Shown: in pieces, positions 1 to 64,000 of the stretch | How positions within the stretch are numbered: position 1 is the stretch's first letter | Layout of the letters: the number at the start of each line of letters is the position of its first letter | Source: Xenorhabdus cabanillasii | Lineage (GTDB): Bacteria; Pseudomonadota; Gammaproteobacteria; Enterobacterales; Enterobacteriaceae | Direction: 5' to 3' | Assembly: GCF_003386665.1 (NCBI RefSeq) | Contig: NZ_QTUB01000001.1 | Location: 3,596,001-3,660,000, forward strand | Length of the DNA: 64,000 bases | Position numbers and translations under genes: made by a program | The notes under the pieces: generated by a model | Told to the model about the DNA's origin: nothing | The model's input: the letters and a program-made list of their open reading frames with translations, nothing else | Databases searched by the model: none

Positions 1-831
1 GGCGTTATCATCCAGAAGAAAGATGGTGGTTATCTTTACACCACTACAGATATTGCCTGTGCCAAATATCGCCATGAAGTGCTGAATGCTGATCGGGTTC
101 TCTACTATATTGATTCACGCCAGCATCAACATCTGATGCAAGCCTGGACAATTGTGCGTAAAGCTGGCTACATCCCTGAGTCCATGTCACTGGAACACCA
201 TATGTTCGGCATGATGCTGGGTAAAGATGGAAAACCATTCAAAACTCGTGCAGGTGGTACAGTGAAATTGTCTGATTTACTGGATGAAGCCATTGAACGT
301 GCGGATGTGCTTATCCGTGAGAAAAATCCGGATATGCCGGAAGATGAATTGAAAAAAGTTGTCGAAGCAGTAGGCATTGGCGCAGTGAAATATGCCGATC
401 TGTCCAAAAGTCGTACCACAGACTATGTATTTGACTGGGATAATATGCTGGCCTTTGATGGCAACACCGCGCCTTATATGCAGTATGCATATACCCGCGT
501 CTCTTCTATCTTCAAACGCGCTGAAATCGATGAAAGCAGCCTGACATTACCAGTCGTTCTGAACGAAGAGCGTGAACAAGCACTGGCTACCCGTCTGTTA
601 CAGTTTGAAGAAACCATCACTACGGTAGCCCGTGAAGGGACACCTCATGTGATGTGTGCTTATCTGTATGACCTGGCAGGCCTGTTCTCCGGTTTCTATG
701 AACATTGCCCAATCCTGAACGCTGAAAGTGAAGCATTGCGCCAAAGCCGCCTGAAATTGGCGCTGTTGACAGCGAAGACCTTGAAACAAGGTCTCGATAC
801 TTTAGGTATCCAGACCGTAGAACGGATGTAA
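1..831 (+). CDS. argS: Arginyl-tRNA synthetase, C-terminal part
   Basis: Class I arginyl-tRNA synthetase, which charges tRNA-Arg with arginine in the cytoplasm. The reading frame is open from the first base, so the N-terminal half lies outside the window; about 276 residues remain of a family length near 577. Visible parts are the end of the catalytic domain (the [17 protein letters not shown] stretch, with the tyrosine- and aspartate-rich segment typical of ArgS, then [14 protein letters not shown]) and the C-terminal helical anticodon-binding (DALR) domain, which ends in [13 protein letters not shown] codon at position 79 could be mistaken for a start, but coding similarity continues upstream of it. 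A strong terminator follows directly. Identification is secure; the gene is truncated only by the window edge. Confidence 0.97.
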
Positions 832-845
832 CCACACCTTATAAA

Positions 846-880
846 AACGGGCGTAAAAATCATTTTACGCCCGTTTTTTT
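846..880. terminator. Rho-independent terminator after argS, probably bidirectional
   Basis: A perfect 13-bp stem (846-858 pairing with 863-875) around the GGGCG/CGCCC core has a 4-nt loop and is followed by a run of T. A-rich sequence on the left side gives a T-run for the minus strand as well, so it can also end the convergent murJ transcript, whose stop codon is about 20 bp away. Confidence 0.85.
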
Positions 881-897
881 CTGGCAATGTCAGATAA

Positions 898-2436
898 TCA
901 CTGCAATCCCTGCTGGGCAAAATCCTTTAATCGGAACCCCATCAAAGCTAATGCAGCAAAATAGCTACCAGCTCCAGCAACGACAACTCCCATCAATCGC
1001 AACAGGCGCAATGCCATATTGCCTTGCTCCCAGGCAGGCATAATCCACAACATTGCCAGTAATACCCCCACCATCACCGCAATCGCCATTAACAGCTTAA
1101 GCAAAAATACACCCCATCCTGCTAATGGTTTAAATATTTCACGCTTACGCAATTGCCAGTAGAGCATAGCTGCATTAAAACAAGCTGCTAAACCAATGGA
1201 AAGTGCTAACCCCGCATGTCTCAGTGGACCGATAAAGGCAAGGTTCATTAGCTGAGTCAGAATCAAGGTAGCAATCGCAATCTTGACCGGCGTTTTAATA
1301 TCCTGACGAGAATAAAAACCAGGGGCCAAAACTTTAACCACAATCAACCCCATTAACCCGAAGCAATAGGCAATCAGTGCCCGTTGCGTCATTTCTGCAT
1401 CAAACGCGGAAAAATTACCATACTGAAAAAGTGAAACTGTCAAAGGTTCTGCCAAAATGCCCAACGCTACCGCGCAAGGAAGTGCTAAAAGAAAACAGAG
1501 ACGTAATCCCCAGTCCATTAATTTTCGATACTCTTCATGGTTTCCACTGGAAAAACTTTTCGCCAGAGAAGGCAATAAAATTGTTCCCAATGCCACACCT
1601 AACACTCCAGAAGGTAATTCCATTAAACGATCAGCGTAATACATCCATGAAACAGAGCCTGAAACCAGAAACGAGGCAAAAATCGTATTGATGATCAGCG
1701 AAATCTGGCTGACTGATACCCCCAGAATGGCAGGCCCCATCTGACGGATAACCCGCCATACACTACTGTCGCGGAAAGAAACACGCGGCAATACTAACAT
1801 ACCTATTTTTTTCAGATGAGGAAGTTGGTATGCCAGCTGCAAAATGCCACCAGCAATAACAGCCCACCCCAAAGCCATTACTGGTGGATTACAATAAGGT
1901 GCCACAAACAGTGAAAAGACAATCATGCTGACATTCAGCAAAGTTGGTGCAAAAGCGGGAACAGAAAAACGATTCCAGGTATTGAGGATTGCCCCTGCCA
2001 AAGATGATAAAGAAATTAAGAAGATATACGGAAATGTGATTCTGAGTAAATCACGGGTTAAAACAAATTTGTCTGGTGTATCGGTAAAACCTGGAGCAGT
2101 AACATAAATAACCCAGGGTGCTGCGATCATACCAATCACTGTGACAATTGCCAGAATCAACGTCAACATACCTGAAACATAGGCAATAAACGTCCGTGTT
2201 GCTTCATCCCCCTGCTGATTTTTGTATTCGGCAAGAATAGGAACAAAAGCCTGCGAAAAAGCGCCTTCAGCAAAAATGCGACGTAACAGGTTAGGTAATT
2301 TGAAGGCAACAAAAAAAGCGTCCGTTGCCACTCCTGCGCCAAATATACGAGCAATAATGGCATCACGAATGAAGCCCAGCACGCGTGAAAACATCGTCAT
2401 TGAACTGACTGCTGCCAGTGATTTTAATAAGTTCAT
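898..2436 (-). CDS. murJ: Lipid II flippase MurJ
   Basis: Integral membrane protein of the MOP/MVF superfamily that flips lipid II across the inner membrane for peptidoglycan synthesis. The product is 512 residues (E. coli about 511), with the usual pattern of about 14 hydrophobic segments and the conserved start [22 protein letters not shown]. The frame stays open a further 43 codons upstream, but that extension is not family-like, so I place the start at 2436. In E. coli, yceH and mviM lie between rimJ and murJ; both are absent here and rimJ is the direct upstream neighbour on the same strand. The gene converges on argS and shares its terminator. Confidence 0.96.
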
Positions 2437-2645
2437 GATATTGTTTAATAAGTATATTTCTATGACATGAGAATGAAAGCGTAAAGTAATTCCACCAGAC
2501 ATGCTCAACATGGCAAAGAATATGATCTGATGAGATAGCACTGATAGGCAAAGTTTAACAGACAAAAACTCTGTCTACATTGGCTATCTCTTTTTTATTA
2601 ATTATTTTTATTCCTGCAAACTCAGAAAATAACCCGTCATCTTTT

Positions 2646-3218
2646 TCACCAGTTATCATCAGTTAATGCGGTCAGGACATGATCTTGCCAGACTCCATCG
2701 ATCATTAGGTATTTCCGGGCATATCCCTCCCGCTCAAAATTCAGTTTTTTGAGCAAGTTTCCACTTCTATGATTATGCGGCATATAGTTGGCCATAATTC
2801 GGTGCATTTTCTGATGACGCTGCATGTAACGGATGGCAGGTTGTAACGCTTCATACATTAACCCCTGCCCTTGTCGTTTTTCTGCCAAAGAGTAGCCAAG
2901 ATAACAAGAATGGAATGCACCACGTACAACATTAGTGAAATTTGCCACTCCGATAATTTCACGTTCATCAGGATCTAACAGCACAAAATTGAATACCGTA
3001 TTTTGCCGTTGTAATTCTGCAATATAACTCAGTCTGTTTGTCCAGCCAGAAGGCTGGTAAAAACTGCTATCCCTTGTTGGTTCCCACGGTTTAAGAAAAT
3101 CTTTATTTTCTGAATAATATTCAGCCAAACGATAAGCATCACGCTCATATACCAGACGAACAACCATCCTATCTGTAATAAAACGAACTTTAGGCGATGT
3201 AGACCGATAACCAAACAT
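2646..3218 (-). CDS. rimJ: Ribosomal protein S5 alanine N-acetyltransferase
   Basis: GNAT-family acetyltransferase that acetylates the N-terminal alanine of ribosomal protein S5. It has 190 residues (E. coli 194). The acetyl-CoA binding loop is visible as [14 protein letters not shown] near residues 111-124, and the C-terminal half has the typical [20 protein letters not shown] segment. It is divergent from mdtH across a 175-bp AT-rich gap, the same arrangement as in E. coli, which supports the assignment. An AGGAG-like ribosome site sits just upstream of the ATG. Nothing unusual apart from the loss of yceH and mviM downstream. Confidence 0.95.
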
Positions 3219-3393
3219 GCCTTCTCCTGATATTTATTTTGCAAAAACTCTGAATAATTTACGTTAATAAAAAGTAATATTATCGTCTCACGATAAAAAA
3301 ATATCATCTATAAATCCTCTATCCTAAAGATAAAATTACGTCCAGAATGATAGAAATTTCATTCTTTATTCCCTCATATCTCAATGGTGCGAA

Positions 3394-4599
3394 ATGTCAT
3401 CGGTTTCACAAGCCCGTAGTTTAGGAAAATATTTTCTGTTATTTGATAATTTACTGGTCGTTTTAGGTTTTTTCGTTGTTTTTCCATTAATTTCTATTCG
3501 TTTTGTCGAACAATTAGGTTGGGCAGCTGTCATTGTTGGTTTCGCATTGGGGCTTCGCCAACTCATTCAACAAGGATTAGGGATTTTTGGTGGCGCCATT
3601 GCTGATAGGTTTGGTGCCAAACCGATGATTGTCACCGGTATGTTACTACGTGCATCAGGTTTTGCCCTGATGGCTATGGCCTCTGAACCGGTGATACTAA
3701 TACTTTCCTGTGCCTTATCTGCTCTGGGCGGAACACTGTTCGATCCACCAAGAGCTGCCCTGGTGATAAAACTGACCCGCCCTCATGAGCGTGGGCGCTT
3801 TTATTCACTATTGTTAATGCAGGACAGCGCAGGGGCTGTGATTGGTGCACTAATAGGAAGCTGGTTATTACAATACAACTTCAATATCGTGTGCTGGATC
3901 GGAGCCGGAGTTTTTGTTTTGGCAGCAATAGCTAATGCCTGGTTATTGCCGGCATATCGTATTTCAACAATTCGATCTCCTATCAAAGAAGGCATGATAA
4001 GGGTCATTAAAGATCGACGATTTTTTTATTATGTACTGACCCTAACGGGATACTTTATTTTGTCAGTACAAGTCATGTTGATGTTCCCGATTGTTATCCA
4101 TGAAATTTCCGGTAGTCATACTGCCGTTAAGTGGATGTATGCTATTGAAGCCGCCATTTCTCTGACATTGCTTTACCCTATCGCACGTTGGAGCGAAAAA
4201 TATTTCCGGCTGGAACAACGCCTGATGATGGGTTTGTTTTTGATGAGCTTCTGCATGTTTCCAATCGGTTGGATCGACCAATTACATCTTCTGTTTGCTC
4301 TGATTGCCTTGTTTTATTTAGGCACAGTCACAGCAGAGCCTGCCCGTGAAATACTCAGCGCAGGGCTGGCTGATCCCAGAGCACGCGGCAGCTACATGGG
4401 ATTCAGCCGATTAGGACTGGCTCTGGGTGGCGTATTCGGTTACACCGGTGGTGGCTGGCTTTATGATACAGGTCATGCTTTAAACATGCCTCAATTGCCC
4501 TGGATCTTTTTGGGATTGATCGGCTTACTCACCATTTATGCTCTTCACCGCCAATTTAATCAGAAAAAAATTGAGCCAGTCACCATTAGTAGACATTAA
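3394..4599 (+). CDS. mdtH: Multidrug efflux MFS transporter MdtH
   Basis: Major facilitator superfamily drug:proton antiporter of the inner membrane, 401 residues (E. coli 402), with twelve predicted membrane spans. The start [19 protein letters not shown] and the loop [17 protein letters not shown] (MFS motif A between TM2 and TM3) are nearly identical to the E. coli protein. The conserved FDPPRAAL and [19 protein letters not shown] stretches follow. It is divergent from rimJ, and its downstream neighbour yceB is also its neighbour in E. coli apart from grxB, which is missing here. The substrate range is not readable from sequence. Confidence 0.95.
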
Positions 4600-4649
4600 T
4601 GGTATAAGTAATGGTGTAAAATCTGCCCATTGAAAATAAAGGAGACAAC

Positions 4650-5213
4650 ATGAAAAAATTTTTATTAGGGGCAGCATTAGTGCTGGTTGGTTTACTCAGT
4701 GGCTGTGATCAATTTAAGGACATCAGTATCAATGAAGGTCTGCTCAATGATTATCTATTAAAAAAAGTACATTATCAGAAAGAAATCAGTATTCCTGGAA
4801 TAACAATTGCTAATATTAGCCTGGGAAATTTAACCAGCCAGATAGGCCGTCAGGATCCGGAAAAAATTGAACTAACCAGTCAGGCAAAAGTTGACATTGC
4901 AACAATATTTGGGTCTATGCAAGCTGATATGAAACTGACTCTCAGCGCTAAACCTGTATTTGATGCAGAAAAAGGTGCTATTTTTGTTAAGAGGCTGGAA
5001 ATCGTGGATTATCAGACAACACCTGAAAAAGCGGCAAAACCTATCAAGACATTGATACCCTACCTGAACACTTCGTTAAGTGAATTTTTTGATACTCATC
5101 CGGTTTATGTTTTGAATCCAGAAAAAAGTAAGGCTGAAGCTGCTGCTGCAAAATTTGCCAAAGGATTGGAAATTAAACCGGGTAAACTGGTTATCGGGCT
5201 AACTGATAAATAA
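4650..5213 (+). CDS. yceB: YceB-like lipoprotein (DUF1439)
   Basis: Predicted outer- or inner-membrane lipoprotein of the YceB family; function not established. It has 187 residues. The signal peptide MKKFLLGAALVLVGLLSGC ends in an LSGC lipobox with the acylated cysteine at residue 19. Asp at +2 (CDQF) would favour retention in the inner membrane under the E. coli Lol rule. The mature part is beta-rich, with a helical, alanine- and lysine-rich C-terminal section. A clear AAGGAG ribosome site lies about 8 nt before the ATG. It follows mdtH by 50 bp, probably with its own promoter or by read-through, and ends at a strong bidirectional terminator. Confidence 0.9.
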   Translation: MKKFLLGAALVLVGLLSGCDQFKDISINEGLLNDYLLKKVHYQKEISIPGITIANISLGNLTSQIGRQDPEKIELTSQAKVDIATIFGSMQADMKLTLSAKPVFDAEKGAIFVKRLEIVDYQTTPEKAAKPIKTLIPYLNTSLSEFFDTHPVYVLNPEKSKAEAAAAKFAKGLEIKPGKLVIGLTDK

Positions 5214-5232
5214 TTTTAATTGTCGTTAAAAT

Positions 5233-5273
5233 AATAAGGGGCAAATTATAATAAATAATCTGCCCCTTATTTT
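5233..5273. terminator. Bidirectional terminator between yceB and ycdY
   Basis: An 11-bp perfect stem (5233-5243 with 5261-5271; core AAGGGGCA/TGCCCCTT) is flanked by T-rich sequence on the plus side and A-rich sequence on the left. It suits both converging genes. Confidence 0.8.
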
Positions 5274-5325
5274 AGCGATAATTCACTCAATTGTCGCCTT
5301 AAATGGAATCAACAAAGTCACAACA

Positions 5326-5868
5326 TCACTCAGACTCTAATTCTTCACGTAATACCTGCAATGCCTCACGGCTAATAATAGCCAGAGTTCGATAAAAACC
5401 ACTGGTGGCATGTGCTTCAACTTTTCCAAGAAATTGCCCACACCATGGCAATAGATATTCATCAAACAATATTATCTGAGCCTGAACTTCATCTTCTGCC
5501 GCCTGATCTTCCAACCATGATGCTGCCAACAATAAAGAACCAAACTGATCTACCGCAGTATCCGATAATGGCATTCCCCGCGCTATCAGGAATTGACGTA
5601 CTTCATGTTCCGTTCCGTCAGTATAGTCAGAGCGACAAATAGCAACCTTAGCCGACTCTCCTACAAACAAAACCTGATAGTCAGACTCTATTACGGACAA
5701 TTCGCAATTTTGTTGTAAGCGATCCAACAGCGCATTCTGCTCTAAAGGCCATGCTTGTTTTAACTTTCCTTCAGCAACCATAGTCATCAAAGGTTGTAAC
5801 AATGGATCCTGTGGTGCCCGATTAAACAGCGTACCCAGTATACGGCAAATAATAGAAAATTCGTTCAT
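5326..5868 (-). CDS. ycdY: TorD/DmsD-family chaperone, YcdY type
   Basis: All-helical redox-enzyme maturation chaperone of the TorD family, 180 residues (E. coli YcdY 184). In E. coli, YcdY assists the zinc phosphatase YcdX, and both genes follow ghrA. Here it lies directly downstream of ghrA on the same strand and ycdX is missing, so its client may be different or encoded elsewhere. Visible family features are the central LFVGESAKVAICRSDYTDG segment and the EVRQFLIARGMPL helix. The cytoplasmic location is inferred from the absence of a signal peptide. The assignment to YcdY rather than another TorD paralogue rests mainly on synteny. Confidence 0.85.
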   Translation of the reverse strand: MNEFSIICRILGTLFNRAPQDPLLQPLMTMVAEGKLKQAWPLEQNALLDRLQQNCELSVIESDYQVLFVGESAKVAICRSDYTDGTEHEVRQFLIARGMPLSDTAVDQFGSLLLAASWLEDQAAEDEVQAQIILFDEYLLPWCGQFLGKVEAHATSGFYRTLAIISREALQVLREELESE

Positions 5869-5880
5869 GACTTAATTCAA

Positions 5881-5930
5881 TCCCAACAACTTAAAATAAA
5901 GCTACAACTTGAAAGATAATGGGGATATTG
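5881..5930. repeat. Truncated ERIC-type repeat (end fragments only)
   Basis: The stretch begins with CCCAAC and ends with ACAACTTGAAAGATAATGGGGAT, the outer ends of the ERIC/IRU repeat seen complete at 24985-25109, with the middle missing. It lies between ycdY and ghrA, so it would be transcribed within that unit. Confidence 0.55.
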
Positions 5931-5964
5931 TCCCTAATCCTCAGCCATGCTGTAAAGCTGCTTA

Positions 5965-6906
5965 TTAATATCCAAGTGACATATCCACAAGGCCAGTTGG
6001 TGTTTCCCCTTGTTCTATTCGTTGGATATTTTCACTAATGATATCCATCGCCAGTTCAGGAATGGTCGTTGCGGCAATATGCGGCGTAATATTGATACGA
6101 GGATGAGTCCAGAATGGATGCATATTTGATAAAGGCTCTTCTGCAAACACATCAAGCGTTGCACCTGCGATATATCCTTTATCAATGGCAGTCAGGAGAT
6201 CTTGCTCAACCAGGTGAGAACCTCTTGCTATATTAATGACATACGCTGCCTTTTTTAACTGACTAAATGACGATAGGCTTAAAATTCCACGGGTTTCAGG
6301 TGTATTAGGAAGAAGATTAATCAACACATTACAGCCAGAAAGAAATTCACCTAATTGTTCTTTTCCATAAAAACTTTCAACATTATCAAATTTTTTTGCT
6401 GTCTTACTCCAGCAACGCACAGTGAAATCAAACTCCATCAACTTCCCGATCACACTACTCCCCAGTACTCCTGCACCTAATACCCCAATAACGAATTCTT
6501 TCCGGTTGTGAGGAAGTAGTGGCTGCCAAATGCGCTGCTCCTGATACCGTTTATACTCATCCATTCGGCGGAAATAGTATAAAACTGAACTAATGGCATA
6601 TTCCTGCATCTGACGACCCATGCCGGTATCTTCGAGACGAATCAATGGAACCTTAGCGGGTAACATGCCTGGATTGCCTAACTCCTGCTGGAGAATGGAA
6701 TCAACACCAGCACCCAACGCAAATATTCCTTTGAGATTTTTACGATTCGCTAACATTTCATAGGGAGGGTGCCAAACAAGAGCATAATCAGCCGGAGCAT
6801 GATCTCCACTGACCCAGTTTCTCACTTTGGCATTAGGTAAACGTTTTTCTATTCCTTGGATCCACTCATCGGCATCAAATGAAGGGCTAAAAAAAATGAT
6901 GTTCAT
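5965..6906 (-). CDS. ghrA: Glyoxylate/hydroxypyruvate reductase A
   Basis: NADPH-dependent 2-hydroxyacid dehydrogenase that reduces glyoxylate to glycolate and hydroxypyruvate to glycerate. It has 313 residues, the family length. The dinucleotide-binding glycine motif GVLGAGVLGSSV is near residues 142-153. The catalytic Arg is in INIARGSHLVEQDLL, and the Glu and His are in EEPLSNMHPFWTHP and NITPHIAA. The gene is cytoplasmic and is followed by the ycdY-type chaperone as in E. coli, without ycdX. An upstream gap of more than 570 bp separates it from the tRNA promoter. Confidence 0.93.
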   Translation of the reverse strand: MNIIFFSPSFDADEWIQGIEKRLPNAKVRNWVSGDHAPADYALVWHPPYEMLANRKNLKGIFALGAGVDSILQQELGNPGMLPAKVPLIRLEDTGMGRQMQEYAISSVLYYFRRMDEYKRYQEQRIWQPLLPHNRKEFVIGVLGAGVLGSSVIGKLMEFDFTVRCWSKTAKKFDNVESFYGKEQLGEFLSGCNVLINLLPNTPETRGILSLSSFSQLKKAAYVINIARGSHLVEQDLLTAIDKGYIAGATLDVFAEEPLSNMHPFWTHPRINITPHIAATTIPELAMDIISENIQRIEQGETPTGLVDMSLGY

Positions 6907-7482
6907 ATAATCTCATTCCTTTATTGTTTTTTGATAGATTTAACCGATTGCTGAAAGGTTAAATAAAAAGAAAAAATACCCAAATTTCACGCCAATCTTC
7001 CATAATTATTCACTATCGTGTTGAATTTTCTGGATTGATATTTTTACTTATTTTCGTACATTTAAGGTTATTTTTAAATTAGCTGCTCCCTGACAACTAT
7101 GGCCTACTATAATATAGAAAAACGAGTATAGAAAAACGCCCACATGCAGATGGCACTATACGTTTCGGTTGCACTGTTAGCATCAAACCTGGTGGTAGAT
7201 ATATTGACAGAGTGAACCGCCCATTCAGAAAACAGTTTCATGCCAGAACACCCAGTCCACGGCGTTAAGGTGTTTCGCAACTCCACGAGCCTCTGAGTAA
7301 TTAGAGGCTCACTGACGCTGTGTTTTGATATTGTCCTGCAACCCCAAGATTATTTGCTCTGAGGTTGCCAGCCACAACTTAGTTATACGGATGTATCCAC
7401 TATTGTAATGTTTACCAGGCAATCAAATTGTTTTTTATTTGTCTAATCAGTCAAAAAGCCTGAAAAAATCGTGACAAGTCTG
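6907..7482. other. Intergenic stretch with no gene recognised
   Basis: No convincing coding sequence is seen. A 12-bp direct repeat TATAGAAAAACG occurs at 7113-7124 and 7127-7138. A perfect 8-bp hairpin GAGCCTCT/AGAGGCTC lies at 7287-7310 without a T-run. The higher GC of 7140-7370 suggests the remains of a lost gene, but I cannot name it. Confidence 0.5.
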
Positions 7483-7511
7483 TTGACGCCTGTACTGCTT
7501 TTCCCTATAGT
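7483..7511 (+). promoter_or_regulatory. Sigma70 promoter of the tRNA-Ser pair
   Basis: TTGACG at 7483-7488 and TATAGT at 7506-7511 are separated by exactly 17 bp. A GC-rich discriminator (GCGCCCCG) follows, the hallmark of stable-RNA promoters under stringent control. The first tRNA begins about 50 bp downstream. Confidence 0.8.
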
Positions 7512-7564
7512 AGCGCCCCGTTGCAGCGACGAATACAGAAAGAATCCCTGTAACAACAAAATAT

Positions 7565-7654
7565 GGTGAGGTGTCCGAGTGGTTGAAGGAGCACGCCTGG
7601 AAAGTGTGTATACGTGAAAACGTATCGAGGGTTCGAATCCCTCCCTCACCGCCA
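7565..7654 (+). tRNA. tRNA-Ser(GGA), first copy
   Basis: A 90-nt class II tRNA with the CCA end encoded. The acceptor stem GGTGAGG pairs with CCTCACC. The anticodon loop CTGGAAA gives GGA, reading UCC and UCU. The long variable arm has the stem TACGT/ACGTA with a GAAA loop, and the T-loop GTTCGAATC is intact. It is the first of two tandem copies. Confidence 0.97.
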
Positions 7655-7676
7655 TATTTTGAAAAATTAAAAACAC

Positions 7677-7766
7677 GGTGAGGTGTCCGAGTGGCTGAAG
7701 GAGCACGCCTGGAAAGTGTGTATACGCGAAAGTGTATCGAGGGTTCGAATCCCTCCCTCACCGCCA
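7677..7766 (+). tRNA. tRNA-Ser(GGA), second copy
   Basis: The same 90-nt tRNA repeated 22 bp after the first copy and co-transcribed with it. It differs by a T-to-C change in the D loop and by paired changes in the variable arm (stem TACGC/GTGTA), which keep the helix. The anticodon GGA is unchanged. Confidence 0.97.
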
Positions 7767-8005
7767 ATTCTTTAAGAAAGCCTGATTGTCCTCACCAAAC
7801 CAGTTTAGTCATCTTCTCCCGCCGGGCCAATTTCTCATCTTTAATCGTTCATCGCGACATAGATCACTTTTTACGAACAATTTTCTAATAAACAATTTAA
7901 TTAAAAATATTGGTGCTCATTTTATTTTTTCACCATCTATTGCCTTCGACATTCGACCAACCTCTTTTATCATTACCTTTATTTCCTAACGTTAAGGAGT
8001 TATGT

Positions 8006-9163
8006 ATGTCCTCTGTCGTGTTACCTCGTATTATGGAAATAGGTGGTGGGACTATCATCAATCTTCCAAAAATTCTGCAAAGTATCCGCAGTAAAAAGCC
8101 GCTGATTGTGACAGACAAAATGATGGTTCAGTTAGGTTATCTCGATAAACTGCAATCTATCCTGCAAGAAGCTGGTATTGAAAGTGATGTCTATGCTGAC
8201 ACAATACCTGAACCTACTTCTGCCTCTATTCAGGCCGGGATTGAAAAGGTAAAAAGTGGTTTGTTTGACGCCGTTATTGCACTTGGTGGAGGAAGCCCGA
8301 TTGACAGTGCAAAGGCCATCGCCGTGATTGGTAAATTTGGCGGAACAATCAACGAATATCGTTTCCCCCGCCAATTCAATGAACAGGGGTTGCCTGTGAT
8401 TGCCATTCCGACAACGGCGGGAACAGGTTCAGAATGTACTCGCTTCACAATTATTACTGATGAAAAAACCGATGAAAAATTGCTTTGCATAGGTACAGGA
8501 TTCATGCCGGTGGCCGCTATTATCGACTATGAGTTGACTATCAGTGTTCCGGCAAGAACAACGGCAGATACCGGCATTGATGCAATGACTCATGCCATTG
8601 AAGCCTATGTTAGCCGGAAAGCCAATCTCTATTCCGATAGCCAGGCTATTGCTGCCATGAAACTCATCGGCCCCAACCTGCGCAAGGTGTATCATAACGG
8701 CAATAATAAAGCTGCCCGTGAGGCAATGATACTGGGTTCAACTCTGGCAGGCATTGCATTTTCTAACTCTTCTGTTGCACTTGTACACGGTATGAGCCGC
8801 CCTATCGGAGCTTTTTTCCATGTTCCACATGGCTTATCCAATGCCATGCTACTTCCTGCCGTTACCCGTTTTTCTTTAGATGCAGCCAAAGAGCGTTATG
8901 CCGAATGCGCACGCGCACTAACTTTTGCAAAACTCACAGACAGTGACGATGTAGCTGGTGAAAAACTTCTGACAACTTTAGCCGACTTAAATAAAGAGTT
9001 TTCTGTGCCGACGCCAGAGCAATTTGGTATTAATAAAACACGTTTCTTTGAGGTTGTGGAAATAATGGCAAAACAGGCTGAAGCCTCTGGTTCACCAGGT
9101 AATAATCCGCGTATTCCAACCATTGCGGAAATGGTAGCCATTTATAAGCAAATGTGGAATTAA
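8006..9163 (+). CDS. Iron-containing alcohol dehydrogenase
   Basis: NAD(P)-dependent, Fe2+-containing alcohol dehydrogenase (group III; FucO/DhaT/YiaY type) of 385 residues, the usual size. I start at 8006 because AAGGAGT lies 5 nt upstream and MSSVVLPRIMEIGGG is the family N-terminus; the frame is open further upstream to 7910 but that part is not family-like. The nucleotide-binding motif GGGSPIDSAKA is near residue 96. Iron ligands fall in DTGIDAMTHAIEAYVS and in GMSRPIGAFFHVPHGLSN. The substrate (lactaldehyde, propanediol or another short alcohol) cannot be read. It is a single gene right after the tRNA pair, so it may be an accessory insertion. Confidence 0.9.
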   Translation: MSSVVLPRIMEIGGGTIINLPKILQSIRSKKPLIVTDKMMVQLGYLDKLQSILQEAGIESDVYADTIPEPTSASIQAGIEKVKSGLFDAVIALGGGSPIDSAKAIAVIGKFGGTINEYRFPRQFNEQGLPVIAIPTTAGTGSECTRFTIITDEKTDEKLLCIGTGFMPVAAIIDYELTISVPARTTADTGIDAMTHAIEAYVSRKANLYSDSQAIAAMKLIGPNLRKVYHNGNNKAAREAMILGSTLAGIAFSNSSVALVHGMSRPIGAFFHVPHGLSNAMLLPAVTRFSLDAAKERYAECARALTFAKLTDSDDVAGEKLLTTLADLNKEFSVPTPEQFGINKTRFFEVVEIMAKQAEASGSPGNNPRIPTIAEMVAIYKQMWN

Positions 9164-9186
9164 TAGCCTGATTATTATGGAAAAAT

Positions 9187-9210
9187 AATACCCTGTTAAT
9201 CCAGGGTATT
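9187..9210 (-). terminator. Hairpin after the alcohol dehydrogenase
   Basis: A perfect 9-bp stem AATACCCTG/CAGGGTATT has a 6-nt loop. The T-rich tail is on the minus-strand side, so it is best placed to stop minus-strand transcription coming from the pseudogene beyond. It may also help end the alcohol dehydrogenase mRNA. Confidence 0.6.
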
Positions 9211-9238
9211 GCTCAGAACCTGCATTACTTAACCTCCT

Positions 9239-9355
9239 TATATCCCTGTTTCCCAATTGTGGAACAGGTTTCTTCACCAGAGTCAGAACTTCCGGTTCAC
9301 CAGGATGCCTGATTTCGATGACAGCCATACTTTCAGGCAATAAATCTGTTGTCAT
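9239..9355 (-). pseudogene. N-terminal remnant of a quinone oxidoreductase
   Basis: The minus strand encodes MTTDLLPESMAVIEIRHPGE and continues PEVLTLVKKPVPQLGNRDI, a good match to the N-terminus of NADPH:quinone oxidoreductase/zinc-type dehydrogenases of the MDR family. Similarity then stops and only about 40 of some 325 residues remain. The rest of the gene is gone and the Fe-dehydrogenase end follows. A decayed gene, not a functional one. Confidence 0.7.
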
Positions 9356-9411
9356 ATCATTTCCGCCCTTCACAAGCTAACTCCATTAGTTAAGAGATAG
9401 ATACATTTTTC

Positions 9412-9924
9412 TCAAACACTTTTTTGCTTATCTTTATAATAAGGAACAAATAGATTCAGCGTTCCTCCCCAAAAAATACCATCTGACAAACCACTGGCAA
9501 AGCCAAACAGCAAATTAAAACTCAAAGAATGCATTAAAATAGGATGGATAGCTATCGTAGCGGAAAGAACGAATTTGACACAAAAAATAATAAGGATCAA
9601 AATCAGAGTTAAAGGTGTGCCTTGACGAATAATTAAATCACTTTCAGGTTTTTGTCTTAATCGTGGCTGAGAATTCCATAATTTCCAGCCTATCGCAATA
9701 CCTGCCAATATACCCACAATAAGTGCCAGTAATGCAGAAACCTGAAAAACTGTTTCATGCAATACGCTGTAAACTGCCCAGATAAAAAACAATATAGGTA
9801 ATAAAAACAAACGACTGGGATGCATTTCTCTGTCGTCTAATGCCTTAATTCCACGAAGAACCAAAAAGACAAATAAGACCCAAACCCATGCAGGGGTGTT
9901 TTTTATAACCATCAAGATCGACAT
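9412..9924 (-). CDS. DUF6622-like integral membrane protein
   Basis: Small inner-membrane protein of unknown function, about 170 residues with five or so hydrophobic segments. The start MSILMVIKNTPAWVWVLFVF (9924) is preferred because AAGGTG lies about 8 nt upstream; a further ATG 6 codons earlier overlaps that ribosome site. Features are an early TPAWVWVLFVFLVLRGIKAL span, a central charged loop (WNSQPRLRQKPESD) and a Gly-rich C-terminal segment FGFASGLSDGIFWGG. I recall this pattern from the DUF6622 family, which has no assigned role. It is monocistronic in appearance. Confidence 0.7.
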   Translation of the reverse strand: MSILMVIKNTPAWVWVLFVFLVLRGIKALDDREMHPSRLFLLPILFFIWAVYSVLHETVFQVSALLALIVGILAGIAIGWKLWNSQPRLRQKPESDLIIRQGTPLTLILILIIFCVKFVLSATIAIHPILMHSLSFNLLFGFASGLSDGIFWGGTLNLFVPYYKDKQKSV

Positions 9925-10007
9925 GCTTTTCACCTTTCTCATATTTTCTTAAATTTTAAAAATTACAGCTTTGCTGGCTATATCTTAAAATCTATTGGTA
10001 TAAAAAA

Positions 10008-10037
10008 ATAAAGAGCCTAATACTATAGGCTCTTATT
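10008..10037 (-). terminator. Terminator of the VOC gene
   Basis: The stem AAGAGCCTA/TAGGCTCTT (10011-10019 with 10026-10034), read on the minus strand, is followed by TTTATTTTTTTAT. This is a convincing intrinsic terminator about 65 bp after the VOC stop codon. Confidence 0.8.
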
Positions 10038-10100
10038 ATAATTGTTCCTAAATGGATCTTCTATTTTTGCGTATTTTTAACCGTTATACTTAAATCATTC

Positions 10101-10475
10101 CTAATCCAAAGGACATACCCGAATAATATGACCATCTGGATCTTGCACAAGAAACGTTCGGCCATACACCTCGGTATGAGGTTCTTGTAAGATTTTAATT
10201 GCAGGTTCCTGTTTCCATTCCTCAAACAGCCTATCGATATCTCCACTGTTTGGTAACATAATACCGATTTCAGAAAATCTTGGAATTGCAAGATCTGGTT
10301 TTGTTCCTCCTGACCAAATAGCAAACAGCGCTTCTCCGTCAACAGGGAATGCCACATAGCGTGAGCTTACAAATATTGGTTCAGTATTAAAGATCATTTT
10401 ATAAAACGCGGTTGAACGCTCAATATCAGTAACATAAACAAGCTGAAGATTAGGTTTAGCAGATATAGCCACCAT
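10101..10475 (-). CDS. VOC/glyoxalase-bleomycin resistance family protein
   Basis: A 124-residue vicinal-oxygen-chelate fold protein. The ATG at 10475 is chosen because of the strong AGGGGGT ribosome site 4-5 nt upstream; an ATG 14 codons earlier has none. The family pattern is clear: PNLQLVYVTDIERSTAFYKM at the start, an FAIWSGG middle, and the C-terminal FLVQDPDGHIIRVCPLD with the metal-binding Glu/His region characteristic of these beta-alpha-beta units. Possible roles are dioxygenase, lyase or drug binding; the substrate is unknown. It stands between an SRPBCC gene and its own terminator, all on the minus strand. Confidence 0.85.
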   Translation of the reverse strand: MVAISAKPNLQLVYVTDIERSTAFYKMIFNTEPIFVSSRYVAFPVDGEALFAIWSGGTKPDLAIPRFSEIGIMLPNSGDIDRLFEEWKQEPAIKILQEPHTEVYGRTFLVQDPDGHIIRVCPLD

Positions 10476-10578
10476 ATTACCCCCTACATTCATATTATTA
10501 AATACATTTTTTATCAATATTCAGATGAAACACTGATATCTCTTTTATAATTTTTCCCTAGCGGTTCATATTTCTTAT

Positions 10579-11004
10579 TTATTCAACAACTGCTTTCAAT
10601 CTTAATATTGTTTCAACTAAATCATGTGTAACTTGTTTAAACAGATCCTGAGACTGAATAACAGGAGTATTTACATCAGGCTCAAATGATACCGTCACAT
10701 TAATACGGCGCGCTATTTTGTTCTCATCAATAATAATTTGATGACAAAACGTTAATGTTCCTATGTTCGGCAAACTGACCTGATCAGTAAATTCCTTATT
10801 TATTTCAACCCTTAAAAGATAGAAACGGATCTCTGGCATACCATTTAAGACCATTCTGCCGTATTGTCCGGTTTTTATTTCACCTTCAAATTGAAAAGAT
10901 GCAAGATCAATTTCCCATTTTCTCCGTAAGTTAAAATCAACATAATGAGACCAGATATGGGACGGATCAGCATTTACAGAGGTAGAAAAAGCCAGGGTTA
11001 ACAT
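10579..11004 (-). CDS. SRPBCC (START-like) family protein
   Basis: A 141-residue single-domain protein with the polyketide-cyclase/START-like signature: TLAFSTSVNADPSHIWSHYV at the N-terminus, the RRKWEIDLASFQFEGE segment, and a long C-terminal helix (QDLFKQVTHDLVETILRLK) that normally covers a hydrophobic ligand cavity. The ligand is unknown. It lies 92 bp downstream of the WYL regulator on the same strand, so the two are probably co-expressed. In many genomes such pairs form a regulator plus small binding-protein unit; that relation is inferred here. Confidence 0.75.
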   Translation of the reverse strand: MLTLAFSTSVNADPSHIWSHYVDFNLRRKWEIDLASFQFEGEIKTGQYGRMVLNGMPEIRFYLLRVEINKEFTDQVSLPNIGTLTFCHQIIIDENKIARRINVTVSFEPDVNTPVIQSQDLFKQVTHDLVETILRLKAVVE

Positions 11005-11096
11005 AAAATATCTCCAACTATTCTATTGAACGTATTACTTAGAATAGTTGTAAAATATCAACACCAAGTGACAGTTTTTGTCAGTAGCCTTTCTGG

Positions 11097-11828
11097 TTAG
11101 CCAGTTATTTTTTCAAGTTCCCGCCACTCCTTAAGTAAAGATTGCCTTGAACGGGGATAACACTGCTTCTCCACCTTCAGACTTATTATCCTGTCTGACC
11201 TGAAATGACGGAATGCCTCTCGTAATTCACACCAACCAATCACAATACTGATATTTTCAAAGTACCCCAACGCGAATGGCCAAATCGTTCTTTCAGACTC
11301 ATTACCTTTTAGATCTAAATAAACGAAGGTAACTTTAAGTCTGGTACGGATCGCTTGCCTTATAGACTGGATATCGATTACGGGTTGAATAGCTGTTGCA
11401 GCAGGCCCAATTAATAAGGAATTGTTCTCCAAAAGTTGCTTCAATTCTGTTGGGATAACAGCCGCAATTTTACTGACAACGCTGTTTGCCGATTCTCTTA
11501 ATTGTGGATCTGCACGCTTGGCCACCCAATTGGCGCCTAATGCCAGTGCTTCTATTTCATTTTGAGTAAACATGAGTGGCGGTAAGACAAAACCCGGTCT
11601 TAAGACATAGCCTATTCCCGGCTCACCTTCGATAATCGCGCCTTGTTCCTGCAAAGTCGCAATATCCCGATAAAGTGTCCTTAAACTAATGTTCATTTTT
11701 TGTGCCAATACTTTCCCCTGCACAGGAAAATGATAACTGCGTAACATTTCCATTAGAGATAACAAACGCTGTGCTCTGGACAATTCACCATTCCTATTTA
11801 ATTTATTCAAAATAACCCAATAAATCAT
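11097..11828 (-). CDS. HTH/WYL-domain transcriptional regulator (YafY type)
   Basis: DNA-binding regulator of 243 residues. An N-terminal winged helix-turn-helix (about residues 18-75; SRAQRLLSLMEMLRSYHFPV, then ISLRTLYRDIATLQEQG as the recognition region) is followed by a WYL domain from about residue 140 (the FVYLDLKGNESERTIWPFAL segment and the variant IVIGWCELREAFRHFRSDRI). WYL regulators sense small ligands or nucleic acids; the target is not known here. The true start may be a few codons inside the open frame, near SRAQRLL, since the first 16 residues are not family-like. The SRPBCC gene follows on the same strand. Confidence 0.85.
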   Translation of the reverse strand: MIYWVILNKLNRNGELSRAQRLLSLMEMLRSYHFPVQGKVLAQKMNISLRTLYRDIATLQEQGAIIEGEPGIGYVLRPGFVLPPLMFTQNEIEALALGANWVAKRADPQLRESANSVVSKIAAVIPTELKQLLENNSLLIGPAATAIQPVIDIQSIRQAIRTRLKVTFVYLDLKGNESERTIWPFALGYFENISIVIGWCELREAFRHFRSDRIISLKVEKQCYPRSRQSLLKEWRELEKITG

Positions 11829-11882
11829 AAGCCAATTACTGAAATTGACTCAACTGAAACTCTGAAAGCATAATAACCCTGC

Positions 11883-12141
11883 TTAAACATAACGGCCGAC
11901 AAGTTGTACACCGAAATGATGCGCCGGCAAAGGGGCATTATGATCGACAGAAGCTGCGGCTTCTCTGCCAAGAGCATAGCGCTTGTGGACTACAAGCATT
12001 AAGCTCAGGATTAAGTCGTTCAATACAAGTAACAACCGCTTCCACAAGTTCCATGGGTGTTACCTCCTCCTTCACCAGCCTGGCTAAATCAAGCGCATCC
12101 GACTCCGTGCAGGTGTTAATAAGACTTTCAGTTACAGCCAT
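11883..12141 (-). pseudogene. Amidase remnant with internal deletion and frameshift
   Basis: The minus strand begins with MAVTESLINTCTESDALDLA and an amidase-signature-family N-terminus up to NPELNA. In another frame it continues VHKRYALGREAAASVDHNAP. It then jumps to a segment like the family C-terminal region (HHFGVQLVGRYV) and stops. The catalytic Ser-Ser-Lys core is missing. The gene has thus lost most of its middle and also shifted frame. A GGAG-type ribosome site before the start is still intact. Not functional as an amidase. Confidence 0.7.
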
Positions 12142-12477
12142 ACTCCCTCCTATCCAATAGAGACAAGTCTACTTGTAATACTTATCGCTTTACCTGTTTC
12201 ATATTATATTGGTCTATACTTTTTATTTTCCGGGTTGCAATTTTATGGATTATATCTTGTAATTTATAGATATATTCAACCAAATTTATATATGAATTAT
12301 AAATAAAGACCTTTTCAGCCGATTCAGGCTAAAACTATCTTGTTTATTGTCAATGGCGGGCTGAAAGGGCATGAGATGACTTATTTTTATAATTATATTT
12401 TCCCGCACATAAATATTTGACATTATACTTTATATTAATAAGACTAACGGTTTTACCTCTAAAGGATTTAGGGAATA
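12142..12477. other. Intergenic, AT-rich; nothing certain
   Basis: No gene is seen. A loose inverted repeat, CCTTTTCAGCC at 12310 against GGCTGAAAGG at 12358, could be the remains of a terminator. AT-rich sequence ahead of 12478 probably holds the ynbA-like promoter, but no good -35/-10 pair stands out. Confidence 0.4.
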
Positions 12478-13101
12478 ATGACTATATATGATTTAAAACC
12501 CCGTTTTCAGAACTTGTTGCGCCCTATCGTCATTCAACTTCATCAGCGAGGATACACAGCCAATCAGGTCACATTAGCTGCGCTGTTTTTGTCAATTTTT
12601 GTTGGTTTGTTATTAAGTTTATTTCCCTCTCCTCATCTCTATTGGATTCTGCCTATTTTTCTTTTTATTCGTATGGCACTGAATGCCATTGATGGTATGT
12701 TGGCGCGGGAACACAACCAAAAATCTCATTTGGGAGCTATTTATAACGAATTGGGGGATGTCATTTCTGATGTTGCTCTTTATCTCCCTTTTTGTTTTTT
12801 ACCTCATATCAACAACATCAGTTTGCTGCTTATTCTGTTTCTTACCATTCTGACTGAATTTATCGGCATTTTAGCGCAAACAATCGGCGCATCACGGCGT
12901 TATGACGGCCCGATGGGGAAAAGTGACCGGGCTTTTGTCTTTGGGGTTTATGGATTGGTTATTGCAATTTTTCCTTCAGCTTTAAACTGGAGCAGTTATT
13001 TGTTGCCTATTGTAGCCATTTTACTCTTGATAACGTGCTATAACCGGGTTGTCAGAGCACTAAATGAAATCAGGCTGATTGAGCAATCACAATCCAAATA
13101 G
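12478..13101 (+). CDS. ynbA: CDP-alcohol phosphatidyltransferase, YnbA-like
   Basis: Integral membrane enzyme of the CDP-alcohol phosphatidyltransferase family, 207 residues with six or so spans, very like E. coli YnbA (201). The class motif is present from about residue 75: DGMLAREHNQKSHLGAIYNE, then LGDVISD. Asn stands where most family members have the first Asp of the second half; as I recall E. coli YnbA shares this, so it is a subfamily trait rather than damage. Family chemistry is transfer of a phosphatidyl group from CDP-diacylglycerol to an alcohol; YnbA's own acceptor is not known. In E. coli it heads ynbABCD; here it stands alone. Confidence 0.85.
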   Translation: MTIYDLKPRFQNLLRPIVIQLHQRGYTANQVTLAALFLSIFVGLLLSLFPSPHLYWILPIFLFIRMALNAIDGMLAREHNQKSHLGAIYNELGDVISDVALYLPFCFLPHINNISLLLILFLTILTEFIGILAQTIGASRRYDGPMGKSDRAFVFGVYGLVIAIFPSALNWSSYLLPIVAILLLITCYNRVVRALNEIRLIEQSQSK

Positions 13102-13261
13102 GCATTCATATGTAACTAAGTATATGACCACCGCCGTGAATAGTAGATTCACGGCTCATCTCGTTGATACAACAAGCCATAATCCCATTTTTGATTAAAT
13201 GTTTCTTTATTATAGAATTAAAGGTTTTAAATACTCTATCCCATACTGAAAATATAAAAGC

Positions 13262-13378
13262 CTAGTTTGTATTATTATTTTCAGGTGATTTATCAGGATG
13301 AATTTCATACTCAATAAATGAACAATCATAAAAATACTGAACACATTTTTTCACTGTGAAATTATAAAAAAACACCAT
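13262..13378 (-). CDS. Possible 38-residue ORF or gene remnant
   Basis: A short open frame, ATG at 13378, encodes a 38-residue peptide starting MVFFYNFTVKKCVQYFYDC and ending in an acidic, Asn-rich tail. Amino acid use looks protein-like, but there is no ribosome site and a stop codon lies directly before the ATG. It may be the end of a decayed gene. The rest of the 13102-13525 gap shows nothing recognisable. Confidence 0.2.
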   Translation of the reverse strand: MVFFYNFTVKKCVQYFYDCSFIEYEIHPDKSPENNNTN

Positions 13379-13525
13379 TCATTTGATTTTTATTGATTCA
13401 ACACTAACCTATCAGGTAACTTTTTGACGTATAACACCTTTATCAGACGATGAAAGCGCTATCCTTGTACTAATTACTTATTTTAGTCCACTGTGTGGGC
13501 AGCTTATTTTTAGGTCTTATATTAA

Positions 13526-15268
13526 ATGAATACTCATAAAATTAAAGGGATACGATTATTTAGTGCGTTTATTGACTCCTGTTGGAAGGAATCTTACTCC
13601 TTTTCCCGTTTTATCAAAGATGCTATTGCCGGGATCACTGTTGGTGTTATTGCCATTCCTCTGGCAATGGCTCTGGCAATAGGGAGTGGAGTTGCGCCTC
13701 AATATGGGCTGTATACAGCCGCCATCGCGGGTATGGTTATTGCTATTACAGGTGGTTCACGTTATAGCGTTTCCGGACCAACAGCTGCTTTTGTAGTCAT
13801 TCTTTATCCTGTATCACAACAATTTGGTTTGAGCGGCTTGCTGATAGCAACACTTATGTCTGGTGTTATCCTGATTGTTATGGGATTAGCACGTTTGGGT
13901 CGGCTTATTGAGTACATCCCTCTGTCCGTCACACTTGGATTTACTTCTGGTATTGCTATCACTATCGCTACAATGCAGATACAAAATTTCTTTGGACTGC
14001 AACTTACACATGTTCCCGAAAATTATATTGATAAAATTATTGCTCTCTCTCAATCCCTCCCTTCATTTCAGTTGAGTGATACGCTTATTGGCCTGACCAC
14101 TCTTCTGATACTGATTTTCTGGCCTAAATTGGGAATCAAATTACCGGGTCACTTACCTGCTCTGGTTGCCGGCGTCACTATAATGGGAGTCATGCACTTA
14201 TTAGGGCATGATGTTGCCACTATCGGTTCTTCGTTTAGTTACACACTGGAAGATGGAACACAAGGTCAGGGTATTCCACCAATCCTTCCTCAATTTATAC
14301 TGCCCTGGAATCTACCCTCATCAAATTCTTCCGGTATTAGCTGGAATACCGTCTCTGCATTACTGCCCGCTGCCTTTTCAATGGCTATGTTAGGTGCTAT
14401 TGAATCATTATTATGTGCAGTCATTCTTGACGGCATGACAGGGAAAAAACATCATTCCAACAGCGAGCTACTTGGACAAGGATTAGGTAATATTGTTGCA
14501 CCTTTTTTTGGAGGCATTACTGCAACTGCGGCTATTGCCCGCTCAGCCGCCAACGTGCGTGCAGGTGCAACCTCCCCTATTGCCACAGTCATTCACTCTT
14601 TACTGGTATTATTAGCACTGTTATTTTTGGCCCCAATGCTCTCATACTTACCTTTAGCGGCAATGTCTGCGATTTTACTGATCGTGGCCTGGAATATGAG
14701 TGAAGCTCACAAGGTCGTGGATTTAGTTCGTCATGCCCCCAGAGATGACATCATTGTGATGCTGCTGTGTCTGTCATTAACTGTGTTGTTTGATATGGTG
14801 ATAGCTATTACTATTGGCATCGTTCTGGCATCACTTCTGTTTATGCGCAAAATTGCCAACATGACCCGAATTAGTACCTCAGCAATGACGAATACTGAAC
14901 AAGGATTATTAGTTGTCCGGATTAACGGCCCTCTTTTCTTCGCTGCTGCCGAGCGCATTTTTACTGAATTGAAAGAAAAAAGTGCAGAATATCAGATCAT
15001 TATTATGCAGTGGGATGCTGTTCCCGTTCTGGATGCCGGCGGGCTACATGCTTTTCAGGGTTTTGTGCGCGAAATGGCGAAAGGACAAAAGCACGTTGTA
15101 GTCTGTGACATTCCTTTCCAACCCTTGAAAACACTGGCAAGAGCAAAAATCGTCCCCATTGAGGGACAACTTAGTTTTAATGCTACCTTACCTAAGGCAT
15201 TAAAAGAGATGAAGTTTAATTATTCCCCTGAAATTTGTATTTCAGCAGAAAAAGCCAGCCATTGTTAA
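13526..15268 (+). CDS. dauA: C4-dicarboxylate transporter DauA (SulP family, STAS)
   Basis: SulP/SLC26-type inner-membrane transporter of 580 residues, close to E. coli DauA (YchM, 559), which takes up succinate and other C4-dicarboxylates aerobically. The transmembrane region spans about residues 30-430 and contains the highly conserved [15 protein letters not shown] and [20 protein letters not shown] segments. The cytoplasmic STAS domain occupies about residues 460-560 ([15 protein letters not shown]). In E. coli, dauA sits next to prs; here it has moved to the other side of the kdsA operon. Its last 270 bp are the left edge of a tandem duplication that left a second, orphan STAS piece at 16609-16761. 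Confidence 0.93.
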
Positions 15269-15478
15269 GATTCTCCTGGCTTATCCAAATAGGCATCAAA
15301 CTGATTCCGGTGTAATGAAGGAGAGAACGACGAAAATATCACCTTCCTGCACCGGAACAACGTCACCATGGTCGGGTCCGCCACAGCCCCCGAACCACGT
15401 TTTTTACGGGGTTGTCCATGGCAGATTTACTGGCATTCATTGCTTTAGCAGTTTAAATTATCTGGGATGATAACAATC

Positions 15479-15506
15479 TTGACAATTACCGTTTAGGAAC
15501 TATCTT
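15479..15506 (+). promoter_or_regulatory. Promoter of cassette unit 1
   Basis: TTGACA at 15479-15484 and TATCTT at 15501-15506 have a 16-bp spacer. The element is kept unchanged in unit 2. A leader of roughly 150 nt precedes gene A1. Confidence 0.55.
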
Positions 15507-15667
15507 TAATAATACACCGTCATTTCGCACCTCATCCATAATTTATTGCTCTCGTAAGGATCTACGTGTGCAAAATACATATAAACACTTAGAGATCGAA
15601 ATATTACAGATATAGCTGCGAAATATCGGATGTAAAGTTTCTATTTTTCATTATTAAGGGAAACATC

Positions 15668-16027
15668 ATGGAAAGAACATTTTATAACAATTCAGAAGTA
15701 GATATGTTAATATATCTTGGTGCAACTGACATAGATTCGTCCGGTATAGTTCACGAGTCAGAAATCGCCAGAAAGTATATCACCCCTAAGCAAAATGTAT
15801 CTCTATATGTTACAGGAGGCTATATATCACGATTTGATGTTATTATAGAACGAGGAGGAAAGCAACCAGGAAATTTATTTAGTATGGCTTTAAGAGTTCT
15901 GGAGCAAGAACAGAAAATAGCTGTTTTTTTTAAATATGAAAAATTCGTTCTTAATTTTAATAGAATAAATGAAACGGATCCAAATTCACCTGAATCTTTT
16001 CAATTCTCTATAATTCCGATGATTTAG
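15668..16027 (+). CDS. Hypothetical protein A1 of duplicated cassette
   Basis: A 119-residue protein that I do not recognise. It has no signal peptide or membrane span. Alternating hydrophobic and polar residues suggest a beta-rich fold (MLIYLGAT, SRFDVIIERGG, FVLNFNRI). A ribosome site AAGGGA lies about 8 nt before the ATG. Gene B1 follows after 45 bp, clearly as one transcript. The paralogue A2 (17096-17455) is 119 residues with 16 amino-acid differences against only about three silent ones, most of them in residues 12-51. This points to selection for change at an exposed surface, as in toxins, immunity factors or host-contact proteins. That role is inference only. Confidence 0.75.
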   Translation: MERTFYNNSEVDMLIYLGATDIDSSGIVHESEIARKYITPKQNVSLYVTGGYISRFDVIIERGGKQPGNLFSMALRVLEQEQKIAVFFKYEKFVLNFNRINETDPNSPESFQFSIIPMI

Positions 16028-16072
16028 TCACAATATAATATCGCTTAACATAACTAACCAGGGGATTATCAA

Positions 16073-16459
16073 ATGAACATGAATATTGTTCCTCCTCCTC
16101 CTTCTCCTTTTCCTAAACAAACAATTAAGTATGATCCTAACAAATACATATTTAACCGTACTGAATTCGATTTTCACGTGTCTGTATACCTTTACTTCGA
16201 TGGTAAGATACCATTCGCAACAAAATATATAGAAGCTGGTTCGTTTGATCACTTTGATACTCCAGGTATTCCTATATTAACTGGCATAAGATTTCAAAGT
16301 GTCACAAATGCAGTACAACTGCAATATATTGCGCTATCTAATAAAGCAAAAGATCTTATGTCTCATTTTGAAAAACGAATAATTTATCTTAATCAAGGAA
16401 AAGATGTTGAATTTTATTTTTATTTAACAAGTGCTGGATTTCCAAATGATCAAGGTTAA
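16073..16459 (+). CDS. Hypothetical protein B1 of duplicated cassette
   Basis: A 128-residue protein of unknown function, second gene of the cassette. A proline-rich N-terminus (MNMNIVPPPPSPFPK) leads into a beta-rich body (FHVSVYLYFDGK, ILTGIRFQSVTNAVQLQY, VEFYFYL). No signal peptide or membrane span. The start at 16073 is chosen because the same GGGGATTATCAA ribosome region immediately precedes the first ATG in both units. The C-terminus carries an extra AGFPNDQG that B2 lacks, owing to a small local change. Compared with B2, about 20 replacement and 2 silent codon changes are seen after residue 19. Confidence 0.75.
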   Translation: MNMNIVPPPPSPFPKQTIKYDPNKYIFNRTEFDFHVSVYLYFDGKIPFATKYIEAGSFDHFDTPGIPILTGIRFQSVTNAVQLQYIALSNKAKDLMSHFEKRIIYLNQGKDVEFYFYLTSAGFPNDQG

Positions 16460-16580
16460 TATTATTTACGTTTTTTAATCGTTAAGCATTAATTAACGCT
16501 AGTCTATCCAAGGTAAAGCTAGCATATTGATATCATAACCAGGAATATATTTACATTAACATAAATTTCTTAACCATATA

Positions 16581-16608
16581 ATGGAGTGATGAATCATTCA
16601 TCGCTCCA
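16581..16608 (+). terminator. Hairpin at the end of unit 1
   Basis: ATGGAGTGATGA pairs with TCATCGCTCCAT, a 12-bp stem with one G-U pair and a short loop. There is no T-run after it, so it may protect the 3' end or act as a weak terminator. It is repeated at the end of unit 2. Confidence 0.5.
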
Positions 16609-16761
16609 TATTATGCAGTGGGATGCTGTTCCCGTTCTGGATGCCGGCGGGCTACATGCTTTTCAGGGTTTTGTGCGCGAAATGGCGAAAGGACAGAAGC
16701 ACGTTGTAGTCTGTGACATTCCTTTCCAACCATTGAAAACACTGGCAAGAGCAAAAATCGT
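16609..16761 (+). pseudogene. Orphan dauA STAS fragment
   Basis: 153 bp almost identical to 15001-15153 of dauA (I see two substitutions) encode the stretch from [20 protein letters not shown] to LARAKIV. It then runs into spacer sequence. There is no start or transport domain. It is a by-product of the duplication and marks its left breakpoint. Confidence 0.85.
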
Positions 16762-16902
16762 ATCACCTTCCTGCACCGGAACAACGTCACCATGGTCGGG
16801 TCCGCCACAGCCCCCGAACCACGTTTTTTACGGGGTTGTCCATGGCAGATTTACTGGCATTCATTGCTTTAGCAGTTTAAATTATCTGGGATGATAACAA
16901 TC

Positions 16903-16930
16903 TTGACAATTACCGTTTATAAACTATCTT
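16903..16930 (+). promoter_or_regulatory. Promoter of cassette unit 2
   Basis: TTGACA at 16903-16908 and TATCTT at 16925-16930 have a 16-bp spacer. It is the same promoter as in unit 1, with one spacer change. Confidence 0.55.
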
Positions 16931-17095
16931 TAATAATACACCGTTATTTCGCATCTCATCCATAATTTATTGCTCTCGTAAGAATCTACGTGTGCAAAAT
17001 ACATATAAACACTTAGAGATCGAAATATTACAGATAGATATAGCTGCGAAATATCGGATGTAAAGTTTCTATTTTTCATTATTAAGGGAAACATC

Positions 17096-17455
17096 ATGGA
17101 AAGAACATTTTATAACAATTCAGAAGTAGGTATGTTAATATATCTTGGTGCAGTTAACATAGATCCGTTTGGTATAGTTAACGAGTCAGAAATCGCCAGA
17201 AAGTATATCGACCCTAAGCAAAATGTATCTATAGATATTACAGGAAGCTATATATCGCGATTTGATGTTATTATAGAACGAGGAGGAGAGCAACCAGGAA
17301 ATTTATTTAGTATGGCTTTAAGAGTTCTGGAGCAAGACCAGAAAATAGCTGCTTTTTTTAAATATGAAAAATTCGTTCTTAATTTTAATAGAATAAATGA
17401 AACGGATCCAAATTCACCTGAATCTTTTCAGTTTTCTATGATTCCGGTGATTTAG
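17096..17455 (+). CDS. Hypothetical protein A2 of duplicated cassette
   Basis: A 119-residue paralogue of A1 and equally unrecognised. The first 11 residues and the block from residue 87 to 114 are identical to A1. The differences (D12G, T20V, D21N, S24P, S25F, H29N, T39D, L46I, Y47D, V48I, G51S, K65E and others) sit mainly in the first half. The same ribosome site and leader are kept, so both copies are probably expressed. It forms a pair with B2 at the same 45-bp spacing. No frame damage is seen, and intact frames in both copies argue that each is still useful. Confidence 0.75.
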   Translation: MERTFYNNSEVGMLIYLGAVNIDPFGIVNESEIARKYIDPKQNVSIDITGSYISRFDVIIERGGEQPGNLFSMALRVLEQDQKIAAFFKYEKFVLNFNRINETDPNSPESFQFSMIPVI

Positions 17456-17500
17456 TCACAATATAATATCGCTTAGCATAACTAACCAGGGGATTATCAA

Positions 17501-17860
17501 ATGAATATTCTTCCTTCTCTTCCTCCTTTGCCTCATGATAAACCTGATGTGTATGATCCTTACAAAAACATATATAACGCTACTGAATTCAATTTTCACG
17601 TGTCTATATACCTTTACTTCGATGATAAGAAACCATTCGCAACAAAATATGTAGAAGCTAATTCGTGGGGGTACTTTGATATTTCAGGTATTCCTATATT
17701 AACTGGCATAAAATTTCAAAGTGTTACAAATGCAGTACAACTGCAATATATTGCGCGATCTAATACAGCAAAAGATCTTATGTCTCATTTTGAAAAACGA
17801 ATAATTGTTCTTCATCAAGGAAAAGACGTTGAATTTTATTTTTATTTAACAAGTAAGTAA
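17501..17860 (+). CDS. Hypothetical protein B2 of duplicated cassette
   Basis: A 119-residue paralogue of B1. The N-terminus is proline-rich but different (MNILPSLPPLPHDKPDVYDP). The body keeps the core SVTNAVQLQYIA and LMSHFEKRII, with replacements scattered through the rest, such as G-to-D, I-to-K, F-to-W and L-to-R. The end is FYLTSK, shorter than B1. The N-terminal 19 residues have diverged beyond simple point change, possibly through small indels. No signal peptide or membrane segment. Function unknown; likely works with A2. Confidence 0.75.
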   Translation: MNILPSLPPLPHDKPDVYDPYKNIYNATEFNFHVSIYLYFDDKKPFATKYVEANSWGYFDISGIPILTGIKFQSVTNAVQLQYIARSNTAKDLMSHFEKRIIVLHQGKDVEFYFYLTSK

Positions 17861-18006
17861 GGGTTTAACAAATGATCAAGGTTAATATTATTTACGTTTT
17901 TTAATCGTTAAGCATTAATTAACGCTAGTCTATCCAAGGTAAAACCAGCATATTGATATCATAACCAGTAACATATTAACATTAACATAAATTTCTTAAC
18001 AATATA

Positions 18007-18035
18007 ATGGAGTGATGAATCATTCATCGCTCCAT
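18007..18035 (+). terminator. Hairpin at the end of unit 2
   Basis: The same 12-bp stem ATGGAGTGATGA/TCATCGCTCCAT as at the end of unit 1. AT-rich sequence without a T-run follows. The duplication homology ends here. Confidence 0.5.
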
Positions 18036-18098
18036 TATAATAAAAAATCAATAAGATGGCTTTCAAACTGCAATTTGAAAAACAACGGATATACAAAA

Positions 18099-18129
18099 GC
18101 GGTTACAATAATTGATTATCTGTAACCGC
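18099..18129 (-). terminator. Terminator of the kdsA operon
   Basis: A perfect 9-bp stem GCGGTTACA/TGTAACCGC, followed on the minus strand by TTTTG. It lies about 30 bp after the kdsA stop codon. Confidence 0.65.
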
Positions 18130-18160
18130 ATATTACTCAATATTTCAATCGATTAAATTA

Positions 18161-19045
<885 letters not shown>

Positions 19046-19137
19046 TTAAGCGCAAATAAATTTGCTGTATTAATAAAACATAAAATCAGGCGCAGACATT
19101 TCGTCATCGCACGATAAGTGCTATTTAATCAAATACT

Positions 19138-19947
19138 TTAATGCAGTACTATTGGCGGCTGCTCTATAGAGTTAATCTGCATTTTTATCATCTCTGAGAT
19201 TGGATCTTCAGGGCAATGCTCCACAAAGTAGTTCAAATCCGAAACAGCGATATGATTACAATCGAGCTGAGCATAAATAAGCCCACGATCACGGATTTCA
19301 TACGGATCATCAGGGTCAAACATCAATACGACCTCACTGGCTTTGAGTGCCAGTTCCATCTTTTTCTCTTCCATTAAAGAAACTTTAATCGTATCTGTAA
19401 TTTTGCGCACGATGCTGCTGTTATCCGCTTCCTGCAAATCTTTCTTTTCCAAACGAACAGTTGGGCCAATGTTACCTTTCAACCAGACATCAAGGGTATG
19501 CTCATTGAGAGTTTCCCCATTCATGGGATTAATGAACCACGTAGGTTGATCAGGCAAATCAATGCGTAATATCAATTGTGTTGGAAATATCACCGGCTGT
19601 ACAGGCATTGCCAATACCTGAGCAATATGAGCAAACAGTGTACCTAATGCAACCGGAGCACCTTGACGTGAATGAAGTACACTATCCAGCCATAAAGTAT
19701 CCGATAGACAGTACACCCCATTTGCCCCACCAAATTTCCATTCCCGATAAAAAAGTATCAGCAATGATTGCAATTTTGCCTTGGTATCATTGACTAAAGA
19801 AAGTGCCTGCCGTGCTTCTTCAACCAACACGGTTAACTGCTCCGCCACTGAGGTTTGTGGGAAATCAGGGCGAATAGACTTTGTAACCAAAATAATACCA
19901 TCAATCAGAGGAGCATTATTGAATTCATAATTAGCTATGGGGTTCAT
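19138..19947 (-). CDS. sirB1: SirB1 family protein
   Basis: Protein of the SirB1/YchA family, 269 residues as in E. coli, with a transglutaminase-like N-terminal part and a TPR-like C-terminal part (ELALKASEVVLMFDPDDPYE, YAQLDCNHIAVSDLNYFVE). Its molecular role is not settled. It overlaps the end of prmC by 17 bp, so the two are translationally coupled. In E. coli sirB2 lies between prmC and sirB1; here sirB2 is absent, and the direct overlap shows that the loss was clean or that sirB2 was never present in this lineage. Confidence 0.92.
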   Translation of the reverse strand: MNPIANYEFNNAPLIDGIILVTKSIRPDFPQTSVAEQLTVLVEEARQALSLVNDTKAKLQSLLILFYREWKFGGANGVYCLSDTLWLDSVLHSRQGAPVALGTLFAHIAQVLAMPVQPVIFPTQLILRIDLPDQPTWFINPMNGETLNEHTLDVWLKGNIGPTVRLEKKDLQEADNSSIVRKITDTIKVSLMEEKKMELALKASEVVLMFDPDDPYEIRDRGLIYAQLDCNHIAVSDLNYFVEHCPEDPISEMIKMQINSIEQPPIVLH

Positions 19948-20818
19948 TTTTATTCCATCGACCTACTGTGATACGTTCATTACCACCATAATCTTGAAAA
20001 GTCGCTATCTGATGATAACCCTTCTCTAAAAACAGGTTCCTAACAACAGCTCCCTGTTTCCAGCCATGTTCCAATAACAGCCATCCATTCGGTAATAAAA
20101 AATGGCGGGCTTGTTCCACAATTGCCTTTAAATCTGCCAGGCCATTGTGGGCAGCAATCAATGCAGTAGCCGGTTCAAACCTGACATCGCCCTCTTGCAG
20201 ATGAGGGTCATTCTCGTCTATATACGGAGGATTACTGACAATCATATCAAATTGTCTGTTACCCACAGCAGAAAACCACTCACTTTGTAAAAAATTCACA
20301 TTGTGAATTACGAGTTGTGAGACAATTTCCCCTGTATTAATTTTTTCCACATTATATTTCGCCAGTGCGACTGCCTCAGGATTGATATCAACCCCTGTCA
20401 CATGGCAATCACGTCTCTCACTTGCTAATGCCAGAGCAATTGCCCCCGTTCCTGTCCCAAGATCCAGAATTTTTGCGGGCGTTTCCGGCAACAACTCCAG
20501 CGCTTTTTCAACCAGGCACTCAGTATCAGGGCGTGGGATCAGAGTTGCTGATGATACGGCAAGCGGCAATGACCAGAACTCTTTTTCGCCCACAATATAA
20601 GCAATTGGCTCACCTTGCATACGGCGAGCCAATAAATCATCAAGCCTGTGAGATTCTTCCTCTGAAATGGAAGTTTCACTGAAAGCAATCAGATAAGTGC
20701 GAGAACGCCCTGTCACGTATCCCAACAGGATTTCCGCATCACGTTTAGGGCTGTCACTATCAGGCAAGTTATCAGACAACTGAGCCGCTGCGTATTGTAG
20801 CCAATGTTGATAATTCAT
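19931..20818 (-). CDS. prmC: Release factor glutamine methyltransferase
   Basis: S-adenosylmethionine-dependent methyltransferase that modifies the glutamine of the GGQ motif of release factors RF1 and RF2. It has 295 residues (E. coli 277). The SAM-binding motif ILDLGTGTGAIALALA is near residues 116-131 and the catalytic NPPY motif is in MIVSNPPYIDEND. The gene directly follows prfA, its substrate's gene, with 17 bp between them, and overlaps sirB1. Synteny and motifs make the call secure. Confidence 0.96.
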   Translation of the reverse strand: MNYQHWLQYAAAQLSDNLPDSDSPKRDAEILLGYVTGRSRTYLIAFSETSISEEESHRLDDLLARRMQGEPIAYIVGEKEFWSLPLAVSSATLIPRPDTECLVEKALELLPETPAKILDLGTGTGAIALALASERRDCHVTGVDINPEAVALAKYNVEKINTGEIVSQLVIHNVNFLQSEWFSAVGNRQFDMIVSNPPYIDENDPHLQEGDVRFEPATALIAAHNGLADLKAIVEQARHFLLPNGWLLLEHGWKQGAVVRNLFLEKGYHQIATFQDYGGNERITVGRWNKNEPHS

Positions 20819-20835
20819 TAATCCTGCTCTGACTG

Positions 20836-21918
20836 TTATTCCTGTTCTGACAGGGCAGATAACTGATCGGCCTGATATTCGGTAACGATTGGCTGGATTA
20901 ACATATCCAGTTTACCCTCCATAACTTCATCAAGACGGTATAACGTCAAGTTGATGCGATGATCAGTAACTCGTCCCTGCGGAAAGTTATAAGTGCGGTT
21001 ACGATCTGAACGGTCACCAGAACCAAGAAGATTACGACGTTCTGAGGCTTCTGCTTCTTGACGTTTCTGTGCCTCAGCGGCACGAATGCGAGCAGCCAGT
21101 ACAGACAGAGCTTTAGCCTTGTTTTTGTGCTGTGAGCGCTCATCCTGACATTCCACCACAATCCCGGTCGGAATATGGGTAATCCGAATAGCTGAATCGG
21201 TGGTATTAACGTGCTGCCCTCCGGCACCAGAAGAGCGGTAAGTATCAATTTTTAAATCACTGGGGCTGATTTCCGGCAATTCAGCTTCCGGAATTTCCGG
21301 CAGAACTGCAACAGTACAGGCAGAAGTATGAATACGACCCTGAGATTCCGTTTCCGGTACACGCTGAACACGGTGCCCACCTGATTCAAATTTCAAATGA
21401 CCATAAACCTGATCTCCTGAAACTTTCGCAATGATCTCTTTGTAACCACCGTGCTCACCTTCATTGGCACTCATAATTTCTACTTTCCAACGACGGGCTT
21501 CAGCATAGCGGCTATACATGCGGAACAGATCTCCTGCAAAGATTGCAGCTTCATCACCACCTGTTCCTGCACGGACTTCAAGAAAACAGTTTCGTTCATC
21601 ATCTGGATCTTTGGGTAACAGCAATAACTGTAGCTGCTGCTCCAGCTCTTCATTACGAACTTTTGCGTCCTTGAGTTCTTCCTGCGCCATTTCCCGCATT
21701 TCGGGGTCATCAAGCATCATCTCAGCAGTCTGTATATCATCCTGAATCGTTTTCCAGACTTTAAAACAGCTAGTTACATCAGTAAGTTGAGCATATTCCT
21801 TTGATAATGCGCGAAAACGCTCTTGATCAGCGATCACATCGGCATCACCGAGATGAGCCAAAACTTCTTCATGGCGTTCTTGCAATGCTTCCAGTTTAGA
21901 GACAATAGAAGGCTTCAT
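20836..21918 (-). CDS. prfA: Peptide chain release factor 1
   Basis: RF1, which recognises UAA and UAG stop codons and triggers peptide release on the ribosome. It has 360 residues, the exact family length. The GGQ catalytic motif is in [17 protein letters not shown]. The stop-codon-reading PxT motif appears as PET in [17 protein letters not shown] (PAT in E. coli). It is followed by prmC, which methylates the GGQ glutamine, and preceded by hemA, the conserved enterobacterial order. Confidence 0.97.
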
Positions 21919-21948
21919 TCGTAATATCAGACCTTATTTAGAATAGGG

Positions 21949-23211
21949 TTAGTTGTGATCCAGCCCAAGGCTGTCCCGCAAGAGATTCAGGCGCTCAAAA
22001 TCGCCATTGCTGGCAGCCTGTTGGAGTGATTTAGTCGGTATATGGATCAGACGATTCGTCAATTGGTGAGTCAATTGGTTGATGACCTGCTCTGCGTCAG
22101 CACCTTGCCGTATGGATATTAATGCTTTCGCAGTCATTTCAGCCCTGATTTTTTCTGCCTGTTCCCGATATTCGCGAATTGTATTGACTGCTCCCTGGGA
22201 ACGCAACCAATCCATAAAATGAGTGCTCTCTTGTTGCACAATTCCTTCAGCAATTACAGCAGCCGCTTTGCGCTGGGCAAGATTTTGCTGAATGATAGCC
22301 TGTAAGTCATCAACACTGTACAGGTAAACGTCACTCAATTTCTCAATATCCGGTTCAATATCACGGGGAACAGCAATATCAACCAGCAGCATAGGTTGAT
22401 TACGGCGTAATTTTAATGCCCGTTCAACCATACCTTTGCCGATAATCGGCAAAGGACTGGCAGTAGAACTGATCACAATATCAGCTTCTGCCAGACGGGT
22501 ATCAATTTCTGGCAGAGAAATAACTTCAGCATTAACCTTATTAGCCAGTGCGTGTGCCCGTTCCTTCGTGCGGTTGGCAATTATTATACGATTTACCTGA
22601 TGTTCCTTAAGATGGCGTGCCACAAGCTCAATAGTTTCTCCTGCCCCCACCAGCAGAATATTTAATTGAGAAAGGGATTCGAAAATCTGCCGTGCGAGTG
22701 TACAGGCTGCGAAGGCAACAGAAACTGCATTAGCTCCAATCTCTGTTTCGGTTCTCACTCGTTTAGCAACAGAAAACGATTTTTGGAACAGACGCTCCAA
22801 CTCTCCTGACAAGGATTGGTAATTTTGTGACTCGGCAAAAGCTTTTTTCACCTGTCCTAAAATCTGCGGCTCCCCAAGCACCAATGAGTCCAGGCCGCTG
22901 GCAACTCTCATTAAATGGCTGACCGCTTCACTATCAAGATGCCAGTAAAGGCTTGTGCTAAGCTCTTCAGAATTAAGTTGATGGTATTCACATAACCAAT
23001 CAATCAATTGCTCTTTTAGATTATCCTGCTGCTCAACACTGAGATAGAGTTCTGTGCGATTGCAGGTTGACAACACAACACCACCCCGCACCAACGGTTG
23101 CTGGAGCAGGTTATCAAGCGCAAGCCCTATCGTATCTGGAGAAAAGGCTACCCGCTCACGTAAGGAAACAGGCGCTGTTTTATGATTAATACCGAGTGCT
23201 AATAAAGTCAT
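21949..23211 (-). CDS. hemA: Glutamyl-tRNA reductase
   Basis: NADPH-dependent reductase that converts glutamyl-tRNA to glutamate-1-semialdehyde, the first step of C5-pathway tetrapyrrole synthesis. It has 420 residues (E. coli 418). The catalytic cysteine is residue 50 in [12 protein letters not shown]. The nucleotide-binding motif is [16 protein letters not shown], and the hallmark [16 protein letters not shown] closes the dimerisation domain. It leads the prfA-prmC-sirB1-kdsA series and is divergent from lolB. A Fur-box-like sequence lies about 40 bp upstream of the ATG, so iron control of haem supply is plausible but not shown. Confidence 0.97.
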
Positions 23212-23250
23212 CTTAACTGCGTTGAGTTATCATGAGCATGAGTCCATGAC

Positions 23251-23269
23251 AATATTAATAATCATTCTC
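23251..23269. promoter_or_regulatory. Possible Fur box upstream of hemA
   Basis: AATATTAATAATCATTCTC agrees at 15 of 19 positions with the classical Fur consensus GATAATGATAATCATTATC by my own comparison. It lies 40-58 bp upstream of the hemA start in the hemA/lolB divergent gap. Confidence 0.4.
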
Positions 23270-23472
23270 ATAAACCTATACCCTTCATAAGGACTCTCAT
23301 TGGTCGAGCATTCTACTTGATGCGACAATTCAATAAAAGTCAATCGAACAGTCCCACTGTAATTATTCGAGAAATTTTGGCAAAACTTCGCTAAATTATT
23401 CCCTTGATTATAGACTTTGATGGCACATTGTTCGCCACCAGACCATTTTGCCTGTCTGCCAAAGGTTACTGT

Positions 23473-24090
23473 ATGAAAATAGCATTATTTTTTCGTTTAC
23501 TTCCCCTCTCCGCTGTTTTGCTGACGGCCTGTACCGTTACGCAAGCACCGGTCGGAACAGGGTCAGCAAATTCTCCGCAATGGAATGATCGCAAACAACA
23601 ACTGCAAAATTTAAAGCATTATCAGACACGAGGTTCTTTTGCTTACCTGGCAAATGAAAAAAAAGTGTATGCCCGTTTTTTCTGGCAACAATATGCCGTT
23701 AATAATTACAAACTACTGCTGCTTAATCCATTAGGGACAACCGAGTTGGAATTATTTGTCCAACCAAATATGATCCAGCTTACTGATAATGAAGGAAAGA
23801 AATATATCAGTGATAATCCTGAAGAATTGATCTATCAACTCACCCATATGAACATCCCTTTAAATAATCTGAAAAACTGGATTATCGGCCTGCCCGGAAA
23901 TGCCAAAAATTTCCAGCTAGATAAAAACTATCTGCTCAAATCCATAAGCGATAGCGCAAATAATGAAGTCTGGCAAATAAATTACCAGGGATACGACACT
24001 TCAATCACTCCCGCGTTGCCAAATCGACTGGAGCTCATTCAGGGCAATAACCGTATCAAATTAAAAATGGATAACTGGACTACCCAATAA
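23473..24090 (+). CDS. lolB: Outer-membrane lipoprotein receptor LolB
   Basis: Outer-membrane lipoprotein that receives lipoproteins from periplasmic LolA and inserts them into the outer membrane. It has 205 residues (E. coli 207). The start at 23473 gives a proper signal peptide [20 protein letters not shown] with an LTAC lipobox and acylated Cys20; the frame is open 23 codons further upstream without family likeness. Mature features include [17 protein letters not shown] and [14 protein letters not shown]. It overlaps ispE by one base (TAATG), so the two are translationally coupled. Confidence 0.95.
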
Positions 24091-24971
24091 TGACTTTGAT
24101 CTGGCCTTCCCCGGCAAAATTAAATTTATTTTTATATATCACCGGACAACGCCCTGACGGTTACCACGAACTGCAAACACTGTTTCAGTTTCTGGACTAC
24201 GGTGATGAAATTACAATTACTCCCCGTCAGGATAACCAAATTCGCCTGCTGACTGCTGTTGAAGGCGTAGCACATGACGATAACCTGATCGTGCGTGCTG
24301 CCCGTTTATTACAAAGCCATTTATTACAAGACAATAACAAACCCCCAATTGCCACCCCATATCTGGGAGCAGACATCCATATGAATAAACGCCTGCCAAT
24401 GGGCGGTGGACTGGGTGGAGGTTCTTCCAATGCAGCAACCGTACTTATCGCCCTGAATTACCACTGGCAAGCCAATTTATCTGATAATGAACTGGCACAA
24501 CTTGGCCTCAAACTGGGAGCAGATGTTCCGGTATTTATCAAAGGCCACGCCGCTTTTGCAGAAGGTATCGGGGAAAAACTTCAACCCGCCTTTCCGGAAG
24601 AGAAATGGTTTCTGGTTGCCCATCCTGGAATTGAGATCTCAACCCCGGCAATCTTCACAGATCCTGAATTAAAAAGAAATTCTCCGATCCGCACTTTATC
24701 CGCATTATTACAGGCACCATTCAAAAATGATTGTGAACCAATCGCAAGAAAACGTTTTCGTGAGGTTGAACAGCTTCTTTCATGGCTGTTAGAATACACC
24801 CCGTCACGCCTGACCGGAACTGGTGCATGTATTTTCGGCGAGTTCGAATCAGAAGCATCAGCCCGTAAGGTGTTTAATCAAGCCCCAGAGTGGATGCAGG
24901 GCTTTGTTGCGCGTGGCGTTAACATTTCACCATTGCATACATTCCGCTCTGGGATAAAAACATATTATTGA
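24090..24971 (+). CDS. ispE: 4-diphosphocytidyl-2-C-methyl-D-erythritol kinase
   Basis: GHMP kinase of the MEP isoprenoid pathway; phosphorylates CDP-methylerythritol at the 2-hydroxyl. It has 293 residues (E. coli 283). The ATP-binding glycine loop [17 protein letters not shown] is near residues 99-115. The N-terminal [20 protein letters not shown] carries the catalytic lysine region, and the C-terminal motif is [12 protein letters not shown]. Located between lolB (one-base overlap) and prs, as in E. coli. An ERIC element begins about 13 bp after its stop codon. Confidence 0.96.
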
Positions 24972-24984
24972 ACCAATGAATAAT

Positions 24985-25109
24985 TATACCCAACAGATTT
25001 CGAGTTACATCGCGGCGGAAAGAGAACAAATCCCCAGGAACATAGATAACTATGTGACCGGGGTGAGTGAACGCAGCCAACAAAGAGGCAACTTGAAAGA
25101 TAAAGGTAA
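24985..25109. repeat. ERIC (IRU) element in the prs leader
   Basis: About 125 bp with the ERIC outer end TATACCC at 24985, the inner core AATCCCCAGGAACATAGATA followed by ACTATGTGACCGGGGTGAG, AACGCAGCCAA, and the right end GCAACTTGAAAGATAAAGG. It matches the 127-bp enterobacterial repeat in order and spacing. It fills most of the ispE-prs gap and would form a long hairpin in RNA, directly upstream of the prs ribosome site. Confidence 0.85.
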
Positions 25110-26108
<999 letters not shown>

Positions 26109-26171
26109 GGTACAATGTTGTGCAGATTTTGAGCACAAACTTATACAAGTGATTAAATAAGTCATCGCTGA

Positions 26172-26212
26172 AAAAACCCGTTAATACATTTGTATTAACG
26201 GGTTTTTCTGTT
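26172..26212 (+). terminator. Terminator of prs
   Basis: A long stem AAAAACCCGTTAATAC/GTATTAACGGGTTTTT (26172-26187 with 26192-26207) closes in a T-run and begins 63 bp after the prs stop. Confidence 0.9.
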
Positions 26213-26881
26213 TATTTAACCTACGATCTTAATAATTGCAAATAGCTTTAATTTAAATATGGAATATTTATATCGTAAAAATAATTAGTTATATCAATTA
26301 GTTGATTAGTTTTACAAACTTCATATTAAACAAATTAACAACCCGTATAGTAAGAACAGAAAAAAATCAACCTCATGAAAGCTTAATAAATCATCTGGTA
26401 CGTCCAGTAATTAACATGAGTAACAATACTGGTATGGTGCCGTGGATACTGCTAACCTGTCGGCCATTTTCTGCTACGTCTTGTGAGGTATTGATGGTGA
26501 AGAACTGATATCCATTTCCGAAATACCTTTAAGAAAGCATAAATGACAAAAAATAGACAAGTCATACAACAATTATTTTGTTAAATATTTTTCATCAGAA
26601 AAGTCAAAATTCTCTAATGAAATTAACTTTAGGTTAAATAATGCCAATATTGATTGCCGCTTTAGTTAAGTTAATGAAATGTCGGAATGTTGTTAACAGG
26701 GAATCAATATTTAATCTAGGACCGTTGTTACCAACAAGTTAATAATCTGACCAGCAATATTTCAATTCAAAATATTCAACCAGTCAGTACCTTAGAATCT
26801 GACGAAGAAGCGTCGATCGGGCTTTGCCATTAGAAATCGATACGCTGATAAATAATAAAAACTACTTTAAGGAGAATGCTA
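26213..26881. other. Long AT-rich intergenic stretch before lipase 1
   Basis: No gene that I can support. A 68-residue frame (26302-26508) has no ribosome site and no recognisable motif. Sequence from about 26800 looks like a gene remnant but cannot be named. The promoter of lipase 1 must lie in the AT-rich right part; an AAGGAGA ribosome site is at 26868-26874. Confidence 0.4.
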
Positions 26882-28936
26882 ATGAAAAAGGCATTTTTAT
26901 TCACACCTGCACTGTTAGCGCTTTCAATCAGCGCCGTTTCTAATGCTTATGCTTATGATAAGGTCTATATTTTTGGAGATAGCCTGAGTGATAGTGGGAA
27001 TAACGGGCGTTTTACAACAGATGGAAAAAATAAGGATAAATATCCGTGGTTGTATAATGAATACCTTGCTCAGACCCTCACAGGCAAAAAACTGGATCCT
27101 TCTAAAGAAAAAGGAACTAATTATGCTGAGGGAGGCGCAACAGCTATTGATGGAATGAATCCAGACAACCCTAAAGCCAGTACTGATTCACAGCTCAAAA
27201 AATATTATGATGACTTGAAAACACACAACAAGAGTCTGGATCCCAATGCTATCTATATTCACTGGATAGGCGGTAATGATCTTACTGCGGCTTTGATAGC
27301 TGGTCAGAAAAATCCTTCTAATGCACACGGTATTGTGCAAAAAAGTGCAAATGAAGCCGGAGCACAAATCAAATATCTGGCTGATAATGGCGCCGGATTG
27401 GTCATCGCACCAACCGTACCTGATGTTGGCACGACGCCTAAGTTGTTAGAAATAGTTTTGGGAACTGGATTAGCAACAAAGCTAACACCAGTGTTAACAG
27501 AAAAGATGGAAAAGGAAGGAAAATCACCGGATGAAATCAAAGCCACTATAGAAGCTACTATCAAAAATATTTTGCATGAGGTTCATACAAAAATTAATGA
27601 AGCTACTATCCCTAGTGATGACGGCCGTAATCTAGCACTCCAAAAAGTATTTCATGACCTAAGTCAAATGGCTAAAACATATGGGCTAGATCCTGAAAGC
27701 GTTGAAAAAGAACTTACAGAGAAATATAAAGAAGCCAGTGCTGGTGCTACTAAGCTTACTAATGATTATAACAATCAGGTAGAAAATGCAATCAACCAAA
27801 GTAACGGCAATATTCTGCGTGCTGATGTCAATGGTTTGCTACGTGAAGTCATATCTAATCCAATGATCTATGGTTTCGGCAATAACCTTGGCTATGCTTG
27901 TGGTGTAGGCAAAGGGGCCAATGAATGCGAGTCTGAACAAGCAGGCTTTGATAGCAGCAAAGAGTTTATATTCTCTGATAGTTTCCACCCATCACCACTT
28001 GCACACAAAATTCTGGGGCAATATATCGAATCCATTTATATCGCTCCATCACAGGTAATGACCCTGAACCAGGTCAACCGTGCCCCGGTTAAAGGTACTC
28101 GCGCTTCCCTTGATGGTCATCTTCAACAACTGCGCAGCAGTGGTAATGAACACGGGAAATTTGGCGTTTTCGGTGGCTATAGCGGCAGCCGTAATAACAC
28201 CTTTACCCTGGGGGGTGATTACCAACTGACCGAAGGTTTGCTACTTGGTGCACTGTATTCCAATGATAAAACCGAGCGTTCCTCTGTTTCTGACTTTGCC
28301 TATAACGGGAATGCTCACGTAGTAACCACTTATGCGTTGTGGAATGTCTTCAGCAACGCATGGTTAAGTGGCGATCTCCATCATGCCCGTATTAATTACG
28401 ATAGCCTGACCCGTAGTATCCAACTTGGTGAAGCGACCCGCAGAGAATCAGGCTCAACCACAGGTAAACAATGGGGTGCCCGTTTTGCCGCAGGTTGGGA
28501 TATCCCTGTCGCTGGCGTCGTCACCACCAGCCCGATCATCCAGTTCGCCTGGGATAAAGGTGGTGTTAAAGGCTACCGTGAATCCGGTAACAACAGTACT
28601 TCCATGCACTTTAGTGACCAGAACTACACATCTAAAGTAGGTACATTAGGCTGGCGTGTAGATACCCAATTGGGTCGTTTCAACCCTTATGCTTCTGTTC
28701 AGTTTAATCACCAGTTTGGAGATACTCATTTCAAACTGCGCAGTGCCATTAATTCCACCAAAACATCGTTTGTTATGGATAGTGGCAAACAGAGCAAAAA
28801 CTGGCGTCAATATACAGTGGGTGCGAACGCTAATCTGTTCGGTAACGTACGTGGCTTCGCTTCCGTAACCCGTAATGAAGGCAGCTCACAAGATCCTAAC
28901 TACAACTTCAATCTGGGTATCAATGCCAGCTTCTAA
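26882..28936 (+). CDS. GDSL-type lipase/esterase autotransporter (lipase 1)
   Basis: Type Va autotransporter of 684 residues with a GDSL hydrolase passenger, similar in layout to EstA and to the Lip-1/XlpA lipases of Photorhabdus and Xenorhabdus. Signal peptide: MKKAFLFTPALLALSISAV to NAYA (cleavage before YDKVY). Catalytic blocks: FGDSLSDSGN (Ser, block I), HWIGGND (block III) and DSFHPSPLAHKILG (Asp/His, block V). The beta-barrel occupies about residues 400-684 and ends in the outer-membrane signature INASF. The start at 26882 leaves good spacing to AAGGAGA; an ATG two codons earlier is too close. Secreted or surface-bound esterase, plausible in insect lipid breakdown. Confidence 0.92.
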   Translation: MKKAFLFTPALLALSISAVSNAYAYDKVYIFGDSLSDSGNNGRFTTDGKNKDKYPWLYNEYLAQTLTGKKLDPSKEKGTNYAEGGATAIDGMNPDNPKASTDSQLKKYYDDLKTHNKSLDPNAIYIHWIGGNDLTAALIAGQKNPSNAHGIVQKSANEAGAQIKYLADNGAGLVIAPTVPDVGTTPKLLEIVLGTGLATKLTPVLTEKMEKEGKSPDEIKATIEATIKNILHEVHTKINEATIPSDDGRNLALQKVFHDLSQMAKTYGLDPESVEKELTEKYKEASAGATKLTNDYNNQVENAINQSNGNILRADVNGLLREVISNPMIYGFGNNLGYACGVGKGANECESEQAGFDSSKEFIFSDSFHPSPLAHKILGQYIESIYIAPSQVMTLNQVNRAPVKGTRASLDGHLQQLRSSGNEHGKFGVFGGYSGSRNNTFTLGGDYQLTEGLLLGALYSNDKTERSSVSDFAYNGNAHVVTTYALWNVFSNAWLSGDLHHARINYDSLTRSIQLGEATRRESGSTTGKQWGARFAAGWDIPVAGVVTTSPIIQFAWDKGGVKGYRESGNNSTSMHFSDQNYTSKVGTLGWRVDTQLGRFNPYASVQFNHQFGDTHFKLRSAINSTKTSFVMDSGKQSKNWRQYTVGANANLFGNVRGFASVTRNEGSSQDPNYNFNLGINASF

Positions 28937-28998
28937 TATTGTGTCTGTAGTAAAGTGATGTACCTGATAAAACTATCGCAATAACCTGCGTAGCGCTT

Positions 28999-29037
28999 CA
29001 AAAGCGCAAGGAAAATGAAACTTCCTTGCGCTTTTGT
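28999..29037 (+). terminator. Terminator of lipase 1
   Basis: A perfect 15-bp stem CAAAAGCGCAAGGAA/TTCCTTGCGCTTTTG with an 8-nt loop lies about 60 bp after the stop codon of lipase 1. Confidence 0.75.
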
Positions 29038-29071
29038 ATTCCTATCATGCTTTTTTCTCACCGTTCAACCT

Positions 29072-29114
29072 GCGTATACATACGCCTGCATGGTGTTGAC
29101 TTTTCGTATACATA
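29072..29114. promoter_or_regulatory. Possible operator pair upstream of lipase 2
   Basis: A 14-bp inverted repeat GCGTATACATACGC lies at 29072-29085, and a second CGTATACATA at 29105-29114. The two starts are 32 bp apart, about three helical turns. The placement within 210 bp of lipase 2 suggests a regulator site. No known consensus was matched. Confidence 0.3.
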
Positions 29115-29281
29115 GCCAGAAGTAATATCAGATAGAAATTATCAAAAGGATCAGCTCTCAACCAAAGAATAAATAAGACAGGTAGATTCGGGAAAAAATA
29201 AATACCTCCTTAATTTGAGGTTCTTAATTCGAGGTTTGGTGCTGACTGAAAAGTAATGGCTACATTGACCGGGGAATTCGA

Positions 29282-31280
29282 ATGAAAAAAGTACTTTTGC
29301 GTATACCAGCAACAACAGTATTTTTGGTTAATTTCATTACAAACGCCTATGCTTACGACAATGTCTATGTTTTTGGTGATAGCCTGAGTGACGGGGGAAA
29401 TTGGGGAAATTATAGTCGTTTTACAACGGACGGAGCCAATAGCGAGTTGTACGATGAGTATATTGCTCATCAACTTACGGGTAAGAAATTAATCCCTTCT
29501 AACGAAAAAGGAACTAATTACGCTCAGGGAGGTTCAACGGCCCTACCGATGCCGCGGCAAGATCCTCGATTGGATATTTCCCAGCCAAACACCAAAGAAC
29601 AACTTGATGATTACCTCAAACAACATAACGGAAAAGCCGACCCAAATGGTATCTACATTCACTGGGTAGGCGGTAACGATCTTGCAGAAGCCTTAGCTGC
29701 TGGTCAGAGCAACTTCTCTCTGTCACGTAAAATTATCAATACCAGTGCCAATGCAGCCACAGAACAAATCAATCAACTCGTTAAAGCTGGTGCCGGACTT
29801 ATTATTGTACCTACTGCTCCCAATGTGGGAATGACACCTGAGTTGTTAGAAATTCTGATTAAAAATAGCTTAGAAAAAATAGGTTCTTCTGAAGAGCAGA
29901 TTCAAGAAGTTCTGGATAAAGTCCATAAGAAAATTGACCAGTATGATATCCCCAGTGATAAAGCCCGCAAATTTGCCCTTAAAAAAATATTTGAAGAATT
30001 AGCTAAAAAAGCCCAGGCGGAATTTGGAATATCCGCTGAAATAATTGAAAAAAAAACTGGCTGAGGCCTATGAAAAAACCAATAAAAACGCCTCAGAGCT
30101 TACTGATACTTATAATAAACTGATAGATGATAAAATCAGCCAGAATAATGGCAATATCCTGCGTGCAGATGTCAATGCTCTGATACGTGAAGTGATGGAA
30201 AATCCCTATATTTATGGCATTCAAAATACGTTAGGTTATGCCTGTCCTCATGGAAAATTAGCCAGTTCTTGTTCTTCTAAAGATAAAGAATTTAATAAAG
30301 ACAGAGAGTTTTTATTCTCCGATAGTTTCCATCCGACACCATTAGGGCATCAGGTTATTGGCCAGTACATTAGCTCTATTTATATAGCCCCATACCTTGT
30401 GATGTCACTGACTCAAGTTAACCGACTCGCGGTTAAAGGTGTTCGAGCTTCCCTTGATGGTCACCTGCAACAACTTCGCAACGGAGGTAATCCACAGGGG
30501 AAAATTGGTGTTTTTGGTGGTTATTCAAGCAGTGATAACCATGTCCTTACATTGGGTAGTGATTACCAGCTAACAAATAACCTGTTACTGGGCGCAATAT
30601 ATTCTAACTACCAAGATGAACGTACCTTCGCCTCCGGGTTCACCTATGAGGGGCTTGGTCATGTTGTGACTACTTATGGCTTATGGAATCTCTATAACAA
30701 TGCGTGGTTAAGTGGCGATCTCCATTATTCACGAATAAATTACGATAGCCTGATCCGTAGTATTCAACTTGGCAAAGCGACCCGCAGAGAATCAGGCTCA
30801 ACCACAGGTAAACAATGGGGTACTCGCCTTACGGCTGGTTGGGATATTCCTGTCACCAAGGTCATCAGCACCAGTCCGATTATCCAGTACACCTGGGATA
30901 AAGGTAATATAAAAGGTTACCGTGAATCCGGTAACAACAGCACCTCCATGCACTTTTCTGATCAGAAATACACCTCCAAAGTAGGCTCTGTCGGCTGGCG
31001 TGTAGATACTCAGTTAGGCCGTTTCAACCCGTATGCTTCTGTTCAGTTTAATCACCAGTTCGGAGATACCCATTTCAAACTGCGCAGCGCCATTAATTCC
31101 ACCAAAACATCGTTTGTTGTGGATAGCGGTAAACAGAGTAAAAACTGGCGTCAATATACAGTGGGTATCAATGCTGAATTTTTTAAAAATTTACATGGGA
31201 TTGTTTCCGTAACACGCAACGAGGGAAGTGCCCAGGAGCCTGATTACAATTTCAGCCTGGGTATTAATGCAAGCTTTTAA
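29282..31280 (+). pseudogene. GDSL autotransporter lipase 2, frameshifted in a run of nine A
   Basis: Paralogue of lipase 1. The first frame (29282-30064) holds the signal peptide ending NAYA, FGDSLSDGGN and HWVGGND. The second frame (to 31280) holds DSFHPTPLGHQVIGQ and the whole beta-barrel ending INASF. The switch falls in nine consecutive A at 30048-30056; eight A would give EKKLAEAYEK in one continuous protein of about 666 residues. A run of nine A is a known substrate for transcriptional slippage and for phase-variable change, and is also a common sequencing-error site. Both halves are otherwise intact and well conserved, including blocks shared with lipase 1 almost base for base. Strictly read, the gene is broken. 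Confidence 0.85.
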
Positions 31281-31292
31281 CGATAGTTGTAT

Positions 31293-31355
31293 GTATACCT
31301 TTTGCCTTTCAAGTTGCAGCCAGCAAGACTGCAACTTGAAATCTATTGGGTGTAT
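31293..31355. repeat. Short ERIC-end palindrome after lipase 2
   Basis: TTTCAAGTTGCAG at 31307-31319 pairs perfectly with CTGCAACTTGAAA at 31329-31341. It is flanked by TATACC on the left and TATTGGGTGTAT on the right. These are the terminal arms of ERIC-type elements without the core. It could also serve as the transcript end of lipase 2. Confidence 0.6.
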
Positions 31356-31511
31356 GATAAAAATCTACAGTGCAGAGAGCTGATTCGATTGATCATCTAT
31401 ATTATAAATCGAGTCAGTTAAAAAGTGAGGTATTCGTTTCATATTATGTGTTTGTTATATCGTGTGTTACGTCAAAATCGGCAACATCTAAAAAAAATAA
31501 CGTAATAAGAA

Positions 31512-31790
31512 TTATGAATGTTTATGTTGTTTTTTACGGCGATAACGCTCATCATAATTCTTCAACCACCAATACTTATCGCTGACCTGCTCCCGTCCCC
31601 CGAGACTGGCTCCCCCTAGCCAAATCAATGCACCAACAAATAACCCCATTAGTGCGATTCCTGCCAAAAATTCAGATTCACTAAAACTGAATATGTGGCT
31701 GAGCAAGACATAGGCTAAACTGATAAGCATTGCTATCATGCCTAATCCCATAAAAATATTACCCAGAATAAAGGCTTTTTTACGTTTCAT
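31512..31790 (-). CDS. ychH: Stress-induced small membrane protein YchH
   Basis: A 92-residue inner-membrane protein with two spans, like E. coli YchH, reported as induced by stress; molecular role unknown. The start at 31790 has GGAGG 8 nt upstream; the frame continues two codons further to a TTG. Recognisable blocks are the N-terminal MKRKKAFILGNIFMGLGM, then LFVGALIWLGGASLGG, and the basic tail YDERYRRKKQHKHS. It is divergent from pth, as in E. coli, and shares a 270-bp gap with it. Confidence 0.92.
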   Translation of the reverse strand: MKRKKAFILGNIFMGLGMIAMLISLAYVLLSHIFSFSESEFLAGIALMGLFVGALIWLGGASLGGREQVSDKYWWLKNYDERYRRKKQHKHS

Positions 31791-32058
31791 AACCAACCTC
31801 CAATACTTTTTGTGAACGTAGTTTGTGAACGCAATTTGTCAACAAACGAACTCAAAAGCACGAAAGCAGATACCTCCTTTTAGACATTATAGCCATAATA
31901 TCTGAAAGGTTATTGCGCTGGCGATCACAAGCTGTACGATTTTCAACTTATTTTCCCTTTATTATCTAATATCATAATGAGTTTTGTACTCAAGCCTTCC
32001 GGCAGGTAAACTAAGCCTCTTTTTTTAATACCTTAATGCCAATAAGCGAAATCAAACT

Positions 32059-32649
32059 GTGAGTAACATAAAATTAATCGTTGGTCTGGCAAACCCCGGG
32101 GCTGAATATGCACAGACCCGACATAATGCAGGAGCATGGTTTGTCGATTTATTAGCACAACGTCATAATCAACCCTTAAAAGAAGAGAGTAAATTTTTTG
32201 GTTATACCGCTCGTATCTATATGAATGGGCAAGATGTCCGTCTGCTTGTGCCAACGACATTCATGAACCTCAGTGGCAAATCTGTTCTTGCTTTGAGCGG
32301 GTTCTACCGCATCCAGCCAGATGAAATTCTGGTTGCACACGATGAGCTTGATCTTCCCCCCGGTGTCGCAAAAATGAAGCTAGGTGGCAGCAATGGCGGG
32401 CATAACGGCCTGAAAGATATCCAGAGCAAATTTGGCAACAATCCTAATTTTCATCGTCTGCGTATTGGCATCGGCCATCCGGGTGATAAAAACAAAGTGG
32501 TGGGATTTGTTCTCGGCAAGCCCCCCGCCAATGAACAGAAACTGATTGATGATGCTATTGCTGAAGCTCTCAACTGCACTGACATTCTTATGAAAGATGG
32601 TATGAATAAAGCCATTAACCGCCTGCACGCTTTTAAAGCCAGCGCTTAA
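32059..32649 (+). CDS. pth: Peptidyl-tRNA hydrolase
   Basis: Cleaves the ester between peptide and tRNA to recycle stalled peptidyl-tRNA. It has 196 residues (E. coli 194) and starts with GTG. The catalytic histidine is residue 21 in the [12 protein letters not shown] block; the N-terminal [20 protein letters not shown], the [10 protein letters not shown] block and [18 protein letters not shown] are all typical. The ribosome site is weak. Followed by a short hairpin and then ychF, the conserved order. Confidence 0.97.
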
Positions 32650-32721
32650 CAGGCCCGCTGGGAGTAGTGCGTGGCGCGTCAGACTATTGCGTGTATAATA
32701 ACGCCAATTTTTTATAACTCA

Positions 32722-32746
32722 CCGACAGACTATTTTCTGTCGGTTT
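32722..32746 (+). terminator. Weak terminator or attenuator between pth and ychF
   Basis: CCGACAGA/TCTGTCGG, an 8-bp stem, is followed by TTTATA only. A TATAAT at 32694-32699 just before it suggests a separate ychF start upstream, although no good -35 accompanies it. Confidence 0.45.
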
Positions 32747-32771
32747 ATACGTGATCAAAGGTGATAAATCT

Positions 32772-33863
32772 ATGGGATTCAAATGCGGTATCGTTGGCCT
32801 GCCTAACGTTGGGAAATCTACATTATTTAATGCGCTGACCAAAGCAGGTATCGAAGCAGCAAACTTCCCTTTCTGCACTATCGAGCCAAACACTGGTGTT
32901 GTACCAATGCCGGATCCACGTCTCGACCAGCTGGCTGAAATCGTAAAACCACAACGCATCCTCCCAACCACAATGGAATTCGTAGATATTGCTGGTCTGG
33001 TAAAAGGTGCTTCAAAAGGCGAAGGTCTGGGTAACCAGTTCCTGACTAACATTCGCGAAACGGAAGCGATCGGTCATGTTGTACGCTGCTTCGATAACGA
33101 CAATATCGTTCACGTTTCCGGTCAGGTTGATCCCGCTGCTGATATTGAAGTCATCAACACCGAGCTGGCATTGTCAGATCTGGATACTTGCGAACGTGCT
33201 ATCCAGCGCGTTCAGAAGAAAGCTAAAGGTGGTGATAAAGATGCTAAAGCTGAATTAGAAGTGCTGGAGAAGTGTCTTCCTCATCTTGAGCAAGCGGGTA
33301 TGTTACGCTCTTTAAATCTGAGCGTGGAAGAAAAAGCGGTAATTCGCTATCTGAGTTTCCTGACCTTGAAACCAACTATGTACATTGCCAACGTTAATGA
33401 AGATGGTTTTGAAAACAACCCGCATCTTGATACCGTTCGCGCTATTGCAGAACAAGAAGGCTCTGTGGTTGTTCCGGTTTGCGCAGCTATTGAAGCGGAT
33501 ATCGCAGAACTGGAAGATGCAGACCGTGAAGAATTCATGGCAGAGCTGGGGCTGGAAGAACCTGGTTTGAACCGCGTTATTCGTGCCGGATATCAGTTGC
33601 TGAACCTGCAAACCTATTTCACAGCAGGGGTAAAAGAAGTGCGTGCATGGACAATCCCGGTCGGTGCAACGGCTCCACAGGCTGCGGGTAAAATCCACAC
33701 TGACTTTGAAAAAGGCTTTATCCGCGCCCAAACGATTTCCTTTGAAGATTTTATCACTTACAAAGGTGAACAAGGCGCAAAAGAAGCAGGCAAAATGCGT
33801 GCTGAAGGAAAAGATTATATTGTTAAAGATGGCGATGTAATGAATTTCTTGTTCAACGTCTGA
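32772..33863 (+). CDS. ychF: Redox-regulated ATPase YchF
   Basis: Obg-family P-loop protein that prefers ATP to GTP and binds the 70S ribosome; linked to oxidative stress response. It has 363 residues, exactly as in E. coli, from [21 protein letters not shown] use this ATG because AAGGTGA lies about 9 nt upstream and the family begins here; a GTG seven codons earlier is possible. Walker A is GLPNVGKS, G3 is [17 protein letters not shown], and the altered G4 (NVNED) explains the ATP preference. The C-terminal TGS-like domain ends [16 protein letters not shown]. Confidence 0.96.
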
Positions 33864-33918
33864 TCTACGAATAAATTTGCTTATCTTGTTCGATACTAAT
33901 CGATGAGATTTATGCTTA

Positions 33919-33948
33919 AAATCCGCGTGATGACGCGGATTTTTCTTT
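33919..33948 (+). terminator. Terminator of ychF
   Basis: AAATCCGCGT/ACGCGGATTT, a 10-bp stem with a 4-nt loop, is followed by TTCTTTTAT, about 55 bp after the stop codon. Confidence 0.85.
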
Positions 33949-34181
33949 TATAAGCCCTCCAAATACCGTAATAATCCCGCCTGTTCTTAATATTCCAAGA
34001 CGAAATTTTGAAAACCCATATTAAGAAATTTTATTAATTGTTTAAATAATATTCAGGTTAACTATATTACAGTAATATTGCATTAAGCAGGACAAATCTA
34101 CCAACATCACACTGATAAATTGATATTTTCAGCTATTCCTCAAACCATAATCACTAAACAAAGCATGAAGATTAATTACAT

Positions 34182-35480
34182 ATGACTGCTATGAATAAGT
34201 TATTTAGGCAAGAGGCCTTAGATAACCAAAAATCCAAATGGACGGGAAAAGCACTATTGATAGCAAAAATTCCGGCATGGGTTATTTGTATTTTTTCATT
34301 AACTTTTTTAACTGTTTTATTTATATTTATTACTTTTGGAAGTTATACAAGAAGAATTAGTGTTTATGGTGAAGTTATAACTAATCCTCATCCAATAAAT
34401 ATTTTATCTTCTCAACAAGGATTTATTTCAAAAGCATTTGTCAAAACAGGAGACATAATAAAAAAAGGCCAGAAAATTTATCAGGTAGATTTTAGCCAAA
34501 TTACGGAGTCCGGCAAAATCAGCACTAATACACAGAACTCCCTCAAAAATCAATTAATACAAGTCAATAATATTATTCAGAACCTGCAATATAATAAACG
34601 TATCACTTTAGAAAGCCTTGAAGAACAAAAAAGACAGTATGAGTTATCCCACGAGAAAGATAGGATTGTAGTTGAAAATGCACGCCAGGGTGTTGAATTT
34701 TCAAAAGAAAATATGAAAAACTACAAGAACTATCAGAAACGGGGTCTTATTACTAAAGATCAATTTAATAACTATGGATACTCTTATTACCAGCAACAAA
34801 ATACATACCAAAATCTATACAGTCAATATATCAGCGATTCATTAAAGATCACCAGTCTGAATAGTGATATTATTCTCAAAAAAGCGGATTTTGATAAACA
34901 AATTTCACAATACAAAATTCAGCAAGATGATCTACAGCGGCAACTAGCCGAAATGGCGGCCAGTGGCTCCCTGTTCATCACCTCCCCTATTGATGGGCGT
35001 ATTGAATCACTTGGATTTACCGTAGGGCAAATGGTCATTACAAATGATAATTTGGCACAGGTGATCCCAAATGATGTAAAACCGACTTATTATTTAATCC
35101 TGTGGGTTCCTAATAACAGTTTACCCTACATTACAAAAGGTGATGCAATTAATATACGTTATGATGCCTTCCCATTTGAAAAATTCGGTCAGTTTTCAGG
35201 GCATATCAATAACATTTCATATGTTCCGGCTTCCTCTCAAGAAATGTCTCACTATAAAAGCTCACCGATAAATAAGGTTGGAGAAAAAGCCGAATCTTAT
35301 TATAAGGTGTTAGTAAGTCTGGATAAGAATCAGTTCAGTTATAACGGAAAAAATTTATATTTATCTAATGGCATGAAAGCCCAGTCTACTTTCTTCCTTG
35401 AAAAAAGACCTCTTTATCAATGGATGTTCTCACCATTCTATGATATGAAAAAAACATTAACAGGCCCTAGCAATGAATAA
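34182..35480 (+). CDS. CvaA-like membrane fusion protein for peptide export
   Basis: HlyD-family periplasmic adaptor closely resembling CvaA of the colicin V/microcin V exporter; 432 residues (CvaA about 413). One N-terminal span (AKIPAWVICIFSLTFLTVLF, about residues 32-51) is followed by a lipoyl half-motif, a long coiled-coil region (about residues 130-275) with YYQQQNTYQNLYSQY, the second lipoyl half (ITSPIDGRIESLGFTVGQMV) and the CvaA-like C-terminus LFLEKRP-type YQWMFSPFYDMKKTLTGP. It joins the inner-membrane ABC unit to TolC, which is not encoded here. A second ATG three codons in is also possible. The next gene overlaps it by 8 bp. Confidence 0.9.
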   Translation: MTAMNKLFRQEALDNQKSKWTGKALLIAKIPAWVICIFSLTFLTVLFIFITFGSYTRRISVYGEVITNPHPINILSSQQGFISKAFVKTGDIIKKGQKIYQVDFSQITESGKISTNTQNSLKNQLIQVNNIIQNLQYNKRITLESLEEQKRQYELSHEKDRIVVENARQGVEFSKENMKNYKNYQKRGLITKDQFNNYGYSYYQQQNTYQNLYSQYISDSLKITSLNSDIILKKADFDKQISQYKIQQDDLQRQLAEMAASGSLFITSPIDGRIESLGFTVGQMVITNDNLAQVIPNDVKPTYYLILWVPNNSLPYITKGDAINIRYDAFPFEKFGQFSGHINNISYVPASSQEMSHYKSSPINKVGEKAESYYKVLVSLDKNQFSYNGKNLYLSNGMKAQSTFFLEKRPLYQWMFSPFYDMKKTLTGPSNE

Positions 35481-37572
35481 AGCATCTTTTGACGTCATTA
35501 CCGAAAAATTAAATTTAGGATTCAGAAGAAGAATCCCCAAGATTTTGCAAACTGAAGCAGCCGAATGTGGATTAGCAAGTTTAGCAATGGTATTTCATTA
35601 TCATGGATTACAAATCGATTTATCCAGTTTACGCAGTCAGTTTGGAATTTCTACACGAGGAGCGACACTCCCTGTATTGATTAGCATAGCGACTGCGCTC
35701 AAATTTAAAACCAGGGCTGTGTCGTTAGATCTTGATGAACTTCATGCATTAAAAACCCCCTGTGTTTTACATTGGGATATGAATCATTTTGTTGTCTTGG
35801 TAAGTGTGAAAAAAAATAAAATTACTATCCATGATCCAGCATTTGGGCAACGGGTAATGAGTACTCAGGAATTTTCCAAACACTTTACGGGTATTGCACT
35901 GGAATTATGGCCGGGTAATGATTTTACTCCTGTAAAAAAACAAAATAGATTACGTATTATCTCCTTGTTAAATAATATTCAAGGAATTAAATCTGCACTG
36001 GGGAAAATTTTCTTCTTATCTGTTGTCATAGAGGCTATTAATATACTGCTCCCAGTGGGGACACAATTAGTTATGGATCATGTTATCGTTGCTCAAGATC
36101 ATAACCTTTTAACTATTATTTGCTGTGGCTTGCTCTTCTTTATCTTATTTAGAGTCAGTGTGTCAACGTTACGCAGCTGGATATCCATTACTATGGAAGC
36201 ATTCGTTGATGTACAGTGGAAATCAGGTGTATTCGACCATTTAATGAAATTACCTTTAGCTTACTTTGAAAAACGTAAGTTAGGTGATATTCAGTCACGC
36301 TTTGGTTCACTAAATATTATTCGCACAACCTTTACCCAAAATATTGTTAATGGAATTATTGACACCATTATGCTGATCAGCGTCTTTGTTATGATGTTGC
36401 TTTACGGTAACTGGCTGGTTTGGATTGTATCAGGGTTCACCATTATTTATATAGTAGTCAGATTTCTGACTTATCAATATTACAGACAGCTTTCTGAAGA
36501 ACAGATCGTTAAAGAAGCCAGAGCAAACTCCCATTTTATGGAAACGTTATACAGTATTAATACCTTAAAGGCGTTGGGATTATGTGAAACCCGGGCAAAA
36601 TCCTGGTTAAACCTGAATATTGATACCCTGAACTCAAATACTAAACTCAATAAGATAAGTTCAATTTTTAATATCATTAATGTTTTTATTACTACTTGTG
36701 AACAAATTATCATCCTGTGGTTAGGTGCATCATTAGTGATAGACAACCAAATGACTCTCGGGATGTTTGTTGCTTTTAACGCTTACCGGGGACAATTTGC
36801 GGATAGAGCAAGTAATTTGATCGATATGGCAATTAAATTGCGCATGTTAAATTTACATAATGAGAGAATTGCCGATATCGTCCTCTCTGAACCAGAAAGA
36901 GAAGCCCCTGCGCGGGAAATCGGCGTTTCAGGGCAACCTGTTGATTTGACAGTTCATGATTTACATTATCAATATGATAGCTTATCAAAACCTGTAATAT
37001 CCGGCTTTAATCTTAATGTCAAAGCGGGAGAAAGTGTGGCCATTATTGGCCCATCTGGGGCTGGAAAAACAACACTCATGAAATTAATGAGTGGCTTATT
37101 AGAACCCGATAAAGGCACTATTTTAATGAACGGGCTTGATATTAATGTCATTGGTCTAAATAACTACCGGAAGTGTATCGCCTGTGTTTTGCAAGATGAT
37201 AAATTACTTTCCGGCTCTATCGCTGAAAATATATCCGGCTTTGATCCTTCACCCGATATCGAACTTATACAAGAATGTGCTAAACGTTGCAGTATTCATG
37301 ATGATATTTTATTGATGCCAATGGGGTATGAAACACTGATTGGTGAATTAGGCAATGGATTATCTGGCGGGCAAATACAAAGGTTATTGATAGCCAGAGC
37401 GCTTTATCGTCGCCCAAGTATTTTATTTATGGATGAAGCAACCAGCCATCTGGATTTAACTAATGAAGCATATATTAATGAATCAATCTCTGCATTGAAT
37501 ATTACCAGAATTATTATTGCCCATAGACCATCAACAATTAAATCTGCCGAGCGTGTTATCTCCATATCATAG
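35473..37572 (+). CDS. CvaB-like peptidase-containing ABC exporter
   Basis: ABC exporter that cleaves double-glycine leaders and exports the peptide; 699 residues (CvaB 698). An N-terminal C39 peptidase domain has Cys32 in TEAAECGLASLAM, His105 in LHWDMNHFVVL and Asp121 in HDPAFG, the same positions as in CvaB. A six-span transmembrane domain covers about residues 165-450. The nucleotide-binding domain has Walker A GPSGAGKTT near residue 526, the signature LSGGQ near 631 and Walker B ILFMDEA near 650. All key residues are present, so it should be active. It overlaps cvaA-like by 8 bp, and two candidate substrates are encoded just downstream on the other strand. Confidence 0.93.
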   Translation: MNKASFDVITEKLNLGFRRRIPKILQTEAAECGLASLAMVFHYHGLQIDLSSLRSQFGISTRGATLPVLISIATALKFKTRAVSLDLDELHALKTPCVLHWDMNHFVVLVSVKKNKITIHDPAFGQRVMSTQEFSKHFTGIALELWPGNDFTPVKKQNRLRIISLLNNIQGIKSALGKIFFLSVVIEAINILLPVGTQLVMDHVIVAQDHNLLTIICCGLLFFILFRVSVSTLRSWISITMEAFVDVQWKSGVFDHLMKLPLAYFEKRKLGDIQSRFGSLNIIRTTFTQNIVNGIIDTIMLISVFVMMLLYGNWLVWIVSGFTIIYIVVRFLTYQYYRQLSEEQIVKEARANSHFMETLYSINTLKALGLCETRAKSWLNLNIDTLNSNTKLNKISSIFNIINVFITTCEQIIILWLGASLVIDNQMTLGMFVAFNAYRGQFADRASNLIDMAIKLRMLNLHNERIADIVLSEPEREAPAREIGVSGQPVDLTVHDLHYQYDSLSKPVISGFNLNVKAGESVAIIGPSGAGKTTLMKLMSGLLEPDKGTILMNGLDINVIGLNNYRKCIACVLQDDKLLSGSIAENISGFDPSPDIELIQECAKRCSIHDDILLMPMGYETLIGELGNGLSGGQIQRLLIARALYRRPSILFMDEATSHLDLTNEAYINESISALNITRIIIAHRPSTIKSAERVISIS

Positions 37573-37639
37573 ATTTAATTCATTTTTTTCAATTTATTTT
37601 CTTCTATATTTTTAAACATACAGTAAATATTTTTAGGAA

Positions 37640-37674
37640 AATCATTAGCCATTCTAATAGAGTGGCTAATGATT
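37640..37674 (-). terminator. Hairpin between exporter and peptide genes
   Basis: AATCATTAGCCA/TGGCTAATGATT, a perfect 12-bp stem with an 11-nt loop, is followed on the minus strand by TTCCTAAAAATA. It lies between the convergent ends of the exporter gene and peptide gene 2 and may serve both. Confidence 0.55.
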
Positions 37675-37713
37675 CATATTATATTTAAAATTGATGTTCA
37701 AAACTTATCTGAA

Positions 37714-37881
37714 TTAGTTATCACATACTGGTTCGAGATATGGGGGAATAATTGGCCATGCTGGGCGAATGGCATATGGTATATCTTCAATTACATGCTT
37801 TGCGTATTCTTCAATTTCTTTCAAGAATACAGAACCAGCACCTGAGACCTGCCCTAGTTCAATAGTTGTTAACTCTTTCAT
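37714..37881 (-). CDS. Double-glycine-leader peptide 2 (microcin-like precursor)
   Basis: A 55-residue precursor. Leader MKELTTIELGQVSGA matches class II microcin/bacteriocin leaders (MxxLTxxELxxVSGG pattern, cut after GG, GA or GS), with cleavage probably after Ala15. The core of about 40 residues begins GSVFLKEIEEYAKHVIEDIP, then YAIRPAWPIIPPYLEPVCDN. It is proline-rich near the end, acidic, with one Cys. The ribosome region AATGAGGTGATAT before the ATG is identical to that of peptide 1. It is encoded opposite to the CvaAB-like exporter. No modification enzyme is nearby. Whether the core kills bacteria is unknown. Confidence 0.75.
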   Translation of the reverse strand: MKELTTIELGQVSGAGSVFLKEIEEYAKHVIEDIPYAIRPAWPIIPPYLEPVCDN

Positions 37882-38002
37882 ATATCACCTCATTATCTAA
37901 TTATTGATTGCAATTGATATTAACTTTTTAGTACATTAATTAAAAAATCACATAAAATTCATATTATTCTATTTTATGAGTATGTACTCTGAAATTTGGA
38001 AG

Positions 38003-38233
38003 TTATTTATCACCAATACTATCAATTACATCGCAGCCAAAATTTCCTAAAGCATCTGCTTCACCTTTAATCAATCCGCCTAAATCTTTCGAAATATAGC
38101 CTTCATTAGCCAGAAAGTCAGTGGTATCACTAACTACTTTCTCAAAAAGGTGAATACCGGCTTTTACAGTTTTACGCCAGTCAAAAGTACCACCCGCAAC
38201 CTGCTCTAATTCAATAATTGTTAACTCTTTCAT
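38003..38233 (-). CDS. Double-glycine-leader peptide 1 (microcin-like precursor)
   Basis: A 76-residue precursor. Leader MKELTIIELEQVAGG is followed by a core of 61 residues starting TFDWRKTVKAGIHLFEK, acidic overall, with helices around FEKVVSDTTDFLANEG and a Gly/Ala-rich section DLGGLIKGEADALGNFG, and a single Cys. Leader and ribosome site match those of peptide 2, so both are probably processed by the neighbouring C39 exporter. Class II microcins normally have an adjacent immunity gene; I find none in 37582-38917. Novel as far as I can tell; activity is inferred. Confidence 0.8.
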   Translation of the reverse strand: MKELTIIELEQVAGGTFDWRKTVKAGIHLFEKVVSDTTDFLANEGYISKDLGGLIKGEADALGNFGCDVIDSIGDK

Positions 38234-38321
38234 ATATCACCTCATTACTTAACTTATTAATATCATCATTAATTTATCTAAATTAGAACCATAATACATA
38301 AATAGATAATTGTTTGAATTA

Positions 38322-38440
38322 TGGCTCCAGAAAAATTAAAATAATTATAAAATGAGACAAAGAAATTCAAAAAATAACTCTAAAGTCATTGAATAGAATC
38401 TTTCTGTGATTCAGATCAAATTTATATTTTTCTGGAGCCA
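38322..38440. repeat. 119-bp inverted-repeat element upstream of peptide 1
   Basis: TGGCTCCAGAAAAAT (38322-38336) and its exact reverse complement (38426-38440) flank an 89-bp AT-rich centre. There is no transposase and no clear target duplication. The centre contains a CRP-like TGTGATTCAGATCAAA at 38405-38420. The rest of the gap up to 38917 shows no gene. Confidence 0.55.
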
Positions 38441-38917
38441 GCTTTCTGCGCTTCTCCGATATCACCATAAATTATTTGTTCTTAACTTTTATTAAACAAC
38501 CAACCATTTATCACATACTATTTTTGGAGTAGTGACTATCTTTTCAATAAGAAACTATTTTCATCCTTAATAGATAAAAAAAATTGATAATACATTAAAA
38601 ATACTTATTTATTTGGCCACTTTCAATTTATCAACCATGACATACTATTATCTGAGAATTAATATAAATCACATTAACCTGAATATAGTCTTACTATTAT
38701 TTTCCCACAGATAAATCATCAATAATTTTTAACAAAATTCATACAGAACAGATGGTTCTCATTCTTAGCTTGATCTGATCAATACAGAAGGCAAGAACCC
38801 TGTACTCCAGAGGGATATATATACCGTTCAGCTGCACCCAACTACTTGCGCCCAACGATGATATGATTATGCTGTTCACACTACATTAATTAGCGATTCT
38901 GGAGAGGCAAACAAACT

Positions 38918-40591
38918 ATGCAGAATTCTCTTGACAGACTGAATCACAATGAAACAGAAAAGACGACTCCTCACGATAGTTATTCGGACACACAGGAATG
39001 GCAAGAACTATTCGACCAATTTACCACCAATATCGGTGAAAAAGCGTTGTCTGAACTGGAAGAGAAGATTGCAGATGATCCTATAGGTTATTGTTGCCGT
39101 GAGCTAAACAAACCAGTGCATGAATTAGCAGAACTGGAGAGAAAGTTCTCTTCAGTATTCATACCAGAAATGCCTGTCGATACCAAAAAATATATCCAAA
39201 ATTTGAATGAAGATGTTCTTAACCAAGTGATGCCTGTGTCATCCCCCACTTTTGTTGGTCATATGACATCAGCCCTGCCCAGACATTTACCTGCGCTTGG
39301 CAAAATATTGACTGCCCTGAACCAAAATTTAGTCAAACTGGAAACATCACATGTTCTGACCGTACTGGAGCGCCAGGTATCGGGTATGATGCACAAACTG
39401 GTATACGGTTGTGATGAAAATTTTTATAAACAATGGCTGCACAGCGGTGATTATGCTCTGGCAGCCTTCTGTTCTGGCGGAACATTGGCTAATCTGACAG
39501 CCATGTGGACATGCCGAAACCTGCTCATGCCAGCCGACGAAAATTTTGCTGGTCTCAAGCGTGAGGGACTGGCCAGAGGCTTACTTCATTACGGTTATAA
39601 TGGAGTGGCGATTTTGGTATCAGAACTAGGCCACTATTCGCTGAAAAAAGCTGTGGATGTGCTCGGACTTGGACAAGATGCACTAATCAGTGTTGATGCC
39701 GACAGGAACGGACAGATCTGCATTGATTCCCTGTACTCGCACCTGAAAAATCTGCGTCAGCGCAATATCAAGCCCATGGCAATTGTCGGAATAGCCGGAA
39801 CAACCGAGACCGGCTCAATCGATCCGCTGGATGTGCTGGCAGATATCGCCGAACGCGAGCAGTGTCACTTCCATGTTGATGCTGCCTGGGGAGGCGCGAG
39901 CTTATTGTCAGAACGCTATCGGCATTTATTCAAAGGCATTGAGCGCGCTGATACTGTGACAATTGACGCTCATAAACAAATGTACGTTCCTATGGGAACA
40001 GGCATGGTACTGTTCCGCCAGCCTACTCTGACTGATTCTATTGCCCAACATGCCAATTATATTGTACGTAAAGGTTCAAAAGATTTAGGCCGCCACACTC
40101 TGGAAGGTTCACGCAGTGCGATGTCGCTTATGTTGCACAGTAACCTGCACCTGCTTGGCCGGCAGGGTTTTGCCCAATTAATAGATAGAAGTATCGAGAA
40201 GGCCCTGCAATTTGCAGACATTATCCGCCAGCAGGAAGATTTTGAGTTAGTCAGCGAACCACAACTTTGTCTGCTTACTTACCGATATATACCGCCAATG
40301 GCATTGACGGCACTACGCAACGCCCCTGAATCTGTGCGGGAAAAACTACACGATACACTTAATGTACTGAACCAAAATATCCAGTCTATGCAGTGGACTA
40401 CCGGAAAGTTTTTTGTCTCACGCACCAGTCTCAGGCCTGTACAATGGGATCGACAACCAACAACTGTTTTGCGTGTTGTACTGGCAAATCCATTGACGAC
40501 TTTGGAAATACTTGAGTGCATGCTGGAAGATCAACGCAAACTGGCACAGCAAAGTCCGTTATGGCAAACCTTACAGAATTTAATCAATTGA
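38918..40591 (+). CDS. panP: PLP-dependent aspartate 1-decarboxylase-like protein (PanP type)
   Basis: Group II pyridoxal-phosphate decarboxylase of 557 residues. The PLP lysine is Lys353 in TIDAHKQMYVPMG; the cofactor-contacting aspartate lies in FHVDAAWGGASLL and the phosphate-binding turn in FCSGGTLANLTAMW. Length and the N-terminal extension match the PanP subfamily described as making beta-alanine from aspartate for pantothenate and CoA. A glutamate or diaminobutyrate decarboxylase role is the alternative. It sits just before the NRPS genes, so it could feed phosphopantetheine supply, but the link is only positional. GGAGAGG lies 11 nt before the ATG. Confidence 0.8.
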   Translation: MQNSLDRLNHNETEKTTPHDSYSDTQEWQELFDQFTTNIGEKALSELEEKIADDPIGYCCRELNKPVHELAELERKFSSVFIPEMPVDTKKYIQNLNEDVLNQVMPVSSPTFVGHMTSALPRHLPALGKILTALNQNLVKLETSHVLTVLERQVSGMMHKLVYGCDENFYKQWLHSGDYALAAFCSGGTLANLTAMWTCRNLLMPADENFAGLKREGLARGLLHYGYNGVAILVSELGHYSLKKAVDVLGLGQDALISVDADRNGQICIDSLYSHLKNLRQRNIKPMAIVGIAGTTETGSIDPLDVLADIAEREQCHFHVDAAWGGASLLSERYRHLFKGIERADTVTIDAHKQMYVPMGTGMVLFRQPTLTDSIAQHANYIVRKGSKDLGRHTLEGSRSAMSLMLHSNLHLLGRQGFAQLIDRSIEKALQFADIIRQQEDFELVSEPQLCLLTYRYIPPMALTALRNAPESVREKLHDTLNVLNQNIQSMQWTTGKFFVSRTSLRPVQWDRQPTTVLRVVLANPLTTLEILECMLEDQRKLAQQSPLWQTLQNLIN

Positions 40592-40611
40592 GATAACTTA
40601 ATATCTGCTTC

Positions 40612-40660
40612 ATCTTTCAAGTTGCAATTCGAACTCTATTGGGCATACACCCAATAGAGC
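40612..40660. repeat. Short ERIC-end palindrome and hairpin after panP
   Basis: TTTCAAGTTGCAATTCGAA resembles the ERIC-end arms at 31307-31341, fused without the loop. It is followed by a perfect 10-bp stem CTCTATTGGG/CCCAATAGAG (40634-40643 with 40650-40659) with a 6-nt loop. It may act as the panP transcript end, although no T-run follows. Confidence 0.5.
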
Positions 40661-41017
40661 TTCTGGGATAGTATGTATAAAAAAACAAATCGGAACAGTC
40701 ATTACAGAATTAAATGAATCTGCCGCCTAAATAATACAAAACATTATTTAACCGCTTCAGCGATTAAATAAATAATATTTAAAACCAAACCTTTTAATTC
40801 AAATAAATATTTATAATGCCAGATCACTTTCGTACTCTTTGCTGTGCAAGGAGTAACAAAGTGCAACTAACAAAGCATGTTAATGGAATGATATAGAATT
40901 GCATAAAAGTACACCTACGTTACTACCTGATTACTTAGGGAATCATTTATGCGCCTTTATTCCACAATTACAAATAAACTCTATCAATTAATGAAAAAAA
41001 TAACACACATCGGTTAA

Positions 41018-41033
41018 TGTAATATCTATTACA
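41018..41033. promoter_or_regulatory. 16-bp palindrome upstream of paxT-like gene
   Basis: TGTAATATCTATTACA is a perfect inverted repeat of 7-bp arms with a 2-bp centre. TATTACAT repeats just after it. It lies about 170 bp upstream of the exporter ATG, a likely operator. The cognate regulator is unknown. Confidence 0.45.
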
Positions 41034-41050
41034 TCCTATTACATATGAAT

Positions 41051-41066
41051 TGTGACTTTTATCACG
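41051..41066. promoter_or_regulatory. CRP-like site upstream of paxT-like gene
   Basis: TGTGACTTTTATCACG matches TGTGA-N6-TCACA at 9 of 10 conserved positions. It is 133 bp upstream of the exporter start and 18 bp after the palindrome, suggesting cAMP-CRP control of the NRPS operon. Confidence 0.45.
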
Positions 41067-41198
41067 ATTTAACCTCATTCATATTTATGTTTATAAATCT
41101 TCCTTGATATTTCACCAGAAAAAAATAACCATGTTGAGTCTCATTGGCCAGTATATATTTTTTATATTACTCATAATTTCCTATAATGGTTTATTTTT

Positions 41199-42837
41199 AT
41201 GACACTAATAGCTTATCTCTATCGTCAATCCTGGATATTGCTGTTTTTATCAACAATATTTGCATTAATCAGCGGGTTTGCTGGTGCATCAGTAGTAGGA
41301 ATGATTAGCCAGGGAATTACAGGTGCAGCTAATCTCTCAACATTTATCTGGAACTTTTTTGGTATCTGTATTCTTTTTTTTATTACTAAAACTTTATCAG
41401 AAATTCTGCTTTCACATTTAACTCAGGCAACGATTTATTCCCTGCGACTGAGTCTGAGTAATAAAATATTACGGGCACCTTTTAAGAAGCTGAACAATAT
41501 CGGGAAACATGGCCTGTTGGCTGTTCTGACCAAAGATGTCGATGTGTTTATACACTCTTTTATGTTAGCGCCAACCGTCTTTGGCAATATTACACTTATT
41601 ATCGCTTGTTTCGGCTACTTAGCCTGGATTTCATGGCAACTCTTTATCATTCTGACTATTGTCTGTCTAATCACAATGTATATCTTCTATTTTTTGGAAA
41701 AGCGCCCTATCCGCCTGATGGAAGAAATGCGTGAGCAGGTAGATAAGATATACCTCAGCTTCCAACAGCTAATCGATGGCAGCAAAGAGTTAAAACTCAA
41801 TAGCCAGAAAGGCAATGCATTTATTGACAGAGTCATTTCTCCCGGCGCGAAAAAAATTCAAAGATATCTGTATTAAAGCAAATAATAACTACGCCTGGGT
41901 ACTGAATGCCGGCTCGATAGTCTTTTATATTGTCATCGGCTTGATGATTTTTGTTGTACCTATCTGGTTACCCCAAGAGCCTTCTGATTTGATGACAGTC
42001 ACTCTGATTGTTCTATTTTTATCCGGCCCAATCAGCGAAGTGATCGGTGCAATTCCAGAATTAAGACAAGCCGAAATTTCACTACAAAAAATGAAACGAC
42101 TGGATAGTCAGTTGGAAGAATCTCTGTATATACAACAAGCTAATACCCCAAACCCATTTGCAAATGAACAACCACTATCACTTGAATTGAGAGATGTTGT
42201 TCACCACTACACTACCGATAAAGAAGATCGGGAGTTTAAGCTAGGGCCAATGAGTCTGACTATTTCCCAAGGCGAAATTATTTTTATTGTCGGTGGAAAC
42301 GGAAGCGGAAAGACAACACTTGCCATGCTGTTAGTCGGTTTGTTCGAACAAGAATCCGGCTCTATCTGGTTTAACGGTGTAAAAATGGATCAGACAAATA
42401 ATGAACATTATCGCCAATATTTTTCAGCCGTTTTCTCTAATTATCATTTATTTGATCAATTGTTAAATACCGGGGCAAATGTTACCGAAAAAGCAACCCA
42501 TTATATTGAAGCTTTAAACATGAGCCATAAAGTCAAAATCGTTAACGGACAATTTTCGACAACTGAACTTTCAGCCGGTCAGAGAAAACGCTTAGCCTTA
42601 GTGTCTGCTTATCTGGAAGATCGTCCTATTTATCTATTCGATGAATGGGCTGCGGATCAAGACCCTGTATTTAAAAGAATATTCTATACAGAATTACTGC
42701 CGGAACTAAAGGCTCGTGGTAAGACCGTTATTGTTATTAGCCATGATGATGCATATTTTGATATTGCAGAACGCATAATTAAGTTGGAAGATGGACACAT
42801 TAAAGAGATAAACACTAATAGCCATTATTCTGACTGA
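41199..42837 (+). pseudogene. paxT: Cyclic-peptide ABC exporter (PaxT-like), frameshifted in a run of seven A
   Basis: Fused transmembrane/ATPase half-transporter of the cyclic-peptide exporter family (YojI/SyrD/PvdE type). The first frame (41199-41876) holds four or so spans to VISPGAKK. The second frame (in use to 42837) continues FKDICIKANNNYAWVL with the last spans, Walker A GGNGSGKTT, signature LSAGQRKR and Walker B YLFDEWAADQDP. The switch lies in seven A at 41850-41856; six A would restore about 545 residues, the family length. The remainder is intact, so slippage, recent mutation or a base-calling error are all possible. It precedes the NRPS genes, where PAX clusters carry paxT, and would export the lipopeptide. 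Confidence 0.85.
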
Positions 42838-42893
42838 AAATGATCTAGATCAAAGACAACCTACTTATTATAAATATATCCTCGCCCATTTTG

Positions 42894-42922
42894 AGAGCCT
42901 CGTTAAACAGGCTCTTTTTTTA
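42894..42922 (+). terminator. Terminator after the exporter gene
   Basis: AGAGCCT/AGGCTCT, a 7-bp stem with an 8-nt loop, runs into seven T, about 57 bp after the stop codon. It implies that paxA has its own promoter. Confidence 0.85.
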
Positions 42923-43328
42923 TAGGATATATATTATCATTTAGATTATTATGTAATATAAAATATTCATGCCAATAACACTATTATTACCTATAACAAA
43001 ATTAGATATAAAAGTAAGGGAATATCACTATGTAAAGTTTTTTCATTTAATATATAATCTAACACCTTAAATACCATAATAAAGACAAAGTACAGCTTAT
43101 ATAAAAAATGAGATTAACTTATAACTTTCCTGTGAAATACCATTCATATCACTGTAATGGTTTTTTTTATTGCGTTGTACTTCCACCGCATTAATTTTCT
43201 GCTGGAAAATAAATTTATTGAACTTTATTTAACCAATATTTTTGGACTTAAATTCTGTTCTTATTTTTTTGTTTTATCAGTTCTCAAATTTTTGTTTTTC
43301 CATATACCCATAAAAGGGGAGCTATAAA
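42923..43328. other. AT-rich leader region of the NRPS genes
   Basis: No coding sequence. Very AT-rich and rich in A/T tracts, so intrinsically curved DNA and H-NS-type binding are plausible. The paxA promoter must be here, but I cannot single out one -35/-10 pair. The ribosome site AAAAGGGGAG is at 43312-43321. Confidence 0.5.
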
Positions 43329-46300
43329 ATGAATTATCCTGAGACATTGAAATCATTTGCTTTATCAGAAGCACAAAGCAGCCGTTGGTTTCAATACCAA
43401 ATTAACCCGGCCCAGAGGGGGCAGAATAATAGTGCGTTTTGTGCCAGAGTTAAAGGTTTAACTGCCGAGAAATTAGAAGACGCACTCAATCATCTGATAA
43501 AACGCCACCCCATGTTACGGGCTAGTTTTGGTCAATATGACGGTAAGTTAGGATACCAAATAGCAGAAAATGCCGTAATTAAGATCACAAGACATAATGC
43601 CAGGGATCTGAGTGAAGAAACACTACAACAGGTCGTCCGTAATGATTGCTGGCACGCTTTCGATCTGAATAACCCATTGCGTGTTTATGCCAGTTGGTAT
43701 CAATGTGATGATCAGGAAAGTGTCATGGTATTAACCTTTGACCACCTTGCCGTTGATGGTTGGTCTTATTGGATATTATTGGAAGAACTGGGCAAGCTCT
43801 TAACCGAACAAGAATTACCCCCTGCACCAGAACGCAGTTACCAAGACTATGTTATCTGGCAACAGCAATGGCTGAATAGTAACAATGCCAAAAAACAACA
43901 ACAATTCTGGTGCGATAACCTGAGCGGCCATTTAACAGAATTACAATTACCTGCCAGCAATAAACCGGTAATTAATCAATCTCCCTCAGCAACAGATAAA
44001 ATTACGGTTCCCGGTAAGCTCTCCGCCACACTGGCCAGAAAACTACTGGTAATGGCGGAAAAATATGGCAATAGCCTGTTTGCAATTTTTCTGGCTGCCT
44101 ATCAAATTCTGTTACATCGCTACACTGGTCAGGACGATATTTTTATCGGCTCCATCATGCCGGGGCGCAGCCGGGCTCCCTGGGGAAAATTGGTAGGTGA
44201 GTTTGTCAACCCAGTAGCCTTACGCGGCCAAATCAATGGCGAAATGACGGTACAGGAACATATCTTACAAGCAGCTAAAACTATTCGTCAGGCCATTGAG
44301 AACCAAAAATATCCTTTCCCCAAGATCCTGGAACAAATTAAGGTACAACGGCACGCAGATACTCACCCTGTTTTTCAGACGATTATGACCTTTCAACAAC
44401 CCAGATATATCAGTAACCTGGTGTCGCTTTGGATGGATCAGAGCAGCAGTACGACTGTGCATTGGGGAGGAGCAGAACTGCGATCTTTCCCATATCCTTA
44501 TTATGCCGAGATGCCTGTTCCTCTGATGGTCAATGTCATAGAAGTCGATCAACAGATTAATTGCGGTTTTCATTATGATACTAAATTGTTCGATGCTGAG
44601 TTAATCACTCAACTCATGAACAATTTTTTCAACTTGCTGACAGCAATGGCAGACGATGAGCAACAGACTATTGACAGCTTACCGTTGATGAATGAATCAG
44701 AACGCCAACGAATTCTCTATAATTTTAATGCAACTGACATCTCCTACCCGCAAAACGTTCTGCTTCACCAATTATTCGAACAACAAGTCAACTATGCACC
44801 GGCAGCAATTGCACTGATTTGTGATAACCACCAATTGACTTACGAGGAATTAAATCGTCAGGCCAATAAACTCGCACACGCTTTTGTTGCAGCCGGTATT
44901 CAGGCAGATAATCGCATCGGTCTCTGCATGGAACGTAGCCCGGAGATGGTCATCGCATTGCTAGGAATATTAAAAGCGGGGGCAGCTTATGTTCCTCTCG
45001 ATCCAGAATATCCGGCAGATCGTCTCAGGCATATTCTGACCGACAGTGAACCGGCACTTGTCCTGAGCCATCATGGGCTACAAAGTCACTTACCAGACAC
45101 TAGTGTTCCTTTGTGGATATGGGAAAGCGGAGAATTTCAGGCAACTATCACTGAGCAGCAGGAAGACAATCTCTCTATCACCGATTTGGGGCTGACATCA
45201 CGTAATTTGGCTTATGTTCTGTATACCTCAGGGTCAACAGGTTTACCTAAAGGGGTAATGAATGAGCATCGTGGTATCGTCAACCGCTTACTCTGGGCTA
45301 AAGATGAATATCAATTGAGCCCTAACGATCTCGTATTGCAGAAAACCCCATTCAGTTTCGATGTTTCAGTATGGGAGTTTTTCCTGCCTTTGCTTGCCGG
45401 TGCTCAATTAGTTATGGCACGCCCCGGAGGTCACAAAGATCCCCTTTATTTGCTGGAAGAGATTGAATCCAGAGGTATCACAACCCTGCATTTTGTTCCT
45501 TCCATGCTGCAAAGTTTCATTCATCTCACTCCGGCAGAACGTTGCCCTTCCTTACGTCAGATTTTGTGTAGTGGAGAAGCCTTACCGTATTCCCTGCAAC
45601 AACAGTGCTTGTCTCACTTCCCTCATAGTGAGCTGCATAATTTATATGGTCCGACCGAAGCCGCTATTGACGTGACTTCGTGGCGCTGTGGTTCAGAAAA
45701 ATATGTCGATTTAGTCCCAATTGGTCATCCTATCGCTAATACACAAATCTATATTCTGGATAAACTTGGCCGGCTTGTTCCTATCGGTGTGACCGGGGAG
45801 ATCCATATTGGTGGTATTGGTGTTGCCCGCGGTTACTTAAATCGCCCTGAACTAACGGCAGAACGTTTTGTTCATGATCCATTCAGTAATCGCCCGGATG
45901 CACGGATGTATAAAACGGGAGATTTGGGGCGTTGGTTACCTGATGGCAGCATTGATTATCTGGGCCGTAATGATTTTCAGGTCAAGATACGGGGAAATCG
46001 TATTGAGTTGGAAGAAATCGAAACTCGTCTGGCCCAATGCGCTGGTGTTCAGCAAGTTGTCGTTGTTGCACGTGCATATGACTCAGCAGATACAAGGCTG
46101 ATCGCTTACATCATCCCCCAATCAGGTACTACACTGAATATTCCTGAACTGAGGGAACAATTGGGCAATAGCCTGCCTGATTACATGATCCCTGGCGCAT
46201 TTGTCATGTTGGATACTTTCCCACTGACATTAAGTGGCAAATTGGATCGCCGCGCTCTACCCATTCCTGATCACCTGTCAGTGATCACACAAGAATATGC

Positions 46301-46583
46301 AGCACCACAAGGTGAAATTGAAGAACAACTGGCTGATATCTGGCAAACGATATTGAAGATAGATCGTATCGGACGTTATGACAATTTCTTTGAGCTCGGT
46401 GGTCACTCACTCTTGGTTCTGCAACTTCAATCAAGAATTAATGAAATCTTTGACGTTGATATTTCTATCCAGCAATTGTTTGCACATCCTTCTATCTGTC
46501 AGCTTGAAGAGTGCATTATCAACGCTCAATTACTGCAATTTGACGCAGATTCCCTACAAGATATTTATAAATCAATGGAATAA
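43329..46583 (+). CDS. paxA: NRPS PaxA-like, single module C-A-T (serine code)
   Basis: Initiation NRPS of 1084 residues with a C domain (1-440), an A domain (about 478-950; TSGSTGLPKG near 633) and a T domain (Ser in LGGHSLL near 1026). The N-terminal C domain fits a starter C domain that acylates the first amino acid with a fatty acid; its active-site motif is DHLAVDG (138-144), the first His replaced by Asp and the second kept. My reading of the pocket gives D-V-W-H-L-S-L-I-D-K, the classical serine code. The C-terminal tail FDADSLQDIYKSME could be a docking helix. Next gene paxB starts 26 bp on. The PAX link is by cluster layout. Confidence 0.85.
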   Translation: MNYPETLKSFALSEAQSSRWFQYQINPAQRGQNNSAFCARVKGLTAEKLEDALNHLIKRHPMLRASFGQYDGKLGYQIAENAVIKITRHNARDLSEETLQQVVRNDCWHAFDLNNPLRVYASWYQCDDQESVMVLTFDHLAVDGWSYWILLEELGKLLTEQELPPAPERSYQDYVIWQQQWLNSNNAKKQQQFWCDNLSGHLTELQLPASNKPVINQSPSATDKITVPGKLSATLARKLLVMAEKYGNSLFAIFLAAYQILLHRYTGQDDIFIGSIMPGRSRAPWGKLVGEFVNPVALRGQINGEMTVQEHILQAAKTIRQAIENQKYPFPKILEQIKVQRHADTHPVFQTIMTFQQPRYISNLVSLWMDQSSSTTVHWGGAELRSFPYPYYAEMPVPLMVNVIEVDQQINCGFHYDTKLFDAELITQLMNNFFNLLTAMADDEQQTIDSLPLMNESERQRILYNFNATDISYPQNVLLHQLFEQQVNYAPAAIALICDNHQLTYEELNRQANKLAHAFVAAGIQADNRIGLCMERSPEMVIALLGILKAGAAYVPLDPEYPADRLRHILTDSEPALVLSHHGLQSHLPDTSVPLWIWESGEFQATITEQQEDNLSITDLGLTSRNLAYVLYTSGSTGLPKGVMNEHRGIVNRLLWAKDEYQLSPNDLVLQKTPFSFDVSVWEFFLPLLAGAQLVMARPGGHKDPLYLLEEIESRGITTLHFVPSMLQSFIHLTPAERCPSLRQILCSGEALPYSLQQQCLSHFPHSELHNLYGPTEAAIDVTSWRCGSEKYVDLVPIGHPIANTQIYILDKLGRLVPIGVTGEIHIGGIGVARGYLNRPELTAERFVHDPFSNRPDARMYKTGDLGRWLPDGSIDYLGRNDFQVKIRGNRIELEEIETRLAQCAGVQQVVVVARAYDSADTRLIAYIIPQSGTTLNIPELREQLGNSLPDYMIPGAFVMLDTFPLTLSGKLDRRALPIPDHLSVITQEYAAPQGEIEEQLADIWQTILKIDRIGRYDNFFELGGHSLLVLQLQSRINEIFDVDISIQQLFAHPSICQLEECIINAQLLQFDADSLQDIYKSME

Positions 46584-46609
46584 ATCTGGCTCTCAAATGG
46601 TACTTAAAC

Positions 46610-56589
<9,980 letters not shown>

Positions 56590-56593
<4 letters not shown>

Positions 56594-59500
56594 GTAAAAA
56601 TGAACAAACACTGAATCAATTAAGGCAAGCAGTACTCCAGAAGAAACTGAAAGAACGCATTCAAAACAGTCTGACAGCAGAGAAAGATCAGATCCCTGCC
56701 AGAAATCCGCAGCAGGAAATACCATTATCCTGGGCGCAACAGCGCCTATGGTTCCTTGCACAATTAGATCCGGCGGCGCTGACAGCGTACCACATTCCGA
56801 CCGCTCTTCATCTGCAAGGTCATCTGAACAAGCCAGCCTTACAGGCCGCGCTGGATCGGATTGTCGCCCGCCATGAGATCCTGCGTACTACGATTACATC
56901 GGCTGCGCATACATCAACGACATTGACGGAAGATAAAGTTAAGGTTGAAGGGAAAGCCGGGGCGGAAAGAGCCGCCCTGCAAATCGTCCACAGTGCAGAT
57001 TATGGTTTTTCTTTAATTACCAAAGATCTCAGCCAGTTAACCAAAGATGAACAGCAGGCGACAATTCAGAGCGCCATGCAGTTTGAAGCGACTCAACCCT
57101 TTAATTTTGAAAGCGGCCCCTTAATACGGGGGCAATTATTCAAGCTCGCCGAAGCAGAAGATGAACATACCCTGCTATTAACTCAGCATCACATTATTTC
57201 GGATGGCTGGTCAGTCAACGTGTTAATGCAGGAGTTCTCCACCATTTACCAAAGTTTCTGCCACGGGATGCCTGACCCATTACCCCCACTGAAAATCCAG
57301 TATGCTGATTATACTCTCTGGCAACGGCAGAAATTACAGGGTAAAGAGCTGGAGAAACAACTGGATTATTGGCGTAACGCTCTACAAGATGCGCCGACAC
57401 TTTTGACACTTCCGACTGACAGACCCCGTCCTTCACGGCAAACCTATGCCGGAGGAGAGGCTATCGTTACGTTGTCACCTGATTTGACCGGAAAATTAAA
57501 GGCTTTCGCCCAACGTCATGGCGCTACTTTATTTATGACCCTGCTGGCAGGATGGTCAATATTACTTTCCCGCCTCAGTGGACAAGATGATGTGGTAATA
57601 GGTACTCCCGTGGCTAATCGCAAACATCGCGATCTGGAACCGCTAATCGGCTTTTTTGTCAATACCTTAGCGTTACGGGTTCAATTACAGAATAATCCCA
57701 CTGTCAGCGAATTACTGGCACATGTAAAAGCACATACTTTGCAGGCTTTTGAACATCAGGATTTTCCATTTGAACAACTGGTTGAAGCATTAAAACCGCC
57801 CCGCAGCCTGAGTTATAGTCCTATCTTTCAGGTTATGTTGTCACTGGACAATACGCCCGGACAACAGCAGTTTGAGCTGCCAGAGTTAACTATCAGTGAA
57901 CTGGATCTATCCGAAGACAGTTCACACTTCGATCTTTCATTATCACTGCATGACACCGAAAATGGGTTAATCGGTGAACTGGAATATGCCAGCGATCTGT
58001 TTGACCAGGCCACCATGAAACGTATGGCAGGTTATCTGCAAACTCTGCTGGCCGCTATGGTTAGCGATGATTCACAACGTGTGGCAGATCTTCCACTGTT
58101 GATGCCACATGAACGTACCCAATTACTGGCAGATTTCAATGCCAGAAAAGCCAATTATCCACAAGATATGTTGCTCCAACAGTTCCTTGAGCAACAGGCC
58201 GGGCATTCACCTGATGCTATTGCGTTGATTAGCGGTAAAGAACAACTCAGCTATGCCGAACTGAACCAGCGGGCTAACCAACTGGCCCATGCCCTGATTA
58301 CCGCTGGTGTGCAGCCGGACGACCGCGTGGCGATTTGTGCCGGACGTGGGCCGGATATGATTATTGGCCTGTTCGGCATCCTGAAAGCAGGTGCCGGTTA
58401 TGTACCATTAGATCCTGAATACCCCACTGAACGCCTGGCTTATATTCTGTCAGATTGTGAACCTAAGTTATTGCTGACCCAACATCATTTACAGAGCCGT
58501 TTAACGACCAAAGTACCCGTCTGGGTCATGGATGATGATGACTATCTGGATTATGTGGCACAACAGCCCGACCACAATCCTGAACCACAAAAACTGGGAT
58601 TAGAGCCACACCATCTGGCCTATATTATCTATACTTCCGGTTCCACCGGACAACCGAAAGGTGTAATGATTGAACACCGTAATGTGGTCAATTTTGTTCA
58701 TGTCCAGTGTCAAACCAATGCACTGACGCCGACGGATCGGGTACTGCAATTTACCTCGGTGGCCTTTGATACCACGGTTTCCGATATTTTTGCCACCCTG
58801 GCCGCCGGAGCAACATTAGTGCTGAGAGATGCCCATCTGCGTATCCCTGATAAAAACTTCAGCCAATTCTTGCAGGAACAAGCGATCACCGTTTCCGATT
58901 TACCCACCGCTTTCTGGCATCTGTGGGTGCAGGAAATGGCGGCAGGACGTTGTGATTTCAGCCCCTTTTTACGTCTGGTGATTGTCGGCGGGGAAAAAGC
59001 CGAACTCCGTCACTTCAATACCTGGCAATCATTAGCGGAAACCCAGTCCTGCCGCTGGATCAACTCTTACGGCCCAACGGAAACAACGGTGATTGCCACA
59101 GTATGGCAACCGGGCAGTCACTCCCCTTGCCTGACGGGCACCGTCCCCATTGGATATCCGCTCACCAATACCCGCATTTATATTCTCAATACTCAGGGGC
59201 AACCAGTACCCATCGGAGTTGCAGGTGAAATCTATATCGGCGGCTCAGGCGTCGCCCGCGGGTATCTGAACCGCCCTGACCTCACCGCTGAGCGGTTTGT
59301 GACTGATCCATTCAGTGAACAACCTGATGCCCGTATGTATAAAACCGGGGACTTAGGCCGCTGGCTGCCGGATGGCACGATTGAATATCTGGAGCGTAAT
59401 GATTTTCAGGTCAAGATCCGTGGCTTCCGCATTGAACTGGGAGAAATTGAAACACAACTGGCTAAATGTGATGGTGTCAAGGATGTCGTCGTTACCGCGC

Positions 59501-62500
59501 ATGAAGATGGAAGCGGCAATAAACGTCTGGTGGCGTATCTGGTGCCACAATCTGCAATAACACTGGATATCATTCAATTGCGTGAACAATTAAGCACCCA
59601 ATTGATGGAATATATGCTGCCGAGTGCATATGTCATTCTGGACGCCTTCCCGTTAACGCCTAACGGAAAAATCGATCGCAAGGCACTGCCTGCCCCCGAT
59701 CGTACTGCTATCATCAGCCGGGAATATCAAGCTCCAGAAGGCGAAGCGGAACAACAACTGGCAACAGTCTGGCAAGCATTGCTAGGATTGGAACAAGTTG
59801 GACGTCATGACAATTTCTTTGAGCTGGGAGGCCATTCATTGTTAGTCGTCAGCCTGATCGAACAGCTACGTCAGCGCAATTGTGCTCTTGATGTCAGTGC
59901 TGTTTTCTCCGCTCCAACATTGGCTGCGATGGCAACTCATTTGACGATGCACGCCGGATCAGAGTCAAACAGTCCGGTCGTGCCACCAAACCTGATCCCA
60001 GATAACTGTCAGACGATTACACCGGATATGCTGCCATTAGTGACGCTGTCACAAGATAATATTGATCAGATAGTCGTTCAGGTAACAGGGGGGGTCAGCA
60101 ATATTCAGGATATCTACCCACTCGGCCCATTACAGCAAGGAATTCTGTTCCAGCATTTACTGGAAACCGAAGGCGATATTTATCTCGATAGTGTCATCAT
60201 GACTTTTGACAGCCGCCAGCGTCTGGATATTTTCCTGCTGGCTATGCAGAAAGTTATCGATCGCCACGACATTCTGCGCAGTGCTGTCCAGTGGCATAAC
60301 TTGCCAGAGCCAGTACAGGTAGTTTACCGTCATGCACCACTTCCTGTTAAAGAGTTAACACTGGCAGGGGAAGACAGCGCGGAGCAACAACTGCGCCACC
60401 ATACCGATTCTCATTCGACACGTATGGATATTACCAGAGCGCCATTATTGTCCGCCAGCATTGCGCAAGATCATCCTTCACAACACCATACTGCACAAAA
60501 TCCGCGTTGGTTACTGGCCTTACAGCACCACCATCTGGTTTGCGATCATTTGTCACTGGAAGTGATATTCGACGAAGTTGAAACCATATTACTGGGACAG
60601 AGTGAAGATTTGCCTGCACCTCTGCCTTATCGCAATTTTATCGCTCAGACCAAAAACGTTCCGTTGGAAAATCATCAGGCTTATTTCCAACAGCTATTGG
60701 GAGATGTGGAAGAGCCGACTCTGCCGTTTGGCCTGCTCGATATACAGGGCAACCGTCACCAGATTGCAGAGGCTGTTTTCACACTGGATCGTGACTTGGC
60801 GCAAACGATACGGGATTGTGCCCGCCAGCAAGGTGTCAGTGCTGCGGTTCTGTTCCATGTTGCCTGGGCTCAGGTACTGGCGAAATGCAGCGGCCGGGAT
60901 GATGTTATCTTCGGTACTGTTTTATTGGGACGGTTACAAGGCGGAGAAGATACAGCAAGAATATTGGGAATGTTCATCAACACATTACCTGTCCGCATTG
61001 TCCTACAGGGTCGTTCAGTTCAACAAATGGTACAGGAAACGTACCGGCAACTCAGCAAGTTGCTGGCACATGAACAGGCTCCTTTGGCTGTTGTCCAGCG
61101 TTGCAGCAGTATTCCTGCTTCTCTGCCACTGTTTAACAGCCTGCTTAATTTCCGTCATAATCCGAGTGACAACGAACAAGACATATCACCTGCCTGGGAA
61201 GGGATACAGACTCTCGAAACCGGAGAACTCAGCAATTATCCCCTGTCACTGGATGTGGATGATTTTGATGACGGCTTTTCACTGACCGCTCAGTGTAGCC
61301 AGCACATCGATCCTGCCCGCATTAACGCCTATATAGAGGTTGCACTAAGAGGGCTGGTGAACGCATTGCAAAATGCGCCTGAGCAAAATATTCAGTCTAT
61401 TCCTGTTCTGCCACCAGCCGAACGTCGTCAGTTACTGGCAGACTTCAATGGTGCCAGTGTCACCTCTCCACAAGATATACTGCTGTTGCAACAACTAATT
61501 GAACAACAGGCATCTCTCACACCTGATGCCATTGCGCTGGTTAGCGGTGAAGAGCAGCTCAGTTATACAGAACTGAACCAACGTGCCAACCAATTGGCGC
61601 ACGCCCTGATTTCGGCAGGCGTACAACCTGATGACCGCGTGGCTTTCTGTGTCGAACGCAGTCTGGATATGGTGATTGCCATGTTGGCAATATTAAAATC
61701 CGGTGCGGGCTACGTTCCACTGGATTGCGAATATCCGGTGGTAAGATTGGCTTATATTCTGTCAGACAGCCAGCCTAAGCTGTTACTGACCCAACAGCAC
61801 TTACAAACCCGTTTATCAACTGATATACCAACCTGGATACTGGACAGCGACAACCATCTGGAGGCGATGGCACAACAGCCGGCATACAATCCTGATCCAC
61901 TTCAGCTAGGGCTGGAACCACACCATCTGGCCTATATCATCTATACCTCCGGCTCTACCGGACAACCGAAAGGCGTGATGATAGAACATCACAATGTAGT
62001 CAATTTTGTTCACGTTCAGTGCCAGACCAATGAACTGACATCCTCTGACCGTGTACTGCAATTTACTTCTGTTGCCTTTGACACCACTGTCTCCGATATT
62101 TTTGCCACGTTGGCGGTTGGTGCAACATTAGTTCTGCGTTCTCCGGATCTGCGAATTCCAGATATCACCTTTACCGAATTCCTGCGGGAACAACAAATCA
62201 CCGTTTCCGATCTCCCGACTGCCTTCTGGCACTTATGGGTACAGGAGATGGCAGCAGGTCGTTGCGGTTTCAGCCCATATCTGCGTCTGGTGATCGTTGG
62301 CGGTGAAAAAGCCGAACTCCGCCATTTCATGACCTGGCAATCCATGCCGGAAACTCATTCATGCCAATGGATTAACTCTTACGGCCCGACGGAAACTACG
62401 GTTATCGCTACCGTCCTGAAGCTGGATAGCCATTCACCTTACATGGCAGAAACCCTGCCGATTGGTTACCCGCTCACCAATAGCCGGATCTATATTCTGG

Positions 62501-64000
62501 ATAAAGACGGTCAACCTGTTCCTCTTGGTGTTGCCGGTGAAATCCATATCGGTGGAGCCGGTGTTGCCCGTGGTTATCTGAATCGTCCTGATCTTACCGC
62601 CGAACGTTTTATCCCGGATACATTCAGTGAACAACCGAATGCCCGCATGTACAAAACCGGTGATTTAGGCCGCTGGCTACCGGACGGAACAATCGAATAT
62701 CTGGAGCGCAATGATTTTCAGGTCAAGATCCGCGGATACCGTATTGAACTGGGAGAAATTGAAGCTCAGCTGTCGGCCTGTGATGGAGTCAAAGACGCTA
62801 TCGTTATCGCGCGTGAAGATGAAAACGGTGACAAACGTCTGGTCGCATATCTGATACCACAACCGGAAATGCCATTAGATATTGTTCAACTACGTCAACA
62901 GCTTGGCTCCCGTCTGATGGAATACATGCTGCCCAGCGCCTTTGTGGTTCTGGACGCCTTCCCGCTGACTCCGAACGGTAAACTGGATCGTCAGGCCCTG
63001 CCTGCACCGGATCGCTCTGCAATTGTCAGCCGTGAATATCAGGCTCCTCAAGGGGAAACTGAGCAACTCTTAGCAACTATCTGGCAGACTTTGTTGGGGT
63101 TAGAGCAAGTCGGACGATATGACAATTTCTTTGAATTGGGTGGACATTCACTGTTAGTGGTTAGTCTGATTGAACAGTTGCGCCAGCGCGGCTTTACTCT
63201 GGCAATCAGTGCTGTCTTCTCTTCTTCCTCATTGATGGCAATGGCAGAACGTTTGACAAAAACAACAGCAGGTGACTGCATTACCTGTGATGTACCAGCC
63301 AATCTTATTTCTGATGACTGTCAGGCTATCACACCGGATATGTTGCCGTTGGTCACACTGACACAAGACAACATTGACCAGATTGTGGATCAGGTTGCCG
63401 GGGGCATCGCCAATATTCAGGATATTTATCCATTGGGACCATTACAGGAAGGTATTCTGTTCCACCATTTGCTGGAAACAACCGGCGATACCTATCTGGA
63501 CAATCTGTTGATGACTTTCGACAACCGTACACGTCTGGATGCATTTTTGCAGACGGTGCAACAGGTCATTACCCGCCATGATATTCTGCGCAGTGCAGTG
63601 TACTGGGAAAATCTGCCGGAGCCGGTACAAGTGGTTCACCGCCACGTATCAATGCCTGTCACAGAGCTGGAATTGTCATCTGAAACTGATGCTGAACAAC
63701 AACTGCGCGGTTATACCGATCCTGACGTGGTACGTATGGATGTCACCAAAGCACCATTATTGTCCGCCAGCATCGCCAAAGATCCGCATAGTGACAGGTG
63801 GCTGTTATCCCTACTGCATCATCATTTAGTCTGCGATCATTTATCGCTGAAATTGGTATTTAATGAAGTCAATGCTTTGCTACAGGGAAAAAGTGAGCAA
63901 TTGCCAACACCTCTACCCTATCGCAATTTCATTGCCCAGACTAAAAATGTGCCGCTTGAACAACATCAGAGCTATTTCCGGCAACTGTTAGGTGATGTGG
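56590..64000 (+). CDS. paxC: NRPS PaxC-like, partial (C-A-T-C/E-A-T-C/E...)
   Basis: The ATG overlaps the paxB stop (ATGA), so translation is coupled. The frame is open to the window end (2470 residues seen). The N-terminal helix LRQAVLQKKLKERIQNSLTA is basic and could pair with the acidic PaxB tail. Module 1: C (HHIISDG near 199), A from about 524, T near 1076. Module 2: dual C/E from about 1150 with the motif altered to QHLLETEGD at 1188, A from about 1630, T near 2180. Module 3 begins with another dual C/E (HHLLETTGD at 2292). Both A pockets read D-T-S-D-I-G-S-V-I-K, as in PaxB. A third A-T and a thioesterase are expected beyond the window. Confidence 0.87.

Follow-up and report, generated by a model that had tools for sequence, protein, structure and literature searches.

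A hairpin-ended pair of small, rapidly changing genes in Xenorhabdus, duplicated between sulP and kdsA and found in part at a P2-like prophage hotspot

The closest described counterparts of the small gene pair analysed here, termed A and B, are found among paired beta-sandwich proteins and among phage accessory genes. PUD-1 and PUD-2 of C. elegans are homologous small beta-sandwich proteins reported to form a heterodimer, and the structural neighbours given for them, a pore-forming cytolysin and transthyretin, recur for the model of protein A (PMC3683130). According to Rousset et al. (2022, PMC9122126), the accessory hotspot of P2 lies between gpA and gpQ and contains some virulence genes as well as genes for defence and partition. 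The A-B pair differs from PUD-1/PUD-2 in coming from a different organism and in that its own heterodimer is predicted from the sequences; the PDB-sequence profile searches gave no 4jde row, and the resemblance of A to the PUD proteins is one of fold only. A further point of comparison is domain 4 of the cholesterol-dependent cytolysins. A full pore-forming cytolysin of this type has about 450-500 aa, whereas A amounts to a single domain (97-119 aa across the family), with 3-8 % identity and without the pore-forming part, and so falls short of a full-length member.

The window, i.e. the whole stretch of 64,000 nucleotides that was analysed, comes from X. cabanillasii (contig NZ_QTUB01000001.1, positions 3,596,001 to 3,660,000) and shows the gene order sulP - A1 - B1 - A2 - B2 - kdsA (Table 1). 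The two outer genes are presumed to be sulP and kdsA, both names being assigned from the sequence rather than by a family call. The initial annotation of this DNA had recognised a duplicated two-gene cassette at 15668-17860, and this was borne out, but the repeat is longer and covers 15001-18036 including a piece of sulP. It is a tandem duplication of about 1.4 kb in the sulP-kdsA interval (15001-16608 and 16609-18036) which begins within sulP, at position 15001. Copy 2 is devoid of a 183-bp piece corresponding to 15154-15336 of copy 1.

Table 1. Coordinates of the A-B locus and its neighbours in the window
Feature	Coordinates	Strand	Basis
Left neighbour: presumed transporter gene of sulP type, 580 aa	13526..15268	+	open frame; syntenic in L007, L008
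Tandem unit 1: sulP tail, leader, A1, B1, hairpin	15001..16608	+	repeat families D1-D5, unit alignment
Leader and ribosome-binding region 5' of A1	15644..15670	+	11-unit alignment
Gene A1, 119 aa, predicted beta-sandwich	15668..16027	+	ORF; AlphaFold2 mean pLDDT 77
Gene B1, 128 aa, partner of A1	16073..16459	+	ORF, homologues
Conserved 3' hairpin, unit 1	16581..16609	+	pattern match, pairing table
Tandem unit 2: sulP fragment, leader, A2, B2, hairpin; without counterpart of 15154-15336	16609..18036	+	repeats, unit alignment
Duplicated sulP fragment, 153 bp, 99 % identity to 15001-15153	16609..16761	+	repeats, alignment
Leader 5' of A2, same as A1 leader	17072..17098	+	11-unit alignment
Gene A2, 119 aa, 87 % identity with A1	17096..17455	+	ORF, comparison
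Gene B2, 119 aa, 75 % identity with B1	17501..17860	+	ORF, comparison
Conserved 3' hairpin, unit 2	18007..18035	+	pattern match, pairing table
Presumed kdsA-type gene, 284 aa, right neighbour	18161..19015	-	ORF; syntenic in L007, L008

X. budapestensis (L007, L013) and X. indica (L008, L014) carry a single A-B unit at the same sulP-kdsA site, which is therefore the site of a unit in three species, with one copy in each of these two and two copies in the window; for strain Flor three B proteins were listed. The presence of one unit in X. budapestensis and X. indica indicates that the window arrangement arose when an older, single unit was duplicated in tandem. An assembly artefact as the source of the second copy, an objection raised at the outset, seems unlikely since the source genome is a single contig of 4.34 Mb, the copies differ throughout, the unit is single-copy in the two other species and strain Flor has its three B proteins.

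The substitution counts given initially were reproduced. Of the 119 codons compared between A1 and A2, 16 carry a replacement and 3 a silent change. For B1/B2, about 20 replacements and about 2 silent changes had been reported past the N-terminus, and 29 replaced and 2 silent codons were found among the 118 aligned, with 21 of the 29 replacements past the N-terminal stretch. Such codon counts are no test of rate because about four-fifths of the sites are replacement sites. The pairwise NG86 omega was 1.20 for A1/A2 and 2.24 for B1/B2 (one-sided Fisher 0.49 and 0.057, respectively), and the ML estimates compared with omega = 1 were 1.14 (p 0.82), 2.36 (p 0.16) and 1.63 for both genes jointly (p 0.23). 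A dN/dS above 1 is thus not supported by the window copies taken alone (1.1-1.2 for A and 2.2-2.4 for B). The claim that the copies display the opposite of neutral drift could not be upheld on them (omega 1.14-1.20 for A and 2.24-2.36 for B, neither different from 1), and A1/A2 lie at the ratio near 1 that the initial annotation had itself set down as speaking against it. These non-significant pairwise tests would suit an ordinary tandem duplication in which replacements are in excess by chance and no particular system is involved; that explanation is nevertheless very improbable in view of the family-wide hairpin, the site models and the co-divergence of the two genes, all described below.

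The flanks of the two copies had been described as nearly identical, and this applies upstream of A (5 mismatches in 331 positions) and to the A-B spacer (1/45), but less so downstream, where the copies are more different, with 9/155 mismatches and 25 gap columns; the sulP piece differs at 2/153. Replacements in the coding parts (58 of 562 sites) exceeded the changes in the upstream flank, spacer and sulP piece taken together (8 of 529; p 2e-10), and the silent sites (9 of 149) were also above those flanks (p 0.005). When the downstream flank was added (17 of 684) the contrasts weakened to p 6e-9 for replacement and 0.035 for silent sites. Since the silent sites too exceed the flanks, part of the contrast comes from older coding divergence lying beside homogenised or constrained flanks; besides any selection, either constraint or exchange keeps the flanks alike, or the coding parts go back further. 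The A1/A2 replacements are clustered, 11 of the 16 falling inside 40 residues (p 0.036).

The proteins of strain Flor bear on the age of the two forms. P0004 is B1-like (8/128 differences), P0006 is B2-like (8/119) and P0005 represents a third protein, and two of the three sit on contigs of 584 and 466 bases. Because B1 and B2 differ from each other at 29/118 positions, both forms predate the split from strain Flor, which makes it doubtful that the selection followed a recent duplication, as had been proposed.

Among species, the pairwise ML omega ranged from 0.5 to 1.9 for A and from 0.9 to 2.4 for B, compared with 0.12-0.17 for sulP and 0.08-0.19 for kdsA (NG86 values of these neighbours, 0.07-0.16). 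No A or B pair had a pairwise ML omega significantly above 1, and A1 compared with the X. budapestensis A was even below 1 (0.52, p 0.046, ML). The one-ratio model M0 gave omega not different from 1 for either gene (A 1.02, p 0.92; B 1.44, p 0.24). Both results, together with the silent divergence of the window copies above that of their flanks and the fragment-like remnants in genomes G312 and G307, would be expected under relaxed constraint with gene conversion, in which non-essential genes drift at dN close to dS and exchange between units keeps the flanks alike. That explanation is unlikely, however, as the dN of A was higher than the silent rate of sulP and kdsA in five of five comparisons (p 0.007 or less; the comparisons share sequences and are not independent), eleven units are still open in spite of having few invariant residues, nine of them keep the hairpin, and model M2a was better than M1a for either gene. 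The dN of B exceeded the silent rate of the neighbours at p <0.05 in one of five comparisons.

The site models were run in our own implementation on four sequences, without a recombination filter or multi-base changes, and under these settings 2dl of M2a over M1a was 18.4 for A and 34.2 for B, and 19.6 (86 codons) and 19.0 (96 codons), respectively, once the alignments were trimmed near gaps. In 40 M1a simulations per trimmed set the maxima were 11.2 (A) and 7.6 (B), so that 0/40 reached the observed value. The best description places 16-28 % of sites at omega of about 8-19 and leaves the remaining protein constrained or neutral; residues 20, 23, 24, 34, 39 and 47 of A and 29, 57, 59 and 60 of B are examples of those under positive selection. 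Site-level positive selection in A and B is therefore supported by the among-species comparison of four sequences. Of the diversifying selection originally proposed for both proteins, this among-species part stood and the part drawn from the two copies alone did not.

Single-protein and profile searches of the same 30 Xenorhabdus genomes revealed 11 intact A-B units in seven of them: three in the window genome, three in G311 and one each in G300, G304, G316, G317 and G318. The third unit of the window genome (own3) lies at 3,687,588, beyond the window. An A-like row in G312 (30-residue match), a stretch with five stops in G307 and three further weaker or chance-level rows were left out of the unit count. 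Weak genus rows at similar loci, L019 and L020, turned out to be neither A nor B genes.

B lay downstream of A in all 11 intact units, co-directional with it and 25-59 bp away, and the G311c unit carries a second B. Divergent members share 16-26 % identity with A1 and 11-24 % with B1. The distances of A and B co-vary, with a Mantel r of 0.90 for the 11 units and of 0.76 (p 0.0005) for the eight divergent ones.

Besides the window's own proteins, the matches in the protein searches were all named Xenorhabdus. A family-wide search of 295 genomes yielded six matches (14-18 bits) outside the window genome, in genomes of 0.2-1.1 Mb, which were taken as chance. No A-B match was obtained with three queries in 50,697 phage records or with one query in the plasmid search, and the viral-contig protein scans found a single contig, L111. 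Pfam, NCBIfam, PHROGs and PADLOC contained no convincing match to A or B (best rows E 0.025 or weaker, below the curated cut-offs where such exist, not all members having been run against all libraries); PADLOC gave no match and PHROGs chance-level rows only. Within the scope of these four collections, the suggestion that the small paired proteins form an undescribed system holds. The family was not found in the Xenorhabdus literature among the matches listed, which is no proof of its being unpublished, and it does not appear in the accessible part of PMC13280938, a study of tailocin fibres.

The AlphaFold2 model of A is a beta-sandwich (mean pLDDT 77) that resembles the membrane-binding domains of pore-forming toxins, and the model of B is poor (pLDDT 53). 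The PDB-sequence profile searches with A and B returned chance-level rows only (best E 0.07); in the viral structure library the best E was 1.4e-3, the top rows being uncharacterised giant-virus proteins. Assignment of B to the Membrane_bind (DdCAD-1) domain, hinted at by a neighbouring gene and a weak VIA list, was unsupported in the profile comparison. The fold comparisons cover the folds that the VIA lists contain. Unlike the DdCAD-1-like proteins, which combine Crystall_3 and Membrane_bind, A and B have no profile similarity to these domains, and the comparison is limited on the side of B by its poor model.

The A and B profiles were compared with each other at several stages. The early comparison gave P 0.033 over 17 columns, with other parts aligned and non-collinear; more members improved it to P 0.009-0.015 over 82-88 columns, and the latest one reached P 5e-4 over 85 collinear columns. 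Its score was 26.2; the highest of 100 column shuffles scored 14.1 and the reversed profile 9.6. In a small set the two profiles also match one another weakly, at E 0.015 in both directions. A and B are probably remote paralogues of one fold, a reading that is weakened by an hhalign probability of only 31 % and by the non-collinearity of the earliest alignment.

A toxin/immunity or toxin/antitoxin pair, also proposed initially, would account for two small co-oriented genes that keep a constant order, co-diverge and belong to a mobile unit. It is disfavoured, and must be regarded as distinctly unlikely, since the two proteins seem to be paralogues with a common fold; moreover, they match no toxin families and positive selection acts on sites of both proteins. 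Their apparent common fold and their co-divergence make a heterodimer whose recognition face varies more likely than a toxin with its antidote.

Outside the sulP-kdsA interval the units occupy various settings. The G317 unit lies between NRPS-type and permease-type genes, and the G311c unit adjoins a sugar-phosphate-mutase-type gene. The own3 unit is flanked by an oxidoreductase-type gene on one side and a Crystall_3/Membrane_bind gene (Pfam) on the other; the corresponding spacer of X. budapestensis and X. indica, with flanks matching at 88-91 %, is without it. Neighbours named here without a phrog or Pfam identifier, including the terminase, are presumed to be such from their sequences. In G316 (L037) the order is terminase, portal (phrog_68), a 153-aa ORF, A, B, hairpin, terminase fragment, an 86-aa ORF and a replication gene (phrog_91). 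The viral contig IMGVR_UViG_2897671627_000014 (L111), its genes being named by likeness to G316 rather than by family call, has the same pair in the same order, with B at 100 % identity, and may come from the same strain as G316. The G318 unit, with the order portal, A, B, terminase fragment, represents the portal side of the hotspot only, and G311a and G311b adjoin terminase-like fragments (judged by eye).

The siting between portal and replication gene is thus observed in one genome and one contig, G316 and L111, and does not apply to the sulP-kdsA units of the window. In G316 and L111 the pair occupies the place where P2 has old and tin (PMC9122126). It differs from the cassettes of that cos-proximal hotspot in matching no defence or hotspot family, and 7/11 units, the window's own included, have no phage gene within the stretch read.

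The data support a mobile two-subunit unit that evolves through replacement at a minority of its sites, and fast protein change between near-constant DNA ends is as expected for a contest with a partner or an enemy. Our preferred, still tentative reading is that A-B is a prophage-spread, heterodimeric binding pair, perhaps acting in phage exclusion, its function being a prediction. The pair would constitute a small, 'moron'-like mobile accessory cassette that travels with P2-like Xenorhabdus prophages and has remained in several places on the chromosome. A and B would be paralogous cytoplasmic beta-sandwich proteins forming an obligate pair, most likely a heterodimer, whose binding surfaces, presumed to bear the selected sites, would recognise a fast-changing molecule and hence come under diversifying selection. 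The likeliest target would be a component of competing phages, leading to binding and exclusion and not to catalysis; the phage target is a guess, preferred because of the P2 hotspot location.

Several observations, the poor model of B among them, weaken parts of this proposal. Phage exclusion is less convincing given the lack of a PADLOC match, the chance-level PHROGs rows and the negative result with the phage records, and also because P2 hotspots hold virulence genes too and the fold of A would equally suit an effector. Spread by prophages is less convincing given the majority of units read without a phage gene and the retention of the sulP-kdsA unit in two other species. The toxin-like fold neighbours of A and the restriction to an insect pathogen make a host-facing binder almost as likely as phage exclusion. 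A-B would then be a lectin- or membrane-binding protein of two subunits that reaches the insect or nematode host through lysis or non-classical release and diversifies against host receptors, an explanation that is possible but less likely than not. A receptor- or target-binding role for the pair is possible; receptor binding or host recognition had been foreseen in the initial annotation. Should the pair exclude phages, the P2 hotspot would gain a non-enzymatic, paired-sandwich type; should it face the host, a new class of binary binding protein would be added in an insect pathogen and nematode symbiont.

A hairpin with the stem AATGGAGTGAT...ATCRCTCCATT or a close variant ends nine of the 11 units, 31-147 bases past the B stop and with 9 to 26 bases between the arms; the G311a and G311c units are without it. 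Thirteen pair columns were compared: columns 3-9, 11 and 12 are paired in 9/9 hairpins, columns 1 and 2 in 8/9, column 10 in 7/9 and the outermost column 0 in 3/9, and one column shows a two-sided change, from A-T to G-C in G318. The hairpin is specific to the family, as the strict pattern occurred at seven places in the 30 genomes, 7/7 directly behind A-B pairs, and the pattern read backwards at none. The hairpins of X. budapestensis and G318 are variants outside the strict pattern. Among viral contigs a similar pattern was present in three, of which L111 is an A-B unit and the other two have no A or B among the listed ORFs. As to the promoter and terminator of its own expected of a phage moron, comparison with canonical terminators, made in the window, found none, and promoter-like sites in the window were at chance level (15 versus a mean of 13.9). 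Rfam gave no family for the hairpin and one chance-level row.

It is conceivable, though unlikely, that A-B and its private hairpin form a new self-contained recognition module, in which a variable binding pair of paralogous beta-sandwich proteins would be combined with a palindrome serving as a recognition site for either a mobilising enzyme or the pair. With the palindrome as the read site, unlimited diversification of the content would be compatible with fixed cassette ends.

Whatever its role, the A-B family offers two tiny genes, a private hairpin as a search signature and a list of selected sites, and its conserved cassette ends around fast-changing proteins ease the collection of units from new genomes. 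The DNA around the hairpin matched between the window and L018, L060 and L037 over 71-78 bp at 79-83 % identity, and their proteins are 18-26 % identical. Upstream blastn matches to L018 and L060 (57-61 bp, 75-81 %) lie partly or mostly inside gene A, and since they extend into this gene, clear conservation of the leader is confined to the sulP-kdsA units and own3, with less of it elsewhere. Over the final 24 bases running up to the ATG, the own3 leader differs at one.

A duplicated fragment of sulP marks where the tandem duplication of the A-B unit starts. Since a short A/T-rich similarity was seen by eye at this junction, the sequence suggests that microhomology was present there.

The third A-B unit of the same genome is very divergent, and the spacer that holds it lacks the unit in X. 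budapestensis and X. indica, the two species compared. The same locus, L060, encodes a protein with the Pfam domain Membrane_bind (PF14564), which is also found in the slime-mould adhesion protein DdCAD-1. Membrane_bind proteins were present in 25 of the 30 Xenorhabdus genomes and in none of the 14 control genomes; among the matches listed, the Xenorhabdus proteins comprised a crystallin-fused and a lone form.

Coordinates of the features described
Feature	Position	Remark
Duplicated sulP fragment	window 16609-16761	duplication junction
Third A-B unit	L060:7589-8304	window genome from 3,687,588, outside the window
Membrane_bind protein	L060:8680-9306	PF14564
Hairpin pattern match	L110:2361-2399	viral contig
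Hairpin pattern match	L112:5361-5399	viral contig
A-B unit with two B genes	L096:1489-2747	unit G311c of genome G311

Possible remnants of A were found in two further genomes. The match in G312 (locus L102) spans 30 residues inside a short frame and was found again by profile; the A-like stretch in G307 (L101) is interrupted by five stops and was not recovered by profile.

Besides the viral contig that carries an A-B unit, the pattern of the 3' hairpin also matched two others, probably by chance; neither A nor B was among the ORFs listed for them. Unit G311c combines one A with two different B genes.
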